From Methylocystis iwaonis (GTDB taxonomy: Bacteria > Pseudomonadota > Alphaproteobacteria > Rhizobiales > Beijerinckiaceae), in assembly GCF_027925385.1 (NCBI RefSeq), contig NZ_AP027142.1, forward strand, positions 1,904,001 to 1,968,000: a stretch of 64,000 nucleotides of DNA, in the 5' to 3' direction. Positions 1 to 64,000 of the stretch are shown here, piece after piece (position 1 is the stretch's first letter; each line of letters begins with the position of its first letter). The notes under the pieces were generated by a model that searched no databases, was not told where the DNA came from, and saw only the letters and a program-made list of their open reading frames with translations. The position numbers were made by a program, and so were the translations under genes.

Positions 1-74
1 GCGGTCCCGAAGGCGCGCAGCGCTATCCCTCGCTCGCCGCCTTGAGGGCCGAGGCCGAGTCGCGACAGCGCTAA
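1..74 (+). CDS. C-terminal fragment of an unidentified protein
   Basis: An open frame enters from the left edge and ends at the TAA at 72-74. Its last residues read GPEGAQRYPSLAALRAEAES followed by RQR. The charged alanine-rich tail looks like the C-terminus of a real protein, but 23 residues are too few to name it. About 100 bp separate it from the next gene on the same strand, so it may or may not be co-transcribed. Confidence 0.4.
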   Translation, partial: GPEGAQRYPSLAALRAEAESRQR

Positions 75-173
75 CCTGCCTCGCTGTATGCGGCCATTGG
101 CCGCCTCACGGCGCCTCGCCAGCGTCGCTATCCTGCCGCGATAACAACGACAAAATCGTCGCCGGGGAGGCAT

Positions 174-1343
174 ATGCCAGGGACGGATTCTCTTTTAGAC
201 GCTGTTCGGCGGATCGAGCCCATCATCCGCGAAAATGCTGCGGCGGCCGAGCGTGATCGCCGATTGTCGCCGCAAGCGGCAGCGGCGATGCGCGAGGCGG
301 GCCTTTACCGACTCTGGCGGCCCAAGGCGCTCGGCGGGCTGGAAGTCGATCCCAAGACGGGTTTCCGCGTCATCGAGGAACTCGGCCGCATCGACAGCGC
401 AGCAAGCTGGAATTTGCAGGTGTCGATCGCCCACGACCTTTTCGGGCCATGGTTCCCCGACGACGCCGCGCGCGAAATCTTTGGGGGCGACGCCATCGTC
501 GTCGGCGGCCAGCAGCCGGCGCGTCGGGCAGTTCCCGTGGCGGGCGGCTATCTTCTTTCGGGCGGCACGCCTTTTGTCAGCGGCGCACATCAGGCGACCG
601 CTTATCTGGGCTATGCCAACATCGTTGAGGATGGCGATCTGTGCCGTAACGCCGACGGCGCGCCGGAAACGCTTTTGGTCGCCTGCTCGGCGAAAGACGC
701 GACGATCGTCGACAACTGGAACGTCTTCGGCATGCGGGGGACGGGCAGTCATGATGTCGACGTGCATGACGCATTCGTCCCCGCCAATTGGGCCGTTCCT
801 TGGGAGCCGCTGCGCAAACCGGGCAGCGCCTATGACGGGCCGCTCTATCGCCTGACAGTCTGGCCGGCGATCGCCGCGCTGACGCCGCCAGCGCTCGGCA
901 TCGCCCGGGCGGCCATCGACGAGGCGATCGCGCTCATCACGAAAAAGACGCCAGCTTTTGGCGCAAAGAAGCTGGAGGACAACGGCGTCGTGCAGTCCCA
1001 ACTGGCGCGCGCGGAAGCGAGGCTCGGCGCCGGACGCGCCTTCTTCTATCAGACGTTTGAAGAGGCCTATGCGCAAGCGGTCGCGGGCCAGCCAATCGAT
1101 ACAAAAATAAAGGGGAGATTGCAGCTCGCCATCACCCACGCCATGCTCGAAGCCACGGCGGCGGTGGACATCGTGCATGAGATTGTCGGCGCCTCCGGCA
1201 TACGTGAGGAGTTTCGTTTCGCGCAGCATTTCCGCGATGTCCACGTCATCACGCAGCACGGCTTCATCAACGCCGCGAAACTGCAGCCGGTCGGGCAGAT
1301 CATGCTGGGCCTTGCGCCCGACTGGCCATTCTTCGCGTTTTGA
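174..1343 (+). CDS. Acyl-CoA dehydrogenase-family flavoprotein
   Basis: The 389-aa protein has the three-part layout of the acyl-CoA dehydrogenase fold: an N-terminal helical domain (about 1-110) with AAMREAGLYRLWRPKALGG, a middle beta domain (about 115-220) with FGMRGTGSHDV, and a C-terminal helical bundle (about 235-370). The GMRGTGSHDV stretch and the C-terminal layout resemble the branch that contains flavin-dependent monooxygenases such as DszC/HpaH-type hydroxylases rather than classical beta-oxidation enzymes; this assignment is inferred from pattern. FAD or FMN binding is expected. An ATG follows GGGGAGGCAT, a good ribosome binding site. No partner flavin reductase or CoA ligase lies nearby, so the substrate is unknown. 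A repeat element starts immediately after its stop codon. Confidence 0.8.
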   Translation: MPGTDSLLDAVRRIEPIIRENAAAAERDRRLSPQAAAAMREAGLYRLWRPKALGGLEVDPKTGFRVIEELGRIDSAASWNLQVSIAHDLFGPWFPDDAAREIFGGDAIVVGGQQPARRAVPVAGGYLLSGGTPFVSGAHQATAYLGYANIVEDGDLCRNADGAPETLLVACSAKDATIVDNWNVFGMRGTGSHDVDVHDAFVPANWAVPWEPLRKPGSAYDGPLYRLTVWPAIAALTPPALGIARAAIDEAIALITKKTPAFGAKKLEDNGVVQSQLARAEARLGAGRAFFYQTFEEAYAQAVAGQPIDTKIKGRLQLAITHAMLEATAAVDIVHEIVGASGIREEFRFAQHFRDVHVITQHGFINAAKLQPVGQIMLGLAPDWPFFAF

Positions 1344-1346
1344 CGT

Positions 1347-1500
1347 TTGATCAGCTCGCATTGGGAAAATGTCATTCCCGGCGGGCTGAAAGCCCGACCG
1401 GGAATCCAGAGCCACAAAAGCGCTGGTTTGGCTCTGGATTCCCGATCGCTCGCTCAAGCGAGCGTCGGGAATGACACCGGCCCAACAAGCGGATCTCGAA
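1347..1500. mobile_element. MITE-like modular repeat, copy 1 (short form)
   Basis: The left end reads TTTGATCAGCTCGCATTGGG and the right end CCCAACAAGCGGATCTCG. Inside are two hairpins: CGGCGGGCTGAAAGCCCG, and CGATCGCTCGCT...AGCGAGCGTCG flanked by GGGAATGAC. The same ends and cores recur at about 4804, 26318, 40988, 45691 and 54238. No coding capacity is seen. This copy lacks the CATTGCGAG...CTCGCAATG module carried by the long copies. It lies between the stop of the flavoprotein gene and the stop of the convergent CBS gene. Confidence 0.8.
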
Positions 1501-1532
1501 AGTCTATCAACTTTTGCGGAATGCGCTCTAAG
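1499..1532. repeat. GAGCGC palindromic repeat, half-copy A
   Basis: The sequence AAAGTCTATCAACTTTTGC then GGAATGCGCTCTA matches half of the longer palindrome at 10980-11033. Its final CTA is the reverse-strand TAG stop codon of the CBS-domain gene. It directly abuts the right end of repeat copy 1. Confidence 0.65.
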
Positions 1533-2469
1533 TCCGCTTGCCCCACATCAGAAACAGCGCCGCATCGCCGGGCAGGCCCTCGGGAAAATCGACGATCTGC
1601 GCGGCAATTTTGAAGCCGCGCGGCTGCAGCTCGTTGCGCCAGCGCTTGAAGACATCAGCCGGCTCGCCGCGCAGCGTTTCCGGCCAGTGCGAGTCGGGCG
1701 CGTTGATCGCGCGCCCGCCATCGAGGCAGAGCTGGGCCGGAAATCGGATGAGCATGTGCTCGGTTAGGCCCGAGGCGGCGGCGCGGCGGGCCTGAGAAAC
1801 CATCTCGCGCCATTGCCCTTCGGTGAGGCGCTGGGCGGCGAGCTCCTTGATGCGCTGCTCGCGCAATTCCAACATGGCGCGGTGGCGGTCGTCGCGCTCC
1901 TTATCGAGCTGGCGCTCATGCGCGGCGACGAGATCGCGAAACTCTTCGGCTGTTGCGATGTCGCAGGCTTCCGGTTCGCGTCGCGTTTCCGAAAGGATGG
2001 ATTTGGGCTGGCTGAGAACGTCCTGCTGTTGTGGGTGTTTGCGCTCGGAGAGCGCGTGCAGCACTTCGCGGCGCAAGAGCACGCCGATGATTTTGTGGCC
2101 GTCGACCACCGGCGCGCGTTTGAGATGATGCTCCTGCATCACTTTCGCGATGTCGGAAAGCTTGGCGCCGCTGGGGACGGAGATCGCGGGCGCCGTCATC
2201 ACCTCGCGCAGCGCCCGGCCATTCGAGCGGAAGGGCGCGTTACGCCGGTTTTGCAGCAAGAACGCCGGAATGGGCCCGAGACCGGCGTCGGGGAGAGGGC
2301 GCGCCTTTTCGAGATTGCTGCGCGTGACGATCCCGATCGGCGCCAACTGCTCGTCGACGACGGGCACAACGCCGACCTCGCATTCCGAAAGAAGCTTCGC
2401 GACGTAATCGAGGTCCGCATCCGCCGTGACAAAAGGAAAATGCCGCGTCATCAACTCGCGCGCAATCAT
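1528..2469 (-). CDS. CBS-domain pair protein with C-terminal extension
   Basis: The 313-aa protein begins MIARELMTRHFPFVTADADL, a typical first CBS motif (about 1-60). A second CBS motif follows at about 85-145 (VMTAPAISVPSGAKLSDIAK and RAPVVDGHKIIGVLLRREV). CBS pairs (Bateman modules) usually bind adenosyl ligands such as AMP, ATP or SAM and regulate attached or partner proteins. The rest holds a charged, probably coiled helix (about 170-225, RQLDKERDDRHRAMLELREQ) and a C-terminal part (about 235-313) that I do not recognise; it contains no channel, kinase or IMPDH domain. Its TAG stop is contributed by a repeat, and exonuclease III lies 22 bp upstream on the same strand. Confidence 0.8.
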   Translation of the reverse strand: MIARELMTRHFPFVTADADLDYVAKLLSECEVGVVPVVDEQLAPIGIVTRSNLEKARPLPDAGLGPIPAFLLQNRRNAPFRSNGRALREVMTAPAISVPSGAKLSDIAKVMQEHHLKRAPVVDGHKIIGVLLRREVLHALSERKHPQQQDVLSQPKSILSETRREPEACDIATAEEFRDLVAAHERQLDKERDDRHRAMLELREQRIKELAAQRLTEGQWREMVSQARRAAASGLTEHMLIRFPAQLCLDGGRAINAPDSHWPETLRGEPADVFKRWRNELQPRGFKIAAQIVDFPEGLPGDAALFLMWGKRT

Positions 2470-2491
2470 CTGGCCTCCCGTCGCTGCGCCG

Positions 2492-3289
2492 TTACTCCGA
2501 CAACTCTATCGTCACCGGCACATGATCGGACGGACGCTCCCAGCCGCGCGCCTCGGTAAGCACTTCGAGCTTTCCGAGCGCGCCGCCGAGCGCTTCGCTC
2601 ACCAGAATATGGTCAAGGCGCCGGCCGCGGTTCGAGGCCGCCCAATCCGCCGCACGATAGCTCCACCATGTGTAAAGTTTTTCTTCCGCCGGCACGAAAT
2701 GGCGCATGGCGTCGACCCAATTGCCAGCGCGGACGACATTGGTGAGCTTCTCGACCTCGATCGGCGTGTGGCTGACGACTTTCAGCAGCGCCTTGTGGCT
2801 CCAGACGTCATGCTCCAGCGGCGCGATGTTGAGATCGCCGACGAGCATCACGCGGCCCTTCGCGGCGCCGTTTTCGCCCCATTCTGTCATCTCGTCGAGA
2901 AAACCGAGCTTATGCGCAAACTTCGGATTGATCTCGACGTCGGGCTCGTCGCCTCCGGCAGGCACATAGAAATTATGCAGCGTGATCGGCCCACCCGCGC
3001 CCTCGACCTCGACGGCGATATGACGGGCGTCGCCCTTTTCGCAGAAGTCGCGCTTCTCGATCAGCCGCAGCGGCTTTTTCGAGACGACGGCGACGCCGTG
3101 ATAGCCCTTCTGTCCATTGATGGCGGCGTGCTTATAGCCGAGCGCGGTGAAATCCTTCATGGGGAATTCCGCGTCGCGGCATTTGGTTTCCTGCAGGCAG
3201 AGAACGTCGGGCGCCTTGTCTTTCAGGAGTTGCGCGACGAGCGGCATGCGCAGCCGCACCGAATTAATGTTCCACGTCGTAATCTTCAA
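2492..3289 (-). CDS. xthA: Exodeoxyribonuclease III (AP endonuclease)
   Basis: This is an endonuclease/exonuclease/phosphatase-fold enzyme of base-excision repair that cuts at abasic sites and degrades 3' ends. It shows the family's N-terminal TTWNINSVRLR, the metal-binding glutamate in LCLQETKC, the catalytic GDLNIAP motif, the RRLDHIL block and the C-terminal SDHVPV histidine. Two starts are possible. A TTG at 3289 gives the family-typical LKITTWN start, one base after the upstream stop and behind an AAGG; a GTG at 3316 would add nine residues. I prefer TTG because homologues begin at this point. It is probably co-transcribed with the upstream DUF697 gene. Confidence 0.9.
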   Translation of the reverse strand: MKITTWNINSVRLRMPLVAQLLKDKAPDVLCLQETKCRDAEFPMKDFTALGYKHAAINGQKGYHGVAVVSKKPLRLIEKRDFCEKGDARHIAVEVEGAGGPITLHNFYVPAGGDEPDVEINPKFAHKLGFLDEMTEWGENGAAKGRVMLVGDLNIAPLEHDVWSHKALLKVVSHTPIEVEKLTNVVRAGNWVDAMRHFVPAEEKLYTWWSYRAADWAASNRGRRLDHILVSEALGGALGKLEVLTEARGWERPSDHVPVTIELSE

Positions 3290-3290
3290 T

Positions 3291-4340
3291 TTATTGAGCC
3301 TTGGTCTTGTCGCCACTGAACAGGAAAGGCGCGACGTCCTTCACGCCGGGCTGTTTCTCGGTGACGAAGGGAGTAGGGCGGCACACCGCCATGGCGGAGA
3401 GGCCGACGCGCGCCGTGAGCAGGCCGTTGAGCACGCCCTCGCCGAGCTTTGCGGAAAGACGCGCGGCGACGCCATAGCCCAACACCTGCTGCAACAGCGT
3501 GTCGCCGACGGCGACCGTGCCGGTAATGGCAAGATGCGCGCCAACGGAGCGCGCGAGCTTGAAGAAACCGAGAAGGCCGGGGCGGCCGCCATAGATTTCG
3601 GCGATGCGCCGCATCAGCATGATGGCCTGGCCGGCGACGAAAATAACATCGAGGATGGCGCGCGGACTGATCGCCGTCACAACGGAAACGCGCTTGGCGG
3701 CGGCGGCGATTTCGCGACGCGCAATCTCGTCGAGCGGCGCCACGAGACTGCGTTCGGCGAGATCGACGAGGTCTTTGCCGTCGATAATCTGCTTCACATA
3801 GTCGGCGACGAGGGCGCGCGGGCGGGCGAGCTCGGCGCGGCTCTCGTAAAGCTTGCAAAGGTCCAGCACGCGCGTGCGCGCGGCGGCGACGTCGTCGGCC
3901 GTGCGCGCGGCGGCGAGGTCGGCGTGCAGCTTGGCGACGTGGTTTTGCAGCAGGATGGCGCGGATTTCACGCGCGACGAAGAGCAGCGCCGTCAGTGCGG
4001 CGGCCGACGCGAGCGCGAGGCCGATCGTCCCGAGAATGGGCGAACGGGCGAAGAGATCTTCGACGAAGTTCCAGATCCAGACGCTGAGCGCGAGCGTGAT
4101 CAGACCGGTGAGAGCCGACAGGAAAACGCCGCCAGAGGAGAAAACATAGCGATCGAGGAAGCCCTTAGCGCGGACGGCCTCGACCGCCTCTTCGCCACCC
4201 TGCGCGACGTCGGCGAGCTCGGCGGCTTGCGCGAAAATATCGGCCTCCTCCTCGACCTGCGGCGCGGGCTTGGAGGTCACGGTCTCGTCGCCATTGAGGC
4301 GGAAGGCGCGCGGGCGGGGTCTGCGCTCTGAATCGCTCAT
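3291..4340 (-). CDS. DUF697/YcjF (TIGR01620)-family inner-membrane protein
   Basis: The protein (349 aa from the ATG at 4340) begins with a charged segment ending in RRPRPRAFRLNGDE, typical of this alphaproteobacterial family. Two hydrophobic segments follow at about 75-100 (VFLSALTGLITLALSVWIW) and 110-130 (ILGTIGLALASAAALTALLF), then a C-terminal DUF697 domain with AKRVSVVTAISPRAILDVIF and GLLTARVGLSAM. The family is usually found beside a YcjX-like GTPase, which is absent here, so the function is unknown. An in-frame upstream start at 4415 exists but would add a poorly conserved 25-residue lead. It may form an operon with xthA, whose start lies at its stop codon. Confidence 0.75.
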   Translation of the reverse strand: MSDSERRPRPRAFRLNGDETVTSKPAPQVEEEADIFAQAAELADVAQGGEEAVEAVRAKGFLDRYVFSSGGVFLSALTGLITLALSVWIWNFVEDLFARSPILGTIGLALASAAALTALLFVAREIRAILLQNHVAKLHADLAAARTADDVAAARTRVLDLCKLYESRAELARPRALVADYVKQIIDGKDLVDLAERSLVAPLDEIARREIAAAAKRVSVVTAISPRAILDVIFVAGQAIMLMRRIAEIYGGRPGLLGFFKLARSVGAHLAITGTVAVGDTLLQQVLGYGVAARLSAKLGEGVLNGLLTARVGLSAMAVCRPTPFVTEKQPGVKDVAPFLFSGDKTKAQ

Positions 4341-4475
4341 GTGTTCGGTCCGGGCTTCGACCCCTCCCTTTAACGCTTCCGGCGGCAAAACGGGAGCGGG
4401 ATGATGACGAGACACGCGAGTCGATTTTTTCGCGCGCGAGAACTATCCTCTTTGGCGGAAACCGGAGCTGGCAAA

Positions 4476-4727
4476 ATGTCCAAACGGCCACAAACGCGGA
4501 CAATCGATCTAAGCTTGGAAGAGGCGCGTTTCGTGGACGCAAAAGTCGCCTCCGGGGCTTATGCATCGACGAGCGACGTCGTTTGCGACGCGCTAGAGGC
4601 TTTGGCGGAGCGCGACGCCCGGCTCGAAGAGTGGCTAACCCGAGACGTAGCTTCGGTTTACGACCAAATGAAGTCCCAGCCTCAGACTGCTATCCCCGCA
4701 GAGGAGGTTTTCGCGGGCCTCCGCTAA
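4476..4727 (+). CDS. ParD-like antitoxin, apparently orphan
   Basis: The 83-aa protein begins MSKRPQTRTIDLSLEEARFV and continues with VASGAYASTSDVVCDALEAL, the ribbon-helix-helix pattern of ParD/CopG antitoxins (about 8-55), and an acidic C-terminal tail ending PAEEVFAGLR. GGAG lies 10 bp upstream of the ATG; longer in-frame starts exist from 4401 but are not family-like. ParD genes normally overlap or touch a parE toxin. No ParE-like frame follows, only about 75 bp of non-coding DNA and then a repeat element. The toxin was probably lost, or the protein acts on another partner or as a stand-alone regulator. Confidence 0.75.
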   Translation: MSKRPQTRTIDLSLEEARFVDAKVASGAYASTSDVVCDALEALAERDARLEEWLTRDVASVYDQMKSQPQTAIPAEEVFAGLR

Positions 4728-4803
4728 CTGTTGCGGTTCTGCGCCTCTTTTACGAAGGGCGAGACTGGAACCGGCATTTTCGCGTTGGGCGTCTACCGTC
4801 TCC

Positions 4804-5028
4804 GTTTGAACAGCTCGGATTGCTATTTTAATCCAGAGCCACAAGAGCGCTAGTTTTGCCCGACCGCCGTCATTGCGAGCGAAGCGAAGCAATCCAGGGC
4901 GGCGATGCGGCGCTGGATTGCTTCGTCGGCTCCGCCTCCTCGCAATGACGGCGGTGATTTCCTCGTGTCCAAAGGCCGAGCGTCGGTGATGGCGCCGAAC
5001 CAATCGAGCGGATCTCGTATCAGGTTGC
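4804..5028. mobile_element. MITE-like modular repeat, copy 2
   Basis: The left end GTTTGAACAGCTCGGATTG and the right end CCAATCGAGCGGATCTCGT match the other copies. The CCGGCGGGCTGAAAGCCCG hairpin is missing; the ATCCAGAGCCACAAGAGCGC segment and the CATTGCGAGCGAAGCGAAGC palindrome (about 4872-4950) are present. With the flanks it fills the 375-bp gap between the ParD-like gene and plsY; no gene is seen there. Confidence 0.75.
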
Positions 5029-5102
5029 AGCCCCGCCGCGCCTCCGTTAGCATCTGCGGCGCCTCCGCCCGCGCTTCTCGAGAACAGGTTTCAGCGTTTC
5101 CG

Positions 5103-5693
5103 ATGTCCTTCCCGCCCGACGCGTTTGCGCTCATTCTCGGTTACCTCCTCGGCTCCATCCCCTTCGGCTTGGTGCTCACGCGCCTCGCTGGCACCACCGA
5201 CATTCGCGGCATTGGGTCGGGCAATATCGGCGCGACCAATGTCCTGCGCACCGGCCGCAAAGACCTCGCGGCGGCGACGCTCGTTCTCGATGCGATCAAA
5301 GGAACGGCCGCCGTGCTCATCGGCGCCGATCTCTCGCCCGAAGGCGCCATAATCGCGGGCTTCGCGGCCTTTGTCGGGCATATCGCGCCGGTCTGGCTGC
5401 AGTTCAAAGGCGGCAAGGGCGTCGCGACATTCTTTGGGTGCCTTTTCGGCCTGCATTGGCCAGTGGGGCTCGCCTTTTGCGTCATATGGCTCTCGGTCGC
5501 GGCGATCACCCGCTATTCGTCGCTTTCGGCGCTTGTCGCCAGCGCCGCGGCGCCGCTGCTCTTGCTGTTCCTCGGCCATGGCGGCGAAGCCCTCGTCGTC
5601 GGCGCCATGGCGGCCTTGCTTTGGCGCAAGCACGCGGAGAACATCGCCCGCCTGCGCGCCGGCACGGAAAGCCGCATCGGCCAAAAAGCTTGA
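5103..5693 (+). CDS. plsY: Glycerol-3-phosphate acyltransferase PlsY
   Basis: PlsY transfers an acyl group from acyl phosphate to glycerol 3-phosphate, the first step of phospholipid synthesis, in the inner membrane. The 196-aa protein has the family signatures [28 protein letters not shown] and GGKGVAT, with five or more hydrophobic segments, and it has the usual length for the family. The start at 5103 is chosen because the family begins just before the first membrane helix; the frame is open upstream through repeat DNA. Its TGA overlaps the TTG start of dprA by four bases (TTGA), so translational coupling is likely. Confidence 0.95.
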
Positions 5694-6925
5694 GCGGGGC
5701 GCGGCTCAGCGACGAGCAGCTCGTCGACTGGCTGCGCCTCATCCGCAGTGAAAATATCGGTCCGCGCACCTTTCTGGCGCTGGTCAACCGCTTCGGCGGC
5801 GCCGGCGCGGCGTTGGAGGCCTTGCCGGCGCTCGCCGCCAAGTCGCTGCGTGGGCGCGCGATCCGCATTGCGCCGCGCGACGACATCCTGCGTGAGATGG
5901 ACGCCGCGGCGAGAATGGGCGTGCGTTTCATCCCGATTTGCGACGGCGACTATCCGTTGCTTCTGCGCGAAATCCCGGACGCGCCGCCGGTCCTTTCCAT
6001 CCGCGGCGCCGCCGAGACCATGCAGCGTGACGGGGTGGCGCTCGTCGGTTCGCGCAATGCGTCAATCGCCGGCCTCGCCTTCGCCGAGAGACTGGCCCGT
6101 GGCCTGGGACGGGAGGGCTATGTGATTGTCTCCGGCCTCGCGAGGGGAATCGACGCTGCCGCGCATCGCGCGAGCCTCGAAACCGGCACCATCGCCGTCC
6201 TCGCGGGCGGGCAGGCCCGCCCTTATCCGTCCGAACATGAAAAGCTCGTCGCCCAGATCGCAGAACGCGGACTTCTCGTTTCGGAAATGCCGATTGAATG
6301 GGAGCCGCGCGGCCGCGATTTTCCACGCCGCAACCGCATCATTTCCGGGCTGAGCCGCGCGACGGTCGTGGTCGAGGCGGCGCGCCGCTCGGGCTCGCTG
6401 ATCACCGCGCGTTTCGCCAATGAGCAGGGCCGGGAGATCTTCGCGGTTCCAGGTTCGCCGCTCGATCCGCGCGCGGAGGGGACGAATGATCTGCTGCGCC
6501 AGGGGGCGACCCTGTGCGCGCGGCCGGAAGACGTCGTCGACGCTTTGGCGGCGGGCGGCGGCGGAGGATCGGCGGGGTCGCTTTTCGACATGGCCGGCGG
6601 AGCCGATCAAGGGCCGTTCTTCGAAGAATTCGAGGCCTTGTTCGAGCAGGAGCAAATTGCTTCTGGCAATTTCGCGCTTAGCCAACCCGCTGCTGACGCG
6701 CGCGAGCATTTGCCGGACGCGGACGCGAATTATGCTGAGCTCACCGACCCGCGTGAGCGCGTTATGTCGCTTCTCGGACCGGCGCCGGTGGCGATCGACG
6801 ACCTCATTCGGACCGCCGGCCTATCGGCGCGCGACGTGCAGGGCGCGCTGGTCGAACTCGATCTTGAAGGCCGCCTGGAGCGGCATGGCGCGAATTGCGT
6901 CGCGCTCGTCGGCAACCGAAAGTAG
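5690..6925 (+). CDS. dprA: DNA-processing protein DprA
   Basis: DprA binds incoming single-stranded DNA during natural transformation and loads RecA. The 411-aa product has an N-terminal SAM-like region (about 1-75), the Rossmann-like DprA core (about 80-300) with [32 protein letters not shown] and [10 protein letters not shown], and a C-terminal winged-helix region (about 350-405, [19 protein letters not shown]). The TTG start at 5690 overlaps the plsY stop; the frame extends further upstream only inside plsY. The plsY-dprA order is common in alphaproteobacteria. No other competence genes are in the window. Confidence 0.93.
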
Positions 6926-6928
6926 GAG

Positions 6929-7192
6929 CTACTCTTCCGGCTCGATCGCGCGCTCGCGCTCGCCAATCTCGCGCGAATGCGTCTCGGCTTCGACGCGGGC
7001 GAGGTTCAGGAAATAGGCGACCATCGGCATTTCGGATCGTCCGGCCAATTGCGAAAGCTCGGAGGCCATGTCGGCGATATAGCTCGCCAATGCGGCCGCG
7101 TCTTCCTCGGCGCGCCGCTCGGGCGTTTCGGCTTCGCCCGCCTTTTTCCCTGCATGGGATGCGGGCGGGATAGGCGCAGTAGAACGAGCCAT
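6929..7192 (-). CDS. Small conserved protein, paralogue of 56854-57069
   Basis: The 87-aa soluble protein has an Ala/Pro/Glu-rich N-terminal half and a predicted helical core at residues 37-70 (SYIADMASELSQLAGRSEMP then MVAYFLNLARVEAE). The core matches the protein at 56854-57069 in the pattern YI-DM--EL--A-RS-P-VA--L-LAR-EA. A GGGAGG ribosome binding site sits 8 bp before the ATG. I recognise no named function. It converges on dprA with a 3-bp gap. Confidence 0.75.
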   Translation of the reverse strand: MARSTAPIPPASHAGKKAGEAETPERRAEEDAAALASYIADMASELSQLAGRSEMPMVAYFLNLARVEAETHSREIGERERAIEPEE

Positions 7193-7392
7193 TCAGTTTG
7201 CCTCCCGCCGACGCAGCGCCTCTGCGAAGGTAATTAAAACTCGACCTTGACGTGTCTTTTTCTTAAAGCGCAGCCTATGGATGTCAAGTTTCAGTTTTCG
7301 CGGAAGAGTTGCATACATACAATCGGGGTCGCGTCTTGAATAAACTCTAGCGCTCGACCTTTGGCCTGCAATAGCGCCGCGAGCGTAAACAT

Positions 7393-7866
7393 TCAGTCGA
7401 GGCGCGACAGCCGGTCGAGCGCCCCTTGCAGAATATAGGCCGCCGCCATGCGATCGACGACCTCGGCTCTCTTGGCCCGGGAGGCGTCCTGGGCGATAAG
7501 CTCGCGGGTGACGGCGGCGGTGGAGAGGCGCTCGTCCCAGAAGGCGAAGGGCAGGGACGTCAGCTTACGCAGATTTCTCATGAAAGCGCGGGTCGCCTGG
7601 GCGCGCGGACCCTCCGTGCCGTCCATATTGAGGGGCAGGCCGAAGATCAGCGCCTGGACGTCGAAGTCGGCGGCGCGTTTCAGGAGCGCGTCCGCGTCGG
7701 TCGAAAATTTCACCCGCCGGATGGTGTCGAGCGGCGAGGCGAGGCGGCGCTCGACGTCGGAGAGCGCAAGGCCGATGGTTTTGGTCCCGAGATCGAGGCC
7801 CATCAGCCGGCCTTTTGGGGGCAGGGCGCCTCCCAGCTCTTCGATCGTCGCGATCTTATTGCTCAT
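7393..7866 (-). CDS. ruvX: RuvX/YqgF family Holliday-junction resolvase-like nuclease
   Basis: The 157-aa protein has the RNase H-like fold of the YqgF family: [16 protein letters not shown] (first acidic residue), the [18 protein letters not shown] block, [11 protein letters not shown] (glutamate) and a C-terminal [15 protein letters not shown] with an aspartate. The family acts in 16S rRNA 5'-end processing or Holliday-junction resolution. The start at 7866 adds about 20 residues before the conserved core, as is common in alphaproteobacteria. It diverges from gatC across 126 bp. The roughly 200 bp downstream (7193-7392) hold no recognisable gene. Confidence 0.93.
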
Positions 7867-7992
7867 GCTCTCCGCGCTACCATGCCGTCGGCTCAGGATA
7901 AACTCCCGCCCCTCTCTTTATCCACCCGCATTGCGCCCCTGCGCCCCAAGCGCTATAGCGCCGTAACAGGTTCATCCCGGCGGAGCTCTCAA

Positions 7993-8280
7993 ATGTCTGT
8001 CGATTCCGCGGTGGTTCGCCGCATCGCCCATCTTTCGCGCATCGCCGTCGACGAGAACGAGGTCGAGCGCCTGCGCGGCGAGATCAACGCCATTCTCCAT
8101 TTCGTCGAGACGCTGAGCGAAGTGGATGTCGAAGGCGTCGAGCCGATTGCGTCGGTTCTGCCGATGCAAATGAAAAAGCGCGTCGACGTGGTCACGGACG
8201 GCGGCATCGCTGAGGACGTTCTCGTCAATGCGCCGGCCAAGGAAGATCACTACTTCGTCGTGCCCAAGGTGATCGAGTAA
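7993..8280 (+). CDS. gatC: Asp-tRNA(Asn)/Glu-tRNA(Gln) amidotransferase subunit C
   Basis: GatC is the small linker subunit of the GatCAB complex, which converts Glu-tRNA(Gln) or Asp-tRNA(Asn) to the correctly amidated tRNA. The 95-aa sequence shows [20 protein letters not shown] at the N-terminus and the C-terminal belt segment ending [13 protein letters not shown], both typical. GGAG precedes the ATG. gatA follows after 50 bp, so the two form an operon. Confidence 0.96.
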
Positions 8281-8330
8281 AATCGTCGCCCCGGCCGAAA
8301 CGTCCCGCTCCTTATATATAAAGAGACTCG

Positions 8331-9815
8331 ATGTCCGATCTCATCCATCTCACTCTCGCCGACGCGCGCGATGCGCTGAAGTCGAAGAAAATCTCGGCCG
8401 TCGAACTGACCAAGGCGCATCTTTCCGCCATGGAGAGCGCGCGGCTTCTCAACTGCTTCATCACCGAGACGCCCGATCTCGCGATGAAGCAGGCGCAGGC
8501 GAGCGACGCGCGGCTTGCGGGGGGCCAAGCAGGCCCGCTCGAAGGTCTGCCCCTCGGCATAAAAGATCTCTACTGCTCGAAGGGCGTGCGCACGACGGCG
8601 GCGAGCCGCATCCTCGATGATTTCACGCCCACTTATGAATCGACGGTTTCGGCCAATCTGCTGCGCGACGGCGCGGTGACGCTCGGCAAGCTCAATCTCG
8701 ACGAATTCGCCATGGGCTCGTCCAATGAGACGAGCGCTTTCGGTCCGGTGATATCGCCGTGGAAACGCAAGGGCGATCCCGACGCCAAGATCGTTCCCGG
8801 CGGTTCTTCGGGCGGCTCTTCCGCGGCTGTCGCGGCGCGTTTGTGCCTCGGCGCCACGGCGACCGACACGGGCGGCTCGATCCGCCAACCAGCGGCGTTC
8901 ACCGGCACGGTCGGCATCAAGCCGACCTATGGCCGCTGCTCGCGCTGGGGCATCGTCGCCTTCGCGTCGTCGCTCGATCAGGCCGGGCCGATCACGCGCA
9001 CGGTACGCGATGCGGCGATCATGCTGCGCTCCATGGCGGGGCATGATCCGAAAGACACGACGAGCGTCGATGCGCCTGTGCCGGATTACGAAGCGGCGAT
9101 CGGCGCCTCGGTGAAGGGCCGCCGCATCGGCGTGCCGAAGGAATATCGCCTCGACGGCATCTCGGCCGAGATTGCCGCCTTTTGGGACCAGGGCGTCCAA
9201 TGGCTGAAGGACGCGGGCGCCGAGATTGTCGAAATCTCTCTGCCGCACACGAAATACGCGCTCCCGACCTATTACATCATCGCGCCGGCGGAAGCCTCGT
9301 CGAACCTCGCGCGCTACGACGGCGTGCGCTACGGGCTGCGCGAGCAGGGCCGCGACATCATCGACATGTATGAGAAGACCCGCGCCAAGGGCTTCGGCGC
9401 GGAGGTGCGCAGGCGCATCATGATCGGCACCTATGTGCTGTCGGCCGGCTATTACGACGCTTATTATGTGCGCGCGCAGAAGGTGCGCAGCCTCATCAAG
9501 CACGATTTCGATCAGGCTTTCGCGGCTGGGGTCGACGCCGTGCTGACGCCGGCGACGCCATCGACCGCCTTTGCGCAAGGCGAGCAGGGCTCGACCGACC
9601 CGGTCGAAATGTATCTCAACGACGTCTTCACGGTGACGGTGAACATGGCGGGACTGCCGGGCATCGCCGTGCCGGGCGGGCTCGCGGCCAACGGCCTGCC
9701 GCTCGGTCTGCAGCTCATCGGCCGCCCGTTCGACGAAGAGACGTTGTTCTCGCTCGCGCATGCGCTCGAGCAGGCGGCGCCGAAATTCGACTTCCCCGAA
9801 CCGTGGTGGCGCTAA
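8331..9815 (+). CDS. gatA: Asp-tRNA(Asn)/Glu-tRNA(Gln) amidotransferase subunit A
   Basis: This is the glutaminase subunit of GatCAB and an amidase-signature enzyme. The catalytic Ser-cisSer-Lys triad is visible as the Lys in [11 protein letters not shown] (about residues 75-85) and the serine-rich [14 protein letters not shown] (about 157-170). The 494-aa length is normal. The stop TAA overlaps by one base the ATG of the chorismate mutase gene, giving gatC-gatA-aroQ. gatB is encoded 1.6 kb away beyond a toxin-antitoxin module. Confidence 0.97.
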
Positions 9816-10147
9816 TGAACAAGGCCGCCGCGGAGCCAAACATCGACGCGATGCGGGACGAAATGTCCGACGTGCGCCGTGTCATCGACGCGCTCGACGA
9901 TGAACTCGTCGCGCTGCTCGCCAAGCGCCAGCGCCAGATCGAGCGCGCCGCGAAAGTAAAGCCGGCGCTCGGCGTTCCGGCGCGCGTGCCGGACCGTGTG
10001 GACGAAGTGCTGGCGCGCGTGCTCGGCGCCGCGCGGCGCGAGGGGCTCTCGGTCGAGGTCGCCATGAATCTATGGACGGCGATCATCGAGTGGTCGATTT
10101 CCTATGAGGAGCGGCTGATGGGGGATCGGGCGCCGAAGGGGGAGTGA
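9815..10147 (+). CDS. Chorismate mutase (AroQ type)
   Basis: The 110-aa protein has the AroQ helical pattern: MSDVRRVIDALDDELVALLA, KRQRQIERAAKVK with the expected basic residues, and a C-terminal helix FERL-like segment (LWTAIIEWSISYEERL). It would convert chorismate to prephenate for Phe/Tyr synthesis. GTG starts at 9803 and 9806 also exist; ATG 9815 is preferred because it overlaps the gatA stop (TAATG) and fits the family. No other aromatic-pathway gene is adjacent. A plant-pathogen-type secreted mutase is unlikely because no signal peptide is present. Confidence 0.88.
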   Translation: MNKAAAEPNIDAMRDEMSDVRRVIDALDDELVALLAKRQRQIERAAKVKPALGVPARVPDRVDEVLARVLGAARREGLSVEVAMNLWTAIIEWSISYEERLMGDRAPKGE

Positions 10148-10226
10148 GCCCCTGCGACTGACGCCCGGCGTTGCAGAGAGGTCGCCTGCTCGTTATCTTC
10201 ATTTCGGATAACCGGAGGCGCGCTCC

Positions 10227-10487
10227 ATGTCGGACATCCTTCTGCATGACGTCTCAGACGATCTGAGACGAAAGCTCGAAGAAAGAGCGCGCGCCCACAG
10301 GCGCACTCTCGCCGACGAGGCTGAACGGCTTTTGGAGAGCGCTCTGGCGGAGGCAGAATCTTCAGAAGCGGAGCCCCGGCAGCGGCTCGGCGCACTCTTG
10401 GCTGGGTTGTTTCCCGTCAAATATCGCGGCGACGATTTTGTGTCTCTCCGCGACCCAACGGAGCGGCCGCCACCGTTTGTCGAATGA
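10227..10487 (+). CDS. FitA/VapB-type antitoxin
   Basis: The 86-aa protein starts MSDILLHDVSDDLRRKLEER with ARAHRRTLADEAERLLESAL, a ribbon-helix-helix (Arc/FitA-like) DNA-binding domain in about residues 1-45. An acidic linker and the C-terminal toxin-binding tail (about 60-86) follow. GGAGG precedes the ATG. It overlaps the PIN toxin gene by four bases (ATGA), the standard arrangement for antitoxin-first VapBC/FitAB modules. Autoregulation by the complex is expected from the family. Confidence 0.87.
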   Translation: MSDILLHDVSDDLRRKLEERARAHRRTLADEAERLLESALAEAESSEAEPRQRLGALLAGLFPVKYRGDDFVSLRDPTERPPPFVE

Positions 10488-10903
10488 TCCTGCTCGACAC
10501 CAATATTGTCTCGGAGTTCATCAAGCCCACGCCGAACGCGCGCGTCGAGGCGTGGCTGGACTCCCGCCCCCTTGAACATTTCTTCCTTTGCACCCCCGTT
10601 TTGGCCGAGCTGCGTTACGGCGCGGCTTTATTGGCGGCGGGCAGGAGAAAAAAGGCCTTCGAAGAAAGCTTCGATCGCCTCGAACAGGAGATATTCCGAG
10701 GTCGGATCCTCGTTTTTGATCTACCCTCGGCCCATAGATATGGCGTGTTTCGCGCTGACCGGCAAAGGCGCGGGCGCTCATTTGCAGTGGTCGATATTAT
10801 GATAGCCGCAATCGCCTCCGCTCACACAATGACGCTCGCGACTCGCAATACCAGCGATTTCGACGGCCTCGACGTCGCTTTGGTCGATCCCTTCACCGCC
10901 TGA
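10484..10903 (+). CDS. PIN-domain RNase toxin (VapC/FitB type)
   Basis: The 139-aa PIN-domain protein begins MILLDTNIVSEFIKP (first catalytic Asp5), has the conserved glutamate in VLAELRYGAAL (about residue 43) and the later acidic residues in VDIMIAAIASAH (about 100-110). VapC-type toxins are Mg-dependent RNases that cut tRNA or rRNA. It is intact and coupled to its antitoxin. The pair lies between gatCA-aroQ and gatB, an insertion that may have separated gatB from gatCA. Confidence 0.88.
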   Translation: MILLDTNIVSEFIKPTPNARVEAWLDSRPLEHFFLCTPVLAELRYGAALLAAGRRKKAFEESFDRLEQEIFRGRILVFDLPSAHRYGVFRADRQRRGRSFAVVDIMIAAIASAHTMTLATRNTSDFDGLDVALVDPFTA

Positions 10904-10979
10904 TTGCGCGTCTCTAGCGCGCTTTCTCATCGCTCGAACGGAATCATGCCAGTAATGAGAAAGCTCGGCAGATTCAAAA

Positions 10980-11033
10980 AGCGGAGCGCATTCTTTTCCA
11001 AAAGTCTGTCAACCTTTTCCGGAATGCGCTCTA
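10980..11033. repeat. GAGCGC palindromic repeat, copy B
   Basis: This is an imperfect inverted repeat: left arm GAGCGCATTCTTTTCCAAAA, spacer GTCTGTCAACC, right arm TTTTCCGGAATGCGCTC. The terminal CTA is the TAG stop of the minus-strand gene that follows, as in copy A. Similar imperfect palindromes are widespread in Rhizobiales genomes; this link is from general knowledge. Confidence 0.75.
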
Positions 11034-11336
11034 GCCCTCCGTCGCAGGCGGCTCCTCTTTCCCTTGGCGCGGCGTCCGCTTGATCCGCACGAAGCCATTC
11101 TTGATCGACCATCTCAGAAGTCGCCGCGACAGCCTGTCCGCCGCGCGCCAATGCGGGGCCAAGATCGCCAGCCCCACCGGCGCCATCCAGAGGCCAAAGA
11201 ATGGCAGCGGCGACAGCAATGTTCCGCCGATGATGAGGCCTGCGCCGACCGGCACGGCAATATGAGGCGGCGCGTCGCGAAAGCGGGCGATCAGGCCGTT
11301 TTTGCGGTTCGCAGGCTGCTCGTTGTTTTTCGCCAT
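11031..11336 (-). CDS. Small inner-membrane protein
   Basis: The protein (101 aa from ATG 11336) has a basic N-terminus, then a long hydrophobic stretch at about residues 27-60 ([37 protein letters not shown]) that could form two short helices. A basic cytoplasmic tail follows ([20 protein letters not shown]). The pattern resembles small conserved membrane proteins of alphaproteobacteria with no assigned role. It diverges from gatB across about 90 bp. Its stop codon comes from repeat B. Confidence 0.65.
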
Positions 11337-11424
11337 GCGCCAGTCTCCCATGTGCGCCTTCTCGCCCGTTCCGCTCGCGCGCGCCGTGGTCTATATGAAA
11401 GGCCAAAGGTCTAGTGAGGAAAAT

Positions 11425-12894
11425 ATGGCGACACAGGCGGCTCCTTCGAAGCTCATTAAAGGCGCGACCGGCGACTGGGAAGTGATCATCGGCATGGAAA
11501 TCCATGCGCAGGTGACGAGCAAGGCCAAGCTCTTCTCGGGCGCCTCTGCGGAATATGGCGGCGCGCCGAACGACCACGTCTCCCTGGTCGACGCGGCCAT
11601 GCCGGGCATGCTGCCCGTCATCAACGAGGAATGCGTCAAGCAGGCGGTCCGCACCGGGCTCGGCCTCGAGGCGCAGATCAATCATCGCTCGGTCTTCGAC
11701 CGTAAGAATTATTTCTATCCAGATCTGCCGCAGGGCTACCAGATATCGCAGTTCAAGCATCCGATCGTCGGCGAGGGACAGGTCATTGTCGACGTGTCGC
11801 CGACCGAGCGCATCACCGTCGGCATCGAGCGCCTGCACCTCGAGCAGGACGCCGGCAAGTCGCTGCATGATCTCTCGCCCAGCGAAAGCCACGTCGATCT
11901 CAACCGCAGCGGCGTCGCCTTGATGGAGATCGTGTCGAAGCCCGATTTGCGTTCGGCCGAAGAAGCGCGCGCTTATGTGACCAAGCTGCGCGCGCTGCTG
12001 CGTTACATCGGCTCTTGCGACGGCAATATGGAGCAGGGATCGCTGCGCGCCGACGTCAATGTGTCGGTGCGCCGTCCCGGCGATCCGCTCGGCACGCGCT
12101 GCGAGATCAAGAACGTCAACTCCATTCGCTTCATCGGTCAGGCGATCGAGGTCGAGGCGCGCCGCCAGATCGGCATTCTCGAAGACGGCGGCAAGATCGA
12201 TCAGGAGACGCGTCTCTTCGATCCCGGCAAGGGCGAGACGCGCTCCATGCGCTCCAAGGAAGAAGCGCATGACTATCGCTATTTCCCCGACCCCGATCTG
12301 CTGCCGCTCGAATTCGACCAGGCATTCGTCGATGCGCTGAAGGCGGAGCTGCCCGAGCTGCCCGACGCCAAGCGCGCGCGCTTTATCGAGCAGTATGGTT
12401 TGCCACCCTACGACGCCGGCGTGCTGGTGATGGAGAAGGCCAGCGCCGACTTCTTCGAGGAGACCGCAAAGGGTCGCGACGCCAAGCTCGCGGCGAACTG
12501 GGTCATCAACGAGCTCTTCGGCCGGCTCAACAAGGAAGGTCTCGACGTCACGCGTTCGCCCGTGTCGGCGCAGGCGCTCGGCGCCATCGTCGATTTGATT
12601 TCGAGCAATGTCATCTCGGGCAAGATCGCCAAGGACCTCTTCGAGATTGTCTGGACCGAAGGCGGCGATCCGAGCGAGATCGTCGAGACGCGCGGCATGA
12701 AGCAGGTGACCGATACGGGCGCCATCGAAGCCGCGATCGACGCCGTCATCGCCGCGAACCCCGATAAGGTCGAACAGGCGAAGGCAAAGCCAACCATGCT
12801 CGGCTGGTTCGTCGGACAGGTGATGAAACAGACCGGCGGCAAGGCGAATCCGCAAGCCGTGAACGATCTGCTGAAACAGAAATTGGGCATCTGA
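11425..12894 (+). CDS. gatB: Asp-tRNA(Asn)/Glu-tRNA(Gln) amidotransferase subunit B
   Basis: GatB binds the misacylated tRNA and catalyses the kinase and transamidase steps of the GatCAB complex. The 489-aa protein shows the family signatures [59 protein letters not shown] and the C-terminal YqeY-like tail domain (about 385-489). ATG 11425 follows GTGAGGAAAAT, a strong ribosome binding site. It is transcribed alone and is followed by a strong terminator. Confidence 0.97.
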
Positions 12895-12926
12895 GCGACG
12901 CCCTTTTCGATCTGAATCGAATCACA

Positions 12927-12984
12927 ATCGGCTTCGGCTTGCGCGATTTTTCATTTAGCGCACTGCCGAAGCCGATATTTTTTT
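12927..12984 (+). terminator. Intrinsic terminator after gatB
   Basis: The arms ATCGGCTTCGGC (12927-12938) and GCCGAAGCCGAT (12965-12976) are perfectly complementary over 12 bp. Inside the loop GCGC pairs can extend the stem. A run of T follows at 12978-12984. Confidence 0.88.
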
Positions 12985-13471
12985 GCTGTTGGGCGGCCTT
13001 CGCACAATTTTTTTTCGTTGTGTCGTTCAAGCGACAATGCATCTGATAACGCGACTCAGCCGTTGGCGAACGCGCCGAGTTCTGCGCTCCAAATCATTCG
13101 CCGCAGATCGCGTGCGATCCGCTGCGTCGATGTATTTCAGGAGCCGCTCGAGCGTTGCGCGCTGCCTTGACAAAATGCATCTCGACGCAAGCGACTTCGA
13201 AGAAAAACAAATAATTGAAATACATTAGCGTCTCGCTTTGTCGTCTTGGTTCGCCGTTGGATCGCTTGTCGCCTGCGTGCTGTGAAGCGCGAAAACGCGC
13301 GCGAATTTCGAATGCGACGACGTCGGCGAAAGCATTCAGATTGCGTTTCGATAAGACATCGGAAGCGCTCATCTTCATTGTCGATCATCCAATGCGGCGA
13401 TGCGAAAGGCGTTGTAACGCTTACTTGTCCGGTGGCGCCACTTGAACCAGCAATTAACCACGTTACGCTAA
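12985..13471. other. Gene-free stretch upstream of the H1-like gene
   Basis: About 490 bp hold no convincing gene. Short frames on both strands have no family features. The stretch is more AT-rich than its surroundings and contains small palindromes, such as TGTCGTTCAAGCGACA near 13020 and CACAA-T-rich-TTGTG just before it. It could contain a long leader, a small RNA or regulatory sites for the histone-like gene; I cannot tell which. Confidence 0.4.
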
Positions 13472-13500
13472 TTGCGCGTATTGTCGGTCGACCATAATTC
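13472..13500 (+). promoter_or_regulatory. Candidate promoter of the H1-like gene
   Basis: TTGCGC (13472-13477), a 17-bp spacer and TAATTC (13495-13500) give a housekeeping-type -35/-10 pair about 28 bp before the ATG at 13528. AAGGGGAC supplies the ribosome binding site. Only the -35 is close to consensus. Confidence 0.4.
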
Positions 13501-13527
13501 CGGCAATTCGGATCAAGGGGACTTATT

Positions 13528-13872
13528 ATGGCGAGAGCTACAACGAAGCGTAAGCCGGCCAAGAAGGCAGCGGCGAAGAAGGGTGCGCGCAAGGCCGCCA
13601 CCAAGAAGGCGACAACCAAAAAACGCGCGACGAAGAAGACGGCCGCGAAGAAGGGCGCCCGCAAGACCGCCGTGAAGAAGACTGCTCGCAAGGCTGTCCG
13701 CAAGGTAGCGACGAAGAAGCGCGCCGCGACCAAGAAGGTGGCGACGAAAAAGCGCGCGACCAAGAAATCGACTGTCAAGAAGTCGACGGTCAAGAAGGCG
13801 GCCGCCAAGAAGCGCGCTCCCCGCAAGGTGAAGATCGCTCCGCCGGAAACGCCGACCGAAGGCGCCGCCTAA
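13528..13872 (+). CDS. Histone H1-like lysine/alanine-rich nucleoid protein
   Basis: The 114-aa protein consists almost entirely of Lys, Ala, Arg and Thr in short tandem units such as AAKKGARKAATKKATTKK, KKRATKK and KSTVKKSTVKK, and ends in an acidic-proline tail APPETPTEGAA. Composition and repeat style match eukaryotic H1 C-terminal-domain-like bacterial proteins (Chlamydia Hc2, Bordetella BpH1, AlgP type), which bind and compact DNA without sequence specificity. There is no globular domain. Its own promoter and a terminator isolate it from its neighbours. The length of such proteins varies between strains through repeat slippage. The DNA-binding role is inferred from composition only. Confidence 0.85.
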   Translation: MARATTKRKPAKKAAAKKGARKAATKKATTKKRATKKTAAKKGARKTAVKKTARKAVRKVATKKRAATKKVATKKRATKKSTVKKSTVKKAAAKKRAPRKVKIAPPETPTEGAA

Positions 13873-13942
13873 AGGCGTGTTCGTCATGCGCGATCGGAAG
13901 AGGGTCGCGCGTCACGAATGCGTTTTTTGCGCAAGATCGCAA

Positions 13943-13989
13943 TCGCCCGGGCGCGCGTTTTATCGCGCGGCCCGGGCGAAGTTGTTTTT
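13943..13989 (+). terminator. Intrinsic terminator after the H1-like gene
   Basis: TCGCCCGGGC and GCCCGGGCGA form a 10-bp stem that extends inward through GCGCG/CGCGC with one bulge around the loop TTTTAT. AGTTGTTTTT follows. Confidence 0.7.
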
Positions 13990-14007
13990 GCGGCCAGCTT
14001 TCGGCGC

Positions 14008-14478
14008 TCAGCGCGTCAGACATTCTGTCGCGAATTCGCGCCACAGCGGCTGAGCGGCGCGCGACGCGCGCTTGTGCTTTTCCCATTCCTCGGCGCAGAT
14101 GCGCATGCGTTCGCGCGCGGCGCGCGGCAGCATGGGCGGCGGCGTCGACGTATCGACCGGCGGCAGCGGCGCCAATGGGGCGCCCGCATCGGCTGGCGGC
14201 GCCGCCGGCGGTTGCTTCACGACGCCTTGGGGCGTCGTGGGCGTCGACGGTTTCGCTGTTCCCGGTTTCGTCGCCGGCGACTTCTGTACGGCAGTCGCAG
14301 GCGCCTTGGGCTTCGCCGCCTGACTCTTCGGCTGACGGGGCGCAGCAGGCTGCGTGGGCTGCGTCTGCTGCGCAAATGCCGGCGCGGCTGCAAGGAGGCT
14401 GGCACCGAGAATGGCGCAACGAAAAATGGCGGCGGGACTGGTGGAGAGCGTTGGCCGGAGGCGTTCCACGGCGATCAT
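14008..14478 (-). CDS. Secreted Pro/Ala-rich protein with PsiF-like C-terminus
   Basis: The protein (156 aa from ATG 14478) has a signal peptide with hydrophobic core AAIFRCAILGASLLAAAP ending at AFA-Q, then a low-complexity Pro/Ala/Lys/Thr linker (about 35-115). The C-terminal segment RMRICAEEWEKHKRASRAAQ then PLWREFATEC has the two-cysteine pattern of PsiF-type repeats, small periplasmic domains of unknown function. Export to the periplasm is likely and the linker may cross or bind peptidoglycan; that is inference. It diverges from hemB across about 105 bp. Confidence 0.7.
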   Translation of the reverse strand: MIAVERLRPTLSTSPAAIFRCAILGASLLAAAPAFAQQTQPTQPAAPRQPKSQAAKPKAPATAVQKSPATKPGTAKPSTPTTPQGVVKQPPAAPPADAGAPLAPLPPVDTSTPPPMLPRAARERMRICAEEWEKHKRASRAAQPLWREFATECLTR

Positions 14479-14582
14479 TGCATGTTCCAATGCGCGCAAG
14501 GCTCACGCGCCATATCTGTCTATAGCGGAGTCGAATGGCGCCGTCCCGCGTGATAAGGCGTCCGCGACAAGAGGAGGCATGA

Positions 14583-15599
<1,017 letters not shown>

Positions 15600-15602
15600 G
15601 GA

Positions 15603-16046
15603 TCAGGCGGCGCGATCGCGCAGATCGCGCACGCGGTCGTGGTTTTCCCGCACGCCGCGATATTGCCGATCGATGATTGCGTGCACGCGCGGCGGAAGCG
15701 GCTTGGCGACGGCGATCTCATACGCAGATTTGGCGACGTCTTCGCCGCGCTCGACCTCTTCCAGTATCGCTTTGTCGCTCCGCGCGGTGACGAAGGATTT
15801 GAGATTGGTCCAGAGTCGATGCAGCGCGCCCGTGATGGAGCTCGACTGCGCCGGCGTGCCGCCGAGCTGCGCGATCTCCGACTCGAGCTCGCGCGCGCCG
15901 GTCGCGCAGCGTTGGGCCGCGCTCTGGAAGACGGTTTTGAGCTGAGGGTCGCGCGCTTGCTCGGCCGCGGTGAGAAAGCCTTTCTCGCCGTCGCGGCTGA
16001 TCTCGACGAGATTGTTGAGCGTCTGAATGACTTCTTTGTTTTCCAT
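15603..16046 (-). CDS. DUF2383/PA2169-family four-helix-bundle protein
   Basis: The 147-aa protein starts MENKEVIQTLNNLVEISRDG and continues with KGFLTAAEQARDPQLKTVFQ and SAAQRCATGARELESEIAQL. These match the ferritin-like helical PA2169 family, whose members often respond to stress but have no proven activity. ATG 16046 is preferred; the frame is open further upstream without family similarity. AGGAGG lies just before the start. It converges on hemB with a 3-bp gap. Confidence 0.82.
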   Translation of the reverse strand: MENKEVIQTLNNLVEISRDGEKGFLTAAEQARDPQLKTVFQSAAQRCATGARELESEIAQLGGTPAQSSSITGALHRLWTNLKSFVTARSDKAILEEVERGEDVAKSAYEIAVAKPLPPRVHAIIDRQYRGVRENHDRVRDLRDRAA

Positions 16047-16394
16047 CGCGCGCCTCCTGCCGTTGGGTCTCGCGTGCGACGGAAACAAGAGGCGAGAGGC
16101 TTTGTTCCGGCGATCAGCGCGCCGCGCGCCGGGAGCCTCGATCGTCTCGCGCCAATCTCTGCATTCGCGCGCGCCGCTCCTCTGGCGAAGCCGATCAGCG
16201 TCTCGGGAGCCGCGCGCAGGCCAGGGCAGGGCGCGAACGGGGCGCCGTCGGGAAACCAGAGCGGTCCCGTCTGGTCGTCCGGGCGTTTCGGCGCCGAACG
16301 GGGTTGCCAAAGCCTGCCGCGCGTGGTTTGCCTGTTCGCCAAAGACGGCGCTTGATCGCCGTCATGCGCCAACCTCTCCGGTTCAGCCCCGACG
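16047..16394. other. Gene-free divergent interval
   Basis: About 350 bp lie between the divergent DUF2383 and DUF1036 genes. Long frames run through it on the minus strand because of high GC content, but none has a credible start plus a family pattern. No repeat of the families seen elsewhere is present. It presumably holds both promoters. Confidence 0.4.
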
Positions 16395-16820
16395 ATGATG
16401 AGACGCCTGCTGCTCCCCGTTGTTGCAATGGGCCTGGCCCAGACGGCGCCGGCGCGCGCCGATTTTCGCCTGTGCAACAACACGAATGTCAGGGTGAGCG
16501 TCGCAATTGCCTATACGGACGGGAAAAACTGGCTTTCGGAAGGCTGGTGGAACCTGAGGCCCACCATCTGCGAGACCCTGCTGCGCGGGCCCCTCGCCGC
16601 GCAATTTTACTATGTCTATGCGATGGACGAGCGCGGCGGCGAGTGGAAGGGCAAGGCCTTCATGTGCACCCGCGACCGCGAATTCCGAATCGACGGACGC
16701 GAGGATTGCTTCGCACGAGGTTTCGAGCGGACGGGTTTCTTCGAGATCGACACCGGACGAGACGCCAAAAGCTGGACGGTGCAGCTCACCGATCCAAACG
16801 CCGCGCCGTCCGCCCAATGA
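16395..16820 (+). CDS. Secreted DUF1036 protein
   Basis: The 141-aa protein has a short signal peptide (MMRRLLLPVVAMGLAQTAPA, cleavage near ARA-D). The DUF1036 domain follows with FRLCNNTNVRVSVAIAYTDG, WLSEGWWNLRPTICETLL and a conserved pair of cysteines late in the chain (FMCTRD, EDCFARGF). The domain is common in alphaproteobacteria and in some cyanobacteria, and its function is unknown. Pyruvate kinase starts 48 bp downstream on the same strand, so co-transcription is possible. Confidence 0.87.
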   Translation: MMRRLLLPVVAMGLAQTAPARADFRLCNNTNVRVSVAIAYTDGKNWLSEGWWNLRPTICETLLRGPLAAQFYYVYAMDERGGEWKGKAFMCTRDREFRIDGREDCFARGFERTGFFEIDTGRDAKSWTVQLTDPNAAPSAQ

Positions 16821-16868
16821 CATAGAGCCGCGCTATAGCGGACACGACAAAAGGATTCAGGAACGAAA

Positions 16869-18320
16869 ATGAGAAGGCTCAGGCGGACCAAGATCATCGC
16901 GACGCTCGGACCGGCGACGGTCGACAAGGCGGTCATCGCCGGTCTCGTGCGCGCGGGCGCCGACGTATTCCGCATCAACATGAGCCACACCGACCATGCG
17001 GCTCTCGCCAATTACGTCCGCGTCATCCGCGAGATCGAGGCGGAGATGTCGCAGGCGATCGGCATTCTGGTCGATCTCCAGGGCCCGAAGCTGCGCATCG
17101 GCGCTTTCGAGGAGGGCTCCGTCCATCTGCGTAAGGGCGACGTTTTCATCCTCGACTCCGACCCCACCCCCGGGGACGTCACGCGCGTGCGTCTGCCGCA
17201 TCCTGAAATCCTCGCGGCGCTCAAAGTGGGCGACACCGTGCTGATCGACGACGGCCGCGTGCGGATGCATGTGGTCGAGGCTGCGCCGGACCGCGCCCAC
17301 GCCGTTGTTGACGTCGCGGGCCGGCTCTCCAACCGCAAGGGCGTGAGCCTGCCCGATACCGAAATCCCGATCACCTCGATGACCACGAAGGACCGCGCCG
17401 ATCTCGACGCGGCGCTGGAGCAGGGCATCGATTGGGTCGCCATCTCCTTCGTCCAGCGGGCGGAGGACGTGGTCGAGGTGAAGCGGATCACCAAGGGACG
17501 CGCCCTTGTGATGGCCAAGATCGAAAAGCCGCAGGCGATCCACCGCCTCGACGAGGTGATCGAGGTCTCCGACGCGCTGATGGTGGCGCGCGGCGATCTT
17601 GGCGTCGAGGTGCCGCTCGAGCGCGTGCCGGGGCTGCAAAAGCGCATCAACCGCTCGGCGCGCCGGCTCGGCAAGCCGGTCGTCATCGCGACCCAGATGC
17701 TGGAGTCGATGATCCTGTCGCCGCTGCCGACGCGCGCCGAGGTCTCGGATGTGGCCACGGCGGTCTTCGAGGGCGCCGACGCCGTGATGCTTTCGGCGGA
17801 GAGCGCCGCCGGCCAATATCCGCAGGACGCCGTCGCGACCATGAGCCGCATCGCGGAAGAGGTCGAGACGGATGCGGTGTTCCGCTCGATCATCAACGCT
17901 CAGCGCGGCGAGCTGGCCAATCCGACCTATGCCGACGCCATTGCCGTGGCGGCGCGCGACGTCGCGCAGACGCTGCACTCGAAGGCGATATGCGCCTGGA
18001 CGTCGTCGGGCACGACAGCCCTGCGCATCGCCCGCGAACGTCCGCAATCGCCGATCCTGGCCCTGACGCCGAAGCGCGACACCGCGCGGCGGCTGGCGCT
18101 GGTCTGGGGCGTTCACGCGCTCGAGACGCGCGACGCCACGGACATCGAGGATATGGTGAAGCGCGCCTGCGAATATTCCAAGGGCGAGGGTTTCGGCGAG
18201 GACGGCGACCGCGTCATCATCGTCGCCGGCATGCCGTTCGGCTCACCCGGCGCGACCAATATGATTCGCATCGCGCATCTGGGCGAAGAGGCGGCGATCC
18301 CCGACGAGGACGCTCCCTGA
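16869..18320 (+). CDS. pyk: Pyruvate kinase
   Basis: The enzyme converts phosphoenolpyruvate and ADP to pyruvate and ATP. The 483-aa protein starts MRRLRRTKIIATLGPATVDK and shows the active-site lysine region AKIEKPQAIHRLDEVIE, SDALMVARGDLGVEVP, ATQMLESMI and AVMLSAESAAGQYP, then a C-terminal regulatory domain (about 345-480) with SGTTALRIARERP. It is complete, of normal length, and has GGA upstream. A GC hairpin (18329-18349) sits between it and the convergent GNAT gene but has no T-run. Confidence 0.96.
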   Translation: MRRLRRTKIIATLGPATVDKAVIAGLVRAGADVFRINMSHTDHAALANYVRVIREIEAEMSQAIGILVDLQGPKLRIGAFEEGSVHLRKGDVFILDSDPTPGDVTRVRLPHPEILAALKVGDTVLIDDGRVRMHVVEAAPDRAHAVVDVAGRLSNRKGVSLPDTEIPITSMTTKDRADLDAALEQGIDWVAISFVQRAEDVVEVKRITKGRALVMAKIEKPQAIHRLDEVIEVSDALMVARGDLGVEVPLERVPGLQKRINRSARRLGKPVVIATQMLESMILSPLPTRAEVSDVATAVFEGADAVMLSAESAAGQYPQDAVATMSRIAEEVETDAVFRSIINAQRGELANPTYADAIAVAARDVAQTLHSKAICAWTSSGTTALRIARERPQSPILALTPKRDTARRLALVWGVHALETRDATDIEDMVKRACEYSKGEGFGEDGDRVIIVAGMPFGSPGATNMIRIAHLGEEAAIPDEDAP

Positions 18321-18336
18321 TCGGAAGAAGGGCCGC

Positions 18337-18837
18337 CTATTCCGCGGCCCGCCACTCCATCATGATCGTCTTGCGGCCTGAGAGCGTGTTGGCGCCGCGG
18401 CCGATCTCGGCGAAGCCGCGGCGCTCGTAGAAACGGATCGCGCGCATATTGTCCGCATTGACGTCGAGACGTATGACACCCTGCGACAGCGCGCGGGCGG
18501 CCGCCATCAGCGCGTCCGCATAGCCGTCGCCCTGATAGGCGGGACCAACGCAAATCTGGTCGAGCCAGCCGGTTTCGGGGTCGATCACGACAAATCCCGC
18601 GAGCGGCCCTCCGTCCTCAGCGAAAATGCAGAGGGTGGCGGCGCCCTTCGCCTCCAGCGCTGCGATTTGCTGCGTCAGCCAATCCCGCCGGGCGTCGAAA
18701 TCGATCTCCGGATAGGCCGCGCGCCAAGAGGCGACCCAAAGATCGAGCATCTCAGCCAGATCGGCGTCCTCGCGACGGCGCAGGCGCGGCGCGGGCGGCG
18801 CGCAGGCCGCCGCGTCCGGACCCGGGCAGGCGCTCAC
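18337..18837 (-). CDS. GNAT-family N-acetyltransferase
   Basis: The 166-aa protein starts with GTG at 18837, which overlaps the TGA of the upstream inositol monophosphatase gene (GTGA). It shows the GNAT core: LRRREDADLAEMLDLWVASW, DQICVGPAYQGDGYADALMA (acetyl-CoA-binding motif A, here QGDGYA rather than the usual QGxGxG) and LDVNADNMRAIRFYERRGF. The substrate cannot be predicted. Translational coupling with the phosphatase suggests a shared transcript but not necessarily a shared pathway. Confidence 0.85.
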   Translation of the reverse strand: MSACPGPDAAACAPPAPRLRRREDADLAEMLDLWVASWRAAYPEIDFDARRDWLTQQIAALEAKGAATLCIFAEDGGPLAGFVVIDPETGWLDQICVGPAYQGDGYADALMAAARALSQGVIRLDVNADNMRAIRFYERRGFAEIGRGANTLSGRKTIMMEWRAAE

Positions 18838-19625
18838 GCCTTCCTCATCACGTCGAGAAGCTGGCGGTGGATCGCCTCGTTGCCGACGCAGATTTCGCCC
18901 TTGGTCAGCATGTCGGACCCGCCCGAGAGGTCGCTCACGAAGCCGCCGGCCTCGCGCACGAGCACAATGCCCGCCGCGACATCCCAGGAATTGATGCCGC
19001 GCTCCCAATAGCCATCGAAACGGCCGCAGGCGACATTGGCGAGATCCATGGCGGCGGCGCCCATGCGGCGGATATTGCCGATCTTGGCCATGCCGGCCGA
19101 AAGCTCCTTCTTGAAGGATTCATGGTCGCGCGCGCGGGCGAGGGGCGGGATGCCGCAGGCGACCATCGACTCCGCCAGAGACCGGCGCGCGGCGACGCGC
19201 ATGCGCCGATTATTGAAATAGGCGCCCTGGCCCTTTTCGGCGACAAACATCTCGTCCGTCGCGGGATTATAGACCAGCCCGGCGACGAGCTGCCCGTCGC
19301 GCTCCAGAGCCACCGAGACGGCGAAGACGGGGACGCCGTGCAGGAAGTTCGACGTGCCGTCGAGCGGATCGATGTGCCAGGTGTGGCTTTTGTCCGAGCC
19401 TTCGACCGTCCCGCCTTCCTCCATGATGAAGCCATAGCCGGGGCGGGCCTTGGACAACTCCTCGAAAAGGGTCTTCTCGGCGCGCTTGTCGGCGGCGGAA
19501 ACGAAGTCCCCCGGTCCCTTCACCGACACCTGGAGATTTTCGACTTCGCCGAAATCTCGCTTCAGGCCGCGGCCGGCCTTGATGGCGGCGGCGGTCATCA
19601 CATTCATCAAAGCGGAGCGAATCAT
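18834..19625 (-). CDS. suhB: Inositol monophosphatase family protein (SuhB-like)
   Basis: This is a Mg-dependent phosphatase of the FIG superfamily. The 263-aa protein has the signature motifs GYGFIMEEGG (metal-binding Glu), HIDPLDGTSNFLHGVPVFAV and INSWDVAAGIVLVREAGG. The start MIRSALMNVMTAAAIKAGRG fits SuhB-type enzymes; the frame remains open to 19682. Likely substrates are myo-inositol 1-phosphate or related sugar phosphates, and in E. coli SuhB also binds RNA polymerase. A second family member, the hisN-like gene, lies at 25454, so this one is more likely the general enzyme. Confidence 0.9.
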   Translation of the reverse strand: MIRSALMNVMTAAAIKAGRGLKRDFGEVENLQVSVKGPGDFVSAADKRAEKTLFEELSKARPGYGFIMEEGGTVEGSDKSHTWHIDPLDGTSNFLHGVPVFAVSVALERDGQLVAGLVYNPATDEMFVAEKGQGAYFNNRRMRVAARRSLAESMVACGIPPLARARDHESFKKELSAGMAKIGNIRRMGAAAMDLANVACGRFDGYWERGINSWDVAAGIVLVREAGGFVSDLSGGSDMLTKGEICVGNEAIHRQLLDVMRKA

Positions 19626-19726
19626 CGGAAGAAGCCTCGGGGCGCGCAGGGGGGAGCCACGACATGCCTTTCGCTGGTCCATACGTCAAGCATTTGCGAG
19701 GGATTAGCATGGGGGCTGGCAGGGTC

Positions 19727-19741
19727 TTAACTGTGTGTTAA
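19727..19741. promoter_or_regulatory. Candidate CtrA binding site upstream of the 86-aa membrane protein
   Basis: TTAA-CTGTGTG-TTAA matches the CtrA consensus TTAA-N7-TTAA exactly. It lies 51 bp before the ATG at 19792 and 102 bp before the divergent suhB-like start. Confidence 0.65.
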
Positions 19742-19791
19742 GCATTTTAGTCAAATTCTTTACATAATCGCGTTTGAACGGAGCATCGCCG

Positions 19792-20052
19792 ATGGCGAAC
19801 ATGGACGTCGATTTCGGAATGACGCGTCACGATCGGCCTCAGGCCATGATTGCGCTCTATCGTTCCGCGCTCCGCAGCCAGCCCCCGGCTTTTCGGCAGC
19901 CGAAAGCGACGCCGAAATATACGCGTATCGACGCCGGCCAATTTCTCCGGACGGTTGTTCTTCTCGCCCTCTGCTTTGGCGCTTTGCAGCTCCCGCGCGC
20001 CGAAAAGGCGCAGCACGAAAAGCTCGACGCCACTGCGTTTTTCATGCGCTAG
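19792..20052 (+). CDS. Small membrane protein of unknown function behind a CtrA box
   Basis: The 86-aa protein starts at ATG 19792 behind ACGGAGCATC; a TTG at 19774 is a weaker option. It has a soluble basic N-terminal part (about 1-47, with PPAFRQPKATPKYTRI), one hydrophobic segment at about 51-68 (FLRTVVLLALCFGALQL) and a short charged C-terminal tail. A single-pass, probably N-in inner-membrane protein is predicted. I recognise no family. The exact TTAA-N7-TTAA box upstream and the nearby rcdA suggest cell-cycle control. Confidence 0.62.
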   Translation: MANMDVDFGMTRHDRPQAMIALYRSALRSQPPAFRQPKATPKYTRIDAGQFLRTVVLLALCFGALQLPRAEKAQHEKLDATAFFMR

Positions 20053-20109
20053 CGCGTTCTCCGTTCGCAATCATGCGAGCGATGAGGACGTGCGCGGATT
20101 TATAAAGGC

Positions 20110-20162
20110 TGGAGCGCTTTCTCTCCGCAAAAGTCTATCAATTTTTGAGGAGAGAGTGCGCG
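20110..20162. repeat. GAGCGC palindromic repeat, diverged copy C
   Basis: GGAGCGCTTTCTCTCC...GGAGAGAGTGCGC flank the shared centre AAAAGTCTATCAATTTTT. It has the same plan as copies A and B, with different arm sequence kept complementary by paired changes. It lies in the 334-bp gap before rcdA, which otherwise holds only a hairpin and a CtrA box. Confidence 0.6.
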
Positions 20163-20238
20163 CTACTCATTGCAAGTGATTGATTTATCGAAGGCGCCTC
20201 TCGCGTCGAACGAGCTTTGCCTATGGTGAATCCGGTGT

Positions 20239-20256
20239 AGCGCCGGGGCGCTTTTT
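20239..20256 (+). terminator. Short hairpin with T-run
   Basis: AGCGCC-GG-GGCGCT followed by TTTTT. It lies about 190 bp after the small membrane protein gene and before the rcdA promoter box, so it may end the upstream transcript. Confidence 0.45.
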
Positions 20257-20286
20257 ATCGCCGTGGAATAGGCGTCACTGTTAAGG

Positions 20287-20301
20287 TTAAAAAACGCTTA
20301 A
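20287..20301 (+). promoter_or_regulatory. Candidate CtrA binding site of rcdA
   Basis: TTAA-AAAACGC-TTAA is an exact TTAA-N7-TTAA match, preceded by a further TTAA at 20281-20284. It lies 86 bp before the rcdA ATG, a suitable promoter position. Confidence 0.7.
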
Positions 20302-20386
20302 GCAAGCGCGTCTCTGTCAATTGAGCTAAGGTCCCATATATCGAATTTCGCCGGGGCTCGAAGACCGGCATGGGCGTGAGCGTATC

Positions 20387-20923
20387 ATGGGTCGTGTAAG
20401 TGACAGTCGGGGTGAACAGAATCAGCCCGTATCCTTCGTCGAAAAGCTCGCGGGCTCCGAAGCTTTCGGCATGATGTTCAGAGAAGGCATGGGCCTCGTG
20501 GAAGAGGCGGCGGCCTATCTCGACGGCGCGGGCCGCGACGAAGCGAAAGAGCTGCCGCGCACCGAAGCGCTGGCCTATGCCGCCGAAAGCATGCGGCTGA
20601 CGACCCGTTTGATGCAGATCGCCTCGTGGCTCCTCTTGCAGCGCGCGGTGAACCAAGGCGAACTCACCCGCAGCCAGGCGGCAAGCGACCGGCATCGCGT
20701 CAAGCTGCACCAGCAGGAGCTGGCGTCGGCGCCGGATGTCTTCCAGCGCCTCCCGCAGCGTCTGCGCGACCTCGCGCTGCATTCGCTGCGCCTGCAGGCC
20801 CGGATCATCCACCTCGATCAGTTGATTTACGCCGGCCCCGAGGCTGCGCCCGCCAATGCGACGCCCGCGCCAAGCCCGGTCCAGGAGCAACTGGCCAAGC
20901 TGCGCGACGCTTTCGCCCAATAG
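20387..20923 (+). CDS. rcdA: DUF1465 protein, regulator of CtrA degradation RcdA
   Basis: RcdA is a helical adaptor that, with CpdR and PopA, brings the master regulator CtrA to the ClpXP protease. The 178-aa protein carries the family blocks FVEKLAGSEAFGMMFREGMG, LVEEAAAYLDGAGRDEAKEL, YAAESMRLTTRLMQIASWLL and RLPQRLRDLALHSLRLQARI. The C-terminal tail is Pro/Ala-rich and disordered. The ATG at 20387 is the first that covers the family region; a nearby GTG at 20394 is out of frame. rpmE follows convergently, an arrangement I recall from other Rhizobiales. A CtrA box lies upstream. Confidence 0.88.
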   Translation: MGRVSDSRGEQNQPVSFVEKLAGSEAFGMMFREGMGLVEEAAAYLDGAGRDEAKELPRTEALAYAAESMRLTTRLMQIASWLLLQRAVNQGELTRSQAASDRHRVKLHQQELASAPDVFQRLPQRLRDLALHSLRLQARIIHLDQLIYAGPEAAPANATPAPSPVQEQLAKLRDAFAQ

Positions 20924-20946
20924 AGAAGCCGGCTCCGCCAGATCGA

Positions 20947-21100
20947 CGTGGGGTCGACGCCCCTCGCGCTTCGAGACGGCTGCTGCGCAGCCTCCTCAGC
21001 ATGAGGGGCTTCTGCATCTAGGCCAAACACTTAGGCCTCATCCTGAGGAGCGAGCGAAGCTCGCGTCTCGAAGGACGAGGCCGCCTCGGTAGGTTTGTCG
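20947..21100. repeat. CTTCGAGAC/CTCAGGATGAGG repeat, copy 1
   Basis: The element contains CCCCTCGCGCTTCGAGACGG, CTCCTCAGCATGAGGGGCTT, GCCAAACACTTAGGCCTCAT, CCTGAGGAGCGAGCGAAGCT and CGTCTCGAAGGACGAGGCCG. The outer CTTCGAGACG and CGTCTCGAAG are complementary, so the whole unit folds back on itself. Related copies lie at 28240-28395 and 48976-49136. Confidence 0.8.
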
Positions 21101-21109
21101 AAATTCCGG

Positions 21110-21141
21110 CGGCGGGACGGCAGTCCCGCCGTTTTTATTTT
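21110..21141 (+). terminator. Intrinsic terminator on the rcdA side
   Basis: CGGCGGGAC-GGCA-GTCCCGCCG is a perfect 9-bp stem followed by TTTTTATTTTT. Confidence 0.88.
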
Positions 21142-21150
21142 TGGGATCAA

Positions 21151-21187
21151 AAGAAAAACGCCGGAGCGGCAGGGCGCTCCGGCGTTT
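21151..21187 (-). terminator. Intrinsic terminator of rpmE
   Basis: On the minus strand AACGCCGGAGCG, six loop bases and CGCTCCGGCGTT are followed by TTTCTTTT. It lies 30 bp after the rpmE stop. Confidence 0.87.
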
Positions 21188-21216
21188 GATCTGTCTAAAT
21201 AGACGCAGGCAGAAGC

Positions 21217-21447
21217 TTACTTCTTGCCGAAGCTCAGGCCGCCGAAGCGCGAGTTGAAGCGGGAGAGACGGCCGCCGCGGTCGAGGAGCTGGGCCGAGCC
21301 GCCGGTCCAGGCCGGATGGGTCTTGGGATCGATGTCGAGATTCATCGTGTCCCCTTCCTTGCCCCAGGTCGAGCGCGTCAAATATTCGCTGCCGTCGGTC
21401 ATCACCACCTTGATGGTGTGATAGTCGGGGTGGATTTCGTTTTTCAT
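21217..21447 (-). CDS. rpmE: 50S ribosomal protein L31
   Basis: The 76-aa protein starts [20 protein letters not shown] and includes [14 protein letters not shown] and the C-terminal [20 protein letters not shown] typical of L31. The zinc-binding cysteines of C+ forms are absent, so this is the C-minus type. AGGAAGGACGCG precedes the ATG and a clear terminator follows. Confidence 0.96.
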
Positions 21448-21596
21448 CGAACGCGTCCTTCCTGCGATTTGAAACGGTCACGACCCCGAGACGCCTGTCG
21501 GCGCGGGGCGGCCGGTCGAAGCTGACGATTTGGTGCGCTCATAGCGCAATGCTTGGTCGTCGGCAAGGTTTCCGGGCAAAAAAGCGGCGGCTCAAC

Positions 21597-22667
21597 CTAG
21601 CTCCCGCCCTGCATGAGCATATCGGGGTCACTCAGGCTCTCGCCAATCGCTTCGTCGACATATTTAAAGAGCGCGAGATCGTCGGCGAGAAGGTCGTTCA
21701 CGATGCCGATCTTTGCGAGAGATTCGGCCAAAGTCTTCACGCTCTGGAAAAAGACGGGCTCTTCGTCCCCGAAAATGTTCGCCCCGGCGGCGGCTGTCAC
21801 GAGATCCTTGAAAAGCGGGAAGCGCTCGCGCGTGCCGACGACGTCGAAGTCCGCCAGGGCGTCGAGCGCTCGGGAAACATTGGCGTTCTTGGGCATTTCA
21901 TCGACGTCGCAGCCAAAGACTTTGGTCATCGGGCTCATGAGCTCGCGGCGTTGTTGCTCGGTCGTGCCACGAAACGCGCTGGTCAGGGCCTTCTGATCGT
22001 TGAAGGGCAGGTTGGCGGCGAATTCGAGAAGGGACTTCACGCCGGTCGTATAGCCGGCGAAGGAGGAGTCGGCGCTTCCCTCCTTGACGAGGAAGTTCAG
22101 GAAATAAAGCCGCTCCGCCAGCTCCTCATGCGGCTCGCGCAGCAGGGCCATCCGCAGATAGCCCTTTTCTTTCAGAAGGTCGTTGTAGCGCAGCAGCAGG
22201 GATCGACCCGAGATGAAAATGGACTTGCAGAAGGGGTTGGCGATGAGCGCGATGGTCGTTTCGAGACCGTTGCGCTCGGAATTGAAGTAGCTGAGGCTGA
22301 ATCGATTGTTGATTTCCTGCAGGATACGGCGCTGTGGAATGAGCGTGCAGTCGAACAGGAATATTTTGCGCTCGACGTGGTCCGGCTGAAACCGCCGGTA
22401 GATTGGCAGATGGTTGTCGCCTTCGATGATCTCGACCTCGGGCAGATGCGCGAGGTCGGGCACGATATCCGGGCCGATGGAGAAGCCGCATTGACCCGTC
22501 GAATGGAGGCCGAAGTCGCGGATGTCGGCTCTGAGCAAATTTGCCGAGATCTCGATGTCATCGCGTCCGGGGATCGAAATAATGAATTTCGGTATCTCCG
22601 ACGGATTATCCGGCGCGAGCCAACCTACGATCTGATCACCGGTGTCGGCGTCAATAATAAAATGCAT
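21597..22667 (-). CDS. Unrecognised 356-aa protein, possibly envelope polysaccharide-related
   Basis: The N-terminal 50-60 residues form a small beta-rich module (MHFIIDADTGDQIVGWLAPD ... ADIRDFGLHSTGQCGFSIG). The middle (about 95-190) reads like a nucleotide- or sulfotransferase-type fold: a beta strand KIFLFDCTLIPQRRILQEIN, then LIANPFCKSIFISGRSLLLR and ALLREPHEELAERLYFLNFL. The last third is helical and acidic. I have seen this N-terminal pattern next to glycosylation or capsule enzymes but cannot name the family. No signal peptide or membrane helix is present. It diverges from an SGNH hydrolase gene, which suggests a shared role in modifying a surface carbohydrate. Confidence 0.6.
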   Translation of the reverse strand: MHFIIDADTGDQIVGWLAPDNPSEIPKFIISIPGRDDIEISANLLRADIRDFGLHSTGQCGFSIGPDIVPDLAHLPEVEIIEGDNHLPIYRRFQPDHVERKIFLFDCTLIPQRRILQEINNRFSLSYFNSERNGLETTIALIANPFCKSIFISGRSLLLRYNDLLKEKGYLRMALLREPHEELAERLYFLNFLVKEGSADSSFAGYTTGVKSLLEFAANLPFNDQKALTSAFRGTTEQQRRELMSPMTKVFGCDVDEMPKNANVSRALDALADFDVVGTRERFPLFKDLVTAAAGANIFGDEEPVFFQSVKTLAESLAKIGIVNDLLADDLALFKYVDEAIGESLSDPDMLMQGGS

Positions 22668-22857
22668 ATTTGGGGCGTTCTGGCTGGCTATCAGGAAGCG
22701 TTGTCGGCGGCATCCGGGAGAAGATCGCGACGATTCCCGGCCAATCCCTGGTTTCGATGTCCTCTATCCGAGAAGCCCTTCTGACTCAAGTCTGGCGGGC
22801 CTCGACGCTTCACCATAAAGAGTGCGTCGGACATGGCCAGCGCACGGAGGCTAGACC

Positions 22858-23904
22858 TTGCGAATCATGATTCTCGGCGGCTCCAATTCCAGTCCGAAGC
22901 ACGGCTGGGCGGCGGAGCTGGCGAAGATTGCGCCCGAGCATGTTTTCGACAACAAGTTCCTCGGGGCGGTCGGCTCGCTTTTCGGGCTCCTGCGCCTGCT
23001 CAAAATGGCGCGGGACGGCGATCCGAGGCCTGACGCGATCATTTTCGAATATACGCTGAACGACACTGTTTGGCTGGCGGGCGAGAGCCTCGATCCCCGG
23101 ATCATCGCCGATACGCTCACCGACGTCCTGACCTTCTGCGCGCGCGAACGGATCGCGGTTTTGTTCCTCTGCCTTTGTCTGCGGCCCCACGAAGGGCAGG
23201 GCGAGGCTGAAGGATCGTTGTTCCTCGACAATATCTACAGGACTGCGGCGGAAAAGCGGGGCGCAGCCTGCCTCTTTCTCTCCGACATACTCGGCCATAT
23301 CGATGCGAGTCAGTTTGTCGACCACAAGCATCTCGACGCCGCTTCTTTCGGCCGCGTTGCGCAAGCGGTCGCCGAGCGTCTGCGTGAGCCGATCCCGACG
23401 CCGCGGGGAGCGGCGCTCAACATGCGCTTTTGCTACGCCGATGCGACGCAGGCGTCGATTTCGGGGCCGGTCTCCCGTCTGCAACGCAGCGCAACCGTGT
23501 TCGAGGGGGCATTCGTTGAGATCGCCCGGGGCGGCGGATGCCAATGGAATATTCGCGGCCGCCTCGTCGCCGCTCTTCTGCGGTCGACCGAACAAAGCGG
23601 TTGCTATGCGATTAGGGCTGGCGATCGAACGATCCGCAAAAATGCCCAGTCGCTCGCGCGCGAGGCTGTGGAGAATCTGATTATTCTCCATTACGTCGCG
23701 CAAGCGCTCCCAGCGGGCGAAAGCGTCGTGTTCGACATGCCGGAATCGGAAGCGGCGTTGATGGGGCTTCCCGGCGATCTCACCTTGATGGAGGGGCCCG
23801 CGCATGTTCCTTTCGAGGAGCAGACGCTGGAGATCGCCGGAATCATGGTCTACCGGCCGCCATCTTTGTCGCGCCGGGTCTATGAAGCTCTTTTCGCGAG
23901 ATGA
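22858..23904 (+). CDS. SGNH/GDSL-like hydrolase with C-terminal extension
   Basis: The 348-aa protein starts at TTG 22858, 11 bp after GGAGG; ATG 22867 is the alternative. The N-terminal domain (about 1-185) has a block-I serine in MILGGSNSSPKHGW, a block-III-like asparagine in FEYTLNDTVW, and a late DHKHLDAASFG that supplies the Asp/His pair. This indicates an esterase or acyltransferase of the SGNH superfamily without a signal peptide. The C-terminal half (about 195-348) is beta-rich, with a cysteine and a hydrophobic tail, and is unrecognised. It pairs divergently with the unknown gene at 21597. Confidence 0.72.
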   Translation: MRIMILGGSNSSPKHGWAAELAKIAPEHVFDNKFLGAVGSLFGLLRLLKMARDGDPRPDAIIFEYTLNDTVWLAGESLDPRIIADTLTDVLTFCARERIAVLFLCLCLRPHEGQGEAEGSLFLDNIYRTAAEKRGAACLFLSDILGHIDASQFVDHKHLDAASFGRVAQAVAERLREPIPTPRGAALNMRFCYADATQASISGPVSRLQRSATVFEGAFVEIARGGGCQWNIRGRLVAALLRSTEQSGCYAIRAGDRTIRKNAQSLAREAVENLIILHYVAQALPAGESVVFDMPESEAALMGLPGDLTLMEGPAHVPFEEQTLEIAGIMVYRPPSLSRRVYEALFAR

Positions 23905-23923
23905 CGGCCGAGGAGTCCGCGCG

Positions 23924-24298
23924 TCAGGCGGCGAGCATGCGTTGAACCTCGGTCACGAGGTCGCGCAGATGGAAGGGCTTGGAGAGAATCTTCGCCTGCC
24001 GCGGGGCTTGATTGTCGGGGTTCAGCGCGACGGCGGCAAAGCCCGTGATGAACATGACCTTGATGTCGGGGTCGAGCTCCGTCGCGCGGCGGGCGAGCTC
24101 GATCCCGTCCATTTCCGGCATGACGATGTCGGTCAGCAGCAGCTCGAAAGGCTCGACCCGGAGCTGGTCATAGGCGGAGAGCCCATTATCGAAGGAGGTC
24201 ACCGAAAAACCCGCCTGCTGTAGCGCCTTCACCAGGAAGCGACGCATGTCGTTGTCGTCTTCGGCGAGCAGGATCTTCGCCGTCGGGCTCTCGTTCAT
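23924..24298 (-). CDS. cpdR: Single-domain response regulator CpdR
   Basis: CpdR, when unphosphorylated, primes ClpXP for degradation of CtrA and other cell-cycle substrates and localises the protease to the pole. The 124-aa receiver-only protein shows the acidic pair in ILLAEDDNDMRRFLVKAL, the phospho-acceptor Asp57 in LLLTDIVMPEMDGIELARRA, the conserved Thr in VMFITGFA and the Lys in AKILSKPFHLRDLV. It has no output domain. It diverges from an N-formylglutamate amidohydrolase gene followed by hisN, a neighbourhood I recall for cpdR in rhizobia. rcdA lies 3 kb away. Confidence 0.9.
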   Translation of the reverse strand: MNESPTAKILLAEDDNDMRRFLVKALQQAGFSVTSFDNGLSAYDQLRVEPFELLLTDIVMPEMDGIELARRATELDPDIKVMFITGFAAVALNPDNQAPRQAKILSKPFHLRDLVTEVQRMLAA

Positions 24299-24466
24299 CT
24301 CAGTCCTCTCGAGGGGGTTTTTTCCATATGAACCCCAGCCTGTAAATATCGGGTGAAAACCCGGCCGCGTGAGGGTAACTTAGAAGGCTGGACGATAGAA
24401 CCTTTCAAAGCTTGCGGCGCGCCATGGCGGCGCGCCAGGCGGGTCGGAGCGGGCCGGGACGATTCG

Positions 24467-25426
24467 ATGGATGGCCGAAACTTAGCACAAGGGGAAGAGG
24501 GCGCGCGCGAAGAGTCGCCTCTCGACCCCGAGCTGTCGCCGCCTTTCCAGGTGATCGAGCCGGACGAACTCCTGTCGCCGCTCGTTTTCTCCTCTCCCCA
24601 TTCCGGGCGGGTCTATCCTCAGCGCTTCCTCGACGCCGCAAGACTCGACGCCCTTTCCCTGCGCCGTTCCGAAGACGCCTATGTCGACGAATTATTCGAG
24701 TCGGCGCGGTCGGTCGGGGCTCCGATGCTGCGCGCGCTGTTTCCGCGCGCCTATCTCGATCTCAACCGCGAGCCCTATGAACTCGACCCGAAGCTGTTCG
24801 AGGGGCCTTTGCCGCAGTTCGCCAATACGCGCTCGCTCAGGGTCGCGGCGGGGCTCGGCACCGTTCCGCGGGTGGCGGCCGACGCTCGGGAAATCTACGC
24901 TGGCCGCATATCGCTCGATGAAGGCCTGCGGCGGATCGAAGCGCTCTATAAGCCCTATCACGCGGAGCTGCGCGCGCTTGTGGAGCGCGCCGCCCGCCGC
25001 TTCGGCGTCGCCATCGTCGTCGATTGCCACTCCATGCCATCCTCCGGCGCGCGCGGCGCGTCGCCGCTCGCCGGCGCGGAAAAGAAGCGGGTCGATTTCG
25101 TCATTGGCGATCGTTATGGCGCGAGCGTTGCGCCGAGCGTCGTCGACGGCGTCGAGGCGCGGCTTTCCGCGCGGGGCTACAATGTCCAACGCAACCGCCC
25201 CTATGCCGGCGGTTTCATCACCGAGCATTTCGGCCGCCCGCGCGCCGGCTGGCACGCGCTGCAGATCGAAGTCTCGCGCGGGCTTTACATGAATGAGGCG
25301 ACTCTGGAAAAGAACGACCGCTTTGTGTCGGTCGCCGCCGACCTCGCAGAGGTCGTCGCCGGGCTTGCTCAAGATGTCGAACTGGGCGAATCCTTTGGCG
25401 GCCCGCGCAGGATGGCCGCAGAATAA
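24467..25426 (+). CDS. N-formylglutamate amidohydrolase family protein
   Basis: The 319-aa protein contains the N-formylglutamate deformylase/FGase fold motifs VFSSPHSGRVYPQRFLDAAR, SEDAYVDELF, RAYLDLNREPYELD, VDCHSMPS and FVIGDRYGAS. The histidines, Asp and Glu fit a metal site. The family releases formate from N-formylglutamate in histidine breakdown, but in alphaproteobacteria many members stand outside hut operons, as this one does. ATG 24467 was chosen as the first codon near the conserved region. hisN follows after 27 bp and is probably co-transcribed. Confidence 0.87.
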   Translation: MDGRNLAQGEEGAREESPLDPELSPPFQVIEPDELLSPLVFSSPHSGRVYPQRFLDAARLDALSLRRSEDAYVDELFESARSVGAPMLRALFPRAYLDLNREPYELDPKLFEGPLPQFANTRSLRVAAGLGTVPRVAADAREIYAGRISLDEGLRRIEALYKPYHAELRALVERAARRFGVAIVVDCHSMPSSGARGASPLAGAEKKRVDFVIGDRYGASVAPSVVDGVEARLSARGYNVQRNRPYAGGFITEHFGRPRAGWHALQIEVSRGLYMNEATLEKNDRFVSVAADLAEVVAGLAQDVELGESFGGPRRMAAE

Positions 25427-25453
25427 ACGCGGCCTCTCGTCGCTGGAGCATCT

Positions 25454-26257
25454 ATGACAGTCGTCGATTTCGAAAAATTCGTGGAAGAGCTCGCCGACGT
25501 TTCCGGCGAGGCCGTCATGCCGTTCTTTCGCACGGCGATCGCCGCGGACGATAAAGCGCATGGCGGGGCGTTTGATCCGGTGACGGAGGCGGATCGCGCC
25601 GCCGAGATCGCGATGCGTCGGCTGATCGAGCGGACCTTCCCGAGTCACGGAATCATCGGCGAAGAATTCGGCTCGAAGAACCAGGACGCTGAATATGTCT
25701 GGGTGCTCGATCCGATCGACGGAACGAAGAGCTTTATCTCCGGCTTTCCGACATGGGGCACGCTCATCGGCCTCTCACATCGCGGGCGCCCCTGCTATGG
25801 CCTGATGCATCAGCCCTTCACGCGCGAGCGTTTCCACGGCGACGGCGAGGCCGCCTTCTGGCGCGGGCCGGCGCGCCATGGCAAGGCAGCGGAGGAGCGG
25901 CGCAAACTCGTCGTGCGCCCTTGCCCGACGCTCGCCCAGGCGACGCTGATGACAACCTCGCCGCTGCTCATCGAGCCGGCGCTGCGCGATAAATTCCACC
26001 GCGTGGAATCGCAAGTGCGCCTCTCGCGCTATGGCGGCGATTGCTACGCCTATTGCGCGCTCGCCGCCGGCCATGTCGATCTCGTGATCGAAGCGGGGCT
26101 CAATTCTTATGACATTGTCGCGCTTATCCCGATCGTCGAAGGGGCCGGGGGCGTCGTCACGACATGGGATGGCGGCGATCCGGCCAAAGGCGGCGCGATT
26201 GTCGCGGCGGGCGACAAGGCGCTGCACGAGGCGGCGATGAGGTTGCTTAGCCAGTAG
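25454..26257 (+). CDS. hisN: Histidinol-phosphatase, inositol monophosphatase family
   Basis: The 267-aa member of the FIG superfamily has FDPVTEADRAAEIAMRRLIE, HGIIGEEFGSKN (metal Glu), VWVLDPIDGTKSFISGFPTW and GGDCYAYCALAAGHVDLVIE. The GTKSFISGFPTWGTLI form is characteristic of HisN, which dephosphorylates L-histidinol phosphate in histidine synthesis. It follows the amidohydrolase gene closely. A MITE-like repeat begins about 60 bp after its stop. Confidence 0.9.
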   Translation: MTVVDFEKFVEELADVSGEAVMPFFRTAIAADDKAHGGAFDPVTEADRAAEIAMRRLIERTFPSHGIIGEEFGSKNQDAEYVWVLDPIDGTKSFISGFPTWGTLIGLSHRGRPCYGLMHQPFTRERFHGDGEAAFWRGPARHGKAAEERRKLVVRPCPTLAQATLMTTSPLLIEPALRDKFHRVESQVRLSRYGGDCYAYCALAAGHVDLVIEAGLNSYDIVALIPIVEGAGGVVTTWDGGDPAKGGAIVAAGDKALHEAAMRLLSQ

Positions 26258-26317
26258 GCGCGCGCTTGCGGGCGCCTCACATCGTACGCGTTGTCGACGC
26301 GGCGCGGGACATCACAA

Positions 26318-26588
26318 AAATCAAACGAGTTCCGCTCGATTGGTTCGGCGCCATCCCCGCCGCTCGCGCCATTTGGACCCCCATGGAATCACCGCCGTCA
26401 TTGCGAGGAGGCGGAGCCGACGAAGCAATCCAGGGCCGCATCGCTGCCCTGGATTGCTTCGCTTCGCTCGCAATGACGGGTTCTGCGCAAAACCAGCGCT
26501 GTTGTGGCTCTGGATTCCCGGTCGGGCTTTCAGCCCGCCGGGAATGACACGCGTCCGATGCGAGCTGTTCGAACGGAAATGGTGTCAG
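26318..26588. mobile_element. MITE-like modular repeat, copy 3 (long, inverted)
   Basis: This copy runs opposite to copy 4. Its left part reads GAGTTCCGCTCGATTGGTTC, then the CATTGCGAGGAGGCGGAGCC palindrome module, then CAGCGCTGTTGTGGCTCTGG, CGGTCGGGCTTTCAGCCCGC and the outer end CGAACGGAAATGGTGTCA. The last TCA (26585-26587) is the reverse-strand TGA stop of the lysophospholipase-like gene. Confidence 0.82.
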
Positions 26589-27529
26589 ATGGCTCCCGAC
26601 CCCGGAATAAACGCGTCGAACGCCCGCCAAAACTGCCCGCGCAACTCATCGCGCTCCATCAAAATCTCGTGCTTGGCGCCTGCGATGGTGAGCAGCGCGC
26701 CCGTGTCGAGATTTTGCGTGAAGCGCTCCATGGCGGCGTTCGATACGATTTTCTCTCGCCCGGCCTCGAAAATCAGCGTCGGCGTGCGAATGGCGCGCGC
26801 GAATTCCGGCGCCTCGAAACGCTTCATCAGGCGGAAGGCGGCGTTGACCCAGCCGATCGTCGGATCGCCGATGACGAGCTGCGGCGCCGCCGCGATAATG
26901 CGCGCATTGCGGGCGAAGCGGACTGGATCGGTCGTGAGCTTGTTTCCCTCGAAGGCTAATTCGAGATAGTTGCGCCCGCCGCCGAAAGGGATGAACTGGG
27001 CGCCGAGGCCGAGCATATCGAGCGTATCGGCGAGCCATCGCGCGCCGCGCGGGAAAGGCAGATTGGCGAGGTCGACCATTGGCGCGATGAGCGCCATGCG
27101 CTCGAAAGGCGGGCGGGAGGAATGCGCGAGATCGAGCATGATGGCGCCGCCCATCGAATGGGCGAGCGCGAACCAGGGCTGCGGCCGGGGGCTCAGCACT
27201 TCTGCGACAAAGACGTCGAGGTCGCGCTGATATTGCGAGAAATCGTCGACATGGCCTTTGCGCGGATCGGCGAGTTCGCGTTCCGAGCCCGCCTGTCCGC
27301 GCCAATCCAGTGCGACGACGTCGAAGCCCCGCTTGCGCAGATTCTCTATCGTCTCGAAATATTTCTCGATGAACTCGTTGTGTCCCTGGAAAACGGCGAC
27401 CGTGCCGCGCGCCGTCGTCGGGCAGGGGAAGATCGCGGCGCGCAGGCGTCTGCCATCATAGGCCTTCAACTGCTGAACGATGGCGCCGTCGGGAATGGGA
27501 TTATCTGACGTCGCGACCAGCTCGAGCAT
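26585..27529 (-). CDS. Alpha/beta hydrolase, lysophospholipase (PldB-like)
   Basis: The protein (314 aa from ATG 27529, behind GGAGGAC) has GTVAVFQGHNEFIEKYFETI (oxyanion region), VVALDWRGQAGSER, the nucleophile elbow FALAHSMGGAIMLDLAH, a late Asp in IFEAGREKIVSN and the His in IAGAKHEILMERDELR. This is the serine-hydrolase layout of PldB-type lysophospholipases or monoacylglycerol lipases. No signal peptide is seen, so it is cytoplasmic or peripheral. Its stop codon lies inside a repeat element. A longer frame to 27574 lacks a ribosome binding site. Confidence 0.87.
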   Translation of the reverse strand: MLELVATSDNPIPDGAIVQQLKAYDGRRLRAAIFPCPTTARGTVAVFQGHNEFIEKYFETIENLRKRGFDVVALDWRGQAGSERELADPRKGHVDDFSQYQRDLDVFVAEVLSPRPQPWFALAHSMGGAIMLDLAHSSRPPFERMALIAPMVDLANLPFPRGARWLADTLDMLGLGAQFIPFGGGRNYLELAFEGNKLTTDPVRFARNARIIAAAPQLVIGDPTIGWVNAAFRLMKRFEAPEFARAIRTPTLIFEAGREKIVSNAAMERFTQNLDTGALLTIAGAKHEILMERDELRGQFWRAFDAFIPGSGAI

Positions 27530-27613
27530 GTGTCCTCCATGGCGATGGCGGCCCGAATCCAACGGCGCGACCATAGTGCATTTTCGCGCGGCGCCGGAAC
27601 AGGCGGAAAGCTG

Positions 27614-28180
27614 TCACATCGAGCAGAGCGCCGCGAGCCGGTCAGGCTCCGCAAAGTTCATCTTGCCTGTCACAATGGCGGAGACGGCGCCGGAGGCGTC
27701 GAGGAAATAATGCAGGGGCGTCGCCACGCCGCCCGCTTTGGTCTCGCCGTAGAAGGCGCGCGCGGCCTTCGCCTTGGCGAGGTCGGTTTTGCTCGAATCG
27801 CCGACGCGGTAGATTTGCCAGGGCAGACCGTAGCTCTTGAACTTCGCGAGGTCCTTGGGGAAGTCCTTTGCGATCGCCGAAACGACGACGATGTTCCAGC
27901 GTTGCGGACAGGCTTTGGCAATTGCCTTGTAGCCGGAGACCTCCCCGAGGCAATTGGGACACCAATAGGCCCAAAGGGAAACAAGCGTCGGTTTGCCATT
28001 CGCCATGAGCGCGCGCAGATCGAGCGGGGCGCCTTTTTCGTCGACGAGCGCGACCTCCCGCAAGGAGGCTTTCATCTCCGCCTCTGTCACCGAGCGTTCG
28101 ACCTGCATGCCAAGGAGCTCCGCGCGGGCAAAAGTGGCGGCGCAGGCAAAAATAAGAAAGAACGCAATCCGGAATATCAT
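27614..28180 (-). CDS. Periplasmic TlpA-like thioredoxin-fold protein
   Basis: The 188-aa protein has a signal peptide (MIFRIAFFLIFACAATFARA) and a thioredoxin fold with the active site WAYWCPNCLGEV (Cys-Pro-Asn-Cys, about residues 73-78), a cis-Pro region ATPLHYFLDASG and the DLRALMANGKPTLVSLWAYW strand typical of TlpA/ResE-type reductases. It probably reduces disulfides or assists metalloprotein maturation in the periplasm. The copper receptor gene lies upstream on the same strand but is separated by 360 bp that include a repeat, so co-transcription is uncertain. Copper-site assembly is one possible role, by inference only. Confidence 0.83.
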   Translation of the reverse strand: MIFRIAFFLIFACAATFARAELLGMQVERSVTEAEMKASLREVALVDEKGAPLDLRALMANGKPTLVSLWAYWCPNCLGEVSGYKAIAKACPQRWNIVVVSAIAKDFPKDLAKFKSYGLPWQIYRVGDSSKTDLAKAKAARAFYGETKAGGVATPLHYFLDASGAVSAIVTGKMNFAEPDRLAALCSM

Positions 28181-28239
28181 TGGCCGCTTCCGTAACGAAA
28201 GGGCGACGCTTTCGCGCCGCTCAGATTGCCGACAAAGTG

Positions 28240-28395
28240 GCGGTGATGCCCCTCGTGCTTCGAGACGCCTGCTGCGCAGGCTCCTCAGCATGAGGAGCTT
28301 CTGCAACTTCGCCAAACACTTAGGTCTCATCCTGAGGAGCGAGCGACGCTCGCGTCTCGAAGGACGAGGCCGCCTCGGAGGTTTGTCAACGAACT
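28240..28395. repeat. CTTCGAGAC/CTCAGGATGAGG repeat, copy 2
   Basis: The unit runs from GACAAAGTGGCGGTGATGCC through CCCCTCGTGCTTCGAGACGC, CTCCTCAGCATGAGGAGCTT and CACTTAGGTCTCATCCTGAG to GGCCGCCTCGGAGGTTTGTC. A partial second piece, AGAATGAGGGGCTTCTGCAT, lies at about 28426-28450. Together they fill most of the 362-bp gap between the receptor and thioredoxin genes; no gene is seen. Confidence 0.8.
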
Positions 28396-28542
28396 GAGCA
28401 ACGCTTTTGCGTCGCAGCAGCCACAGAATGAGGGGCTTCTGCATCTGCGTCAAACCCCGGAGAGATGTGAGGACTTCGTCTCTCGATATGCGGCGTAACA
28501 GCGCCAAAAAATTGGGGCGGCGCTTTCGCGCCGCCCCCGTTC

Positions 28543-30939
28543 TCAGAACTTCACCGTCATCCCGGCCACGAAATTACGGCCCATGCCCGGGACAGGCCCG
28601 TAATTAGCCGCGTTGTTCGTGACCTTGGCCAAAGTGAAATAGCTTCCCCCGAGCGGCGAGAAATATTTCTGGTCGAAGACATTCTCTAACCCGAGGTCGA
28701 AACGCACATTGCCCCACTCATAGGCCGTGCGCAGATTGAGCAAGGCGTAGCCGCCGGTCTTCAGCTCATTGCGCGCAACGGAGATATGCGTCTTGCTGTC
28801 GACGAGTTGCAGCTCCACCACATTCGACCAACCGCCCAGGCGATGCTCGATGGCGCCGCGCGCGTTGAGCGGCATGATGTGATAAAGGCCATCGCCCTTG
28901 CGCGCATTCTTCGCCAGCATATAGCAATTGAAGCCCGAGAGGCCGCAGGCCGTGTAATCCGGCATTTCGAAGTCACGGCCGAAGACGTAGTTGATGTTTC
29001 CGGACGCGAAGAACTGCCCGTATTCCGGCGTCTCCCACAATTTCACGCGGCCCGAGATGTCGAAACCATAAATCTGGGCCTTGTGATTGCGGAACTGCAG
29101 CACAGGAAAGACGAGGCCCGCAGGGCCGGTCGTGTTGCCGTAGCGCTCGGCGGTGATGAAGTTTTCGATATAGGTGTAATAGGGATTGGCGCGCGCTTCC
29201 CAATTGCCTCTCGGGTCCTTCCATTCGGCGGTGACGCCGAACGTGTGGGCGACCTCGGGCTTGAGGTCCATATTGCCGGTGTAGCCGTTGAGGTCGCCGA
29301 ACCAATTGTTCATCGTGGTCCCCATCGCCACCGGCCAGGCGTAACGCTCATAGAGGCTGGGTGAGCGGGTCTTGCGCGAATAGCCCACCTCATAGGCGCT
29401 CGTTTCGTCGCGCTGGTAACGGGCCTTCGCCACCATGTCGAAGTTCACGTCGGTGCGCGAACGGTTGCGGCTGTTGAAAATGCCGGCCGTGATGGCGTCC
29501 GGGTTATTCATATACATGGGCATGCCCATCATCATGCCCATCGGAATGCGCGCGCGCGGATCGTAGGGCGAGACATTGCCCGTATCCATCCACACGACGT
29601 CGTTTCGCACGCCGAGCAAGGTCGACCATTGCGGCGTCCAATTGGCTTCCCATTCGGCGAAATGACCGACGCGGTTGCGATCGCCGTTGTTGATGTTCCA
29701 GAAGGTGAGGGGGCCCATCATCATCGAGCGGTAGATGGGCTCCCACCAATCGTTCAGCCGGAAGCCGTGATATTCGCTGCCGAGCCGCAGAAGGTCGCGG
29801 CCGGAAAGCTGCGTGAAGGGGATTTCCGTCTTGATCGAATAGCCGAAATCCTTGCCGATCGTGTTCATCGGCATGTTCGACGGCTGCTTGTCCTGCAGGA
29901 AGCCCATCGTATGCGCGACATAGTGATAGAAGGCGCGCGCGTCGACCGCGCCCCAATCATATGCGCCCTGATATTTGGCGTCCGCGGTATAGGCGCGGTT
30001 GCCGGTCATATCCATGCGCTGATTGGGGAAGCCCTGATAGGGAATGTTCTCGATGGCGCCGCGCAGCGAGAACAGGTGCCCGTTGTTCTGATAGGCCGCC
30101 GTGACCGAATGCTGCTCGGAGATGAAGTTGGTCGACAGCACCTTCCTGCCGTCGCCGCCCTGATGATAATCCGTCGCGCGCGACCAGGCGCCGTTGTAGA
30201 GCACGCTCCAATGCTCATTGGCGACATTCGCCGTGCCCGAGACGGTGATGCCATTGTTGTTGGTGCGGAAGAAGGCCGAGATGGCGCCCGTGGCGAGGAT
30301 TTCGTTCTGGGCGCCAAAGCGCAGGCCCTGGCCGCGGAAAGGCAAAAAGGGCGGATAGGGCGAGCCGAGCAGGAACGGGCCCGTGGGTTCCACGACCCCC
30401 GGGGCGGCGGCGGCGCTTGGCGCGAAGGCCGGCTGCCGCGGCGTCACGAGAATGGAGCCGCCGATCGAATCGCCGCCTTTGCTCACCGGCATGACGCCGG
30501 AGTGCACTTCAATATTCTGGACGTTATTCGGATCGATATAAGAGAGCGGCGGATTCATATGGTTGGCGCAGGCCGAGGTCGCCTCGACGCCGCCAACGAG
30601 GATCTTCAGCCGATCGTCGGCCATGCCGTGAATGACCGGCAATCGGGAGACGCCGCCCGCTTCGTACCAATTCACGCCCGGCGCATTTTGGAGGAGCTGC
30701 ACTGTGTCGGCGGCGGCCGGCAGCTCATTGGCGATCTCGCGCGGACCGATCACGGTCGCGTCCTGCAGCTTGTCGGGCTGGGCGACAACCGTGTTGGGCC
30801 GCGGCGCGGCGGCGGCGGCGCCGCGGCTGGCCGCGCCCACCGTAATTGCGGGTAGGGGCGTTTGCGCTTGGGCGTAGCCGAACCAGGCAAGAGCGATCGC
30901 GCCGGCGGATGCGCCGCGCGCCAAGACAAGACGTGACAT
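28543..30939 (-). CDS. TonB-dependent copper receptor (OprC/NosA type)
   Basis: The 798-aa outer-membrane protein has a signal peptide, a plug domain (about 55-170: IHGMADDRLKILVGGV, VSKGGDSIGGSILVTPRQ) and a 22-strand barrel ending in the C-terminal Phe motif VAGMTVKF. The plug contains CANHM (Cys124, Met128) and the barrel contains HTM (His343, Met345), matching the CxxxM and HxM copper ligands known for Pseudomonas OprC. It also has Met-rich loops (YRSMMMGP; IPMGMMMGMPMYM). Copper uptake is therefore likely. A gene for a DUF2946 protein lies 65 bp upstream on the same strand. Confidence 0.9.
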   Translation of the reverse strand: MSRLVLARGASAGAIALAWFGYAQAQTPLPAITVGAASRGAAAAAPRPNTVVAQPDKLQDATVIGPREIANELPAAADTVQLLQNAPGVNWYEAGGVSRLPVIHGMADDRLKILVGGVEATSACANHMNPPLSYIDPNNVQNIEVHSGVMPVSKGGDSIGGSILVTPRQPAFAPSAAAAPGVVEPTGPFLLGSPYPPFLPFRGQGLRFGAQNEILATGAISAFFRTNNNGITVSGTANVANEHWSVLYNGAWSRATDYHQGGDGRKVLSTNFISEQHSVTAAYQNNGHLFSLRGAIENIPYQGFPNQRMDMTGNRAYTADAKYQGAYDWGAVDARAFYHYVAHTMGFLQDKQPSNMPMNTIGKDFGYSIKTEIPFTQLSGRDLLRLGSEYHGFRLNDWWEPIYRSMMMGPLTFWNINNGDRNRVGHFAEWEANWTPQWSTLLGVRNDVVWMDTGNVSPYDPRARIPMGMMMGMPMYMNNPDAITAGIFNSRNRSRTDVNFDMVAKARYQRDETSAYEVGYSRKTRSPSLYERYAWPVAMGTTMNNWFGDLNGYTGNMDLKPEVAHTFGVTAEWKDPRGNWEARANPYYTYIENFITAERYGNTTGPAGLVFPVLQFRNHKAQIYGFDISGRVKLWETPEYGQFFASGNINYVFGRDFEMPDYTACGLSGFNCYMLAKNARKGDGLYHIMPLNARGAIEHRLGGWSNVVELQLVDSKTHISVARNELKTGGYALLNLRTAYEWGNVRFDLGLENVFDQKYFSPLGGSYFTLAKVTNNAANYGPVPGMGRNFVAGMTVKF

Positions 30940-31004
30940 GGGACAAATTTCTCCTGATCCGCCGGATGACGGCGGTTAGACTGGATTCGCGTTGGCTGGT
31001 TCCG

Positions 31005-31415
31005 TCAGGAGAAAAGCGGCGGCGCGCGCGCGGGATGGGCTGCACGCCGCCGCGCGTGAGGCGTCGCAACGCCGCTGGGCAAGAAGAAGACGAGCCGGCT
31101 CGTAATGGCGGGCGCGACTTGAGCGGACGGGCGCGCGTCGATCGCTGAAAAGACGCAGGCCAGACACGCGCTGCAATCATGGTCAGCGCTTGTCCCCGGC
31201 AGATGCGGCGCGCCCGCGCCCAGCGCGACGCCGGGACGCTGGCACTCCGCAGCGGCCATTGCCGAGCCGTGCCCGGAGCCGCCGCGCATCCACTGCGGGG
31301 AGCCAGCCTGCACGACAAGGAACAGCGTCATCGCCAGCGCGAGCGCGTGACGCGCCCAGCCGGCAATGACGACGCCGCTCCTATTCGCGCGGGAAATGTG
31401 GCCTCGAATCCGCAT
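31005..31415 (-). CDS. DUF2946-like membrane protein with CxxCxxC
   Basis: The 136-aa protein has a basic N-terminus, one hydrophobic segment (about 17-38, VVIAGWARHALALAMTLFLV) and an exported part with the cluster DHDCSACLACVFS (Cys-x-x-Cys-x-x-Cys, about 82-90). This resembles DUF2946 proteins, small Cys/His-containing proteins often encoded next to copper TonB receptors and copper tolerance genes. The C-terminal tail is Arg/Pro-rich. It is the first gene of a probable operon with the copper receptor and diverges from hsp20 across 240 bp. A role in periplasmic copper handling is inferred from context. Confidence 0.72.
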   Translation of the reverse strand: MRIRGHISRANRSGVVIAGWARHALALAMTLFLVVQAGSPQWMRGGSGHGSAMAAAECQRPGVALGAGAPHLPGTSADHDCSACLACVFSAIDARPSAQVAPAITSRLVFFLPSGVATPHARRRAAHPARAPPLFS

Positions 31416-31428
31416 GTCGCGGATTTAT

Positions 31429-31450
31429 GCTAAGGCGTTCGTGGCTTAGC
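31429..31450. promoter_or_regulatory. Candidate operator upstream of the copper operon
   Basis: GCTAAG, ten bases, CTTAGC form a 6-bp inverted repeat 14 bp before the ATG of the DUF2946 gene, with a further CTTAG at 31457. The position suits a repressor site, but I cannot name the regulator and the arms are short. Confidence 0.3.
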
Positions 31451-31537
31451 TAGCGACTTAGGTCATATAAGAGTCGTATTTGCTTCAACTGTGTCTTTTC
31501 GGCAACCCTATTTTCGGCCAGCAACAAAAAGCCGGCC

Positions 31538-31566
31538 CTTGAACTCCCTCGAGCCGCTTCCCAAAT
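31538..31566 (+). promoter_or_regulatory. Candidate RpoH (sigma-32) promoter of hsp20
   Basis: CTTGAA (31538-31543), a 17-bp spacer and CCAAAT (31561-31566) resemble the alphaproteobacterial heat-shock promoter CTTGAA-N17-CYTATNT. A start near 31573 would give an 80-nt leader. Confidence 0.55.
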
Positions 31567-31627
31567 CGAATTCAGCGCGGGCCGCACTGGACGCGCGAAT
31601 AGGCGCGGCGCGATACGCAGCGCGCCG

Positions 31628-31654
31628 CATGTCGCTTCATACGGAGGATATGTC
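31628..31654 (+). promoter_or_regulatory. ROSE-like RNA thermometer over the hsp20 ribosome binding site
   Basis: CATGTCGCTTCATACGGAGG then ATATG folds so that CATGTCGCTT faces GGAGGATATG. The TCGCT opposite the Shine-Dalgarno matches the conserved U(U/C)GCU of ROSE elements, which includes a G opposite a G in the ribosome binding site. The ATG follows at 31655. ROSE elements melt at heat-shock temperature and release translation of small heat-shock genes in rhizobia. Confidence 0.72.
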
Positions 31655-32119
31655 ATGCGTCACTTCGATCTTTCGCCCCTCTATCGCCAGACCGTGGGCT
31701 TCGATCGTCTCTTCAATCTTCTCGACCAGGGCGGCGGCGTCGACGGCGCGTCGACCTATCCGCCTTATAATATCGAGCGCACCGGCGAGAACGCCTACCG
31801 CGTCACGCTGGCGGTTGCCGGCTTCTCCCGCGAGGAGCTGACGATCGAGACCAAGGAAAATACGCTGTCGATCAAAGGCTCCAAGGATCAGACTCCGCCC
31901 GCCCAGGGTCGTGAGATGCTGCATCAAGGGATCGCCGCCCGCGCCTTCGAGCGACGGTTCCAGCTCGCCGACCATGTGGTCGTGACGGGCGCGAGCCTGG
32001 TCAACGGCCTGCTGCATGTCGACCTGGTGCGGGAAATCCCCGAGACGCAGAAACCGCGTCGCATCGAGATCGGCGGCAGCGCTCCGACCGCCAAGGTTGT
32101 CGAGTCCAAGGCCGCGTAA
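31655..32119 (+). CDS. Small heat-shock protein Hsp20 (IbpA type)
   Basis: The 154-aa alpha-crystallin-domain chaperone starts MRHFDLSPLYRQTVGFDRLF. The crystallin core (about 38-130) contains YNIERTGENAYRVTLAVAGF, IETKENTLSIKG, GIAARAFERRFQLADHV and GLLHVDLVREIPE with the conserved GxL. It holds unfolding proteins during heat stress. Control appears double, with an RpoH-like promoter and a ROSE-like leader. A terminator follows. Confidence 0.94.
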   Translation: MRHFDLSPLYRQTVGFDRLFNLLDQGGGVDGASTYPPYNIERTGENAYRVTLAVAGFSREELTIETKENTLSIKGSKDQTPPAQGREMLHQGIAARAFERRFQLADHVVVTGASLVNGLLHVDLVREIPETQKPRRIEIGGSAPTAKVVESKAA

Positions 32120-32142
32120 GGCCGTTCGTCGATCGGTCCTGC

Positions 32143-32172
32143 AGAGGCGCCCGCTCGGGCGCCTCTTTTATT
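32143..32172 (+). terminator. Intrinsic terminator after hsp20
   Basis: AGAGGCGCCC-GCTC... GGGCGCCTCT is a 10-bp stem followed by TTTATTTT. Confidence 0.87.
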
Positions 32173-32191
32173 TTGCCGGGGCGCGATACTC

Positions 32192-33250
32192 TTACGGCGT
32201 TTTCTGTGGCGTCTTGGCGCTGGGCGCCGCATGAGCCGTGGCGGTCGTCGGCGCCGATGGGGTGACGGCGGCGGCGCCTTCGGTCGCCTTCGGCGGGACG
32301 ATGGCGCGATGCGAGGCGGCGGTCGAGCGCGCGGCGACAGCGCGCGGCGCCGGCGCCTTTGCCGCTGCGGTCGGAGATTTGGCGGGGTCGGCGAGCGGCC
32401 CCGGCTGCGGCGGCTTGACGGCCTCCGCCTTGGTTTCGACCGGCTTTTGCGCCGGAGCCGGTTTTGCTGGGGCAGGAGCCGCCTCAGGCGGCGTGGCCGC
32501 AGCCGGTTTTTGCGCCTCCGCCGGCTTAGGGGCCTCCTTGGCGGCTTCTGGCCCCTTGGGCGGTTCCGTTGGCTTGGCCGGTTCGGCGGGCTTCGCAATC
32601 TCGGCCGGCTTCGCCCATTCGATCGGCTTTTGCGTTTCGGCGGGTTTGGCGGTCGGAGTCGGTAGTGCGACTGCCGGCGGTGTGGGTGTGGGACGCGCCG
32701 CGCCGCTGGCGGGCCGCTGCGTCTGTTGGGCGGCGGGCGCCTCCGGGGCGGGCTGCGGCAGGCGCATAATGCGCCCATTCCCGCGCCCTTCGTCGAGCGG
32801 CGCTCGGTTTTTGCCGATCTCCTTGACGACCGGGTGGGAGCCCCCAAGCTGCGGAACGAATCCGTTATCGTCCGGGCGAGGACGCTCGGCGGCCGGCGGC
32901 GGGCCAATCCGCATGGCGTGGAGGATCGCGCCCTCGTAAGGATCGATGAAAAAGCGCGTCTCGCCTTCGCGGCGGCTTACGCCCGTGGCGACGATCTGAT
33001 CGCCGCGCCGGCCAAGTGGCCCTACGAGCTGGAAACCCTCGCGGGCGAGGATGCGCGCCACGGCGCCGCGCGAGGCGAAGCGCGGTTCGCCGAAATCCTC
33101 GTCGTCAGGCGGCGGCTGATAGCTCCAGCTATAGGCGAAAGGGCGGAAGAAGAACTGCGCCGTCGCGGCGTCGGCGCCGAACCCGCAGGCCAGCGCGAGC
33201 CCGAGGGCAAGAGGGGTTCCCCATTTCGGCCGGGTAGAAGACATGCACAC
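32192..33250 (-). CDS. Secreted protein with long Ala/Pro/Lys-rich tail
   Basis: The 352-aa protein has a signal peptide (about 1-31, TPLALGLALACGFGADAATA-Q) and a folded-looking N-terminal part (about 32-135: YSWSYQPPPDDEDFGEPRFA, GAVARILAREGFQLVGPLGR, RREGETRFFIDPYEGAILHA). The rest (about 150-352) is low-complexity with PAK/PAE/KPA repeats. The N-terminal part is typical of a conserved but unnamed alphaproteobacterial periplasmic protein; the tail resembles TonB-like or wall-spanning linkers. The function is unknown. It converges on the hsp20 terminator. Confidence 0.72.
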   Translation of the reverse strand: MCMSSTRPKWGTPLALGLALACGFGADAATAQFFFRPFAYSWSYQPPPDDEDFGEPRFASRGAVARILAREGFQLVGPLGRRGDQIVATGVSRREGETRFFIDPYEGAILHAMRIGPPPAAERPRPDDNGFVPQLGGSHPVVKEIGKNRAPLDEGRGNGRIMRLPQPAPEAPAAQQTQRPASGAARPTPTPPAVALPTPTAKPAETQKPIEWAKPAEIAKPAEPAKPTEPPKGPEAAKEAPKPAEAQKPAAATPPEAAPAPAKPAPAQKPVETKAEAVKPPQPGPLADPAKSPTAAAKAPAPRAVAARSTAASHRAIVPPKATEGAAAVTPSAPTTATAHAAPSAKTPQKTP

Positions 33251-33710
33251 TTTTCCTTAAACCGTCGCCCCCTCACGCTTACCATCTTCTCCGGGATTGC
33301 GGCGAGCCTTGGACGCGCAACATTAATTGCCGGTAAGAACGGCGCTCGCGGGAGGCGGTTGCTTGTCACCGGAGCATAAATCTGGCAAAAATCATGGGCG
33401 TCGATATGTCAGTGCTGCTGACCTTTCGGCGCCGTCGCCCTTCGATAGTCGCCATTTTCCATCGCGCCGCGGTCAGAGCCGGCGGCGCGGGCCGAACGAC
33501 CGACGATCGAGACGGTTTGGCGCGCCTCTTGCCTGAGGCGCGGCGGCCTGGCCGAAGGGAAGGCGCAAGAATGCGCGCGCAAGCAGGCGCTGGAGGGGGC
33601 GCAAGCGCGCTTCAATCCACCGCGAACTTGCTCTATGCAGTTTTTGGAAAACGAATGTGACGAGGCGCCGGCCGCAGAAACACGCCGCGCCGCGTCGAGG
33701 AGACGCCGCC
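33251..33710. other. Gene-free divergent interval before gltB
   Basis: About 460 bp lie between the secreted-protein gene and gltB. Short open frames exist but lack family features and good ribosome binding sites. No repeat copy of the families found elsewhere is seen. It should contain the gltB promoter and leader; I could not identify them by eye. Confidence 0.4.
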
Positions 33711-38408
<4,698 letters not shown>

Positions 38409-38439
38409 GAGGGCGGGGGCTTAGCCCCCGCGCCTAAAA

Positions 38440-38844
38440 TCAGACAAACGGGTTCTCGATTTTTAGTTGATCGAGGATCTGCCCATTATGCAGGTCCTCC
38501 GTATAGAGCGTCCGGCAGCCCGCTAATTTAGCTGCCGCCACGATCATGGCGTCATAGATTGCAAAATTGTAGCGCTCGGCAAGAGCGACGCCGGTCTGGT
38601 GCGTTTCAAGGGTAAGGGGAACGATGTCGAGCGTCGCTCGAAACGATTCTAAACTCGCCTTCACATTCTGCCACGAAGCATTGTGTTTGCGCCGAGAAAC
38701 GGCGGCGAACTCGTTCAGAACCTGAATGCTGACGACGCCGCCGAGCGCAATCAACTCTTCGGAGATATCCGCTTTGGCGCCGGAGGTCGCGACCGCGTAT
38801 AGAAGGACGTTCGTATCGAAGAAGCTTCTATTCCTCGTCGTCAT
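38440..38844 (-). CDS. PIN-domain toxin (VapC type)
   Basis: The 134-aa PIN-domain protein has the first Asp in SFFDTNVLLYAVAT, the glutamate in QVLNEFAAVSRRK, and the later acidic residues in FAIYDAMIVAAAKLAGC and LYTEDLHNGQ. It is a predicted Mg-dependent RNase toxin. Its start overlaps the end of the antitoxin gene by 17 bp, giving the normal antitoxin-toxin order on the minus strand. It lies between gltB and gltD. Confidence 0.87.
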   Translation of the reverse strand: MTTRNRSFFDTNVLLYAVATSGAKADISEELIALGGVVSIQVLNEFAAVSRRKHNASWQNVKASLESFRATLDIVPLTLETHQTGVALAERYNFAIYDAMIVAAAKLAGCRTLYTEDLHNGQILDQLKIENPFV

Positions 38845-39055
38845 ATGCGTCTTCGCGTTTGAACCTGTAATCGGCCGGGATCATCCCGCGAAGGTTCCGG
38901 AGAGCAGCGATCGCCTCGGCGCGAGCGCGGGCTTTTTCGTCGATCATCGACTCGACCGTGATCGATACCTCGTCGCCTTCCTTCAGGCCCTTCTCCCGCA
39001 CGAGGTCGGCGGGCAGGCGCACGGCAAGGCTATTTCCCCATCGTGAGACGCGCAT
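38828..39055 (-). CDS. AbrB/MazE-type antitoxin
   Basis: The 75-aa protein begins MRVSRWGNSLAVRLPADLVR EKG and continues with LKEGDEVSITVE, a swapped-hairpin AbrB/SpoVT DNA-binding domain (about 1-45). An acidic toxin-binding tail follows, ending DAYDDEE. ATG 39055 was chosen because this motif starts the family; the frame is open to 39175 without similarity. The AT-rich segment upstream (about 39060-39130) is probably its promoter-operator. It neutralises the overlapping PIN toxin. Confidence 0.87.
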   Translation of the reverse strand: MRVSRWGNSLAVRLPADLVREKGLKEGDEVSITVESMIDEKARARAEAIAALRNLRGMIPADYRFKREDAYDDEE

Positions 39056-39276
39056 TGGGTTCTCCGGATATACGCTTTCCAAAATGTATATCTCCGCGTG
39101 TGTCTTGCATAGCATCAAATTAGCGCGGCTTACTCGCTTGACGGGGCCGAAGCGAAAGCGTTTAGAACTCCTCACGAAATCACGCAGTGGGCTGAACAGA
39201 CGGCGGACTGGCGGAATTCGAGCTGATCCGGCGGGTCTCGACCAGCCGGAGCCCGATGCGAAAGGTGGGATGCGAT

Positions 39277-40695
39277 ATGGGCAAGGTCACGGGCTTTCTC
39301 GAAATCGACCGGCAGGACCGCAAATATAAGCCGGCGGCCGATCGCATTCGTCACTATGACGAGTTCGTGATCCCGCTCTCCGAAGAGGCGACCAAAAGCC
39401 AGGCCGCGCGCTGCATGGATTGCGGCATCCCGTTCTGCCACAATGGCTGCCCGGTCAATAACCAGATCCCCGACTGGAACGACCTCGTCTATCACGGCGA
39501 GTGGAAGCGCGCGCTCGCCAATCTCCACTCGACCAATAACTTCCCCGAGTTCACCGGCCGCATCTGCCCCGCGCCCTGCGAGGCCTCCTGCACGCTGAAT
39601 CTCCAGGACCAGCCCGTCACCATCAAGACGATCGAATGCGCGATCGTCGACCGCGGCTTCGAGCAGGGCTGGGTCGTCCCCGAGCCGCCGAAGCGCAAGA
39701 CCGGGAGGCGGGTCGCCGTCGTCGGCTCGGGCCCCGCGGGCCTCGCCGCCGCGCAGCAGCTCGCGCGGGCGGGCCATGACGTCCATCTCTACGAGAAGAA
39801 CGCCAAGGCCGGCGGTCTGCTGCGCTACGGCATTCCAGACTTCAAGATGGAAAAGCATCTCATCGACCGCCGCGTCACACAGATGGAGGCCGAGGGCGTC
39901 GTCTTCCATTACGGCGTCAACGTGGGCGTCGACATGAACGTCCGCGACCTCGTCGCCAGCCATGACGCGGTGGTTCTCGCCGGCGGCGCCGAGCAGCCGC
40001 GCGAGCTGCCGATCCCCGGGCGCGAGCTGCGCGGCGTGCATGTCGCCATGGATTTCCTGACCCAGCAGAATCGTCGCGTCGCCGGCGAGCCGCTCACGAC
40101 CAATGAGCCGATCTTCGCGACCGGCAAGCATGTCGTCGTCATCGGCGGCGGCGATACGGGCTCGGACTGCATCGGCACCTCGGTGCGCCATGGCGCGCTG
40201 TCGGTGACGCAGCTCGAAATCATGCCCAAGCCGCCGGAAAAGGAAAACAAGCTCCTGACCTGGCCGGACTGGCCGCTGAAGATGCGCACCTCCTCCTCGC
40301 ATGAGGAGGGCTCGGCGCGCGAGTTCTCCGTGCTGACCAAGGAGTTCATCGGCGAGGGCGGCGCGGTCGAGGGGCTGCGCTGCGTGCGGGTCGACGGCAA
40401 GATGCAGGAGATTCCCGACAGCGCCTTCACGATCAAGGCCGATCTGGTGCTGCTCGCCATGGGCTTCGTCTCGCCGATCAAGGAAGGGCTCCTCGAACAA
40501 AGCGGCGTCGATCTCGACGGTCGCGGCAATGTGGCGGCGGATACGCGCGCCTATAAGACATCGCGCGAAAAAGTCTTCGCGTGCGGGGACATGCGGCGCG
40601 GACAATCGCTCGTGGTGTGGGCTATTCGCGAGGGGCGCCAATGCGCCCATGCGGTCGACCTGCATTTGATGGGCGAAACAAATCTGCCAAGGTGA
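39277..40695 (+). CDS. gltD: Glutamate synthase small subunit
   Basis: GltD passes electrons from NADPH through FAD and two 4Fe-4S clusters to GltB. The 472-aa protein has the N-terminal cysteine motifs [20 protein letters not shown] (about 44-65) and [12 protein letters not shown], the FAD Rossmann motif [20 protein letters not shown], the NADPH motif [14 protein letters not shown] and the C-terminal [23 protein letters not shown] 39277 is preceded by AGGTGGGA. A 69-aa membrane protein gene follows after 7 bp, and the unit ends in a terminator. Confidence 0.96.
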
Positions 40696-40702
40696 GAAAA
40701 AA

Positions 40703-40912
40703 ATGGTCAGCGAAAAATTGAACCTTTGGTACTGCGACACATTCGTCACCCAGCCGTGGCAGTTCTTCTTTCTGGTCCTGCCGCTGGCGGGCGCCTTTCT
40801 CTACGGGCGTGACCAGAAGAAAATCGCCTGGATTTTGATCGCGGCCTGGGTCGTCATTCAAATCACCTTGTCGGGGCTGACCAATTTCGTCTTCGACTGC
40901 AATATGGAATAA
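40703..40912 (+). CDS. Small two-helix membrane protein behind gltD
   Basis: The 69-aa protein has two hydrophobic segments (about 18-34, PWQFFFLVLPLAGAFLYG, and 40-58, IAWILIAAWVVIQITLSG) joined by a short basic loop RDQKKI, and two cysteines (Cys11, Cys66) close to the ends. A hairpin in the inner membrane with both ends outside is plausible. I recognise no family. Its 7-bp spacing from gltD and the terminator right after it show that it is the last gene of the gltD transcript. Confidence 0.7.
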   Translation: MVSEKLNLWYCDTFVTQPWQFFFLVLPLAGAFLYGRDQKKIAWILIAAWVVIQITLSGLTNFVFDCNME

Positions 40913-40934
40913 GCGTCCAGCCAGACGACAGTCA

Positions 40935-40966
40935 AAAAAAGCCCCGGATTTCCGGGGCTTTTGTCG
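40935..40966 (+). terminator. Intrinsic terminator after the gltD unit
   Basis: AGCCCCGGA-TT-TCCGGGGCT is followed by TTTG and preceded by a run of A, so it can act in both directions. Confidence 0.9.
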
Positions 40967-40987
40967 TTTCGGAGGAGAAATAACTCA

Positions 40988-41260
40988 TACCATTTCCGGT
41001 TGAATAGCTCGCGTGGGGACTTGTCATTCCCGACGGGCCGAAGGCCCGATCGGGAATCCAGAGCCACAAAAGCGCTGGTTTTGCCCAGAGCCCTCATTGC
41101 GAGCGAAGCGAAGCAATCCAGGGCAGCGATGCGGCCCTGGATTGCTTCGTCGGCTCCGCCTCCTCGCAATGACGGCGGTGAGCCCCTGTGTGTCCAAACG
41201 GCGCGAGCGTCGAGAATGACGCCGACCCAATCAAGCGGATCTCGTATCACAGCACCACGA
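40988..41260. mobile_element. MITE-like modular repeat, copy 4 (long form)
   Basis: Left end ACCATTTCCGGTTGAATAGC, then CGACGGGCCGAAGGCCCG, CAAAAGCGCTGGTTTTGCCC, the CATTGCGAGCGAAGCGAAGC palindrome module, and right end ACCCAATCAAGCGGATCTCG followed by TATCA. The final TCA (41247-41249) is the TGA stop of the minus-strand L,D-transpeptidase gene. This and copy 3 are the most complete copies. Confidence 0.83.
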
Positions 41261-41909
41261 CACTCGTCCCGATCTTCACGCGGCTGAAAAGGTCGGTGAC
41301 GTCGTCATTGGTCATACGGATGCAACCGGAGGAGACTGCCTGTCCGATCGTCCAAGGCTCGTTCGAGCCGTGGATGCGGAACATGGTGTCCTTGGCGCCC
41401 GAGTAGAGATACATGGCGCGCGCGCCGAGGGGGTTCTCTTCGCCGCCGGCCATGTGGCGCGGCAGATCGGGACGGCGCTTCAGCATTTCCTTCGGCGGCG
41501 TCCAGCCAGGCCAGGTTTCCTTGCGGCCGACGCGGACGCGCCCCTTCCAGGTAAATCCTTCACGGCCCACGCCGATCCCGTAGCGCACCGCTTGTCCATC
41601 GGCGAGCGAGAGATAGAGATAACGGTTTTCGGTATCGACGGTGATCGTGCCGGGGCGTTCCTTCGTCGGGTCGGAGACCATCTCGCGCGTTACGGTGGGA
41701 TAGTCCCGCTGCACGCGCATGTCGTCCTGCTGCTCGTAGGAGGCCTGTTGGCGGCCGTAAGAGGCATCCTCATTTCCTGCCGCGGTGGGACTCGGTTCTT
41801 CGAAAAGCGCCAGGAAACTACGGTCTTGCGCCGAGGCTCCTGTTGAGAAGGCGCCGGCAGTCAGCATGAAGGCCGCGGCGGCGAGAGGCCGGAAATCGAA
41901 AAGATGCAT
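41247..41909 (-). CDS. L,D-transpeptidase (YkuD/ErfK family)
   Basis: The 220-aa secreted enzyme forms 3-3 cross-links in peptidoglycan or attaches proteins to it. A signal peptide (about 1-27, ending GASA-Q) is followed by a Gln-rich linker. The YkuD domain (about 85-220) contains GRVRVGRKETWPGWTPP, the family's ARAMYLYSG and the catalytic motif HGSNEPWTIGQAVSSGCIRM with His180 and Cys196. It is complete. Its stop codon is supplied by the right end of a repeat element. Confidence 0.92.
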   Translation of the reverse strand: MHLFDFRPLAAAAFMLTAGAFSTGASAQDRSFLALFEEPSPTAAGNEDASYGRQQASYEQQDDMRVQRDYPTVTREMVSDPTKERPGTITVDTENRYLYLSLADGQAVRYGIGVGREGFTWKGRVRVGRKETWPGWTPPKEMLKRRPDLPRHMAGGEENPLGARAMYLYSGAKDTMFRIHGSNEPWTIGQAVSSGCIRMTNDDVTDLFSRVKIGTSVVVL

Positions 41910-42054
41910 TTGAATAGCTCCCCAGACTTATCTGGGCAGGAAAATGCCGGAGCCTGGCAAAGCGTTCCATATGCCTGCGCACATTGGCCGATAGGGTAAA
42001 ATTTCCTTCAAAAAATCGAAATCGCGCTCGATCGCGTAAAAGCGCAATCGAGCG

Positions 42055-43371
42055 TCAGGGCGCAGCGGGTTTCCACGAATAATCGTCCGCTCGATTGGGA
42101 CGCGGCGATTGATCGCCTCCCTCGATGAACACATGCCGCGCGAGCGCCTGCGCGTCGGCGCCGGCGGGCGCCGGGGCAGAGGCAGGCGCGCGTCGCGCCA
42201 GTTCCGGCGCCCCGGCCGGAGCCGGCGCGCCAGTCAAAGTCTGGACAGGTCCGATGGCGGGGCGCTCGGGAAGCGCCGGGGCCTCGCTCGAGAGAGGCTT
42301 TTCCGGCGAGCGGAAGATGAGCGGGGCCGAGGGGGCGGCCGCCGAGGCGGGCGGCTGCGCTTTTACCGCCGGCGCGTCAGGAGCGGCTTCCAGTTCCGGC
42401 TGCTTGCGCTCGTCGTAAAGCTTCTTGATTTCAGTGGCGACGAAATGCGCGACGCTGAGCGCGCCGGCCTCGGTGAAATGCACGCCGTCCGCCGTGCGCA
42501 GCTTGACGATCTGCCCGTTGATGTCGGGGCCGAAGGCGTTGAACCGGCCGCGCTCGTCAGCGAGCGCTTCCCAAAGATCGACGTAAATCCCGTCGTTCTT
42601 GGCGACCTCCACCCGGAAGAGATCGTTGAGCTTTCCCATGTCGGCGGAAAAACTCTCGTTCTTCATCATCGGCAGGCCGACCCAGACCACCGGAATTTTC
42701 TTTTCCCGGAACGGCGCCATCACCGCGTCGATGCGGGCTGCGTAGGTCTCGCGCCAATGCGCAGAGAAGGGCTCGTCGCTCTGCGCGCCCTCGCGTAGCG
42801 ACTGCCTGTCATTCGAGCCGATCATCATCACGGCGACGTCGATCTTCTGCGACCCGTTGGCGATGTCTTTCGCCGCCTTCGGCCAGTCGTAGAAATCGCT
42901 GCGCACGAGGCCCGAGCTTTCCTTGCCCTTGCGCAATATTCCGATCTCGGGCTTGTCGGCGAACGTCTCTTCCAGGCCATTAGCGAGCAATATGCCCAGC
43001 GTATCGCCCATCACGGCGACGAAATAAGTCGCCGCGACCTCGGGCGTCTCGCGCTTTGCCGCTTCGCCCGCGCCCGGCGACGGCTCGCTGCGCTTCACGG
43101 CGCGTTTCGGCGTGGAGCGCGCCGCCTCGCCGCCGCGCCAATAGGTCGGCGGCCGGTTTTCCTGGTGCGGCATGATCCGGCGCACGCGCGGCTCGTCGGC
43201 GGGGCGCTGAACCGGCGCGCGCTTGAAGCCGAACAGGCCGCCGAAGAAATCGGAAAAGGGGTCCTGCGCCAGTGAGGCGCCCGGGCTCGCCAGGAGCGCG
43301 GCGAGCGCGATCACAGCGAGCGCCAGGGCGCGGCGCAGCGTGACGGGACGAGCGTTGCGTGCGTCAACCAT
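42055..43371 (-). CDS. Secreted SGNH-hydrolase-fold protein (DUF459 type)
   Basis: The protein (438 aa from ATG 43371) has a signal peptide (about 1-36, ending SLA-Q), a Pro/Arg-rich linker and an SGNH-like domain (about 135-330) with VAVMGDTLGILLANGLEETF, AVMMIGSNDRQSLREG and the block-V-like DGVHFTEAGALSVAHFVA. Block I reads GDTL, so the usual catalytic Ser is replaced by Thr; activity may be altered or lost. The tail (about 340-438) is Ala/Pro-rich. DUF459 proteins are periplasmic and are suspected cell-wall or polysaccharide esterases. The gene diverges from the 153-aa secreted protein gene. Confidence 0.83.
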   Translation of the reverse strand: MVDARNARPVTLRRALALAVIALAALLASPGASLAQDPFSDFFGGLFGFKRAPVQRPADEPRVRRIMPHQENRPPTYWRGGEAARSTPKRAVKRSEPSPGAGEAAKRETPEVAATYFVAVMGDTLGILLANGLEETFADKPEIGILRKGKESSGLVRSDFYDWPKAAKDIANGSQKIDVAVMMIGSNDRQSLREGAQSDEPFSAHWRETYAARIDAVMAPFREKKIPVVWVGLPMMKNESFSADMGKLNDLFRVEVAKNDGIYVDLWEALADERGRFNAFGPDINGQIVKLRTADGVHFTEAGALSVAHFVATEIKKLYDERKQPELEAAPDAPAVKAQPPASAAAPSAPLIFRSPEKPLSSEAPALPERPAIGPVQTLTGAPAPAGAPELARRAPASAPAPAGADAQALARHVFIEGGDQSPRPNRADDYSWKPAAP

Positions 43372-43471
43372 GTGGAAAGTATAAAGGGCTTTTTCGCAGC
43401 TTCGCAAATCGCCGCTTGACGCGCGGGCGCGCATTCGCCCCAATTCGGCCGACTCGATCGAGGGGATTCCC

Positions 43472-43933
43472 ATGACAGGCTCCGTTTTTCGCCGCGTTGT
43501 TTGTCACCTGGCGTTATTTTGGCTCCTCGGCGCAACCTCGGCCTTCGCCGCGCCGCGCGAGCACGACCAGCCGGCGGAGTTCCGAGTGCCGCCCTACAGC
43601 GGGATTTTGCCTTTGTGCTCGGACCCACTGGTGCTGACGGAAATCACCTCGAGCTTTGGCAGCCGGGAGGCCGAATATTGGAATTCCGGCCTTGTGATCG
43701 AGGGCTATGAAAGCGCCGCCGAATTTGGCTATCGCACGGATGGGCTGAGCTATATTCCGCGCCGCTACTGCCGCGCCGAGGCCTATTTCAACGACGGCAA
43801 GCGCCGCCGCGTCGTCTACAATATCGGCGAGGATCTGGGCTTCATCGGCATTGGTTCGGGCGTCACCTGGTGCGTCGAGGGGCTTGACCGCAACCACGCC
43901 TTCAGTCCGAATTGCCGCGCGGCCGGACCTTGA
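43472..43933 (+). CDS. Secreted protein of unknown function, conserved type
   Basis: The 153-aa protein has a signal peptide (about 1-27, VVCHLALFWLLGATSAFA-A). The mature part contains PPYSGILPLCSDPLVLTEIT, SSFGSREAEYWNSGLVIEGY and RRYCRAEAYFNDGKRRRVVY. Three cysteines in the mature part suggest at least one disulfide. I recall similar proteins next to RNase T2 and DUF459 genes in Rhizobiales but know no function. RNase T2 follows after 37 bp, probably in the same transcript. Confidence 0.72.
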   Translation: MTGSVFRRVVCHLALFWLLGATSAFAAPREHDQPAEFRVPPYSGILPLCSDPLVLTEITSSFGSREAEYWNSGLVIEGYESAAEFGYRTDGLSYIPRRYCRAEAYFNDGKRRRVVYNIGEDLGFIGIGSGVTWCVEGLDRNHAFSPNCRAAGP

Positions 43934-43970
43934 GCCCGACCGCTCAACAAAGCGGCTCCGAGGTTTTCCG

Positions 43971-44732
43971 ATGACCAGCATTTTTTTGACTGCCGCGCGC
44001 GCGGCGGCGTTTTGCGTTGCTTTCCTCTTTCTGGCGCCCGCGAGCGCCAAGGACGACGATTGTATCCTTGACCATTGCGCCGATCGGCTTCCGCCGAAGC
44101 CGCAAGACACAACGCCCGCGCCTACGCCTGAAGCGAAGCGCGACGCCGGCTTCCGGGGCGGCGCGCCCTCCAAGGATTTTGATTTCTATGTGCTCGCCTT
44201 GAGCTGGTCTCCCGGCTTTTGCGACAGCGTCGGCGGCTCGCATGATCAATGCGAGCCGGGGAAGGGGCTGGGCTTCGTCGTGCATGGGCTGTGGCCGCAA
44301 TATGAGCACGGCTTCCCCAGCGACTGCGACGGTCCGCGCACGCCCTCTCGCATCGCTCTGCAGCGCGCCGACGGGCTCTTCCCCGACGAGCGCCTTGCGC
44401 GCTACGAATGGCGCAAGCACGGAACCTGCAGCGGCAAAAGCCCGAGCGACTATTTCGGCGACGTGGCCCGCGCGCGCGAGGCGGTGACGATCCCCGCGGC
44501 TTTCGTGAGGCCCAAGGGAGACCAGACCTTCACGCCCATCGACGTCGAGCGCGCCTTTTACGACGCCAATCCGCGGCTGCGGCCGGGCATGATGGCGGTC
44601 TCCTGCCGTCGCAATGTCTTCGAGGAAGTGCGCATCTGCTTGTCGAAGGATCTGCGCGAGTTCCGCGCCTGTCCCGAGGTCGTGCAGCACGGCTGCCGCC
44701 AGCGAGAGATTTCGGTGCCGGCGCCTTTGTGA
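43971..44732 (+). CDS. Secreted ribonuclease T2 family protein
   Basis: The 253-aa enzyme has a signal peptide (about 1-26, ASA-K) and both catalytic segments of RNase T2: CAS-I FVVHGLWPQYE (His about 105) and CAS-II YEWRKHGTCSG (Glu, Lys and His about 146-150). Eight or more cysteines fit disulfide-bonded periplasmic folding. It cuts RNA to 3'-phosphates through 2',3'-cyclic intermediates, probably for nutrient scavenging in the periplasm. The downstream 110 bp contain a small hairpin, ATTCCCGCGAAAGCGGGAAT. Confidence 0.92.
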   Translation: MTSIFLTAARAAAFCVAFLFLAPASAKDDDCILDHCADRLPPKPQDTTPAPTPEAKRDAGFRGGAPSKDFDFYVLALSWSPGFCDSVGGSHDQCEPGKGLGFVVHGLWPQYEHGFPSDCDGPRTPSRIALQRADGLFPDERLARYEWRKHGTCSGKSPSDYFGDVARAREAVTIPAAFVRPKGDQTFTPIDVERAFYDANPRLRPGMMAVSCRRNVFEEVRICLSKDLREFRACPEVVQHGCRQREISVPAPL

Positions 44733-44843
44733 ATGGCATTCCCGCGAAAGCGGGAATCCAGGGCAGACATGACGCGCGCGTGGATTGACGCGCGCGCCCG
44801 CGGCGGCGCTTGCGGCTCGGCGGCAACCGGCCGATAGAACGGC

Positions 44844-45689
44844 ATGAACTATCGCCACGGTTTTCACGCCGGCAACTTCGCCGACGTCTTCAAGCATGCG
44901 CTGCTCGCGCGCCTGCTCGCCTATCTCTTGCGCAAGGACGCGCCCTTCCGCGTCATCGACACCCATGCGGGGGAGGGCGCCTATGACCTTTCCGCCGACG
45001 CGGCCGAGCGCACGCTGGAGTGGCGCGGCGGAATCGGGCGCCTTGCCGATCTCTCCGGCGCGGACGAAGAGACGCGCGCGCTTCTCGCGCCCTATCTCGA
45101 TTGCGTCGGCGTCTTCAACGCCGAGGGGCGGCCGGGGCTCTATCCCGGCTCGCCGCTCATCGCCGCGCGGATGATGCGCGAGCAGGACCGCGCCATTTTT
45201 TGCGAGTTGCGCCCCGACGCTTTCGAAGCGCTGCGCTATCGCTTCGGACGCGACGCACGGGTGAAGACGATCCATATCGATGGCTACACCGGGCTCAGCG
45301 CCTATGTGCCGCCCAAGGAGAAGCGGGGCCTTGTGCTGATCGATCCGCCTTTCGAGCGGACCGATGAATTCGACGCGATGTTCTCAGCCTTTCTGCGCGC
45401 CTATCGCAAGTGGCCGAACGGCGTTTACGCGCTCTGGCATCCGTCGAAGGACGCCATTGCCGAGCGTGCATTTCTGGATCGCTTTGCGCGCGAGGGCGTG
45501 AAGCGCGCGCTACGCCTGTCGCTCGCGGTTGCGCGCGGGGGCGAAGGTCTGCGGCGGACGGGATTGGTTGTCGTCAATCCGCCTTTCGTTTTCGAAGAGG
45601 AGGCGCGGAAAATTCTCGCTTTCCTTGCGCCGAAACTGGCCCAGGCCGAAGGCGCGGGCTTCGAGATCGATCGCTTGACGGGGGAGTAA
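44844..45689 (+). CDS. rlmJ: 23S rRNA (adenine-2030-N6)-methyltransferase RlmJ
   Basis: RlmJ methylates A2030 of 23S rRNA using SAM. The 281-aa protein starts MNYRHGFHAGNFADVFKHAL, the family hallmark, and has the SAM motif VIDTHAGEGAYDL and the catalytic LVLIDPPFE (DPPF). The length is normal. The MITE-like repeat copy 5 begins directly after its TAA. Confidence 0.94.
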   Translation: MNYRHGFHAGNFADVFKHALLARLLAYLLRKDAPFRVIDTHAGEGAYDLSADAAERTLEWRGGIGRLADLSGADEETRALLAPYLDCVGVFNAEGRPGLYPGSPLIAARMMREQDRAIFCELRPDAFEALRYRFGRDARVKTIHIDGYTGLSAYVPPKEKRGLVLIDPPFERTDEFDAMFSAFLRAYRKWPNGVYALWHPSKDAIAERAFLDRFAREGVKRALRLSLAVARGGEGLRRTGLVVVNPPFVFEEEARKILAFLAPKLAQAEGAGFEIDRLTGE

Positions 45690-45690
45690 C

Positions 45691-45830
45691 GCCATTTCCG
45701 GTTGAAAGCTCGCATTGGGGGAGGGTCATTCCCGGCGGGCTGAAAGCCCGATCGGAATCCAGAGCCGCAAGAGCGCTGGTTTCGCTCTGGATTCCCGATC
45801 GCTCGCTGCGCGAGCGTCGGGAATGACAAC
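45691..45830. mobile_element. MITE-like modular repeat, copy 5 (right end missing)
   Basis: GCCATTTCCGGTTGAAAGCT is the left end, followed by CGGCGGGCTGAAAGCCCG, CAAGAGCGCTGGTTTCGCTC and CGATCGCTCGCTGCGCGAGC. The CGGATCTCGT right end is not seen. It starts one base after the rlmJ stop. Confidence 0.8.
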
Positions 45831-46045
45831 GAACCGCGATTTGAGGGCTGAGGTGAATCATTCGCCGGAACGAGGGAGCCTCATCGCGGGACAAGATGTC
45901 GCGCCCAATACATAAGATGAAACGAATTCTCATCTCGATTGTTTACCTGTCGTTGCGAGAGTGTGTCTCTCGCGAACGGGTCAATCCGTCATTAGCGCGA
46001 CCTGTCATCGTTATACTCGGATGCATTATTGTGGAGGCATTTCGT

Positions 46046-46663
46046 ATGTATTCCATGAGCATTCACAAGCGTGGCCCAGTCGAAAAGATCGCCCGTTTTT
46101 TTATGCGCGCACTCTTCTTCGCGAGTCTCGCCACTCCAGCTAACGCCGGATTCTTTGAAGAGCTTTTCGGCCTGGGCGGCGCCGATGAGGCGCGCGGCGC
46201 GCCGCGGCCGCAAGCGCGCGTCCAGCACAGCGCCACGCGACGTCATTCTTTCACTTTGCGCTTCGACAATTCTCCAAAAAAGAATGCGCGAGAGCGCGCT
46301 CACGCGATGGAAACCGCCGAAGGCTCTGATTCGACGGGAGCCAGGCTGTCAAAACCCTTATTTTGCGGGGCGGAGCCGCTTCAGCCCGCCGCTGCGGATA
46401 AATCCCTTCTGCGCTTGCACGACGCAACCTTGCGGGCGGGCGATAGCGTCGTGACGCCAACGGGGATTTTGATATTCCGAGGCCGCATCGGCTGCCCGCA
46501 CAGCGATGAGGATTTTGTCGCCTTGGCCGATTCGCGCCTCCCACGGCAAAAACGCGACGCCCTTCTCAGCCTGGAGCGCACATTGCCTTCCCTCCAACCG
46601 GACGACGGCGCCAAAGCGGAAAAGCTTACCGAGCTAAAAGTAGCCGGGGAGGGCCATCCCTGA
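46046..46663 (+). CDS. Secreted protein of unknown function
   Basis: ATG 46046 follows TGGAGG by 8 bp and gives 205 aa; the frame is open back to 45896 without a good start signal. A signal peptide is likely (ARFFMRALFFASLATPANA-G, cleavage near residue 35), then GFFEELFGLGGADEARGAPR, a Pro/Arg-rich stretch and a C-terminal part with a cysteine pair (FCGAEPL, RIGCPHSDEDF). The opening GFFEELFG is found in several unnamed periplasmic proteins of this group. No function can be assigned. Confidence 0.65.
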   Translation: MYSMSIHKRGPVEKIARFFMRALFFASLATPANAGFFEELFGLGGADEARGAPRPQARVQHSATRRHSFTLRFDNSPKKNARERAHAMETAEGSDSTGARLSKPLFCGAEPLQPAAADKSLLRLHDATLRAGDSVVTPTGILIFRGRIGCPHSDEDFVALADSRLPRQKRDALLSLERTLPSLQPDDGAKAEKLTELKVAGEGHP

Positions 46664-46735
46664 CTTCCTTGCGCAGGGGCGCGCGGTCGGGATAAGGAAC
46701 GCGCCGACGTTCAGCAAAACGGCGGTGGTCCGCAA

Positions 46736-47329
46736 ATGATGATCCTTCGTTATTCCCCCGCCTCGCCCTATGCGCGCAAAATCCGCATTGTCGCCGATCT
46801 GGTTGGACTTACCGCGCAGATCGACGTCGTGCCTGCCAGCACGACCGATCCGGACGACACGTTGCGCAGCCAAAATCCACTGGGCAAAATTCCGACGCTT
46901 ATTCTGGCCGACGGAACGGCGCTCTACGACAGCCGCGTGATTGCCGAATATCTCGACCATCTCGGCGGCGGAAAGCTTTTCCCTAGCGATCCCGCGCGGC
47001 GCTTCGAGGCGCTGCGCCTGCAGGCGCTCGGAGACGGGATCAACGACGCCGCGCTGCTGATGCGCTACGAAACCGCCATGCGCCGCCCCGAGCTGCGCGA
47101 TCAGGAGGCGATCGACCTGCAGCAGGGCAAAATCGACCGCGCGCTTGCGGCGCTCGAAGCGACGCCGCCGGTCGGCGACATCACGATCGGTCAGATCGCG
47201 GTCGCCTGCGCGCTCGGTTATCTCGATCTGCGCTTCGAAGGCGCATGGCGGGCGAAATATCCCAAGCTCGTCGCCTGGCTTGCGGATTTCTCGGCGTGCG
47301 CGCCGGCCTTCGAGGCGACGAAGGCGTAA
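46736..47329 (+). CDS. Glutathione S-transferase family protein
   Basis: The 197-aa protein has an N-terminal thioredoxin-like domain (about 1-80) with LRYSPASPYARKIRIVADLV, the glutathione-binding NPLGKIPTLILADG and YDSRVIAEYLDHL, then a helical C-terminal domain (about 90-197, ITIGQIAVACALGYLDLRF with the conserved N-capping pattern). The active-site candidate is Ser8/Ser11 in SPASPY. The substrate is unknown. A bidirectional hairpin lies between it and the convergent BON-LysM gene. Confidence 0.9.
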   Translation: MMILRYSPASPYARKIRIVADLVGLTAQIDVVPASTTDPDDTLRSQNPLGKIPTLILADGTALYDSRVIAEYLDHLGGGKLFPSDPARRFEALRLQALGDGINDAALLMRYETAMRRPELRDQEAIDLQQGKIDRALAALEATPPVGDITIGQIAVACALGYLDLRFEGAWRAKYPKLVAWLADFSACAPAFEATKA

Positions 47330-47335
47330 ATTCTA

Positions 47336-47366
47336 AAAACGCCGGAGCGAGCGATCGCTCCGGCGG
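47336..47366 (-). terminator. Intrinsic terminator of the BON-LysM gene
   Basis: The perfect palindrome GCCGGAGCGA-GCGA-TCGCTCCGGC is followed on the minus strand by GTTTTTAG. Confidence 0.82.
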
Positions 47367-47384
47367 ACTGCCGAGGAGAGCGCG

Positions 47385-47903
47385 TCAGGCTTTCTTCCCG
47401 GCGATCTCCGCCGGCGGCGCCCAGACGATTGCGCTCGCGGCGCTTGGCCCGCTCACGCCGGGTATGCGCAGGCGCTGGCCAGGATAGATCTTGTCGGGGT
47501 CCTTCAGCATCGGCTTGTTGGCCTCGAAAATCTCTTTGTAACGCGCCCCGTCGCCATAATTCTCCGCGGCGATCTTCCAGAGCGTATCGCCTTGCTTCAC
47601 AACATAAAGACCCGAGGGGGCTTCCGGGTCGGCGTCGGGCGCGATGAGATTGTTCTCGACCTGCGCCACGCCCTTGGTGTTGCCGACCGCCAGGACGATC
47701 TTCTCGAGCGTGGCGCGTGAATCCACCGCGCCGTTCAGCGTCACTTTGCCGCCGTCAACCTCGATGTCGACGCCAGATACGTCGAAGCCGTGGGCTTCCA
47801 ATTCCTTCGTCAACGCCTCGGCCGACGCGGCCGAGGTTTCCGTCGCGCCCGCGGGAGCGGGGGCTGCTTTGCTCTTGCCGGTAAGAAAATCCAATAAGCC
47901 CAT
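47385..47903 (-). CDS. kbp: BON-LysM protein, Kbp/YgaU-like potassium-binding protein
   Basis: The 172-aa protein starts MGLLDFLTGKSKAAPAPAG behind GGGAGG. A BON domain (about 28-85, VSGVDIEVDGGKVTLNGAVD) is followed by a LysM domain (about 95-145, LYVVKQGDTLWKIAAENYGD and DKIYPGQRLRIPG). This domain pair and length match E. coli Kbp (YgaU), a cytoplasmic K+-binding protein. No signal peptide is present. The C-terminal tail (about 150-172) is an extension without similarity. Confidence 0.9.
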   Translation of the reverse strand: MGLLDFLTGKSKAAPAPAGATETSAASAEALTKELEAHGFDVSGVDIEVDGGKVTLNGAVDSRATLEKIVLAVGNTKGVAQVENNLIAPDADPEAPSGLYVVKQGDTLWKIAAENYGDGARYKEIFEANKPMLKDPDKIYPGQRLRIPGVSGPSAASAIVWAPPAEIAGKKA

Positions 47904-48007
47904 GATCAAATGCCTCCCTGAGAGACGACGCTCTTCGCGACGCCCCTTTATCTAGGAGGCGTCCCGCCGCTGGGACAGGGCCATTCGTCACAGGGCTGCG
48001 TGTCCGC

Positions 48008-48844
48008 TTACGCCTCGCCCGTCGCGGAGCTTCGGCCGCGTCCGGCCGCCTTTTTCTCCGCCCGAGCTTTATCCTTGGCGATTGCCTTCGCCCGGTTCTC
48101 CGCGACGCGGGGCGCGAGGCTCGGATCGGCGGCGACGGCCTCGGCAATCAGCCGGTCGGAAGCCGTCTCGATGTCGTTTTGCAGCTTCTCGAAGAATTCG
48201 CGCGTCGGCAGACCCGGCGGGATGGGCGGCAGGAATTCGATCACCACCGTGCCCGGATAGATCAGGAATGAGCGCCGGGGCCAGAACAGGCCGGCGTTGA
48301 GCGCCACGGGCAGCACCGGCACATTGGCGGCGGCGTAGAGATGGGCGACGCCGATCTTATAGGCTGGCGGCGCGCCAGCCGGGCGGCGCGTGCCTTCCGG
48401 AAAGATGAAGAGCTGGCGTCCCTGTGCAAAGAGCGTCTTCGACTTCTCGATGAGCTGCGGCAGCAGCTTGCCGCCCTTGGCGCGGTCGATGGCGATCTGC
48501 TCCGCGGCGAGCAGATACCAGCCGAAGAAAGGCAGCCAGACCAGTTCATGTTTGAGGATGTAGCTGAAGTCCGGGAATTGGGTCGGCAGGACGAAAGTGT
48601 CCCAGATCGACTGATGCTTCGAGGCGACGATCACCGCGCCTTTGGGCTTGTTTTCGAGCCCGCGGAACTCGACCTTCGTGCCGCAAATCTTGTCGAGCAG
48701 CCACAAAGACACGCGGCCCCAAGTGCGTCCGAGCTCCTGCGAGACCTGCCGGCCCATGAAAAGGCCCGGCAGCCAGATCAGCATCAGCGCGACCATGGCC
48801 AGGAAGAAGAGAATCTGGAAGACCAGCGAACGCAGATAGATCAT
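48008..48844 (-). CDS. plsC: 1-acyl-sn-glycerol-3-phosphate acyltransferase (PlsC family)
   Basis: The enzyme acylates lysophosphatidate to phosphatidate, the step after PlsY. The 278-aa membrane-anchored protein has an N-terminal helix (VFQILFFLAMVALMLIWLPG), the catalytic HX4D motif in VASKHQSIWDTF, the acceptor-binding FIFPEGTRRP and VPVLPVALNAGLFW. The C-terminal tail is basic and helical. An incomplete-set paralogue cannot be excluded, since genomes often have several PlsC enzymes. Repeat cluster DNA lies upstream. Confidence 0.92.
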   Translation of the reverse strand: MIYLRSLVFQILFFLAMVALMLIWLPGLFMGRQVSQELGRTWGRVSLWLLDKICGTKVEFRGLENKPKGAVIVASKHQSIWDTFVLPTQFPDFSYILKHELVWLPFFGWYLLAAEQIAIDRAKGGKLLPQLIEKSKTLFAQGRQLFIFPEGTRRPAGAPPAYKIGVAHLYAAANVPVLPVALNAGLFWPRRSFLIYPGTVVIEFLPPIPPGLPTREFFEKLQNDIETASDRLIAEAVAADPSLAPRVAENRAKAIAKDKARAEKKAAGRGRSSATGEA

Positions 48845-48911
48845 GGGGCGGCGCTTCCTTGCGGCAGACCCGCGCCTTTTACGCCAGCGGCGCCCGGCTT
48901 AACAAGCCGCC

Positions 48912-49172
48912 GGAAAATGGACCGCGCGCCTTCAGGCGCGCATTCTACCAGCGAGCCTGAAGGCGCGCGCCGTTTGTTGGCAAACCTCCGAGGCGGCCTC
49001 GTCCTTCGAGACGCGAGCTTCGCTCGCTCCTCAGGATGAGGCCTAAGTGTTTGGCCTAGAAGCAGAAGTCCCTCATGCTGAGGAGGCTGCGCAGCAGCCG
49101 TCTCGAAGCACGAGGGGCGTCATCGCCACTTTGTCAAACAGTCTGAGCGAGCCTGAAGGCTCGCGGTCCTAC
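48912..49172. repeat. Nested repeat cluster
   Basis: A GGACCGCGCGCC-type palindrome begins at 48919 (TGGACCGCGCGCCTTCAGGC...GCCTGAAGGCGCGC). A reversed CTTCGAGAC/CTCAGGATGAGG unit (copy 3) follows at 48976-49136, from GGCAAACCTCCGAGGCGGCC to CACTTTGTCAAACAG. Then comes a second palindrome piece, GAGCCTGAAGGCTCGCGGTC (49149-49168). The TAG stop of the DUF218 gene lies at the cluster's right edge. The interval has no gene. Confidence 0.78.
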
Positions 49173-49921
49173 GGCGACGCCGGCTCCCCTCGCAGCGCGG
49201 TCATATCGGGGCCGGTCTCGTTCTGGCGCAGGGTGATGCGCGCGAGGGCGCCGAGATATTTGAGATATTCGCCGCCCACGAGCCTGATGACGCCAACGTC
49301 GCTCGCCCAGCCGGCGACGTTTACATGATCGCTCACAACCGGGAAGGGGTGCAGCGTCACCTCCGGCAGCGCGGCCGAGAGCTCGGCGAGGGCGCGCGGC
49401 ATATGGTAATTCGAGGTCACGACGATGAGCGAATGGGAGATATTGCGCGTCTGCGCCCACTCGCGCGTTTCCCGAGCGTTGCCGATCGTGTCTTGCGCCT
49501 GATAGCCAAGATCGACGCAGCAATCGAACAGCCTGTGTGAGACGGGCAGCAATCTCGCCAGAACCGAGCTGCGGGTCGCCCGATTGACGCCGGTGATGAG
49601 CATGCGGTTCGCCTGGCCGCGCGCCAGAAGCTCGGCCGCCTCCTGCACGCGGTCGGACCCTCCGGTGAAGACGACGATCCCCTCCGCCCTGACCGTCAGG
49701 CGCGGCTCGTTGCGCGCCAGCGAGAGCGCGAACCAGACATATCCCGCGACAAAAAGCAGAAATCCGAACGCAAGGCCGCCGAGTGCGACGAGGCCGACGG
49801 CGCGCCCGATATTGGCCTGTCCCGTGCCTGCCTGACGCGCTGGCCCCGCCACCCTGCCTCCCTCCCGCCGGTTTCGTCGACCGCGCATCGAGGCGCGGTT
49901 TCTGGACAGATATATGGTCAT
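49169..49921 (-). CDS. DUF218 (YdcF/SanA-like) membrane protein
   Basis: The 250-aa protein has a basic N-terminus, one membrane helix (about 42-66, GLVALGGLAFGFLLFVAGYV) and a periplasmic DUF218 domain with IVVFTGGSDRVQEAAELLAR, RMLITGVNRATR, GNARETREWA and VTSNYHMPRALAEL. DUF218 proteins are linked to envelope integrity and lipid or polysaccharide metabolism. It follows ftsX by 25 bp on the same strand, so the ftsE-ftsX-DUF218 order (with plsC further on) suggests an envelope transcript. Confidence 0.87.
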   Translation of the reverse strand: MTIYLSRNRASMRGRRNRREGGRVAGPARQAGTGQANIGRAVGLVALGGLAFGFLLFVAGYVWFALSLARNEPRLTVRAEGIVVFTGGSDRVQEAAELLARGQANRMLITGVNRATRSSVLARLLPVSHRLFDCCVDLGYQAQDTIGNARETREWAQTRNISHSLIVVTSNYHMPRALAELSAALPEVTLHPFPVVSDHVNVAGWASDVGVIRLVGGEYLKYLGALARITLRQNETGPDMTALRGEPASP

Positions 49922-49946
49922 AAGGCGGCGTACCGGATGATCGCCG

Positions 49947-50939
49947 TCATCCCAGCCGCCTCAAGTAACGGAACACGATCGCCTGGGACAGAAAGCCGGT
50001 GAGAAGCGCAATGCCGCCCGCGAGCAAAAGGATCGTGACAACGCCGTCGACGCCGATGGAGAAGTCCCCGAACATCGCCTCCATTTGTTCCCCGCCCGCC
50101 GTCGCGCGCCAATGATGCGTCAAGGCGCGCGCCAGAAAGAGAAAGCCGATCGCTGCGCCGCCGCCGATCAGCGCGCCGCGGAACCCCAAGGCGAGAAAGC
50201 GGCGCTGGAACTCGCGCGCGATAAAAGTGTCGGCCGCGCCGACGATATGCAGCACCTCGACGATCTCGCGGTTGGTGGCGACGGCTGCGCGCGTCGCTGA
50301 TGCAACAGCGATGCCCATGGCGCCGAGGATGAGGACGAAAATCATCGTCGAGACGGCGACGGCCGCGCGCGCCATATCTCCGAGACGTTCGAGAAACAGA
50401 CGGTGATCGTCGAGCACGGCGTTGGGGACAGCCTCGGTCAGCTCCGCGCGTAGAACCAAGAGATCGGGCCGCTGCTTGGGATCGAGCTTCACCACGATCA
50501 TGCGCGGCGTGGGAAGCTCGGAGAGGTCGAGGCCCTCGCCGAGCCAGGGCGACAGCAGCGATTCCGACTCGGCCTTCGTATAGACCTGCGCCTCGCGCAC
50601 GCCGGGGGTTTTTCGCAAAAGTTCGGCCGCCGTCGCGAGATCGGCGTCGATGTCGCGACCCGGCGTGGGCCGTACCTGGACGCTGGCTTCGCTCGACGCC
50701 TCGGCGCGCCATTCGACGCTCGCCTGAGAGACGAGCAGCGCCGCGCCGGCGGCGAGGGCCGCGAGGAAGGTCATGATCGCAATGACGATGACGAGCGAGC
50801 GGCCCGCGACAGAATCGGTCGGCACGAGCGGCGAGCGGAAGGCGGCGGCGTCCTCCTCGGCGGCGGGCGCCGGCGGGCGCAGGACGCCGGCGCGCGCGAG
50901 GAGATCGGCGACGAAAGGCGGCAGCTCCATTCGCCTCAC
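49947..50939 (-). CDS. ftsX: Cell-division protein FtsX
   Basis: FtsX is the membrane subunit of the FtsEX ABC complex that controls peptidoglycan hydrolases at the septum. The 330-aa protein has a cytoplasmic N-terminus, four predicted membrane helices (about 48-70, 188-212, 240-265, 295-318) and a periplasmic loop (about 72-185) between the first two. The GTG at 50939 overlaps the ftsE stop by four bases; ATG 50930 is an alternative. Conserved pieces include REIVEVLHIVGAADTFIARE and FQRRFLALGFRGALIGG. Confidence 0.92.
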   Translation of the reverse strand: MRRMELPPFVADLLARAGVLRPPAPAAEEDAAAFRSPLVPTDSVAGRSLVIVIAIMTFLAALAAGAALLVSQASVEWRAEASSEASVQVRPTPGRDIDADLATAAELLRKTPGVREAQVYTKAESESLLSPWLGEGLDLSELPTPRMIVVKLDPKQRPDLLVLRAELTEAVPNAVLDDHRLFLERLGDMARAAVAVSTMIFVLILGAMGIAVASATRAAVATNREIVEVLHIVGAADTFIAREFQRRFLALGFRGALIGGGAAIGFLFLARALTHHWRATAGGEQMEAMFGDFSIGVDGVVTILLLAGGIALLTGFLSQAIVFRYLRRLG

Positions 50940-51598
50940 TCGAAAATATGCAGACGGCCGTCCGCGAGCACGAGGCGCCGCGCGGCTTCATATTGGTCCA
51001 TCAGGCTCAGATCATGCGTCGCGATCACCACGGCCGTCCCGGATTTATGCAGCTCCACAAAGAGCCTCAAAATGCGGCGGGCGAGAGTCGGATCGACGTT
51101 TCCGGTCGGCTCGTCGGCGAGCAGGAGCTTTGGCTGCGAGATCAGCGCCCGCGCGATGGAGGCGCGCTGCTTCTCGCCGCCCGAGAGCACGGTGGGCAGG
51201 CTATGCTTGCGCTCGCCGAGGCCAACCCATTTCAGGAGTTCGATGACCTCCGAGCGATAGCTTGCCTCCTCGCGCCCCAGAACGCGTAGCGGCAGCGCGA
51301 CATTCTCATAGACGGTCAAATGGTCGAGAAGGCGGAAGTCCTGGAAGACGACGCCAATCCGCCGGCGGGCGTCGGCGATCTCATCCGTCTCGAGCGTCGC
51401 CGCGTCCCGGCCGAAAATATTGATAAGACCGCGCGTCGGCTTCAGCGCCATGATGATGAGCCGCATCAGCGTCGTCTTGCCGGCGCCCGACGGGCCGGTA
51501 AGGAACTGGAAGGACCGCGGCGCGATCTGGAAGGTGAGGTCGCGTAGGGTTTCCGGGCCGACGCCATAGCGCAAGCCGACATTCTCGAAGCTCAGCAC
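50936..51598 (-). CDS. ftsE: Cell-division ATP-binding protein FtsE
   Basis: This is the ATPase of FtsEX. The 220-aa protein has Walker A in TGPSGAGKTTLMRL, the Q-loop in VFQDFRLLDHLTVYENVALP, the ABC signature LSGGEKQRASIARAL, Walker B LLLADEPTGNVDP and the H-loop IATHDLSLMDQY. The sequence is typical and complete. The 350 bp upstream, shared with the divergent 199-aa gene, include a repeat. Confidence 0.95.
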   Translation of the reverse strand: MLSFENVGLRYGVGPETLRDLTFQIAPRSFQFLTGPSGAGKTTLMRLIIMALKPTRGLINIFGRDAATLETDEIADARRRIGVVFQDFRLLDHLTVYENVALPLRVLGREEASYRSEVIELLKWVGLGERKHSLPTVLSGGEKQRASIARALISQPKLLLADEPTGNVDPTLARRILRLFVELHKSGTAVVIATHDLSLMDQYEAARRLVLADGRLHIFE

Positions 51599-51756
51599 CG
51601 GTTTGCCGCTCCAGGCGATCGAGCCGCGTCAAAAGCGGCGGTTGGGTTGCTGGGAATCAGCGTCGAAGGATAGCAGTTCACGCGCTCTTAACCATAACAG
51701 CGCCTAATGGACGCAGGGCCATCGGGTGAATGGCGCTCTGGTATCGTTAGCCCAGA

Positions 51757-51876
51757 TACCTCCCCTTTACGGGGAGGCCGCCGGGTGGGGCTCGCGCCGC
51801 AACGGTAGCGGTGGGGCTTTGCCCCATCCGACCCCGCTTACGCGGGGCCACCCTCCCCGTAAAGGGGAGGGATCGG
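51757..51876. repeat. CCTCCCC...GGGGAGG repeat, single copy
   Basis: TACCTCCCCTTTACGGGGAG and CCTCCCCGTAAAGGGGAGGG bracket GGTGGGGCTCGCGCCGC and CCCATCCGACCCCGCTTACG. The outer arms are complementary. The tandem array at 59945 and the piece at 62703 share the plan but differ in detail. It occupies the middle of the 356-bp gap between ftsE and the 199-aa gene. Confidence 0.72.
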
Positions 51877-51954
51877 CTGACGTCCGGCATTCATCCGGTT
51901 GCCCTGCCGGTGGCGACGGCTCGCCGATCAGCGTTGCGACAGCGGAAACCTGAA

Positions 51955-52554
51955 ATGAGCTTTACTCGAGAGGACATCCACCGGAGCAGCGCGCGGCGGG
52001 AAATCGCGGCCGAAGCCTCGAGCGAGTTCCCGCACGCTCCAAGCTATGAGGAGATGTGGGGCAGGCCCTCGTGTCCCGTCGCCCATCAGGCGCGGCAGGT
52101 CAAGCGGGACCGCGCGCCAATCGTGGCCGCCATCATCGCGATCATCATGGGCGCCACGGCGATGATCGCCATGCGGGAGCGGATCGTCCGCATCGCCCCG
52201 CCACTCGCGTCGAGCTATCGCGCGCTCGGCATGCCGGTCAATCTCGCGGGGCTGGAGCTGCGCGAGGTGCGCTCGCGCATCGTGATGGACGGCGCGCGCC
52301 GGGTGCTCGTCACCGAAGGCGAGATCGTCAATATCCGCCGCGAGCGCAACGCCGTTCCCGCCATCTCGCTCGCCGTGCGGGGGGCGAATGGGCTCGATCG
52401 CTACCGCTGGACGACTTCGGCGCCGAAGTCGCGGCTGGACGCCGGCGAGAAGATCGCGTTCCGCGCCCGCCTTGCGTCGCCGCCGGAAGACGGCGCCGAG
52501 GTGCTGGTCCGCTTCGCCAAGCTGGAGGCGCAGAAGGGTCGAGCGTCAGACTAA
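51955..52554 (+). CDS. Membrane-anchored protein, DUF3426/MJ0042-type remainder
   Basis: The protein (199 aa from ATG 51955) has a cytoplasmic part (about 1-55), one membrane helix (about 57-74, PIVAAIIAIIMGATAMIAM) and an extracytoplasmic beta-rich domain with GMPVNLAGLELREVRSRIVM, VLVTEGEIVNIRRERNAVPA and FRARLASPPEDGAEVLVRFA. In other alphaproteobacteria the gene divergent from ftsE encodes a similar protein with an N-terminal MJ0042 zinc ribbon (CxxC...CxxC). No such ribbon is present here or in the repeat DNA just upstream. Its last 9 bp overlap the end of murJ. Confidence 0.72.
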   Translation: MSFTREDIHRSSARREIAAEASSEFPHAPSYEEMWGRPSCPVAHQARQVKRDRAPIVAAIIAIIMGATAMIAMRERIVRIAPPLASSYRALGMPVNLAGLELREVRSRIVMDGARRVLVTEGEIVNIRRERNAVPAISLAVRGANGLDRYRWTTSAPKSRLDAGEKIAFRARLASPPEDGAEVLVRFAKLEAQKGRASD

Positions 52555-54102
52555 AGCCGGCGATCGCTTCGCGCGCGCGCGCAGGGCGCCGATTTTGATC
52601 CCCATAAGGTGCAGCGCGCCCGCGAGCGCCGCGCCATAGATGATCCCCCCCGCCGCTCCCAAAACGACCAGCGCCGTGAGATTGGCCTGAGAGCCGAAAT
52701 GCGCCCCGAAGGCCAGCGCGGGCGCCCGGCCGAAAGCCGCGACCATCGCCAGCAGCGCGCAGCCGACGACGGTCGCCGCCAGGGTCTTGGCGAAAGCGCG
52801 GTCGAAGTCGACAAATCCTCGCTCGATGGCGATCGCCAGGAGCGCGCCGAGATTGACCCAGACCTGGACCGAGGTCGCCGTCGCGAGCCCGACGGCGCCG
52901 AGCGGCTGGAAGAGCACAATTTTGAGCGCGACATTCACGGCGAGCGCCGCGAGCGCGATCTTCATCGGCGTCGCCGTGTCGCCGCGCGATTGAAAGCTCG
53001 CCTTTGCAGACGCGATCAGCACCAGCGCCATCAGCCCGCCGCCGTAAGCGGCGAGCACGTCGCCGGCGGCGATGGCGTCGGCGGCGGTAAATCTACCGCG
53101 CATAAAAAGCCCGGCGACGATGAGCTCGGGGATTGTCACGAAGGCGATGAAGAAGGGCGCGGCGAGCGCGATGGTCAGCGCCATGGTCCGGCTCTGCGCC
53201 TGATGCGCGCCGTCGACGTCGCCGGCGGCGATGCGGCGGCTCATCTCGGGGAGCAGCACCGTGCCTGCCGCAATCCCGATAACGCCAATGGGAAGCTGAT
53301 ACAGCCGCTCGGCATAGGAGATCGCCGATACGCCGCCATCCGCGAGCATGGAGGAAAGAATCGTGTCGGCGAAGACGGCGATCTGCGGGCTGGCCGAGCC
53401 GATCACAGCCGGGCCAAGATTGATGAAAAACTCGCGCACGCGCGGCCAATGCGGCTTGCGCAGGCCGCGCAACACGCCGATGCGCCGCGCCCCCCACATG
53501 AGGAGGCCCAGCTCCAGTGCGCCCGAGATCGTGACGCCCCAGCTCGCCGCATAGCCGGCGTTCGGAAACAGAAAGGCGACGGCGAGCGCCGCCATCACAG
53601 TGAGATTCATGAGGTTGGGCGCAAAGGCCGGCAGCGCGAAACGGCCATGGGCGTTGAGCGTGCCCATGTGCAGCGCGAAGAGCGTCATGAAGACGAGGTA
53701 GGGAAAGGTGATGCGCGTCAGGCTCACGGCCAGGGCGAATTTTTCCGGCCGATCACCGAGCCCCGGCGCCAGCAGCCCGACGAATTGCGGCGCGAAGAGC
53801 CAGACGAGGGCTAGCAGCACGATCTGCGAGACGAGGAGCAGCGTATAGACCTCGCCGGCGAATTCCTCGGCCGGCTCGGGGCCGTCCTGTTCCAGCGCCT
53901 TGGCGTAGCAGGGGATATAAGCGGCGTTGAAAGCGCCCTCGCCGAAAATGCTGCGGAAGCTGTTGGGCAGGCGCTGGGCGATGAAGAAAGCGTCGGAGAC
54001 GACGCCCGCGCCCATGATCGCCGATTGCATCGCGAGCGACAGAAAGCCCGTGAGCCGCGAGAGCAGGGTGAAACCGCCGACCGAGAGAAGATTGCGAATC
54101 AT
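52546..54102 (-). CDS. murJ: Lipid II flippase MurJ
   Basis: MurJ flips lipid II across the inner membrane for peptidoglycan synthesis. The 518-aa protein has about 14 hydrophobic segments and the MviN signatures NLLSVGGFTLLSRLTGFLSL, VSDAFFIAQRLPNSFRSIFG EGAFN, and SYAERLYQLPIGVIGIAAGT VLLPEMSRR. The length is normal. The 3' end overlaps the convergent gene by 9 bp. Confidence 0.95.
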   Translation of the reverse strand: MIRNLLSVGGFTLLSRLTGFLSLAMQSAIMGAGVVSDAFFIAQRLPNSFRSIFGEGAFNAAYIPCYAKALEQDGPEPAEEFAGEVYTLLLVSQIVLLALVWLFAPQFVGLLAPGLGDRPEKFALAVSLTRITFPYLVFMTLFALHMGTLNAHGRFALPAFAPNLMNLTVMAALAVAFLFPNAGYAASWGVTISGALELGLLMWGARRIGVLRGLRKPHWPRVREFFINLGPAVIGSASPQIAVFADTILSSMLADGGVSAISYAERLYQLPIGVIGIAAGTVLLPEMSRRIAAGDVDGAHQAQSRTMALTIALAAPFFIAFVTIPELIVAGLFMRGRFTAADAIAAGDVLAAYGGGLMALVLIASAKASFQSRGDTATPMKIALAALAVNVALKIVLFQPLGAVGLATATSVQVWVNLGALLAIAIERGFVDFDRAFAKTLAATVVGCALLAMVAAFGRAPALAFGAHFGSQANLTALVVLGAAGGIIYGAALAGALHLMGIKIGALRARAKRSPALV

Positions 54103-54237
54103 TGCCTGCCTTTTAACAGGATCATTCTCAAAATCAGCGTCTCTTCCGCTGCCGGTGGCGCGCCGCGTGGAGAATCTCTAATTTCCGGATCGGGCGTTTC
54201 TCTGGCGCGGTTCTTAAGCGCGCCGCGTCGACTGGGC

Positions 54238-54412
54238 CAGTAATACGAGATCCACTTGATCGGTTCGGTGTCATTCTCGACGTTCGCGCAGCGAGCGATC
54301 GGGAATCCAGAGCAAGACCAGCGCTTCTGTGGCTCTGGATTCCCGGTCGGGCTTTCAGCCCGCCGGGAATGACAAGCCCCAATGCAAGCTGCTCAAATGG
54401 GAATAAGTATAA
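54238..54412. mobile_element. MITE-like modular repeat, copy 6 (inverted, short)
   Basis: ATACGAGATCCACTTGATCG is the right-end sequence in reverse, followed by GTTCGCGCAGCGAGCGATCG, CAGAGCAAGACCAGCGCTTC, CGGTCGGGCTTTCAGCCCGC and CCCAATGCAAGCTGCTCAAA at the left end. It ends a few bases before the ATG of the DUF2845 gene. Confidence 0.8.
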
Positions 54413-54413
54413 C

Positions 54414-54767
54414 ATGAGATTAAACCTGCTCCTTGCCATCCCTTTGCTTGCGGCGAGTGTTGTCCCCGCCGCGGCGCTACGCTGCGGCTCGGAGCTTGTC
54501 GTCGAGGGGCAGTCCAAATTCGAGGTGCTGCAGCGCTGCGGCGCGCCAGCCTATACGGATGAACATACAGAATATCGGGCCGGCGGGACGAACCCGACCA
54601 TACCGAGGCCGCTCGACTCGTTCGAGCAAACCTATCCGCTTCCCGTGGCGCGCGAAGTGCGGATCGAGCAATGGGTCTATAATTTCGGCCCGACCCGGCT
54701 CATGCCGACGCTCACCTTCGAGAACGGCCGTCTTATCAAGATCGAGACGCTCGGCTACGGGAGATAG
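54414..54767 (+). CDS. Secreted DUF2845 protein
   Basis: The 117-aa protein has a signal peptide (MRLNLLLAIPLLAASVVPAA, cleavage near ALR-C). The mature part starts LRCGSELVVEGQSKFEVLQR CG and contains REVRIEQWVYNFGPTRL and MPTLTFENGRLIKIETLGYG, the DUF2845 pattern; two N-terminal cysteines probably form a disulfide. The function is unknown. The repeat copy 6 forms its immediate upstream region, so promoter elements may lie inside the repeat. Confidence 0.83.
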   Translation: MRLNLLLAIPLLAASVVPAAALRCGSELVVEGQSKFEVLQRCGAPAYTDEHTEYRAGGTNPTIPRPLDSFEQTYPLPVAREVRIEQWVYNFGPTRLMPTLTFENGRLIKIETLGYGR

Positions 54768-54779
54768 CCGCGCGCCGCC

Positions 54780-55970
54780 TCAGACGTGGCTGGGGGTGAC
54801 GCGGTTGCGGCCCGAGGATTTCGACGCATAGAGGCAGGAGTCGGCGCGTTTGATGAGTTCGTCGGGCGTATCATTGGCGCGCGACTGGGCGACGCCGAAC
54901 GACGCCGTTATTTTCTGGGTCTGCGGCTTGCCGGCGATCTTCCAATTATTGCCATAGAGCCATCGCCGCATTTTCTCGGCGACCGCGACGGCGGCCTCGA
55001 TGTTGGCGTGGGGAAGGATGACTGCGAATTCCTCGCCGCCGAAACGGGCGACGGTGTCCTCCGCGCGCACATGCTTCTGCATCTGATCGGCGAACATCTT
55101 CAGCACCTCGTCGCCCGCAAGGTGCCCATGCTCGTCATTTATGCTCTTGAAGTGATCGAGATCGGCCAGGATCAAGCTGATCGATGTTGCGCGCCGGTTG
55201 GCGTCCGCCAGGACATTGGCGAGCTTGGCGTCGAAATATCGCCGGTTAAAGGCCGACGTCAGAGTGTCCTTCTGAGTCTCGGCCTGCTTTTCCGCCAGCT
55301 CGAAGCGAAGCTTGCTGATCTGATCGCGCGAGTTGCGCAGGCTTGCCTGATAGGCCTCGGTCTCCTTCAACATCTTCTGGTTTTCGGAGATGAGGAATTC
55401 GATGGCGGATCTCAGGCGATCCGGGCTGCTCGCTTTCGCGAGCTCGGCGCTGCCTCTGAGCACGGAATCCGCAAATTTCTGATTGCGTTCCGCATAGCCC
55501 TGGAGGAGATCGATGATGGCGCCGATCCCCTCGTCGAGCTGGCCCCGCATGATCGCAAGCTTGGCCGGCGTGATCTTCGAGGCGCTCGATTTTTCCGTCA
55601 CCAATATCGTCCCGCCGATCATCGTCAGCGCGATCAGGGCGAGATTCCGGGTCAAGGCGAAAGGCTCGTGAACGACCTTGATGATCCTGCCGTCGGCTGT
55701 GGTTTCGGTCGTCCAGGACTGGACCGCCCACGACCAAAGGCTCGAAATGTCCGACGCGCCTTGCGCTTGCGCCTTCACCGTCATTCCAGCGAAGAACGCC
55801 GCGCAGAAAATGAGCGCGAAAATCGAAAGTAAGGGGGCGATGGACCGTAGGGATCTCACGGGGCTTCCAATTCGCTCGACAACCAAAAGAAAGAAGAAGG
55901 CCGACGCATGGGGATCCGACCCGACACGCCGGCGTCCGCTTCCCGACTGCAGGAAGGAATCGGGAAGCAT
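54780..55970 (-). CDS. Membrane-bound GGDEF diguanylate cyclase
   Basis: The 396-aa protein has two hydrophobic segments (about 43-63, IAPLLSIFALIFCAAFFAG, and 107-123, NLALIALTMIGGTILV) around a short periplasmic loop. A helical linker follows (about 130-235, coiled-coil pattern ISKLRFELAEKQAETQ). The GGDEF domain (about 238-392) has SAFNRRYFDAKL, ILADLDHFKSINDEHGHLAG DEVL and the active motif ARFGGEEFAVIL. GGEEF is catalytically competent, so c-di-GMP synthesis is expected. No clear inhibitory RxxD is seen. The exact start is uncertain; ATGs further inside exist. A CtrA-like site lies about 85 bp upstream. Confidence 0.87.
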   Translation of the reverse strand: MLPDSFLQSGSGRRRVGSDPHASAFFFLLVVERIGSPVRSLRSIAPLLSIFALIFCAAFFAGMTVKAQAQGASDISSLWSWAVQSWTTETTADGRIIKVVHEPFALTRNLALIALTMIGGTILVTEKSSASKITPAKLAIMRGQLDEGIGAIIDLLQGYAERNQKFADSVLRGSAELAKASSPDRLRSAIEFLISENQKMLKETEAYQASLRNSRDQISKLRFELAEKQAETQKDTLTSAFNRRYFDAKLANVLADANRRATSISLILADLDHFKSINDEHGHLAGDEVLKMFADQMQKHVRAEDTVARFGGEEFAVILPHANIEAAVAVAEKMRRWLYGNNWKIAGKPQTQKITASFGVAQSRANDTPDELIKRADSCLYASKSSGRNRVTPSHV

Positions 55971-56053
55971 CGGCGAGGATGGATCGGTAGCCTTGCTGGA
56001 AGCTGACGCTCCATTTCAAGGCCATCCCCAAAACGGGGATTTATCGCGCTCTT

Positions 56054-56069
56054 GTTAAGCAAGCGCTAA
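56054..56069 (-). promoter_or_regulatory. Weak CtrA-like site upstream of the GGDEF gene
   Basis: On the minus strand TTAG-CGCTTGC-TTAAC differs from TTAA-N7-TTAAC at one base. It lies 84 bp before the GGDEF start and overlaps the stop codon of the gene at 56066. Confidence 0.35.
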
Positions 56070-56482
56070 TGAGTTGGGCAATGCTGATAATAGCCGCCCG
56101 TGAGCTTGGTCACGCGCCCGGCGGCGTCGGCGCTCCACCGCAGGTTTCCACTGCGTCGGCATTTGTCGTTCAACCCCGCGCCGCGATCGTAAGTCGCGAC
56201 GCGCTCCGGCGCGGCGGCGCGGGTGAAGCCCTGCGCGGCCAGCGCATCCAGAAGGTCCGATTCGGCGAAGCCCGCGGGAAAGGCGCGATCGAGGCGGGCG
56301 AGGAAGAGTTCTTGATCCGCTTCGGTTTTCGAATCCGGCAGATTTTCGAGAAGCGGGGGCAAGGGCGCTTCGGCCCCGAACCAGACGAGGCGTAGCCCGA
56401 AGGCGAAGGCCAGGAAAAGCAGGGCCGAGAAACCGAGAATAATTCCCAGCCGAGAGCCGGCGGGGCGCGCTGCGATCGTCAT
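56066..56482 (-). CDS. Membrane-anchored protein of unknown function
   Basis: The 138-aa protein has one N-terminal membrane helix (about 12-34, GIILGFSALLFLAFAFGLRL) and a soluble extracytoplasmic part with DSKTEADQELFLARLDRAFP, ESDLLDALAAQGFTRAA and a C-terminal cysteine pair (NDKCRRSGNLRW, YYQHCPTH) that probably forms a disulfide. I recognise no family. The GGDEF gene follows on the same strand after about 95 bp, so they may be co-transcribed. Confidence 0.62.
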   Translation of the reverse strand: MTIAARPAGSRLGIILGFSALLFLAFAFGLRLVWFGAEAPLPPLLENLPDSKTEADQELFLARLDRAFPAGFAESDLLDALAAQGFTRAAAPERVATYDRGAGLNDKCRRSGNLRWSADAAGRVTKLTGGYYQHCPTH

Positions 56483-56853
56483 GATCGGATCAAAATATCA
56501 CCCTTCTATCCGGAGAGCGACTGTCCTTCCGGCCAACCGACCGAGCGCCGCTCCGGGGTAAGGAAGGGGAAACCAAACCGGCAAACATGTGAAATCCAAT
56601 CGGTTTATCCGCGCGAAACACAATACGGGCGCGTTTTCGCAATAGTCTTGGACCGCTGATCAGGCATTATGGCCAAGCTTACGTCGGCTCGAGGCACAAT
56701 CAGGCCGGGGCGCGGCGGTGGGTCGGCGCGAGAGCAGGAGGAGCCACGCAAATCCCAGGGCGGATGCCCGGTCTGGGAAAATTACGGATCAGACAGATGC
56801 GTTGTTCGACGTCTCGTAGTTTCCATTTCAGATATGTCGCCAGGAGCTGAAAT
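56483..56853. other. Interval without a supported gene
   Basis: About 370 bp lie between divergent genes. A 76-residue frame at 56669-56899 (MAKLTSARGTIRPGRGGG...) has no family pattern and overlaps the next gene's start, so it is not called. No repeat copy is seen. AGGAGCTGAAAT just before 56854 is the ribosome binding site of the next gene. Confidence 0.4.
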
Positions 56854-57069
56854 ATGTCCGACGTTAGCCTCGAGCCGCAATTTCAGGAAGACTCTGTAAT
56901 CTATATCAGCGACATGAGCGCCGAGCTCGCCGACATGGCGATACGGTCCCAGTTGCCGACGGTCGCCCATCTTCTTCAACTGGCCAGAATCGAAGCCCTA
57001 TCCGTGCTCGACAGAATTCCTGGCCCGAACGGTGCCGATCAATCCAGCGGCGACAAGGCCGCCGCTTGA
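56854..57069 (+). CDS. Small conserved protein, paralogue of 6929-7192
   Basis: The 71-aa soluble protein starts MSDVSLEPQFQEDSV behind AGGAG. The core IYISDMSAELADMAIRSQLP then TVAHLLQLARIEAL (about 16-49) aligns without gaps to residues 37-70 of the protein at 6929-7192. The C-terminal tail is variable. The function is unknown; the helical amphipathic core suggests a protein-binding or dimer module. It converges on the glycosyltransferase gene. Confidence 0.75.
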   Translation: MSDVSLEPQFQEDSVIYISDMSAELADMAIRSQLPTVAHLLQLARIEALSVLDRIPGPNGADQSSGDKAAA

Positions 57070-57113
57070 GCCGCGAGACGCAATTGCGTGGGTGAAGGCG
57101 CGGCGCGCCTTCC

Positions 57114-58085
57114 TCATTCTTTGGCGCGTCCAGATTGCTTGTCTGATTCCACCCGCTCCGCCACGAGATAAAGCGGACGTCCTTTCACCTCGTTGAAAAT
57201 GCGCGCCACATATTCGCCGAGCACGCCCAGCGAGATGAGCTGGACGCCCGAGAAGAAGGCGATCGAGACGACAAGCGTCGGAAAGCCGGGCGTATCGACG
57301 CCGAAAAGCATCGTCCGCACCCAATAATAGCCGGCGAGGCCGAGCGCGAAGATCGAGATCGCGAGCCCTACATAGGTCCAGACCTTGAGGGGAATCGAGG
57401 AGAACGACATCAGCCCGTCCAGCGCGAAGCTGACGAGACGGGTGAAGTTGAATTTCGATACGCCGCTCGCCCGCGCGTCGACCTCGAAAGGCACGCCGAT
57501 CGATTTGAAGCCGATCCAGGCGTAGAGGCCTTTATTGAAACGGGCGCGTTCGCGCATGGAGAGCAAGGCGTCGACCGCCTGCCGATCGAGCAGACGAAAG
57601 TCGCCGGCGCCGGGCGGCAGCGAGACGTCGCCGAATTTCGCCAGCAGCCGGTAGAAAACCTCCGTGAAGATGGTGCGCATCTTCGGGTCGCTCGTCCGGT
57701 CGGCGCGTTGGCCATAGACGTTTTTATAACCCTCCCGCCATTTCTCGACGAATTTGATGATGACTTCGGGCGGGTGCTGCAGGTCGGAATCCATGATGAC
57801 GGCGGCGCGGCCGCGCGCATCGTCGAGACCCGCCGCAATCGCGACCTCCTTGCCGAAATTGCGCGAGAAGGAGAGGGCGCGAAAACGCGGCTCCTGCGCG
57901 CACAGGGCGCGCAATTCTTCCATGCTGGCGTCATGCGAGCCGTCGTCGACGAAGATCGCTTCGAAGCTCACGCCCGCCTGCGCCAGCGCATGCGTGAGCC
58001 GCGCCGCAAGCGGGCGCAAATTGGCGCGCTCGTTGAAGACAGGGATGACGACCGATATATCAGGGGTCTCGATGGTGTCGCTCAT
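57114..58085 (-). CDS. Family 2 glycosyltransferase (DPM/GtrB type)
   Basis: The 323-aa protein has an N-terminal GT-A domain (about 8-230) with ISVVIPVFNERANLRPLAAR, FEAIFVDDGSHDAS, the DxD-like MDSDLQHPPEVI and GDFRLLDRQAVDALL. Two C-terminal membrane helices follow (about 232-256 and 270-295). This layout fits enzymes that make polyprenyl-phosphate sugars (GtrB, ArnC, dolichol-phosphate mannose synthase). It diverges from a YdjC-family deacetylase gene; the pair may modify a glycolipid or polysaccharide. ATG 58085 is chosen since the upstream frame lacks similarity. Confidence 0.9.
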   Translation of the reverse strand: MSDTIETPDISVVIPVFNERANLRPLAARLTHALAQAGVSFEAIFVDDGSHDASMEELRALCAQEPRFRALSFSRNFGKEVAIAAGLDDARGRAAVIMDSDLQHPPEVIIKFVEKWREGYKNVYGQRADRTSDPKMRTIFTEVFYRLLAKFGDVSLPPGAGDFRLLDRQAVDALLSMRERARFNKGLYAWIGFKSIGVPFEVDARASGVSKFNFTRLVSFALDGLMSFSSIPLKVWTYVGLAISIFALGLAGYYWVRTMLFGVDTPGFPTLVVSIAFFSGVQLISLGVLGEYVARIFNEVKGRPLYLVAERVESDKQSGRAKE

Positions 58086-58135
58086 GACGCAGGCTTCAAG
58101 CAGAAATTCGTGGCGCGGCATAGATGGGAGGCGGG

Positions 58136-58996
58136 ATGGCCAAGGCAAATGAGCGGATCGTCGCGCTTTGCGCGGATGATTATGGCCTCTCCCAAGGGGT
58201 TTCGGTCGGCATTTTGAAAGCGCTCGACGCCGGGAGGCTGACGGCCGTCTCGGCGCTGGTCAACGGATCGCATTGGCCGGCGATGGGCCGCGATCTCCTG
58301 CGCCATTGCGAAAACGCCGACGTGGGCCTGCATTTCAACCTCACGCTCGGCCGCCCGCTCTCGCCCATGCCGAAGCTTGCGCCGACTGGGGCGTTTCCCG
58401 CGGTCCGGCAGCTCATCGGCCTCGCTATGGGCGGCAAGCTCCCCATGGAGGAGATTCGCAGTGAAATAGAGCGCCAGCTCGACCGTTTCGAGGCGGTGAT
58501 GGAGCGCCGGCCCGATTTCGTCGACGGGCATCAACATATCCATGGGCTGCCGGGGATTCGCGAAGCGCTGCTCGACGCCATGGCCGCGCGTAAGCTCGCC
58601 GGCCGCGCCTGGGTGCGCGACGCCGCCGACGGGCCGCACCGCATCGCGCTGCGCCGCGCGCATATCGGCAAGGCGCTCGCCGTGCGCGCGCTGACCTCGG
58701 GTCTGCGGCGCGCCGCGAAATGGCGCGGCTTTGCGGTCAATGACGGCTTCTCCGGCTTTTCCGATTTCGATCCGGGGAAGGATTACGCCGAGGCTTTCGA
58801 GACATTTCTGCGCGCGCCGGGTCGGCGTCACCTCATCATGTGCCATCCCGGCCACGTGGACGACGAGTTGAAGGCGCTCGACCCGGTGACGATCACGCGC
58901 GAGCAGGAGCTGGCCTTTCTCTTGTCGTCGCGCATGCCGGAGATGCTGGAGAGGCGGGGGCTGAAACTCGGGCGGCTGAGCGCGGCGTTGAGGTGA
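58136..58996 (+). CDS. ChbG/YdjC (HpnK-like) carbohydrate deacetylase
   Basis: The 286-aa protein starts MAKANERIVALCADDYGLSQ behind GGGAGG. It has the metal-binding Asp pair in CADDYGLS, the histidines in VGLHFNLTLG and DFVDGHQHIHGLPGI, and a late MCHPGHVDDEL, all typical of YdjC deacetylases. These remove acetyl from N-acetylated sugars; the related HpnK deacetylates N-acetylglucosaminyl hopanoids. No other hopanoid gene is adjacent, so HpnK is only one option. The divergent GT2 gene 50 bp away suggests a shared glycan substrate. Confidence 0.87.
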   Translation: MAKANERIVALCADDYGLSQGVSVGILKALDAGRLTAVSALVNGSHWPAMGRDLLRHCENADVGLHFNLTLGRPLSPMPKLAPTGAFPAVRQLIGLAMGGKLPMEEIRSEIERQLDRFEAVMERRPDFVDGHQHIHGLPGIREALLDAMAARKLAGRAWVRDAADGPHRIALRRAHIGKALAVRALTSGLRRAAKWRGFAVNDGFSGFSDFDPGKDYAEAFETFLRAPGRRHLIMCHPGHVDDELKALDPVTITREQELAFLLSSRMPEMLERRGLKLGRLSAALR

Positions 58997-58999
58997 TCG

Positions 59000-59062
59000 A
59001 ATGGACCGCGCGCCTTCAGGCGCGCATTTTTTTGAGCGCGCCTGAAGGCGCGCGGTCCAGCG
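59000..59062. repeat. GGACCGCGCGCC palindrome
   Basis: TGGACCGCGCGCCTTCAGGC GCGC is followed by TTTTTTTGA and then GCGCGCCTGAAGGCGCGCGG TCCA. Besides the outer 20-bp arms each half is itself palindromic (GCGCGCCTTCAGGCGCGC). It lies exactly between the convergent YdjC and nadC stops and may work as a bidirectional terminator. Related pieces lie at 48919 and 49149. Confidence 0.82.
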
Positions 59063-59063
59063 G

Positions 59064-59915
59064 TCAGGCTATTTCTATGTCGAGCCCGAGATCGAGCACT
59101 TTCGCCGAATGCGTCAGCGCGCCGACCGAGATGAGATCGACGCCGGTTTCGGCAATCTCGGCGACGGTGTCGAGCGTGACGCCGCCCGAGGCTTCGCAGA
59201 TCATTCGGCCGCCGACCATCTCGACGGCGCGCCGCAGATCGTCGGGCGTCATATTGTCGAGCAGCACGGCGTCGGCGCCCTCGGCGAGGACGTCTTTTAG
59301 CTGAGCGAGCGTGTCCACCTCGATCTCGATCTTGACGAGATGGCCGACGAAGCGCTTCGCCGCGCGCAGGGCGGGGACCACGCCGCCGGCGACCGCGATA
59401 TGATTGTCCTTGATGAGCACGGCGTCGTCGAGCCCAAAGCGGTGATTGGCGCCGCCGCCGCAGCGCACGGCGTATTTCTCGAAGGCGCGCAGCAGCGGGG
59501 TCGTTTTGCGCGTGTCGCAGACCTTGGCTTTCGTATGCGCGACACGGGCGGCATATTGGGCCGTGAGCGAGGCGACGCCGGAGAGCCGGCCCAGGTAATT
59601 CAGCGCGACGCGTTCGGCGGAGAGAATGGCGCGCGCCGGCCCGTCGATGCGCGCGACGATGGCGCGGGGGGCCACATTGGCGCCGTCCTCGAGCCACGCT
59701 TCGAAGCCGATATTTTGATCCATCCGCCGGAAGGCCGCGCGCGCCAAGGGCAGGCCGGCGACGACGCCCGTCTCCCGCGCGGCGATGACGGCGCGGGCCG
59801 TGGCGCGCGCGGGGATCGTGGCCTGCGTCGTTATATCACCGGCGCGGCCGAGATCCTCCGCCAGAGCGGCGGATATGGCGTCGTCGACGAGAAGAGGAGA
59901 GAGGTCGAAGCTCAT
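59064..59915 (-). CDS. nadC: Nicotinate-nucleotide pyrophosphorylase (carboxylating)
   Basis: NadC converts quinolinate and PRPP to nicotinate mononucleotide in NAD synthesis. The 283-aa protein has [80 protein letters not shown] and [20 protein letters not shown], all family hallmarks. ATG 59915 was chosen; the frame is open upstream through repeat DNA only. The 600-bp tandem repeat separates it from nadB, so read-through from the nadA-nadB transcript is uncertain. Confidence 0.96.
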
Positions 59916-59944
59916 GCGCCGTCTCCAATGAGCCACATGACTGG

Positions 59945-60500
59945 CCGCATCTCTCCCTCCCCCTTGCGGGGAGGGGTAGGGGTGGGGGTCGACAATCTCG
60001 GGCGTGAATGCGGCCGGGCCCCACCCGACCCGGCTTCGCCGGGCCACCCTCCCCGCGAGGGGGAGGGATGGGGATCGCGGGCGAGATGGTCGTCAACGCG
60101 TTTGCGGAGAGCATCTCTCGCACGCGCATCCAAGTTATGTATCGCCGGCGCCCGCAGCATCCCTCCCTCCCCCTTGTGGGGAGGGGCAGGGGTGGGGGTC
60201 GACAATCTTGGGCGTGAATGCGGCCGGGCCCCACCCGACCCGGCTTCGCCGGGCCACCCTCCCCGCGAGGGGGAGGGATGGGGATCGCGGGCGAGATTGT
60301 CCTCGGCGCGTTTGCGAAGAGCGTCTCTCGCTCGCGCGTCCAAGTTATGCATCGCCGGCGCCCGCAGCATCCCTCCCTCCCCCTTGCGGGGAGGGGCAGG
60401 GGTGGGGGGCGACAATCTCGGGCGTGATCGGGCTCGGGCCCCACCCGTCCCGGCTTCGCCGGGCCACCCTCCCCGCGAGGGGGAGGGATGGGGATCACGA
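59945..60500. repeat. 210-bp tandem repeat array (about 2.6 units)
   Basis: Units start with CCCTCCCCCTTG at 59955, 60165 and 60375, an exact 210-bp period. Each contains GGGGCAGGGGTGGGGG, CGACAATCTCGGGCGTGA, CCCCACCCGACCCGGCTTCG CC, and CCTCCCCGCGAGGGGGAGGG. The first two units also include a 90-bp spacer with TCCAAGTTATG and CATCGCCGGCGCCCGCAGCA. Because 210 is a multiple of three, long repetitive frames appear on both strands; these are not considered genes. Units differ by scattered substitutions. Confidence 0.9.
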
Positions 60501-60519
60501 CGCAGATTAGCGCGCGCCG

Positions 60520-62064
60520 TCACGTCCCCGCCTCATCGGCGATCCGCAGGGCCTCGGCGAGCGTCATCTGTGAGCGCCGTGCGAAGGCGGGGTCCGGCTG
60601 TGGATAATCCGAGCGGAATTGCGCGCCGCGACTCTCGCGCCGCATCAGCGCCGAGGCGGAGATCATCAGCGCTGTGGTCAGCATATTCGAGACCTCGATG
60701 TCCCGCGCCCGGCTCGATAGCCGGCGGATCGCTTTGATCGCGCCGGAAAGCCCGGCCGCATCGCGGATGACGCCGACATTAGCGGACATGAGGTCGCGCA
60801 ATTCCTCGATGATCGCAAAATCGCTCTCGCGCGCTGAAGCCTCGGCGCGCTCCGCGGCGACGCGCGAATCGATGTCCTGCAAAGGCGTCGCGGCGATGTC
60901 GGCGGCCACGCGCGCGCCGAAGACGACGGCCTCCAGGAGAGAATTGGACGCGAGACGATTCGCCCCATGCACGCCTGTCGAGGCGACTTCGCCGATCGCC
61001 CAGAGGCCGGAGACGCTGGTGCGGCCGCGCGCGTCGGTCCACACGCCGCCCATGTGGTAATGGGCCGCGGGCGCGATCGGGATGGGTTCGCGCACCGGGT
61101 CGATTCCCGCCGCCTTGCAGCTCGCGTAAACGGTCGGGAAACGCGCGGGGAATTCGGCGCCGACAGCGGCGCGGGCGTCGAGGAAGGCGCCGCGTCCCGC
61201 CTTGACGCTGGCGAAGACGCTGCGGGCGACGATGTCGCGCGGGCCCAGCTCTCCCGCCGGGTCGACGTCGAGCAGGAAGCGCCGCCCGTCCCGGTCGACG
61301 ATGATGGCGCCTTCGCCGCGCAGCGCTTCGGTCGCGAGCGGGGCCGGGTCGGCGTTTATATCGATCGCGGTGGGGTGGAACTGCACGAATTCCGCGTCCG
61401 CGACGATGGCGCCGGCGCGCGCCGCCATGGCGAGGCCGCCACCGCGCGACTCGATGGGATTAGTGGTGAGCCGGTAGAGATGGCCGACGCCGCCGGTCGC
61501 GAGCACCAGCGCGGAGCAGGGGATGTCGCAGATGCGCCCCGACGCATGGCGCGCGCGCACGCCGACGACGCGACGGTCGCGCGTGATGATCTCCTGCGCG
61601 GAATAGCCGTCGACGACGGTGATCGACGGGGTCTCGGCGACCTTTCGTTCCAGCGTCTCCATGATGGCGCGGCCGGCTCCGTCGCCCATGACGCGCACGA
61701 CGCGGCGTCGGGAATGGGCGGCCTCGCGAGAGGGCGAGAAAGCGCCGCAATCCTTGCGATCGAAGGGCGCCCCCATGGCGGCGAGATCCTCGACGCGCGC
61801 GCGCGCTTCCTGCGCCATGCCGAGCGCAATTTCAGCGTCCACGACGCCGGCGCCTGCCGCGATCGTATCCTCGGCGTGCCGTTCCGGCGTGTCGCCCTCC
61901 TCGACCGCCGCCGCGATGCCGCCCTGCGCCCAATAGGAGGAGCCGCTCGAGCCGAGCGGCGTCGGCGCCAGAATGGCGACGGGATGCGGCGCGAGCTTCA
62001 GCGCGCAGAAAACCCCGGCGAGACCGCCGCCGACGATGATGATGGGAGGAAGCTTTTTCGGCAT
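60520..62064 (-). CDS. nadB: L-aspartate oxidase
   Basis: NadB oxidises L-aspartate to iminoaspartate with FAD, the first step of de novo NAD synthesis. The 514-aa protein has the FAD-binding IIIVGGGLAGVFCALKLA (about 8-25), SSYWAQGGIAAAVEEGDTPE, VVRVMGDGAGRAIMETLERK, VLATGGVGHLYRLTTNPIES and YHMGGVWTDARGRTSVSGLW AIGE with the active-site region. The C-terminal domain is helical. It starts 3 bp after the DUF4202 stop, so translational coupling is likely. Confidence 0.95.
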   Translation of the reverse strand: MPKKLPPIIIVGGGLAGVFCALKLAPHPVAILAPTPLGSSGSSYWAQGGIAAAVEEGDTPERHAEDTIAAGAGVVDAEIALGMAQEARARVEDLAAMGAPFDRKDCGAFSPSREAAHSRRRVVRVMGDGAGRAIMETLERKVAETPSITVVDGYSAQEIITRDRRVVGVRARHASGRICDIPCSALVLATGGVGHLYRLTTNPIESRGGGLAMAARAGAIVADAEFVQFHPTAIDINADPAPLATEALRGEGAIIVDRDGRRFLLDVDPAGELGPRDIVARSVFASVKAGRGAFLDARAAVGAEFPARFPTVYASCKAAGIDPVREPIPIAPAAHYHMGGVWTDARGRTSVSGLWAIGEVASTGVHGANRLASNSLLEAVVFGARVAADIAATPLQDIDSRVAAERAEASARESDFAIIEELRDLMSANVGVIRDAAGLSGAIKAIRRLSSRARDIEVSNMLTTALMISASALMRRESRGAQFRSDYPQPDPAFARRSQMTLAEALRIADEAGT

Positions 62065-62067
62065 AGG

Positions 62068-62688
62068 CTAATCGAGTGAGACGGCCGCGAGCCGTTCGAG
62101 CGCGGCGGCTTCGCGCGCCACGGCGGCGGCGGCGAGCGCGCGGGCGCGCTCGGGCAGGGGTAAAGCAAGCGCTGCAGCATGGCCCTTGGGGGACATCTTG
62201 CAAAGGGTCTTGCCGAGAATATCGACGATCTTGTCGTCGGAGTAGCCGTCGTATTTGGCGAGGAACTCCTCGAAGTAATGTTCGAGGAAGACGACCGCCG
62301 CGACATTCTCCAAAGCCTGCGATTCCGGGTCTTTTTTCAATTGTTCCTTCCGGATCAGCGCGCCGACATGGGCGATCGCCGCTTCGTCGTAGCCGCTCGC
62401 GCGCATGATCCTGCCGGCGAGCTCGGCGTGATGAGCGCGGCACGTGCGTCGCCAGTCGTTGTAGCCTTTGCGGCCTTCGGGGTAGTCGCCGCGCGCAATC
62501 TCCCAGCGGCGCAGATGCTGCGCGCGGGCGGCGATTTTCAAAAGGTCAGAGGCGTTGGGGTAGAGCGCGGCGAGCCGCGCGCTCATGCGCTCTGCATATA
62601 CTGTCTCGACGGCGCGGCCGTCGACTTTGCGGGGATCTTCGGCGTTGGCGGCGTCGATGGCGGCGAGGGCCGCGTCGAGAGAGGGCAT
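62068..62688 (-). CDS. DUF4202 protein inside the nad cluster
   Basis: The 206-aa soluble protein matches the DUF4202 pattern: LDAALAAIDAANAEDPRKVD, ERMSARLAALYPNASDLLKI AARAQHLRRWEIARGDYPEG, and VVFLEHYFEEFLAKYDGYSD. The conserved HLRRW, CRAHHAELA and FLEHYFEEF histidines and acidic residues recall HD-type helical hydrolases, but no activity is known. It lies between nadA and nadB and is tightly coupled to nadB. Confidence 0.83.
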   Translation of the reverse strand: MPSLDAALAAIDAANAEDPRKVDGRAVETVYAERMSARLAALYPNASDLLKIAARAQHLRRWEIARGDYPEGRKGYNDWRRTCRAHHAELAGRIMRASGYDEAAIAHVGALIRKEQLKKDPESQALENVAAVVFLEHYFEEFLAKYDGYSDDKIVDILGKTLCKMSPKGHAAALALPLPERARALAAAAVAREAAALERLAAVSLD

Positions 62689-62702
62689 GTGGTTTTCCCG
62701 TT

Positions 62703-62820
62703 GCGCCCCCTCCCCAACCCTCCTCCGCTTTGCGGGAGAGGGAGCAGGTTGAGGCCTTCATCGACAGCGCCGATCGTGAGCGTCCCCTCTCCCGCTTGCG
62801 GGGGAGGGACAGGGAGGGGC
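62703..62820. repeat. CCTCCCC-type repeat between nadA and DUF4202
   Basis: GCCCCCTCCCCAACCCTCCT, GCTTTGCGGGAGAGGGAGCA, GTCCCCTCTCCCGCTTGCGG and GGGAGGGACAGGGAGGGG alternate C-rich and G-rich blocks that can pair. It fills the 133-bp gap and ends two bases before the nadA stop. Confidence 0.68.
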
Positions 62821-62821
62821 C

Positions 62822-63922
62822 TCACCCCAGATCGATCATCCGCTGCACGCTTTGCCGCGCGCGGGCGGCCACGGCCGGGTCTACCAAGACCTCCTCGCGG
62901 ATGTCGAGCAGCGCGTCGAGAATCTTCGGCAGCGTAATCCGCTTCATATGCGGGCAGAAATTGCAGGGCCGCACGAATTGCGTGCCCGTCGTCTCCGCCG
63001 CGATATTGTCGGCCATGGAGCATTCGGTGACGAGCAGCACGCGCGCCGGCTTTTTCGTGCGCACATAATCGATCATCGCCGCCGTGGAGCCGGAGAAGTC
63101 CGATACTTCGACGACCTCACGCGGGCATTCGGGATGGGCGATGACCTTGAGGCCCGGATGATCGGCCTTGAAGCCGAGGATTTCGTCGGCGGTGAAAAGC
63201 TCGTGCACTTCGCAGGCGCCGTTCCAGGCGATGATTTTTACCTTCGTCTGCGCGGCGACGTTCTGCGCCAGGAAACGGTCGGGAACCATGATGACGCGGT
63301 CGACGCCGAGGCTCTCCACCACCTTCACGGCGTTGGAGGAGGTGCAGCAGATGTCGACCTCGGCCTTCACTTCGGCGGAGGTGTTCACATAGGCGACCAC
63401 CGGCACGCCCGGATATTTGCGGCGCAGCGCGCGAATGTCGGCAGCCGTGATCGAGGCGGCGAGGGAGCAGCCGGCTTCGGCGTCGGGGATCAACACCGTC
63501 TTTTCAGGGTTCAGGATCTTCGACGTCTCGGCCATGAAATAGACGCCGCCCTGGACGATGACCTCGGCGTCGGATTTCGCCGCAAGCTTGGCGAGCTGCA
63601 GGCTGTCGCCGATATAGTCCGAGACGCAGTGGTAGATTTCCGGCGTCTGGTAATTATGCGCCAGAATCACCGCATTGCGCGTCTTCTTGATGTCATTGAT
63701 CGCCTTTACGTAAGGCGCGTGAAACGGCCATTCGATCGCCGGAATCACCTTGGAGACGCGCTCATAGAGATGCGCCGTCGCCGCCTCGACCTCCGGGGTC
63801 CATTCCAGATTGGGGCGGGGAAGGATCGGAAAGCGGCTTTCGGGCCCCAGGCCCAGCGCGCGCGGACGGATCGTCGGCGCGGGCGCGAGGTCTCTCGTCA
63901 GTTCGGCGGTTTGGGACGTCAT
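62822..63922 (-). CDS. nadA: Quinolinate synthase A
   Basis: NadA condenses iminoaspartate with dihydroxyacetone phosphate to quinolinate using a 4Fe-4S cluster. The 366-aa protein has [25 protein letters not shown], and cluster cysteines in [20 protein letters not shown] and [30 protein letters not shown] and CPREVV are also typical. ATG 63922 follows GAGGGGC; a GTG at 63940 would extend it by six residues. It is the first gene of the nad unit and has a palindrome in its promoter region. Confidence 0.96.
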
Positions 63923-63964
63923 GGCTCGCTTGCCCCTCACAGTAGTCGACGTCTACGCGGCCTA

Positions 63965-63983
63965 TATACTCAAAGTGAGTATA
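63965..63983. promoter_or_regulatory. Candidate operator of the nad genes (19-bp palindrome)
   Basis: TATACTCA-AAG-TGAGTATA is a perfect 8-bp inverted repeat centred 52 bp upstream of the nadA ATG. Alphaproteobacterial nad operons are often controlled by NadQ or NrtR-type repressors. I believe NadQ is the better candidate but cannot verify the consensus. No regulator gene is in the window. Confidence 0.6.
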
Positions 63984-64000
63984 AGGTGGCCCTACAAAAA

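What the first reader, a model, noticed from the sequence alone, without database searches (positions are those of the whole stretch)
19727..20301. Two exact CtrA boxes beside rcdA, one in front of an unknown 86-aa membrane protein
TTAA-N7-TTAA occurs at 19727-19741 and 20287-20301. By eye I saw no other exact match in the window, and both fall in promoter positions. The second precedes rcdA, an adaptor for CtrA proteolysis, so CtrA may drive its own degradation factor. The first precedes an unannotated single-pass protein, which becomes a candidate new member of the CtrA regulon.
Basis: partly seen in the sequence, partly recalled or inferred. Interest (0 to 1): 0.72.

Follow-up and report, generated by a model that had tools for sequence, protein, structure and literature searches.

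The report
CtrA-box promoters at the rcdA locus
Two likely binding sites for a bacterial cell-cycle switch protein sit in front of its own degradation-helper gene and of a small unknown membrane-protein gene; relatives keep the arrangement, and many also carry a small RNA gene there that this strain lacks.

Summary
TTAA-N7-TTAA occurs exactly twice in the window (19727, 20287); shuffles give 0.05. The genome (a Methylocystis) has 28 such sites against about 5 for each of six other spacings. Footprinting supports both. Box C, before rcdA, is kept with at most one mismatch in 37 of 38 genus genomes, but exactly in only 3; the best-kept part is TTAAGGTTAA. Box A occurs in 9 of 16 genomes with a small membrane-protein gene between suhB and rcdA and in 0 of 17 without it. 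CtrA control of rcdA is already reported in Caulobacter; in S. meliloti CtrA binds there without measurable effect, so feedback is plausible, not shown. The unexpected part lies in relatives: a third box (B) followed by the Rfam sRNA BjrC1505. Of 60 matches in 81 genomes, 53 lie 153-315 bp upstream of rcdA, and 48 of 52 examined carry the box at the model's 5' end. The window genome lacks box B and the sRNA together. I found no report linking BjrC1505 to rcdA or CtrA in the papers searched.

The parts
19727..19741 (+). Box A: exact TTAA-N7-TTAA; 50 bases separate it from the ATG of the small ORF and about 100 from the suhB start (the site is near-palindromic, so its direction is not given by sequence)
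   Evidence: <=1 mismatch at this place in 9 of 16 genus genomes with the small ORF and 0 of 17 without it
19780..19783 (+). GGAG, likely ribosome-binding site of the small ORF
   Evidence: read from sequence; GGAG or GAGGAG before the ATG in 6 of the 8 rows shown, the window included
19792..20052 (+). 86-aa protein with one hydrophobic segment (about residues 51-68), no Pfam or NCBIfam family; candidate CtrA-controlled gene
   Evidence: dN/dS 0.22 against the G002 orthologue, other two frames 1.5 and 1.2; relatives at the same place in Methylocystis and Methylosinus
20239..20256 (+). terminator-like hairpin plus T run; probably ends the box A transcript, and sits where the sRNA terminator sits in relatives
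   Evidence: 3 sites found in 19600-20500, two of them this hairpin; 1.2 expected in shuffles; alignment
20281..20301 (+). Conserved rcdA element TTAAGGTTAA-N7-TTAA, containing box C (exact N7 pair 20287-20301)
   Evidence: TTAA-N2-TTAA upstream of rcdA in 37 of 38 and box C with <=1 mismatch in 37 of 38 genus genomes
20327..20332 (+). TAAGGT, inferred -10 hexamer of rcdA (TAnnnT kept in relatives); predicted start of transcription about 20339
   Evidence: inferred by eye; the consensus scan found no sigma-70 promoter in 19600-20500
20387..20923 (+). rcdA, adaptor for ClpXP degradation of CtrA
   Evidence: NF051867 E 4.5e-64; PF07323
18834..19625 (-). inositol monophosphatase family (suhB-like) gene, divergent from the small ORF
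   Evidence: PF00459; start at 19625 chosen by eye, it aligns from residue 1 in the 33 loci

Best explanation
The two sites are genuine CtrA-binding sites in two separate promoters. Box A times expression of a small single-pass inner-membrane protein, and the TTAAGGTTAA-N7-TTAA element times expression of rcdA, so that CtrA can help to make the adaptor that later hands it to ClpXP (delayed negative feedback). They are what remains of a locus that in most of the genus, and in many other Hyphomicrobiales, has a further CtrA-box promoter between them driving the small RNA BjrC1505. Shown here by sequence: the boxes, their spacing-specific excess, their conservation, the co-occurrence of box A with the small gene and of box B with the sRNA. 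Inferred: binding by CtrA, activation rather than repression, start sites, that the sRNA was lost here rather than never present, the membrane topology, and any function of the small protein.
For: Excess over shuffles and over other spacings. CtrA orthologue present. Genes next to other exact N7 sites in this genome include flagellin (two overlapping boxes), FtsK, a prepilin peptidase (Peptidase_A24), a transglycosylase and a GGDEF protein, the kinds of gene expected of a CtrA regulon (30 ORFs from 22 of the 24 other site regions, chosen by length and position; 12 of 30 without a hit at 1e-5). The rcdA element is kept in 37 of 38 genus genomes. Within 800 bp upstream of rcdA exact N7 occurs in 27 of 38 genus genomes, spacings N3-N6 and N8-N13 in at most 3; in 37 other genomes exact N7 occurs in 16, every other spacing N2-N13 in at most 3. 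Box A: 9 of 16 with the ORF, 0 of 17 without. In Methylosinus sporium 5, a related genus, promoters with mapped start sites yield the same TTAA-N7-TTAA motif, assigned to CtrA (PMC12403871, passages). In C. crescentus rcdA has a CtrA motif and ChIP-seq enrichment (PMC4287350, passages).
Against: In S. meliloti CtrA binds at rcdA but depletion does not change rcdA expression; in H. neptunium CtrA does not control it. Box C is exact in only 3 of 38 genomes; most have CTAA as the second half, and TTAA-N2-TTAA (37 of 38) is better kept than the exact N7 pair. With one mismatch allowed, N3 and N13 are about as frequent as N7 in the genus (34, 38 and 37 of 38), because they overlap the same block. 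Box A is missing in 7 of 16 genomes that have the small ORF, and its spacing control is modest (N7 9, N5 5, N9 4, others 1-3 of 16). Genomes of one genus are not independent, so the Fisher value of 0.0003 overstates the case. No box with <=1 mismatch lies within 1 kb of this genome's own ctrA. The genome's backward control equals the pattern count (27 and 28). I read no binding or expression data for this organism.
Confidence: 0.7

Rival explanations
1. CtrA binds here but does not set rcdA levels: binding is neutral, redundant with other control, or in relatives serves mainly the neighbouring sRNA promoter.
For: S. meliloti: ChIP-seq peak at rcdA, no expression change on depletion (PMC4433202, passages). 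The S. meliloti Ak57 locus has two exact boxes upstream of rcdA with a CTCCCTGT motif and a terminator between them, so part of that peak may belong to an sRNA.
Against: The rcdA-proximal element is kept at a fixed place even in genomes without an sRNA match, including this one; CtrA activates rcdA in C. crescentus according to the same paper.
Confidence: 0.2
2. Box A serves suhB, or both divergent genes, rather than the small ORF.
For: It lies about 100 bp from the suhB start and the site is near-palindromic.
Against: 17 genomes keep suhB beside rcdA but lack the small ORF, and none has a site with <=1 mismatch within 130 bp of suhB.
Confidence: 0.12
3. TTAAGGTTAA is the site of a different regulator, and the match to the CtrA consensus is incidental.
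For: TTAA-N2-TTAA is better kept (37 of 38) than the exact N7 pair (3 of 38).
Against: N7 is the favoured exact spacing genome-wide and in other genera; read on the other strand the window's element contains TTAA-N7-TTAAC, the consensus reported for H. neptunium CtrA (PMC7200025).
Confidence: 0.08
4. Chance occurrence in AT-rich intergenic DNA.
For: Exact sites at this genome's other spacings occur about five times each, so some of the 28 are chance.
Against: Two in 575 bp, and conservation across the genus.
Confidence: 0.04

Closest known systems
CtrA-controlled rcdA promoter of Caulobacter crescentus
   Same: CtrA motif upstream of rcdA; ChIP-seq enrichment and a cell-cycle-regulated start site reported (PMC4287350, passages)
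   Different: Here the predicted start lies about 52 bp from the first base of the box, whereas that paper puts full motifs near -35 (for example -39 at ctrA P2); the first half is a doubled TTAAGGTTAA; no expression data
rcdA locus of Sinorhizobium meliloti
   Same: Two exact boxes upstream of rcdA (L210, strain Ak57); CtrA ChIP-seq peak
   Different: In Ak57 the upstream box is followed by CTCCCTGT and a terminator, an sRNA-like unit that the window lacks; the annotated gene upstream of rcdA is a DUF1192 gene, not a suhB and small membrane-protein pair
sRNA BjrC1505 (RF02356)
   Same: In relatives it lies at the same place, between box B and box C
   Different: No match in the window or in G000 at E<=1e-3
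CcnA, a CtrA-associated noncoding RNA of C. crescentus
   Same: A noncoding RNA with a predicted CtrA site in its promoter (PMC8959179, passages)
   Different: Not compared by sequence here; BjrC1505 matched none of the 14 control genomes, among which names Caulobacter vibrioides
EcpR1 and GspR, cell-cycle sRNAs of S. meliloti
   Same: sRNAs acting on cell-cycle regulators: dnaA and gcrA for EcpR1, ctrA for GspR (PMC4414408 and PMC5928217, passages and one abstract)
   Different: EcpR1 lies beside rpmG and GspR between SMc03844 and SMc03845; neither paper names rcdA

Membership tests
CtrA-binding site / CtrA regulon member | Match to TTAA-N7-TTAA beyond chance | tested here: met
   (backward control does not separate; see observation check)
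CtrA-binding site / CtrA regulon member | CtrA orthologue in the genome | tested here: met
   NF045991, 423 bits, cut-off 350
CtrA-binding site / CtrA regulon member | Site conserved at the same promoter in relatives | tested here: met
   box C <=1 mismatch 37 of 38, exact 3 of 38; box A 9 of 16 with the ORF
CtrA-binding site / CtrA regulon member | Bound by CtrA and transcription depends on CtrA | not testable with these tools
   needs ChIP-seq and depletion; in S. meliloti rcdA is bound but not affected
CtrA-binding site / CtrA regulon member | Box near -35 of a start site, as for C. crescentus full motifs | tested here: inconclusive
   start sites only inferred by eye: box starts about -40 for box B in relatives, about -52 for box C; C. 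crescentus positions
RcdA protease adaptor | Equivalog model over its cut-off | tested here: met
   NF051867 215.2 bits, cut-off 170
BjrC1505 sRNA (in the window) | Rfam covariance model match | tested here: not met
   no match in the window at gathering score, in 19600-20500 at E<=10, or in G000 at E<=1e-3

The most novel reading that the evidence does not exclude
The rcdA locus of many Hyphomicrobiales is a compact CtrA feedback module: one CtrA-box promoter makes the adaptor that destroys CtrA, and an upstream one makes the sRNA BjrC1505, whose Rfam model includes that promoter as roughly its first 45 positions. The sRNA (about 95 nt, with a CCUCCCUG segment that could pair with ribosome-binding sites) would be a CtrA-timed post-transcriptional arm beside the proteolytic arm; this would explain why CtrA binds at rcdA in S. 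meliloti without changing rcdA mRNA. The window's lineage has dropped the sRNA arm and keeps, with part of its genus, a CtrA-box gene for a small membrane protein.
Probability: 0.5. Interest if true: 0.65.

Novelty: new member of a known kind. Interest (0 to 1): 0.45.

Why it matters
CtrA is a main cell-cycle regulator of alphaproteobacteria, and how it is wired to its own destruction differs between species. The locus gives a defined, testable promoter array in methanotrophs, adds one predicted small membrane protein to the CtrA regulon, and, through relatives, ties a little-studied sRNA family to the CtrA/RcdA circuit, offering a concrete explanation for an unexplained result in S. meliloti (binding at rcdA with no effect on rcdA).

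Tried and rejected
Box A as a suhB promoter: set low on co-occurrence. A relocated BjrC1505 in this genome: the two exact GACGCCTCCCTG matches among the 60 listed were fetched; neither has the GAGCCGC...GCGGCTC hairpin or an exact box within the 412 bases taken. CtrA autoregulation through a box: none with <=1 mismatch within 1 kb of ctrA. Cleavable signal peptide in the small protein: an A-x-A-like end occurs in some relatives but not in others (by eye), so I keep a membrane anchor. The whole-class comparison of rcdA and the sRNA was only partly done (see below). No structure was predicted for the 86-aa protein; a single hydrophobic segment with few close homologues promised little.

Rows dropped or not looked at: rcdA was found in 77 of 81 genomes; upstream DNA was examined in 75 (G039 and G062 not fetched). 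Of 53 sRNA matches next to rcdA, 52 had DNA at hand. 49 distinct sRNA bodies were extracted, 37 of them aligned. 5 of 38 genus loci had no suhB within reach and were left out of the box A count. The weak small-ORF hit of L037 (E 0.006) is one of those 5. Flanking ORFs of two of the 24 other site regions (L174, L186) were not scanned. Rfam was run on 20 of the 80 loci (11 of 20 over the cut-off; none in three Methylosinus, two Methylocella, Methylocapsa, Beijerinckia, Kaistia, Methylocystis sp. Sn-Cys). The literature search asked for either of two terms and listed 5 of 12,649 papers, so it says nothing. Of the 5 papers I saw passages of four, not of PMC7566177.

Full report
What is there. The window comes from a Methylocystis: its rcdA protein is 100% identical to that of Methylocystis sp. 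Sn-Cys, with 13 silent differences in the gene. TTAA-N7-TTAA occurs exactly twice in 64 kb, at 19727 and 20287, against 0.05 expected from shuffles. The whole genome has 28 exact sites, while the seven spacings N4 to N10 together give 60: 28 for N7 and on average 5.3 for each other spacing. The tool's backward control for N7 (27) is as high as the count itself; over N4-N10 that control gives 193 against 60, so AATT pairs are simply commoner, and I rely on the spacing comparison. The genome has a clear CtrA orthologue at G000:C1:3075255, although no box with at most one mismatch lies within 1 kb of it.

Is the box a CtrA box in this organism? I fetched DNA around the other 26 exact sites, 24 regions, and scanned 30 ORFs from 22 of those regions, chosen by length and position because no gene caller was at hand. 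Hits include flagellin (two overlapping boxes), FtsK, a Peptidase_A24 prepilin peptidase, two outer-membrane beta-barrel proteins, a transglycosylase, LptF/LptG and a GGDEF protein, together with plain housekeeping genes and plasmid ParA-like ATPases; 12 of 30 had no Pfam hit at 1e-5. This mix fits a CtrA regulon but does not prove it. Independent support: in Methylosinus sporium 5, start-site mapping produced the same TTAA-N7-TTAA motif, assigned to CtrA (PMC12403871, passages).

The rcdA element. In 38 genomes of the genus, the block TTAAGGTTAA-N7-(C/T)TAA, followed by a TAnnnT hexamer, stands out upstream of rcdA. Exact TTAA-N2-TTAA occurs within 800 bp upstream in 37 of 38. Box C with at most one mismatch is present in 37 of 38 (the exception, L017, has two); in L023, L036 and L051 it lies about 115 bp further upstream. 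The exact N7 pair at this place is found only in the window and two relatives (L020, L026, L018). From the TAnnnT at 20327-20332 the start would lie near 20339 and the first base of the box about 52 bp upstream of it; this is inferred by eye, and a sigma-70 consensus scan found no promoter.

The small gene. The ORF 19792-20052 has no Pfam or NCBIfam hit at E<=1 and six database homologues at E<=0.01. Against the G002 orthologue it shows dN/dS 0.22, against 1.5 and 1.2 in the two other frames, so it is very probably a real protein-coding gene, evolving faster than rcdA (0.05). By direct protein search 10 of 81 genomes match, the window's included. An iterated profile finds 30 ORFs at E<=0.01 among the 155 loci searched (several loci are the same genome fetched twice), including Methylosinus; all 30 lie upstream of rcdA on its strand and share Q-x-x-R before one hydrophobic segment. 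The first base of box A sits 60-77 bp before the start codon in 9 of 16 genus genomes that have the gene next to suhB (5 exact, 4 with one mismatch), and there is no such box in the 17 that have suhB but not the gene. The spacing control is N7 9, N5 5, N9 4, others 1-3 of 16. That is moderate evidence that box A belongs to the small gene. A terminator-like hairpin at 20239-20256 suggests it is transcribed apart from rcdA.

The third box. 27 of 38 genus genomes have a box with at most one mismatch (24 exact) 253-287 bp before rcdA, or 349-381 bp in five of them (box B); the window does not. Between box B and box C lies a conserved stretch ending in a terminator, which Rfam recognises as the sRNA BjrC1505. 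Over 81 genomes, 58 have a match at E<=1e-3 and 49 are over the cut-off. Of the 60 matches, 53 end 153-315 bp before the start of the RcdA profile match, on its strand; four are on other contigs than rcdA in genomes with one match, one is a second copy in G072, and two are in G065, which has no rcdA hit. At the 5' end of the model (-5 to 25) 35 of 52 carry an exact box and 48 of 52 one with at most one mismatch; in a wider stretch N7 is exact in 37 of 52, every other spacing N3-N13 in at most 2, and N2 in 11 (the TTAACCTTAA form). Because the box starts near model position 8, the first 45 or so positions are probably promoter, and the RNA begins 36-40 nt after the first base of the box. In the remaining body 11 of 16 predicted pairs have at least one double change that keeps the pair, although the alignment's covariation term is small (-0.67 kcal/mol) and no shuffle control was run. 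In an even draw of 190 class genomes, 19 match and 9 are over the cut-off, 8 of those 19 (one in the window's family, seven labelled same class) have the match 173-568 bp upstream of rcdA on the same strand, two have it 1.5 and 3.4 kb upstream, four have it on another contig, two have it about 41 kb away, and three have no rcdA hit.

Absence in the window. The window and G000 as a whole have no BjrC1505 match, no box B, and the two exact copies of the sRNA's 12-base motif elsewhere are not the sRNA. Across the genus the two go together: all 25 genomes with an sRNA match beside rcdA have a box with at most one mismatch at its 5' end. Of the 12 genus genomes without a match, nine, the window's included, have no such box 240-400 bp before rcdA (L060 has two one-mismatch sites at -170 and -159). 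The other three are G002, with a degenerate form (29.7 bits) and a one-mismatch box; G025 (L037), with an exact box and the body visible by eye; and G034 (L030), with the body visible and a contig end where the box would be. In the 38th genome, G032, sRNA and rcdA are on different contigs. This co-occurrence supports box B as the sRNA's promoter, and the remnant in G002 suggests loss rather than original absence in the window.

Sinorhizobium. In S. meliloti Ak57 (record labelled pSymB, 3.7 Mb) the rcdA gene is preceded by two exact boxes (L210 2165 and 2339) with CTCCCTGT and a terminator between them; Rfam gives no BjrC1505 match there at E<=0.1, and a weak one in Shinella (31.7 bits). PMC4433202 (passages) reports CtrA ChIP-seq binding at rcdA in S. 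meliloti with no change of rcdA on CtrA depletion. An sRNA promoter under the same peak would reconcile these; this is my inference. PMC10469942 (passages) reports several start sites and predicted CtrA sites upstream of the agrobacterial rcdA (atu3742), further upstream than in Caulobacter, which fits.

What is known. CtrA control of rcdA: predicted for cluster A alphaproteobacteria (PMC2877005, passages), motif and ChIP-seq in C. crescentus (PMC4287350, passages), motif with a start site in S. meliloti (PMC3616915, passages), no control in H. neptunium (PMC7200025, passages). For BjrC1505, the held library has one paper, a name in a table; searches for its sister sRNAs and accession and for sRNA with CtrA, rcdA or DUF1465 gave no link in what I saw (one search was uninformative). 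The founding paper on BjrC1505 (Madhugiri and co-workers, recalled; not held) was not seen; I recall from its abstract, unverified, that the RNA is less abundant in nodules. Most subscription papers are outside this library.

Judgement. The most interesting result lies beside the finding: a little-studied sRNA family tied to rcdA behind a CtrA box, which this particular genome lacks.

Noticed in passing
window 23924-24298 (-): cpdR (NF046022, 197.4 bits, cut-off 180), another CtrA-proteolysis adaptor, lies 3 kb from rcdA; no CtrA box with <=1 mismatch is near it.
   Followed up: partly
L047 1148-1288, L012 2204-2344 and other relatives: Rfam family BjrC1505 appears to include its promoter: the first positions of the model carry a TTAA-N7-TTAA box.
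   Followed up: yes
L210 2165-2353: S. meliloti Ak57 has two exact CtrA boxes upstream of rcdA with an sRNA-like unit between them that Rfam does not call.
   Followed up: partly
G000:C1:566001-566026 (L172): Two overlapping exact CtrA boxes upstream of a flagellin gene.
   Followed up: no
G000:C1:3662318-3664376 (L189): Two exact boxes whose starts are 44 bp apart, between a BTLCP-type peptidase gene and a 124-aa ORF without Pfam hit.
   Followed up: no
L023, L036, L051, L061: Inserts of roughly 110-120 bp: between box C and the rcdA coding sequence in L023, L036 and L051, between box B and box C in L061; inverted-repeat sequence is visible in L036, L051 and L061.
   Followed up: no
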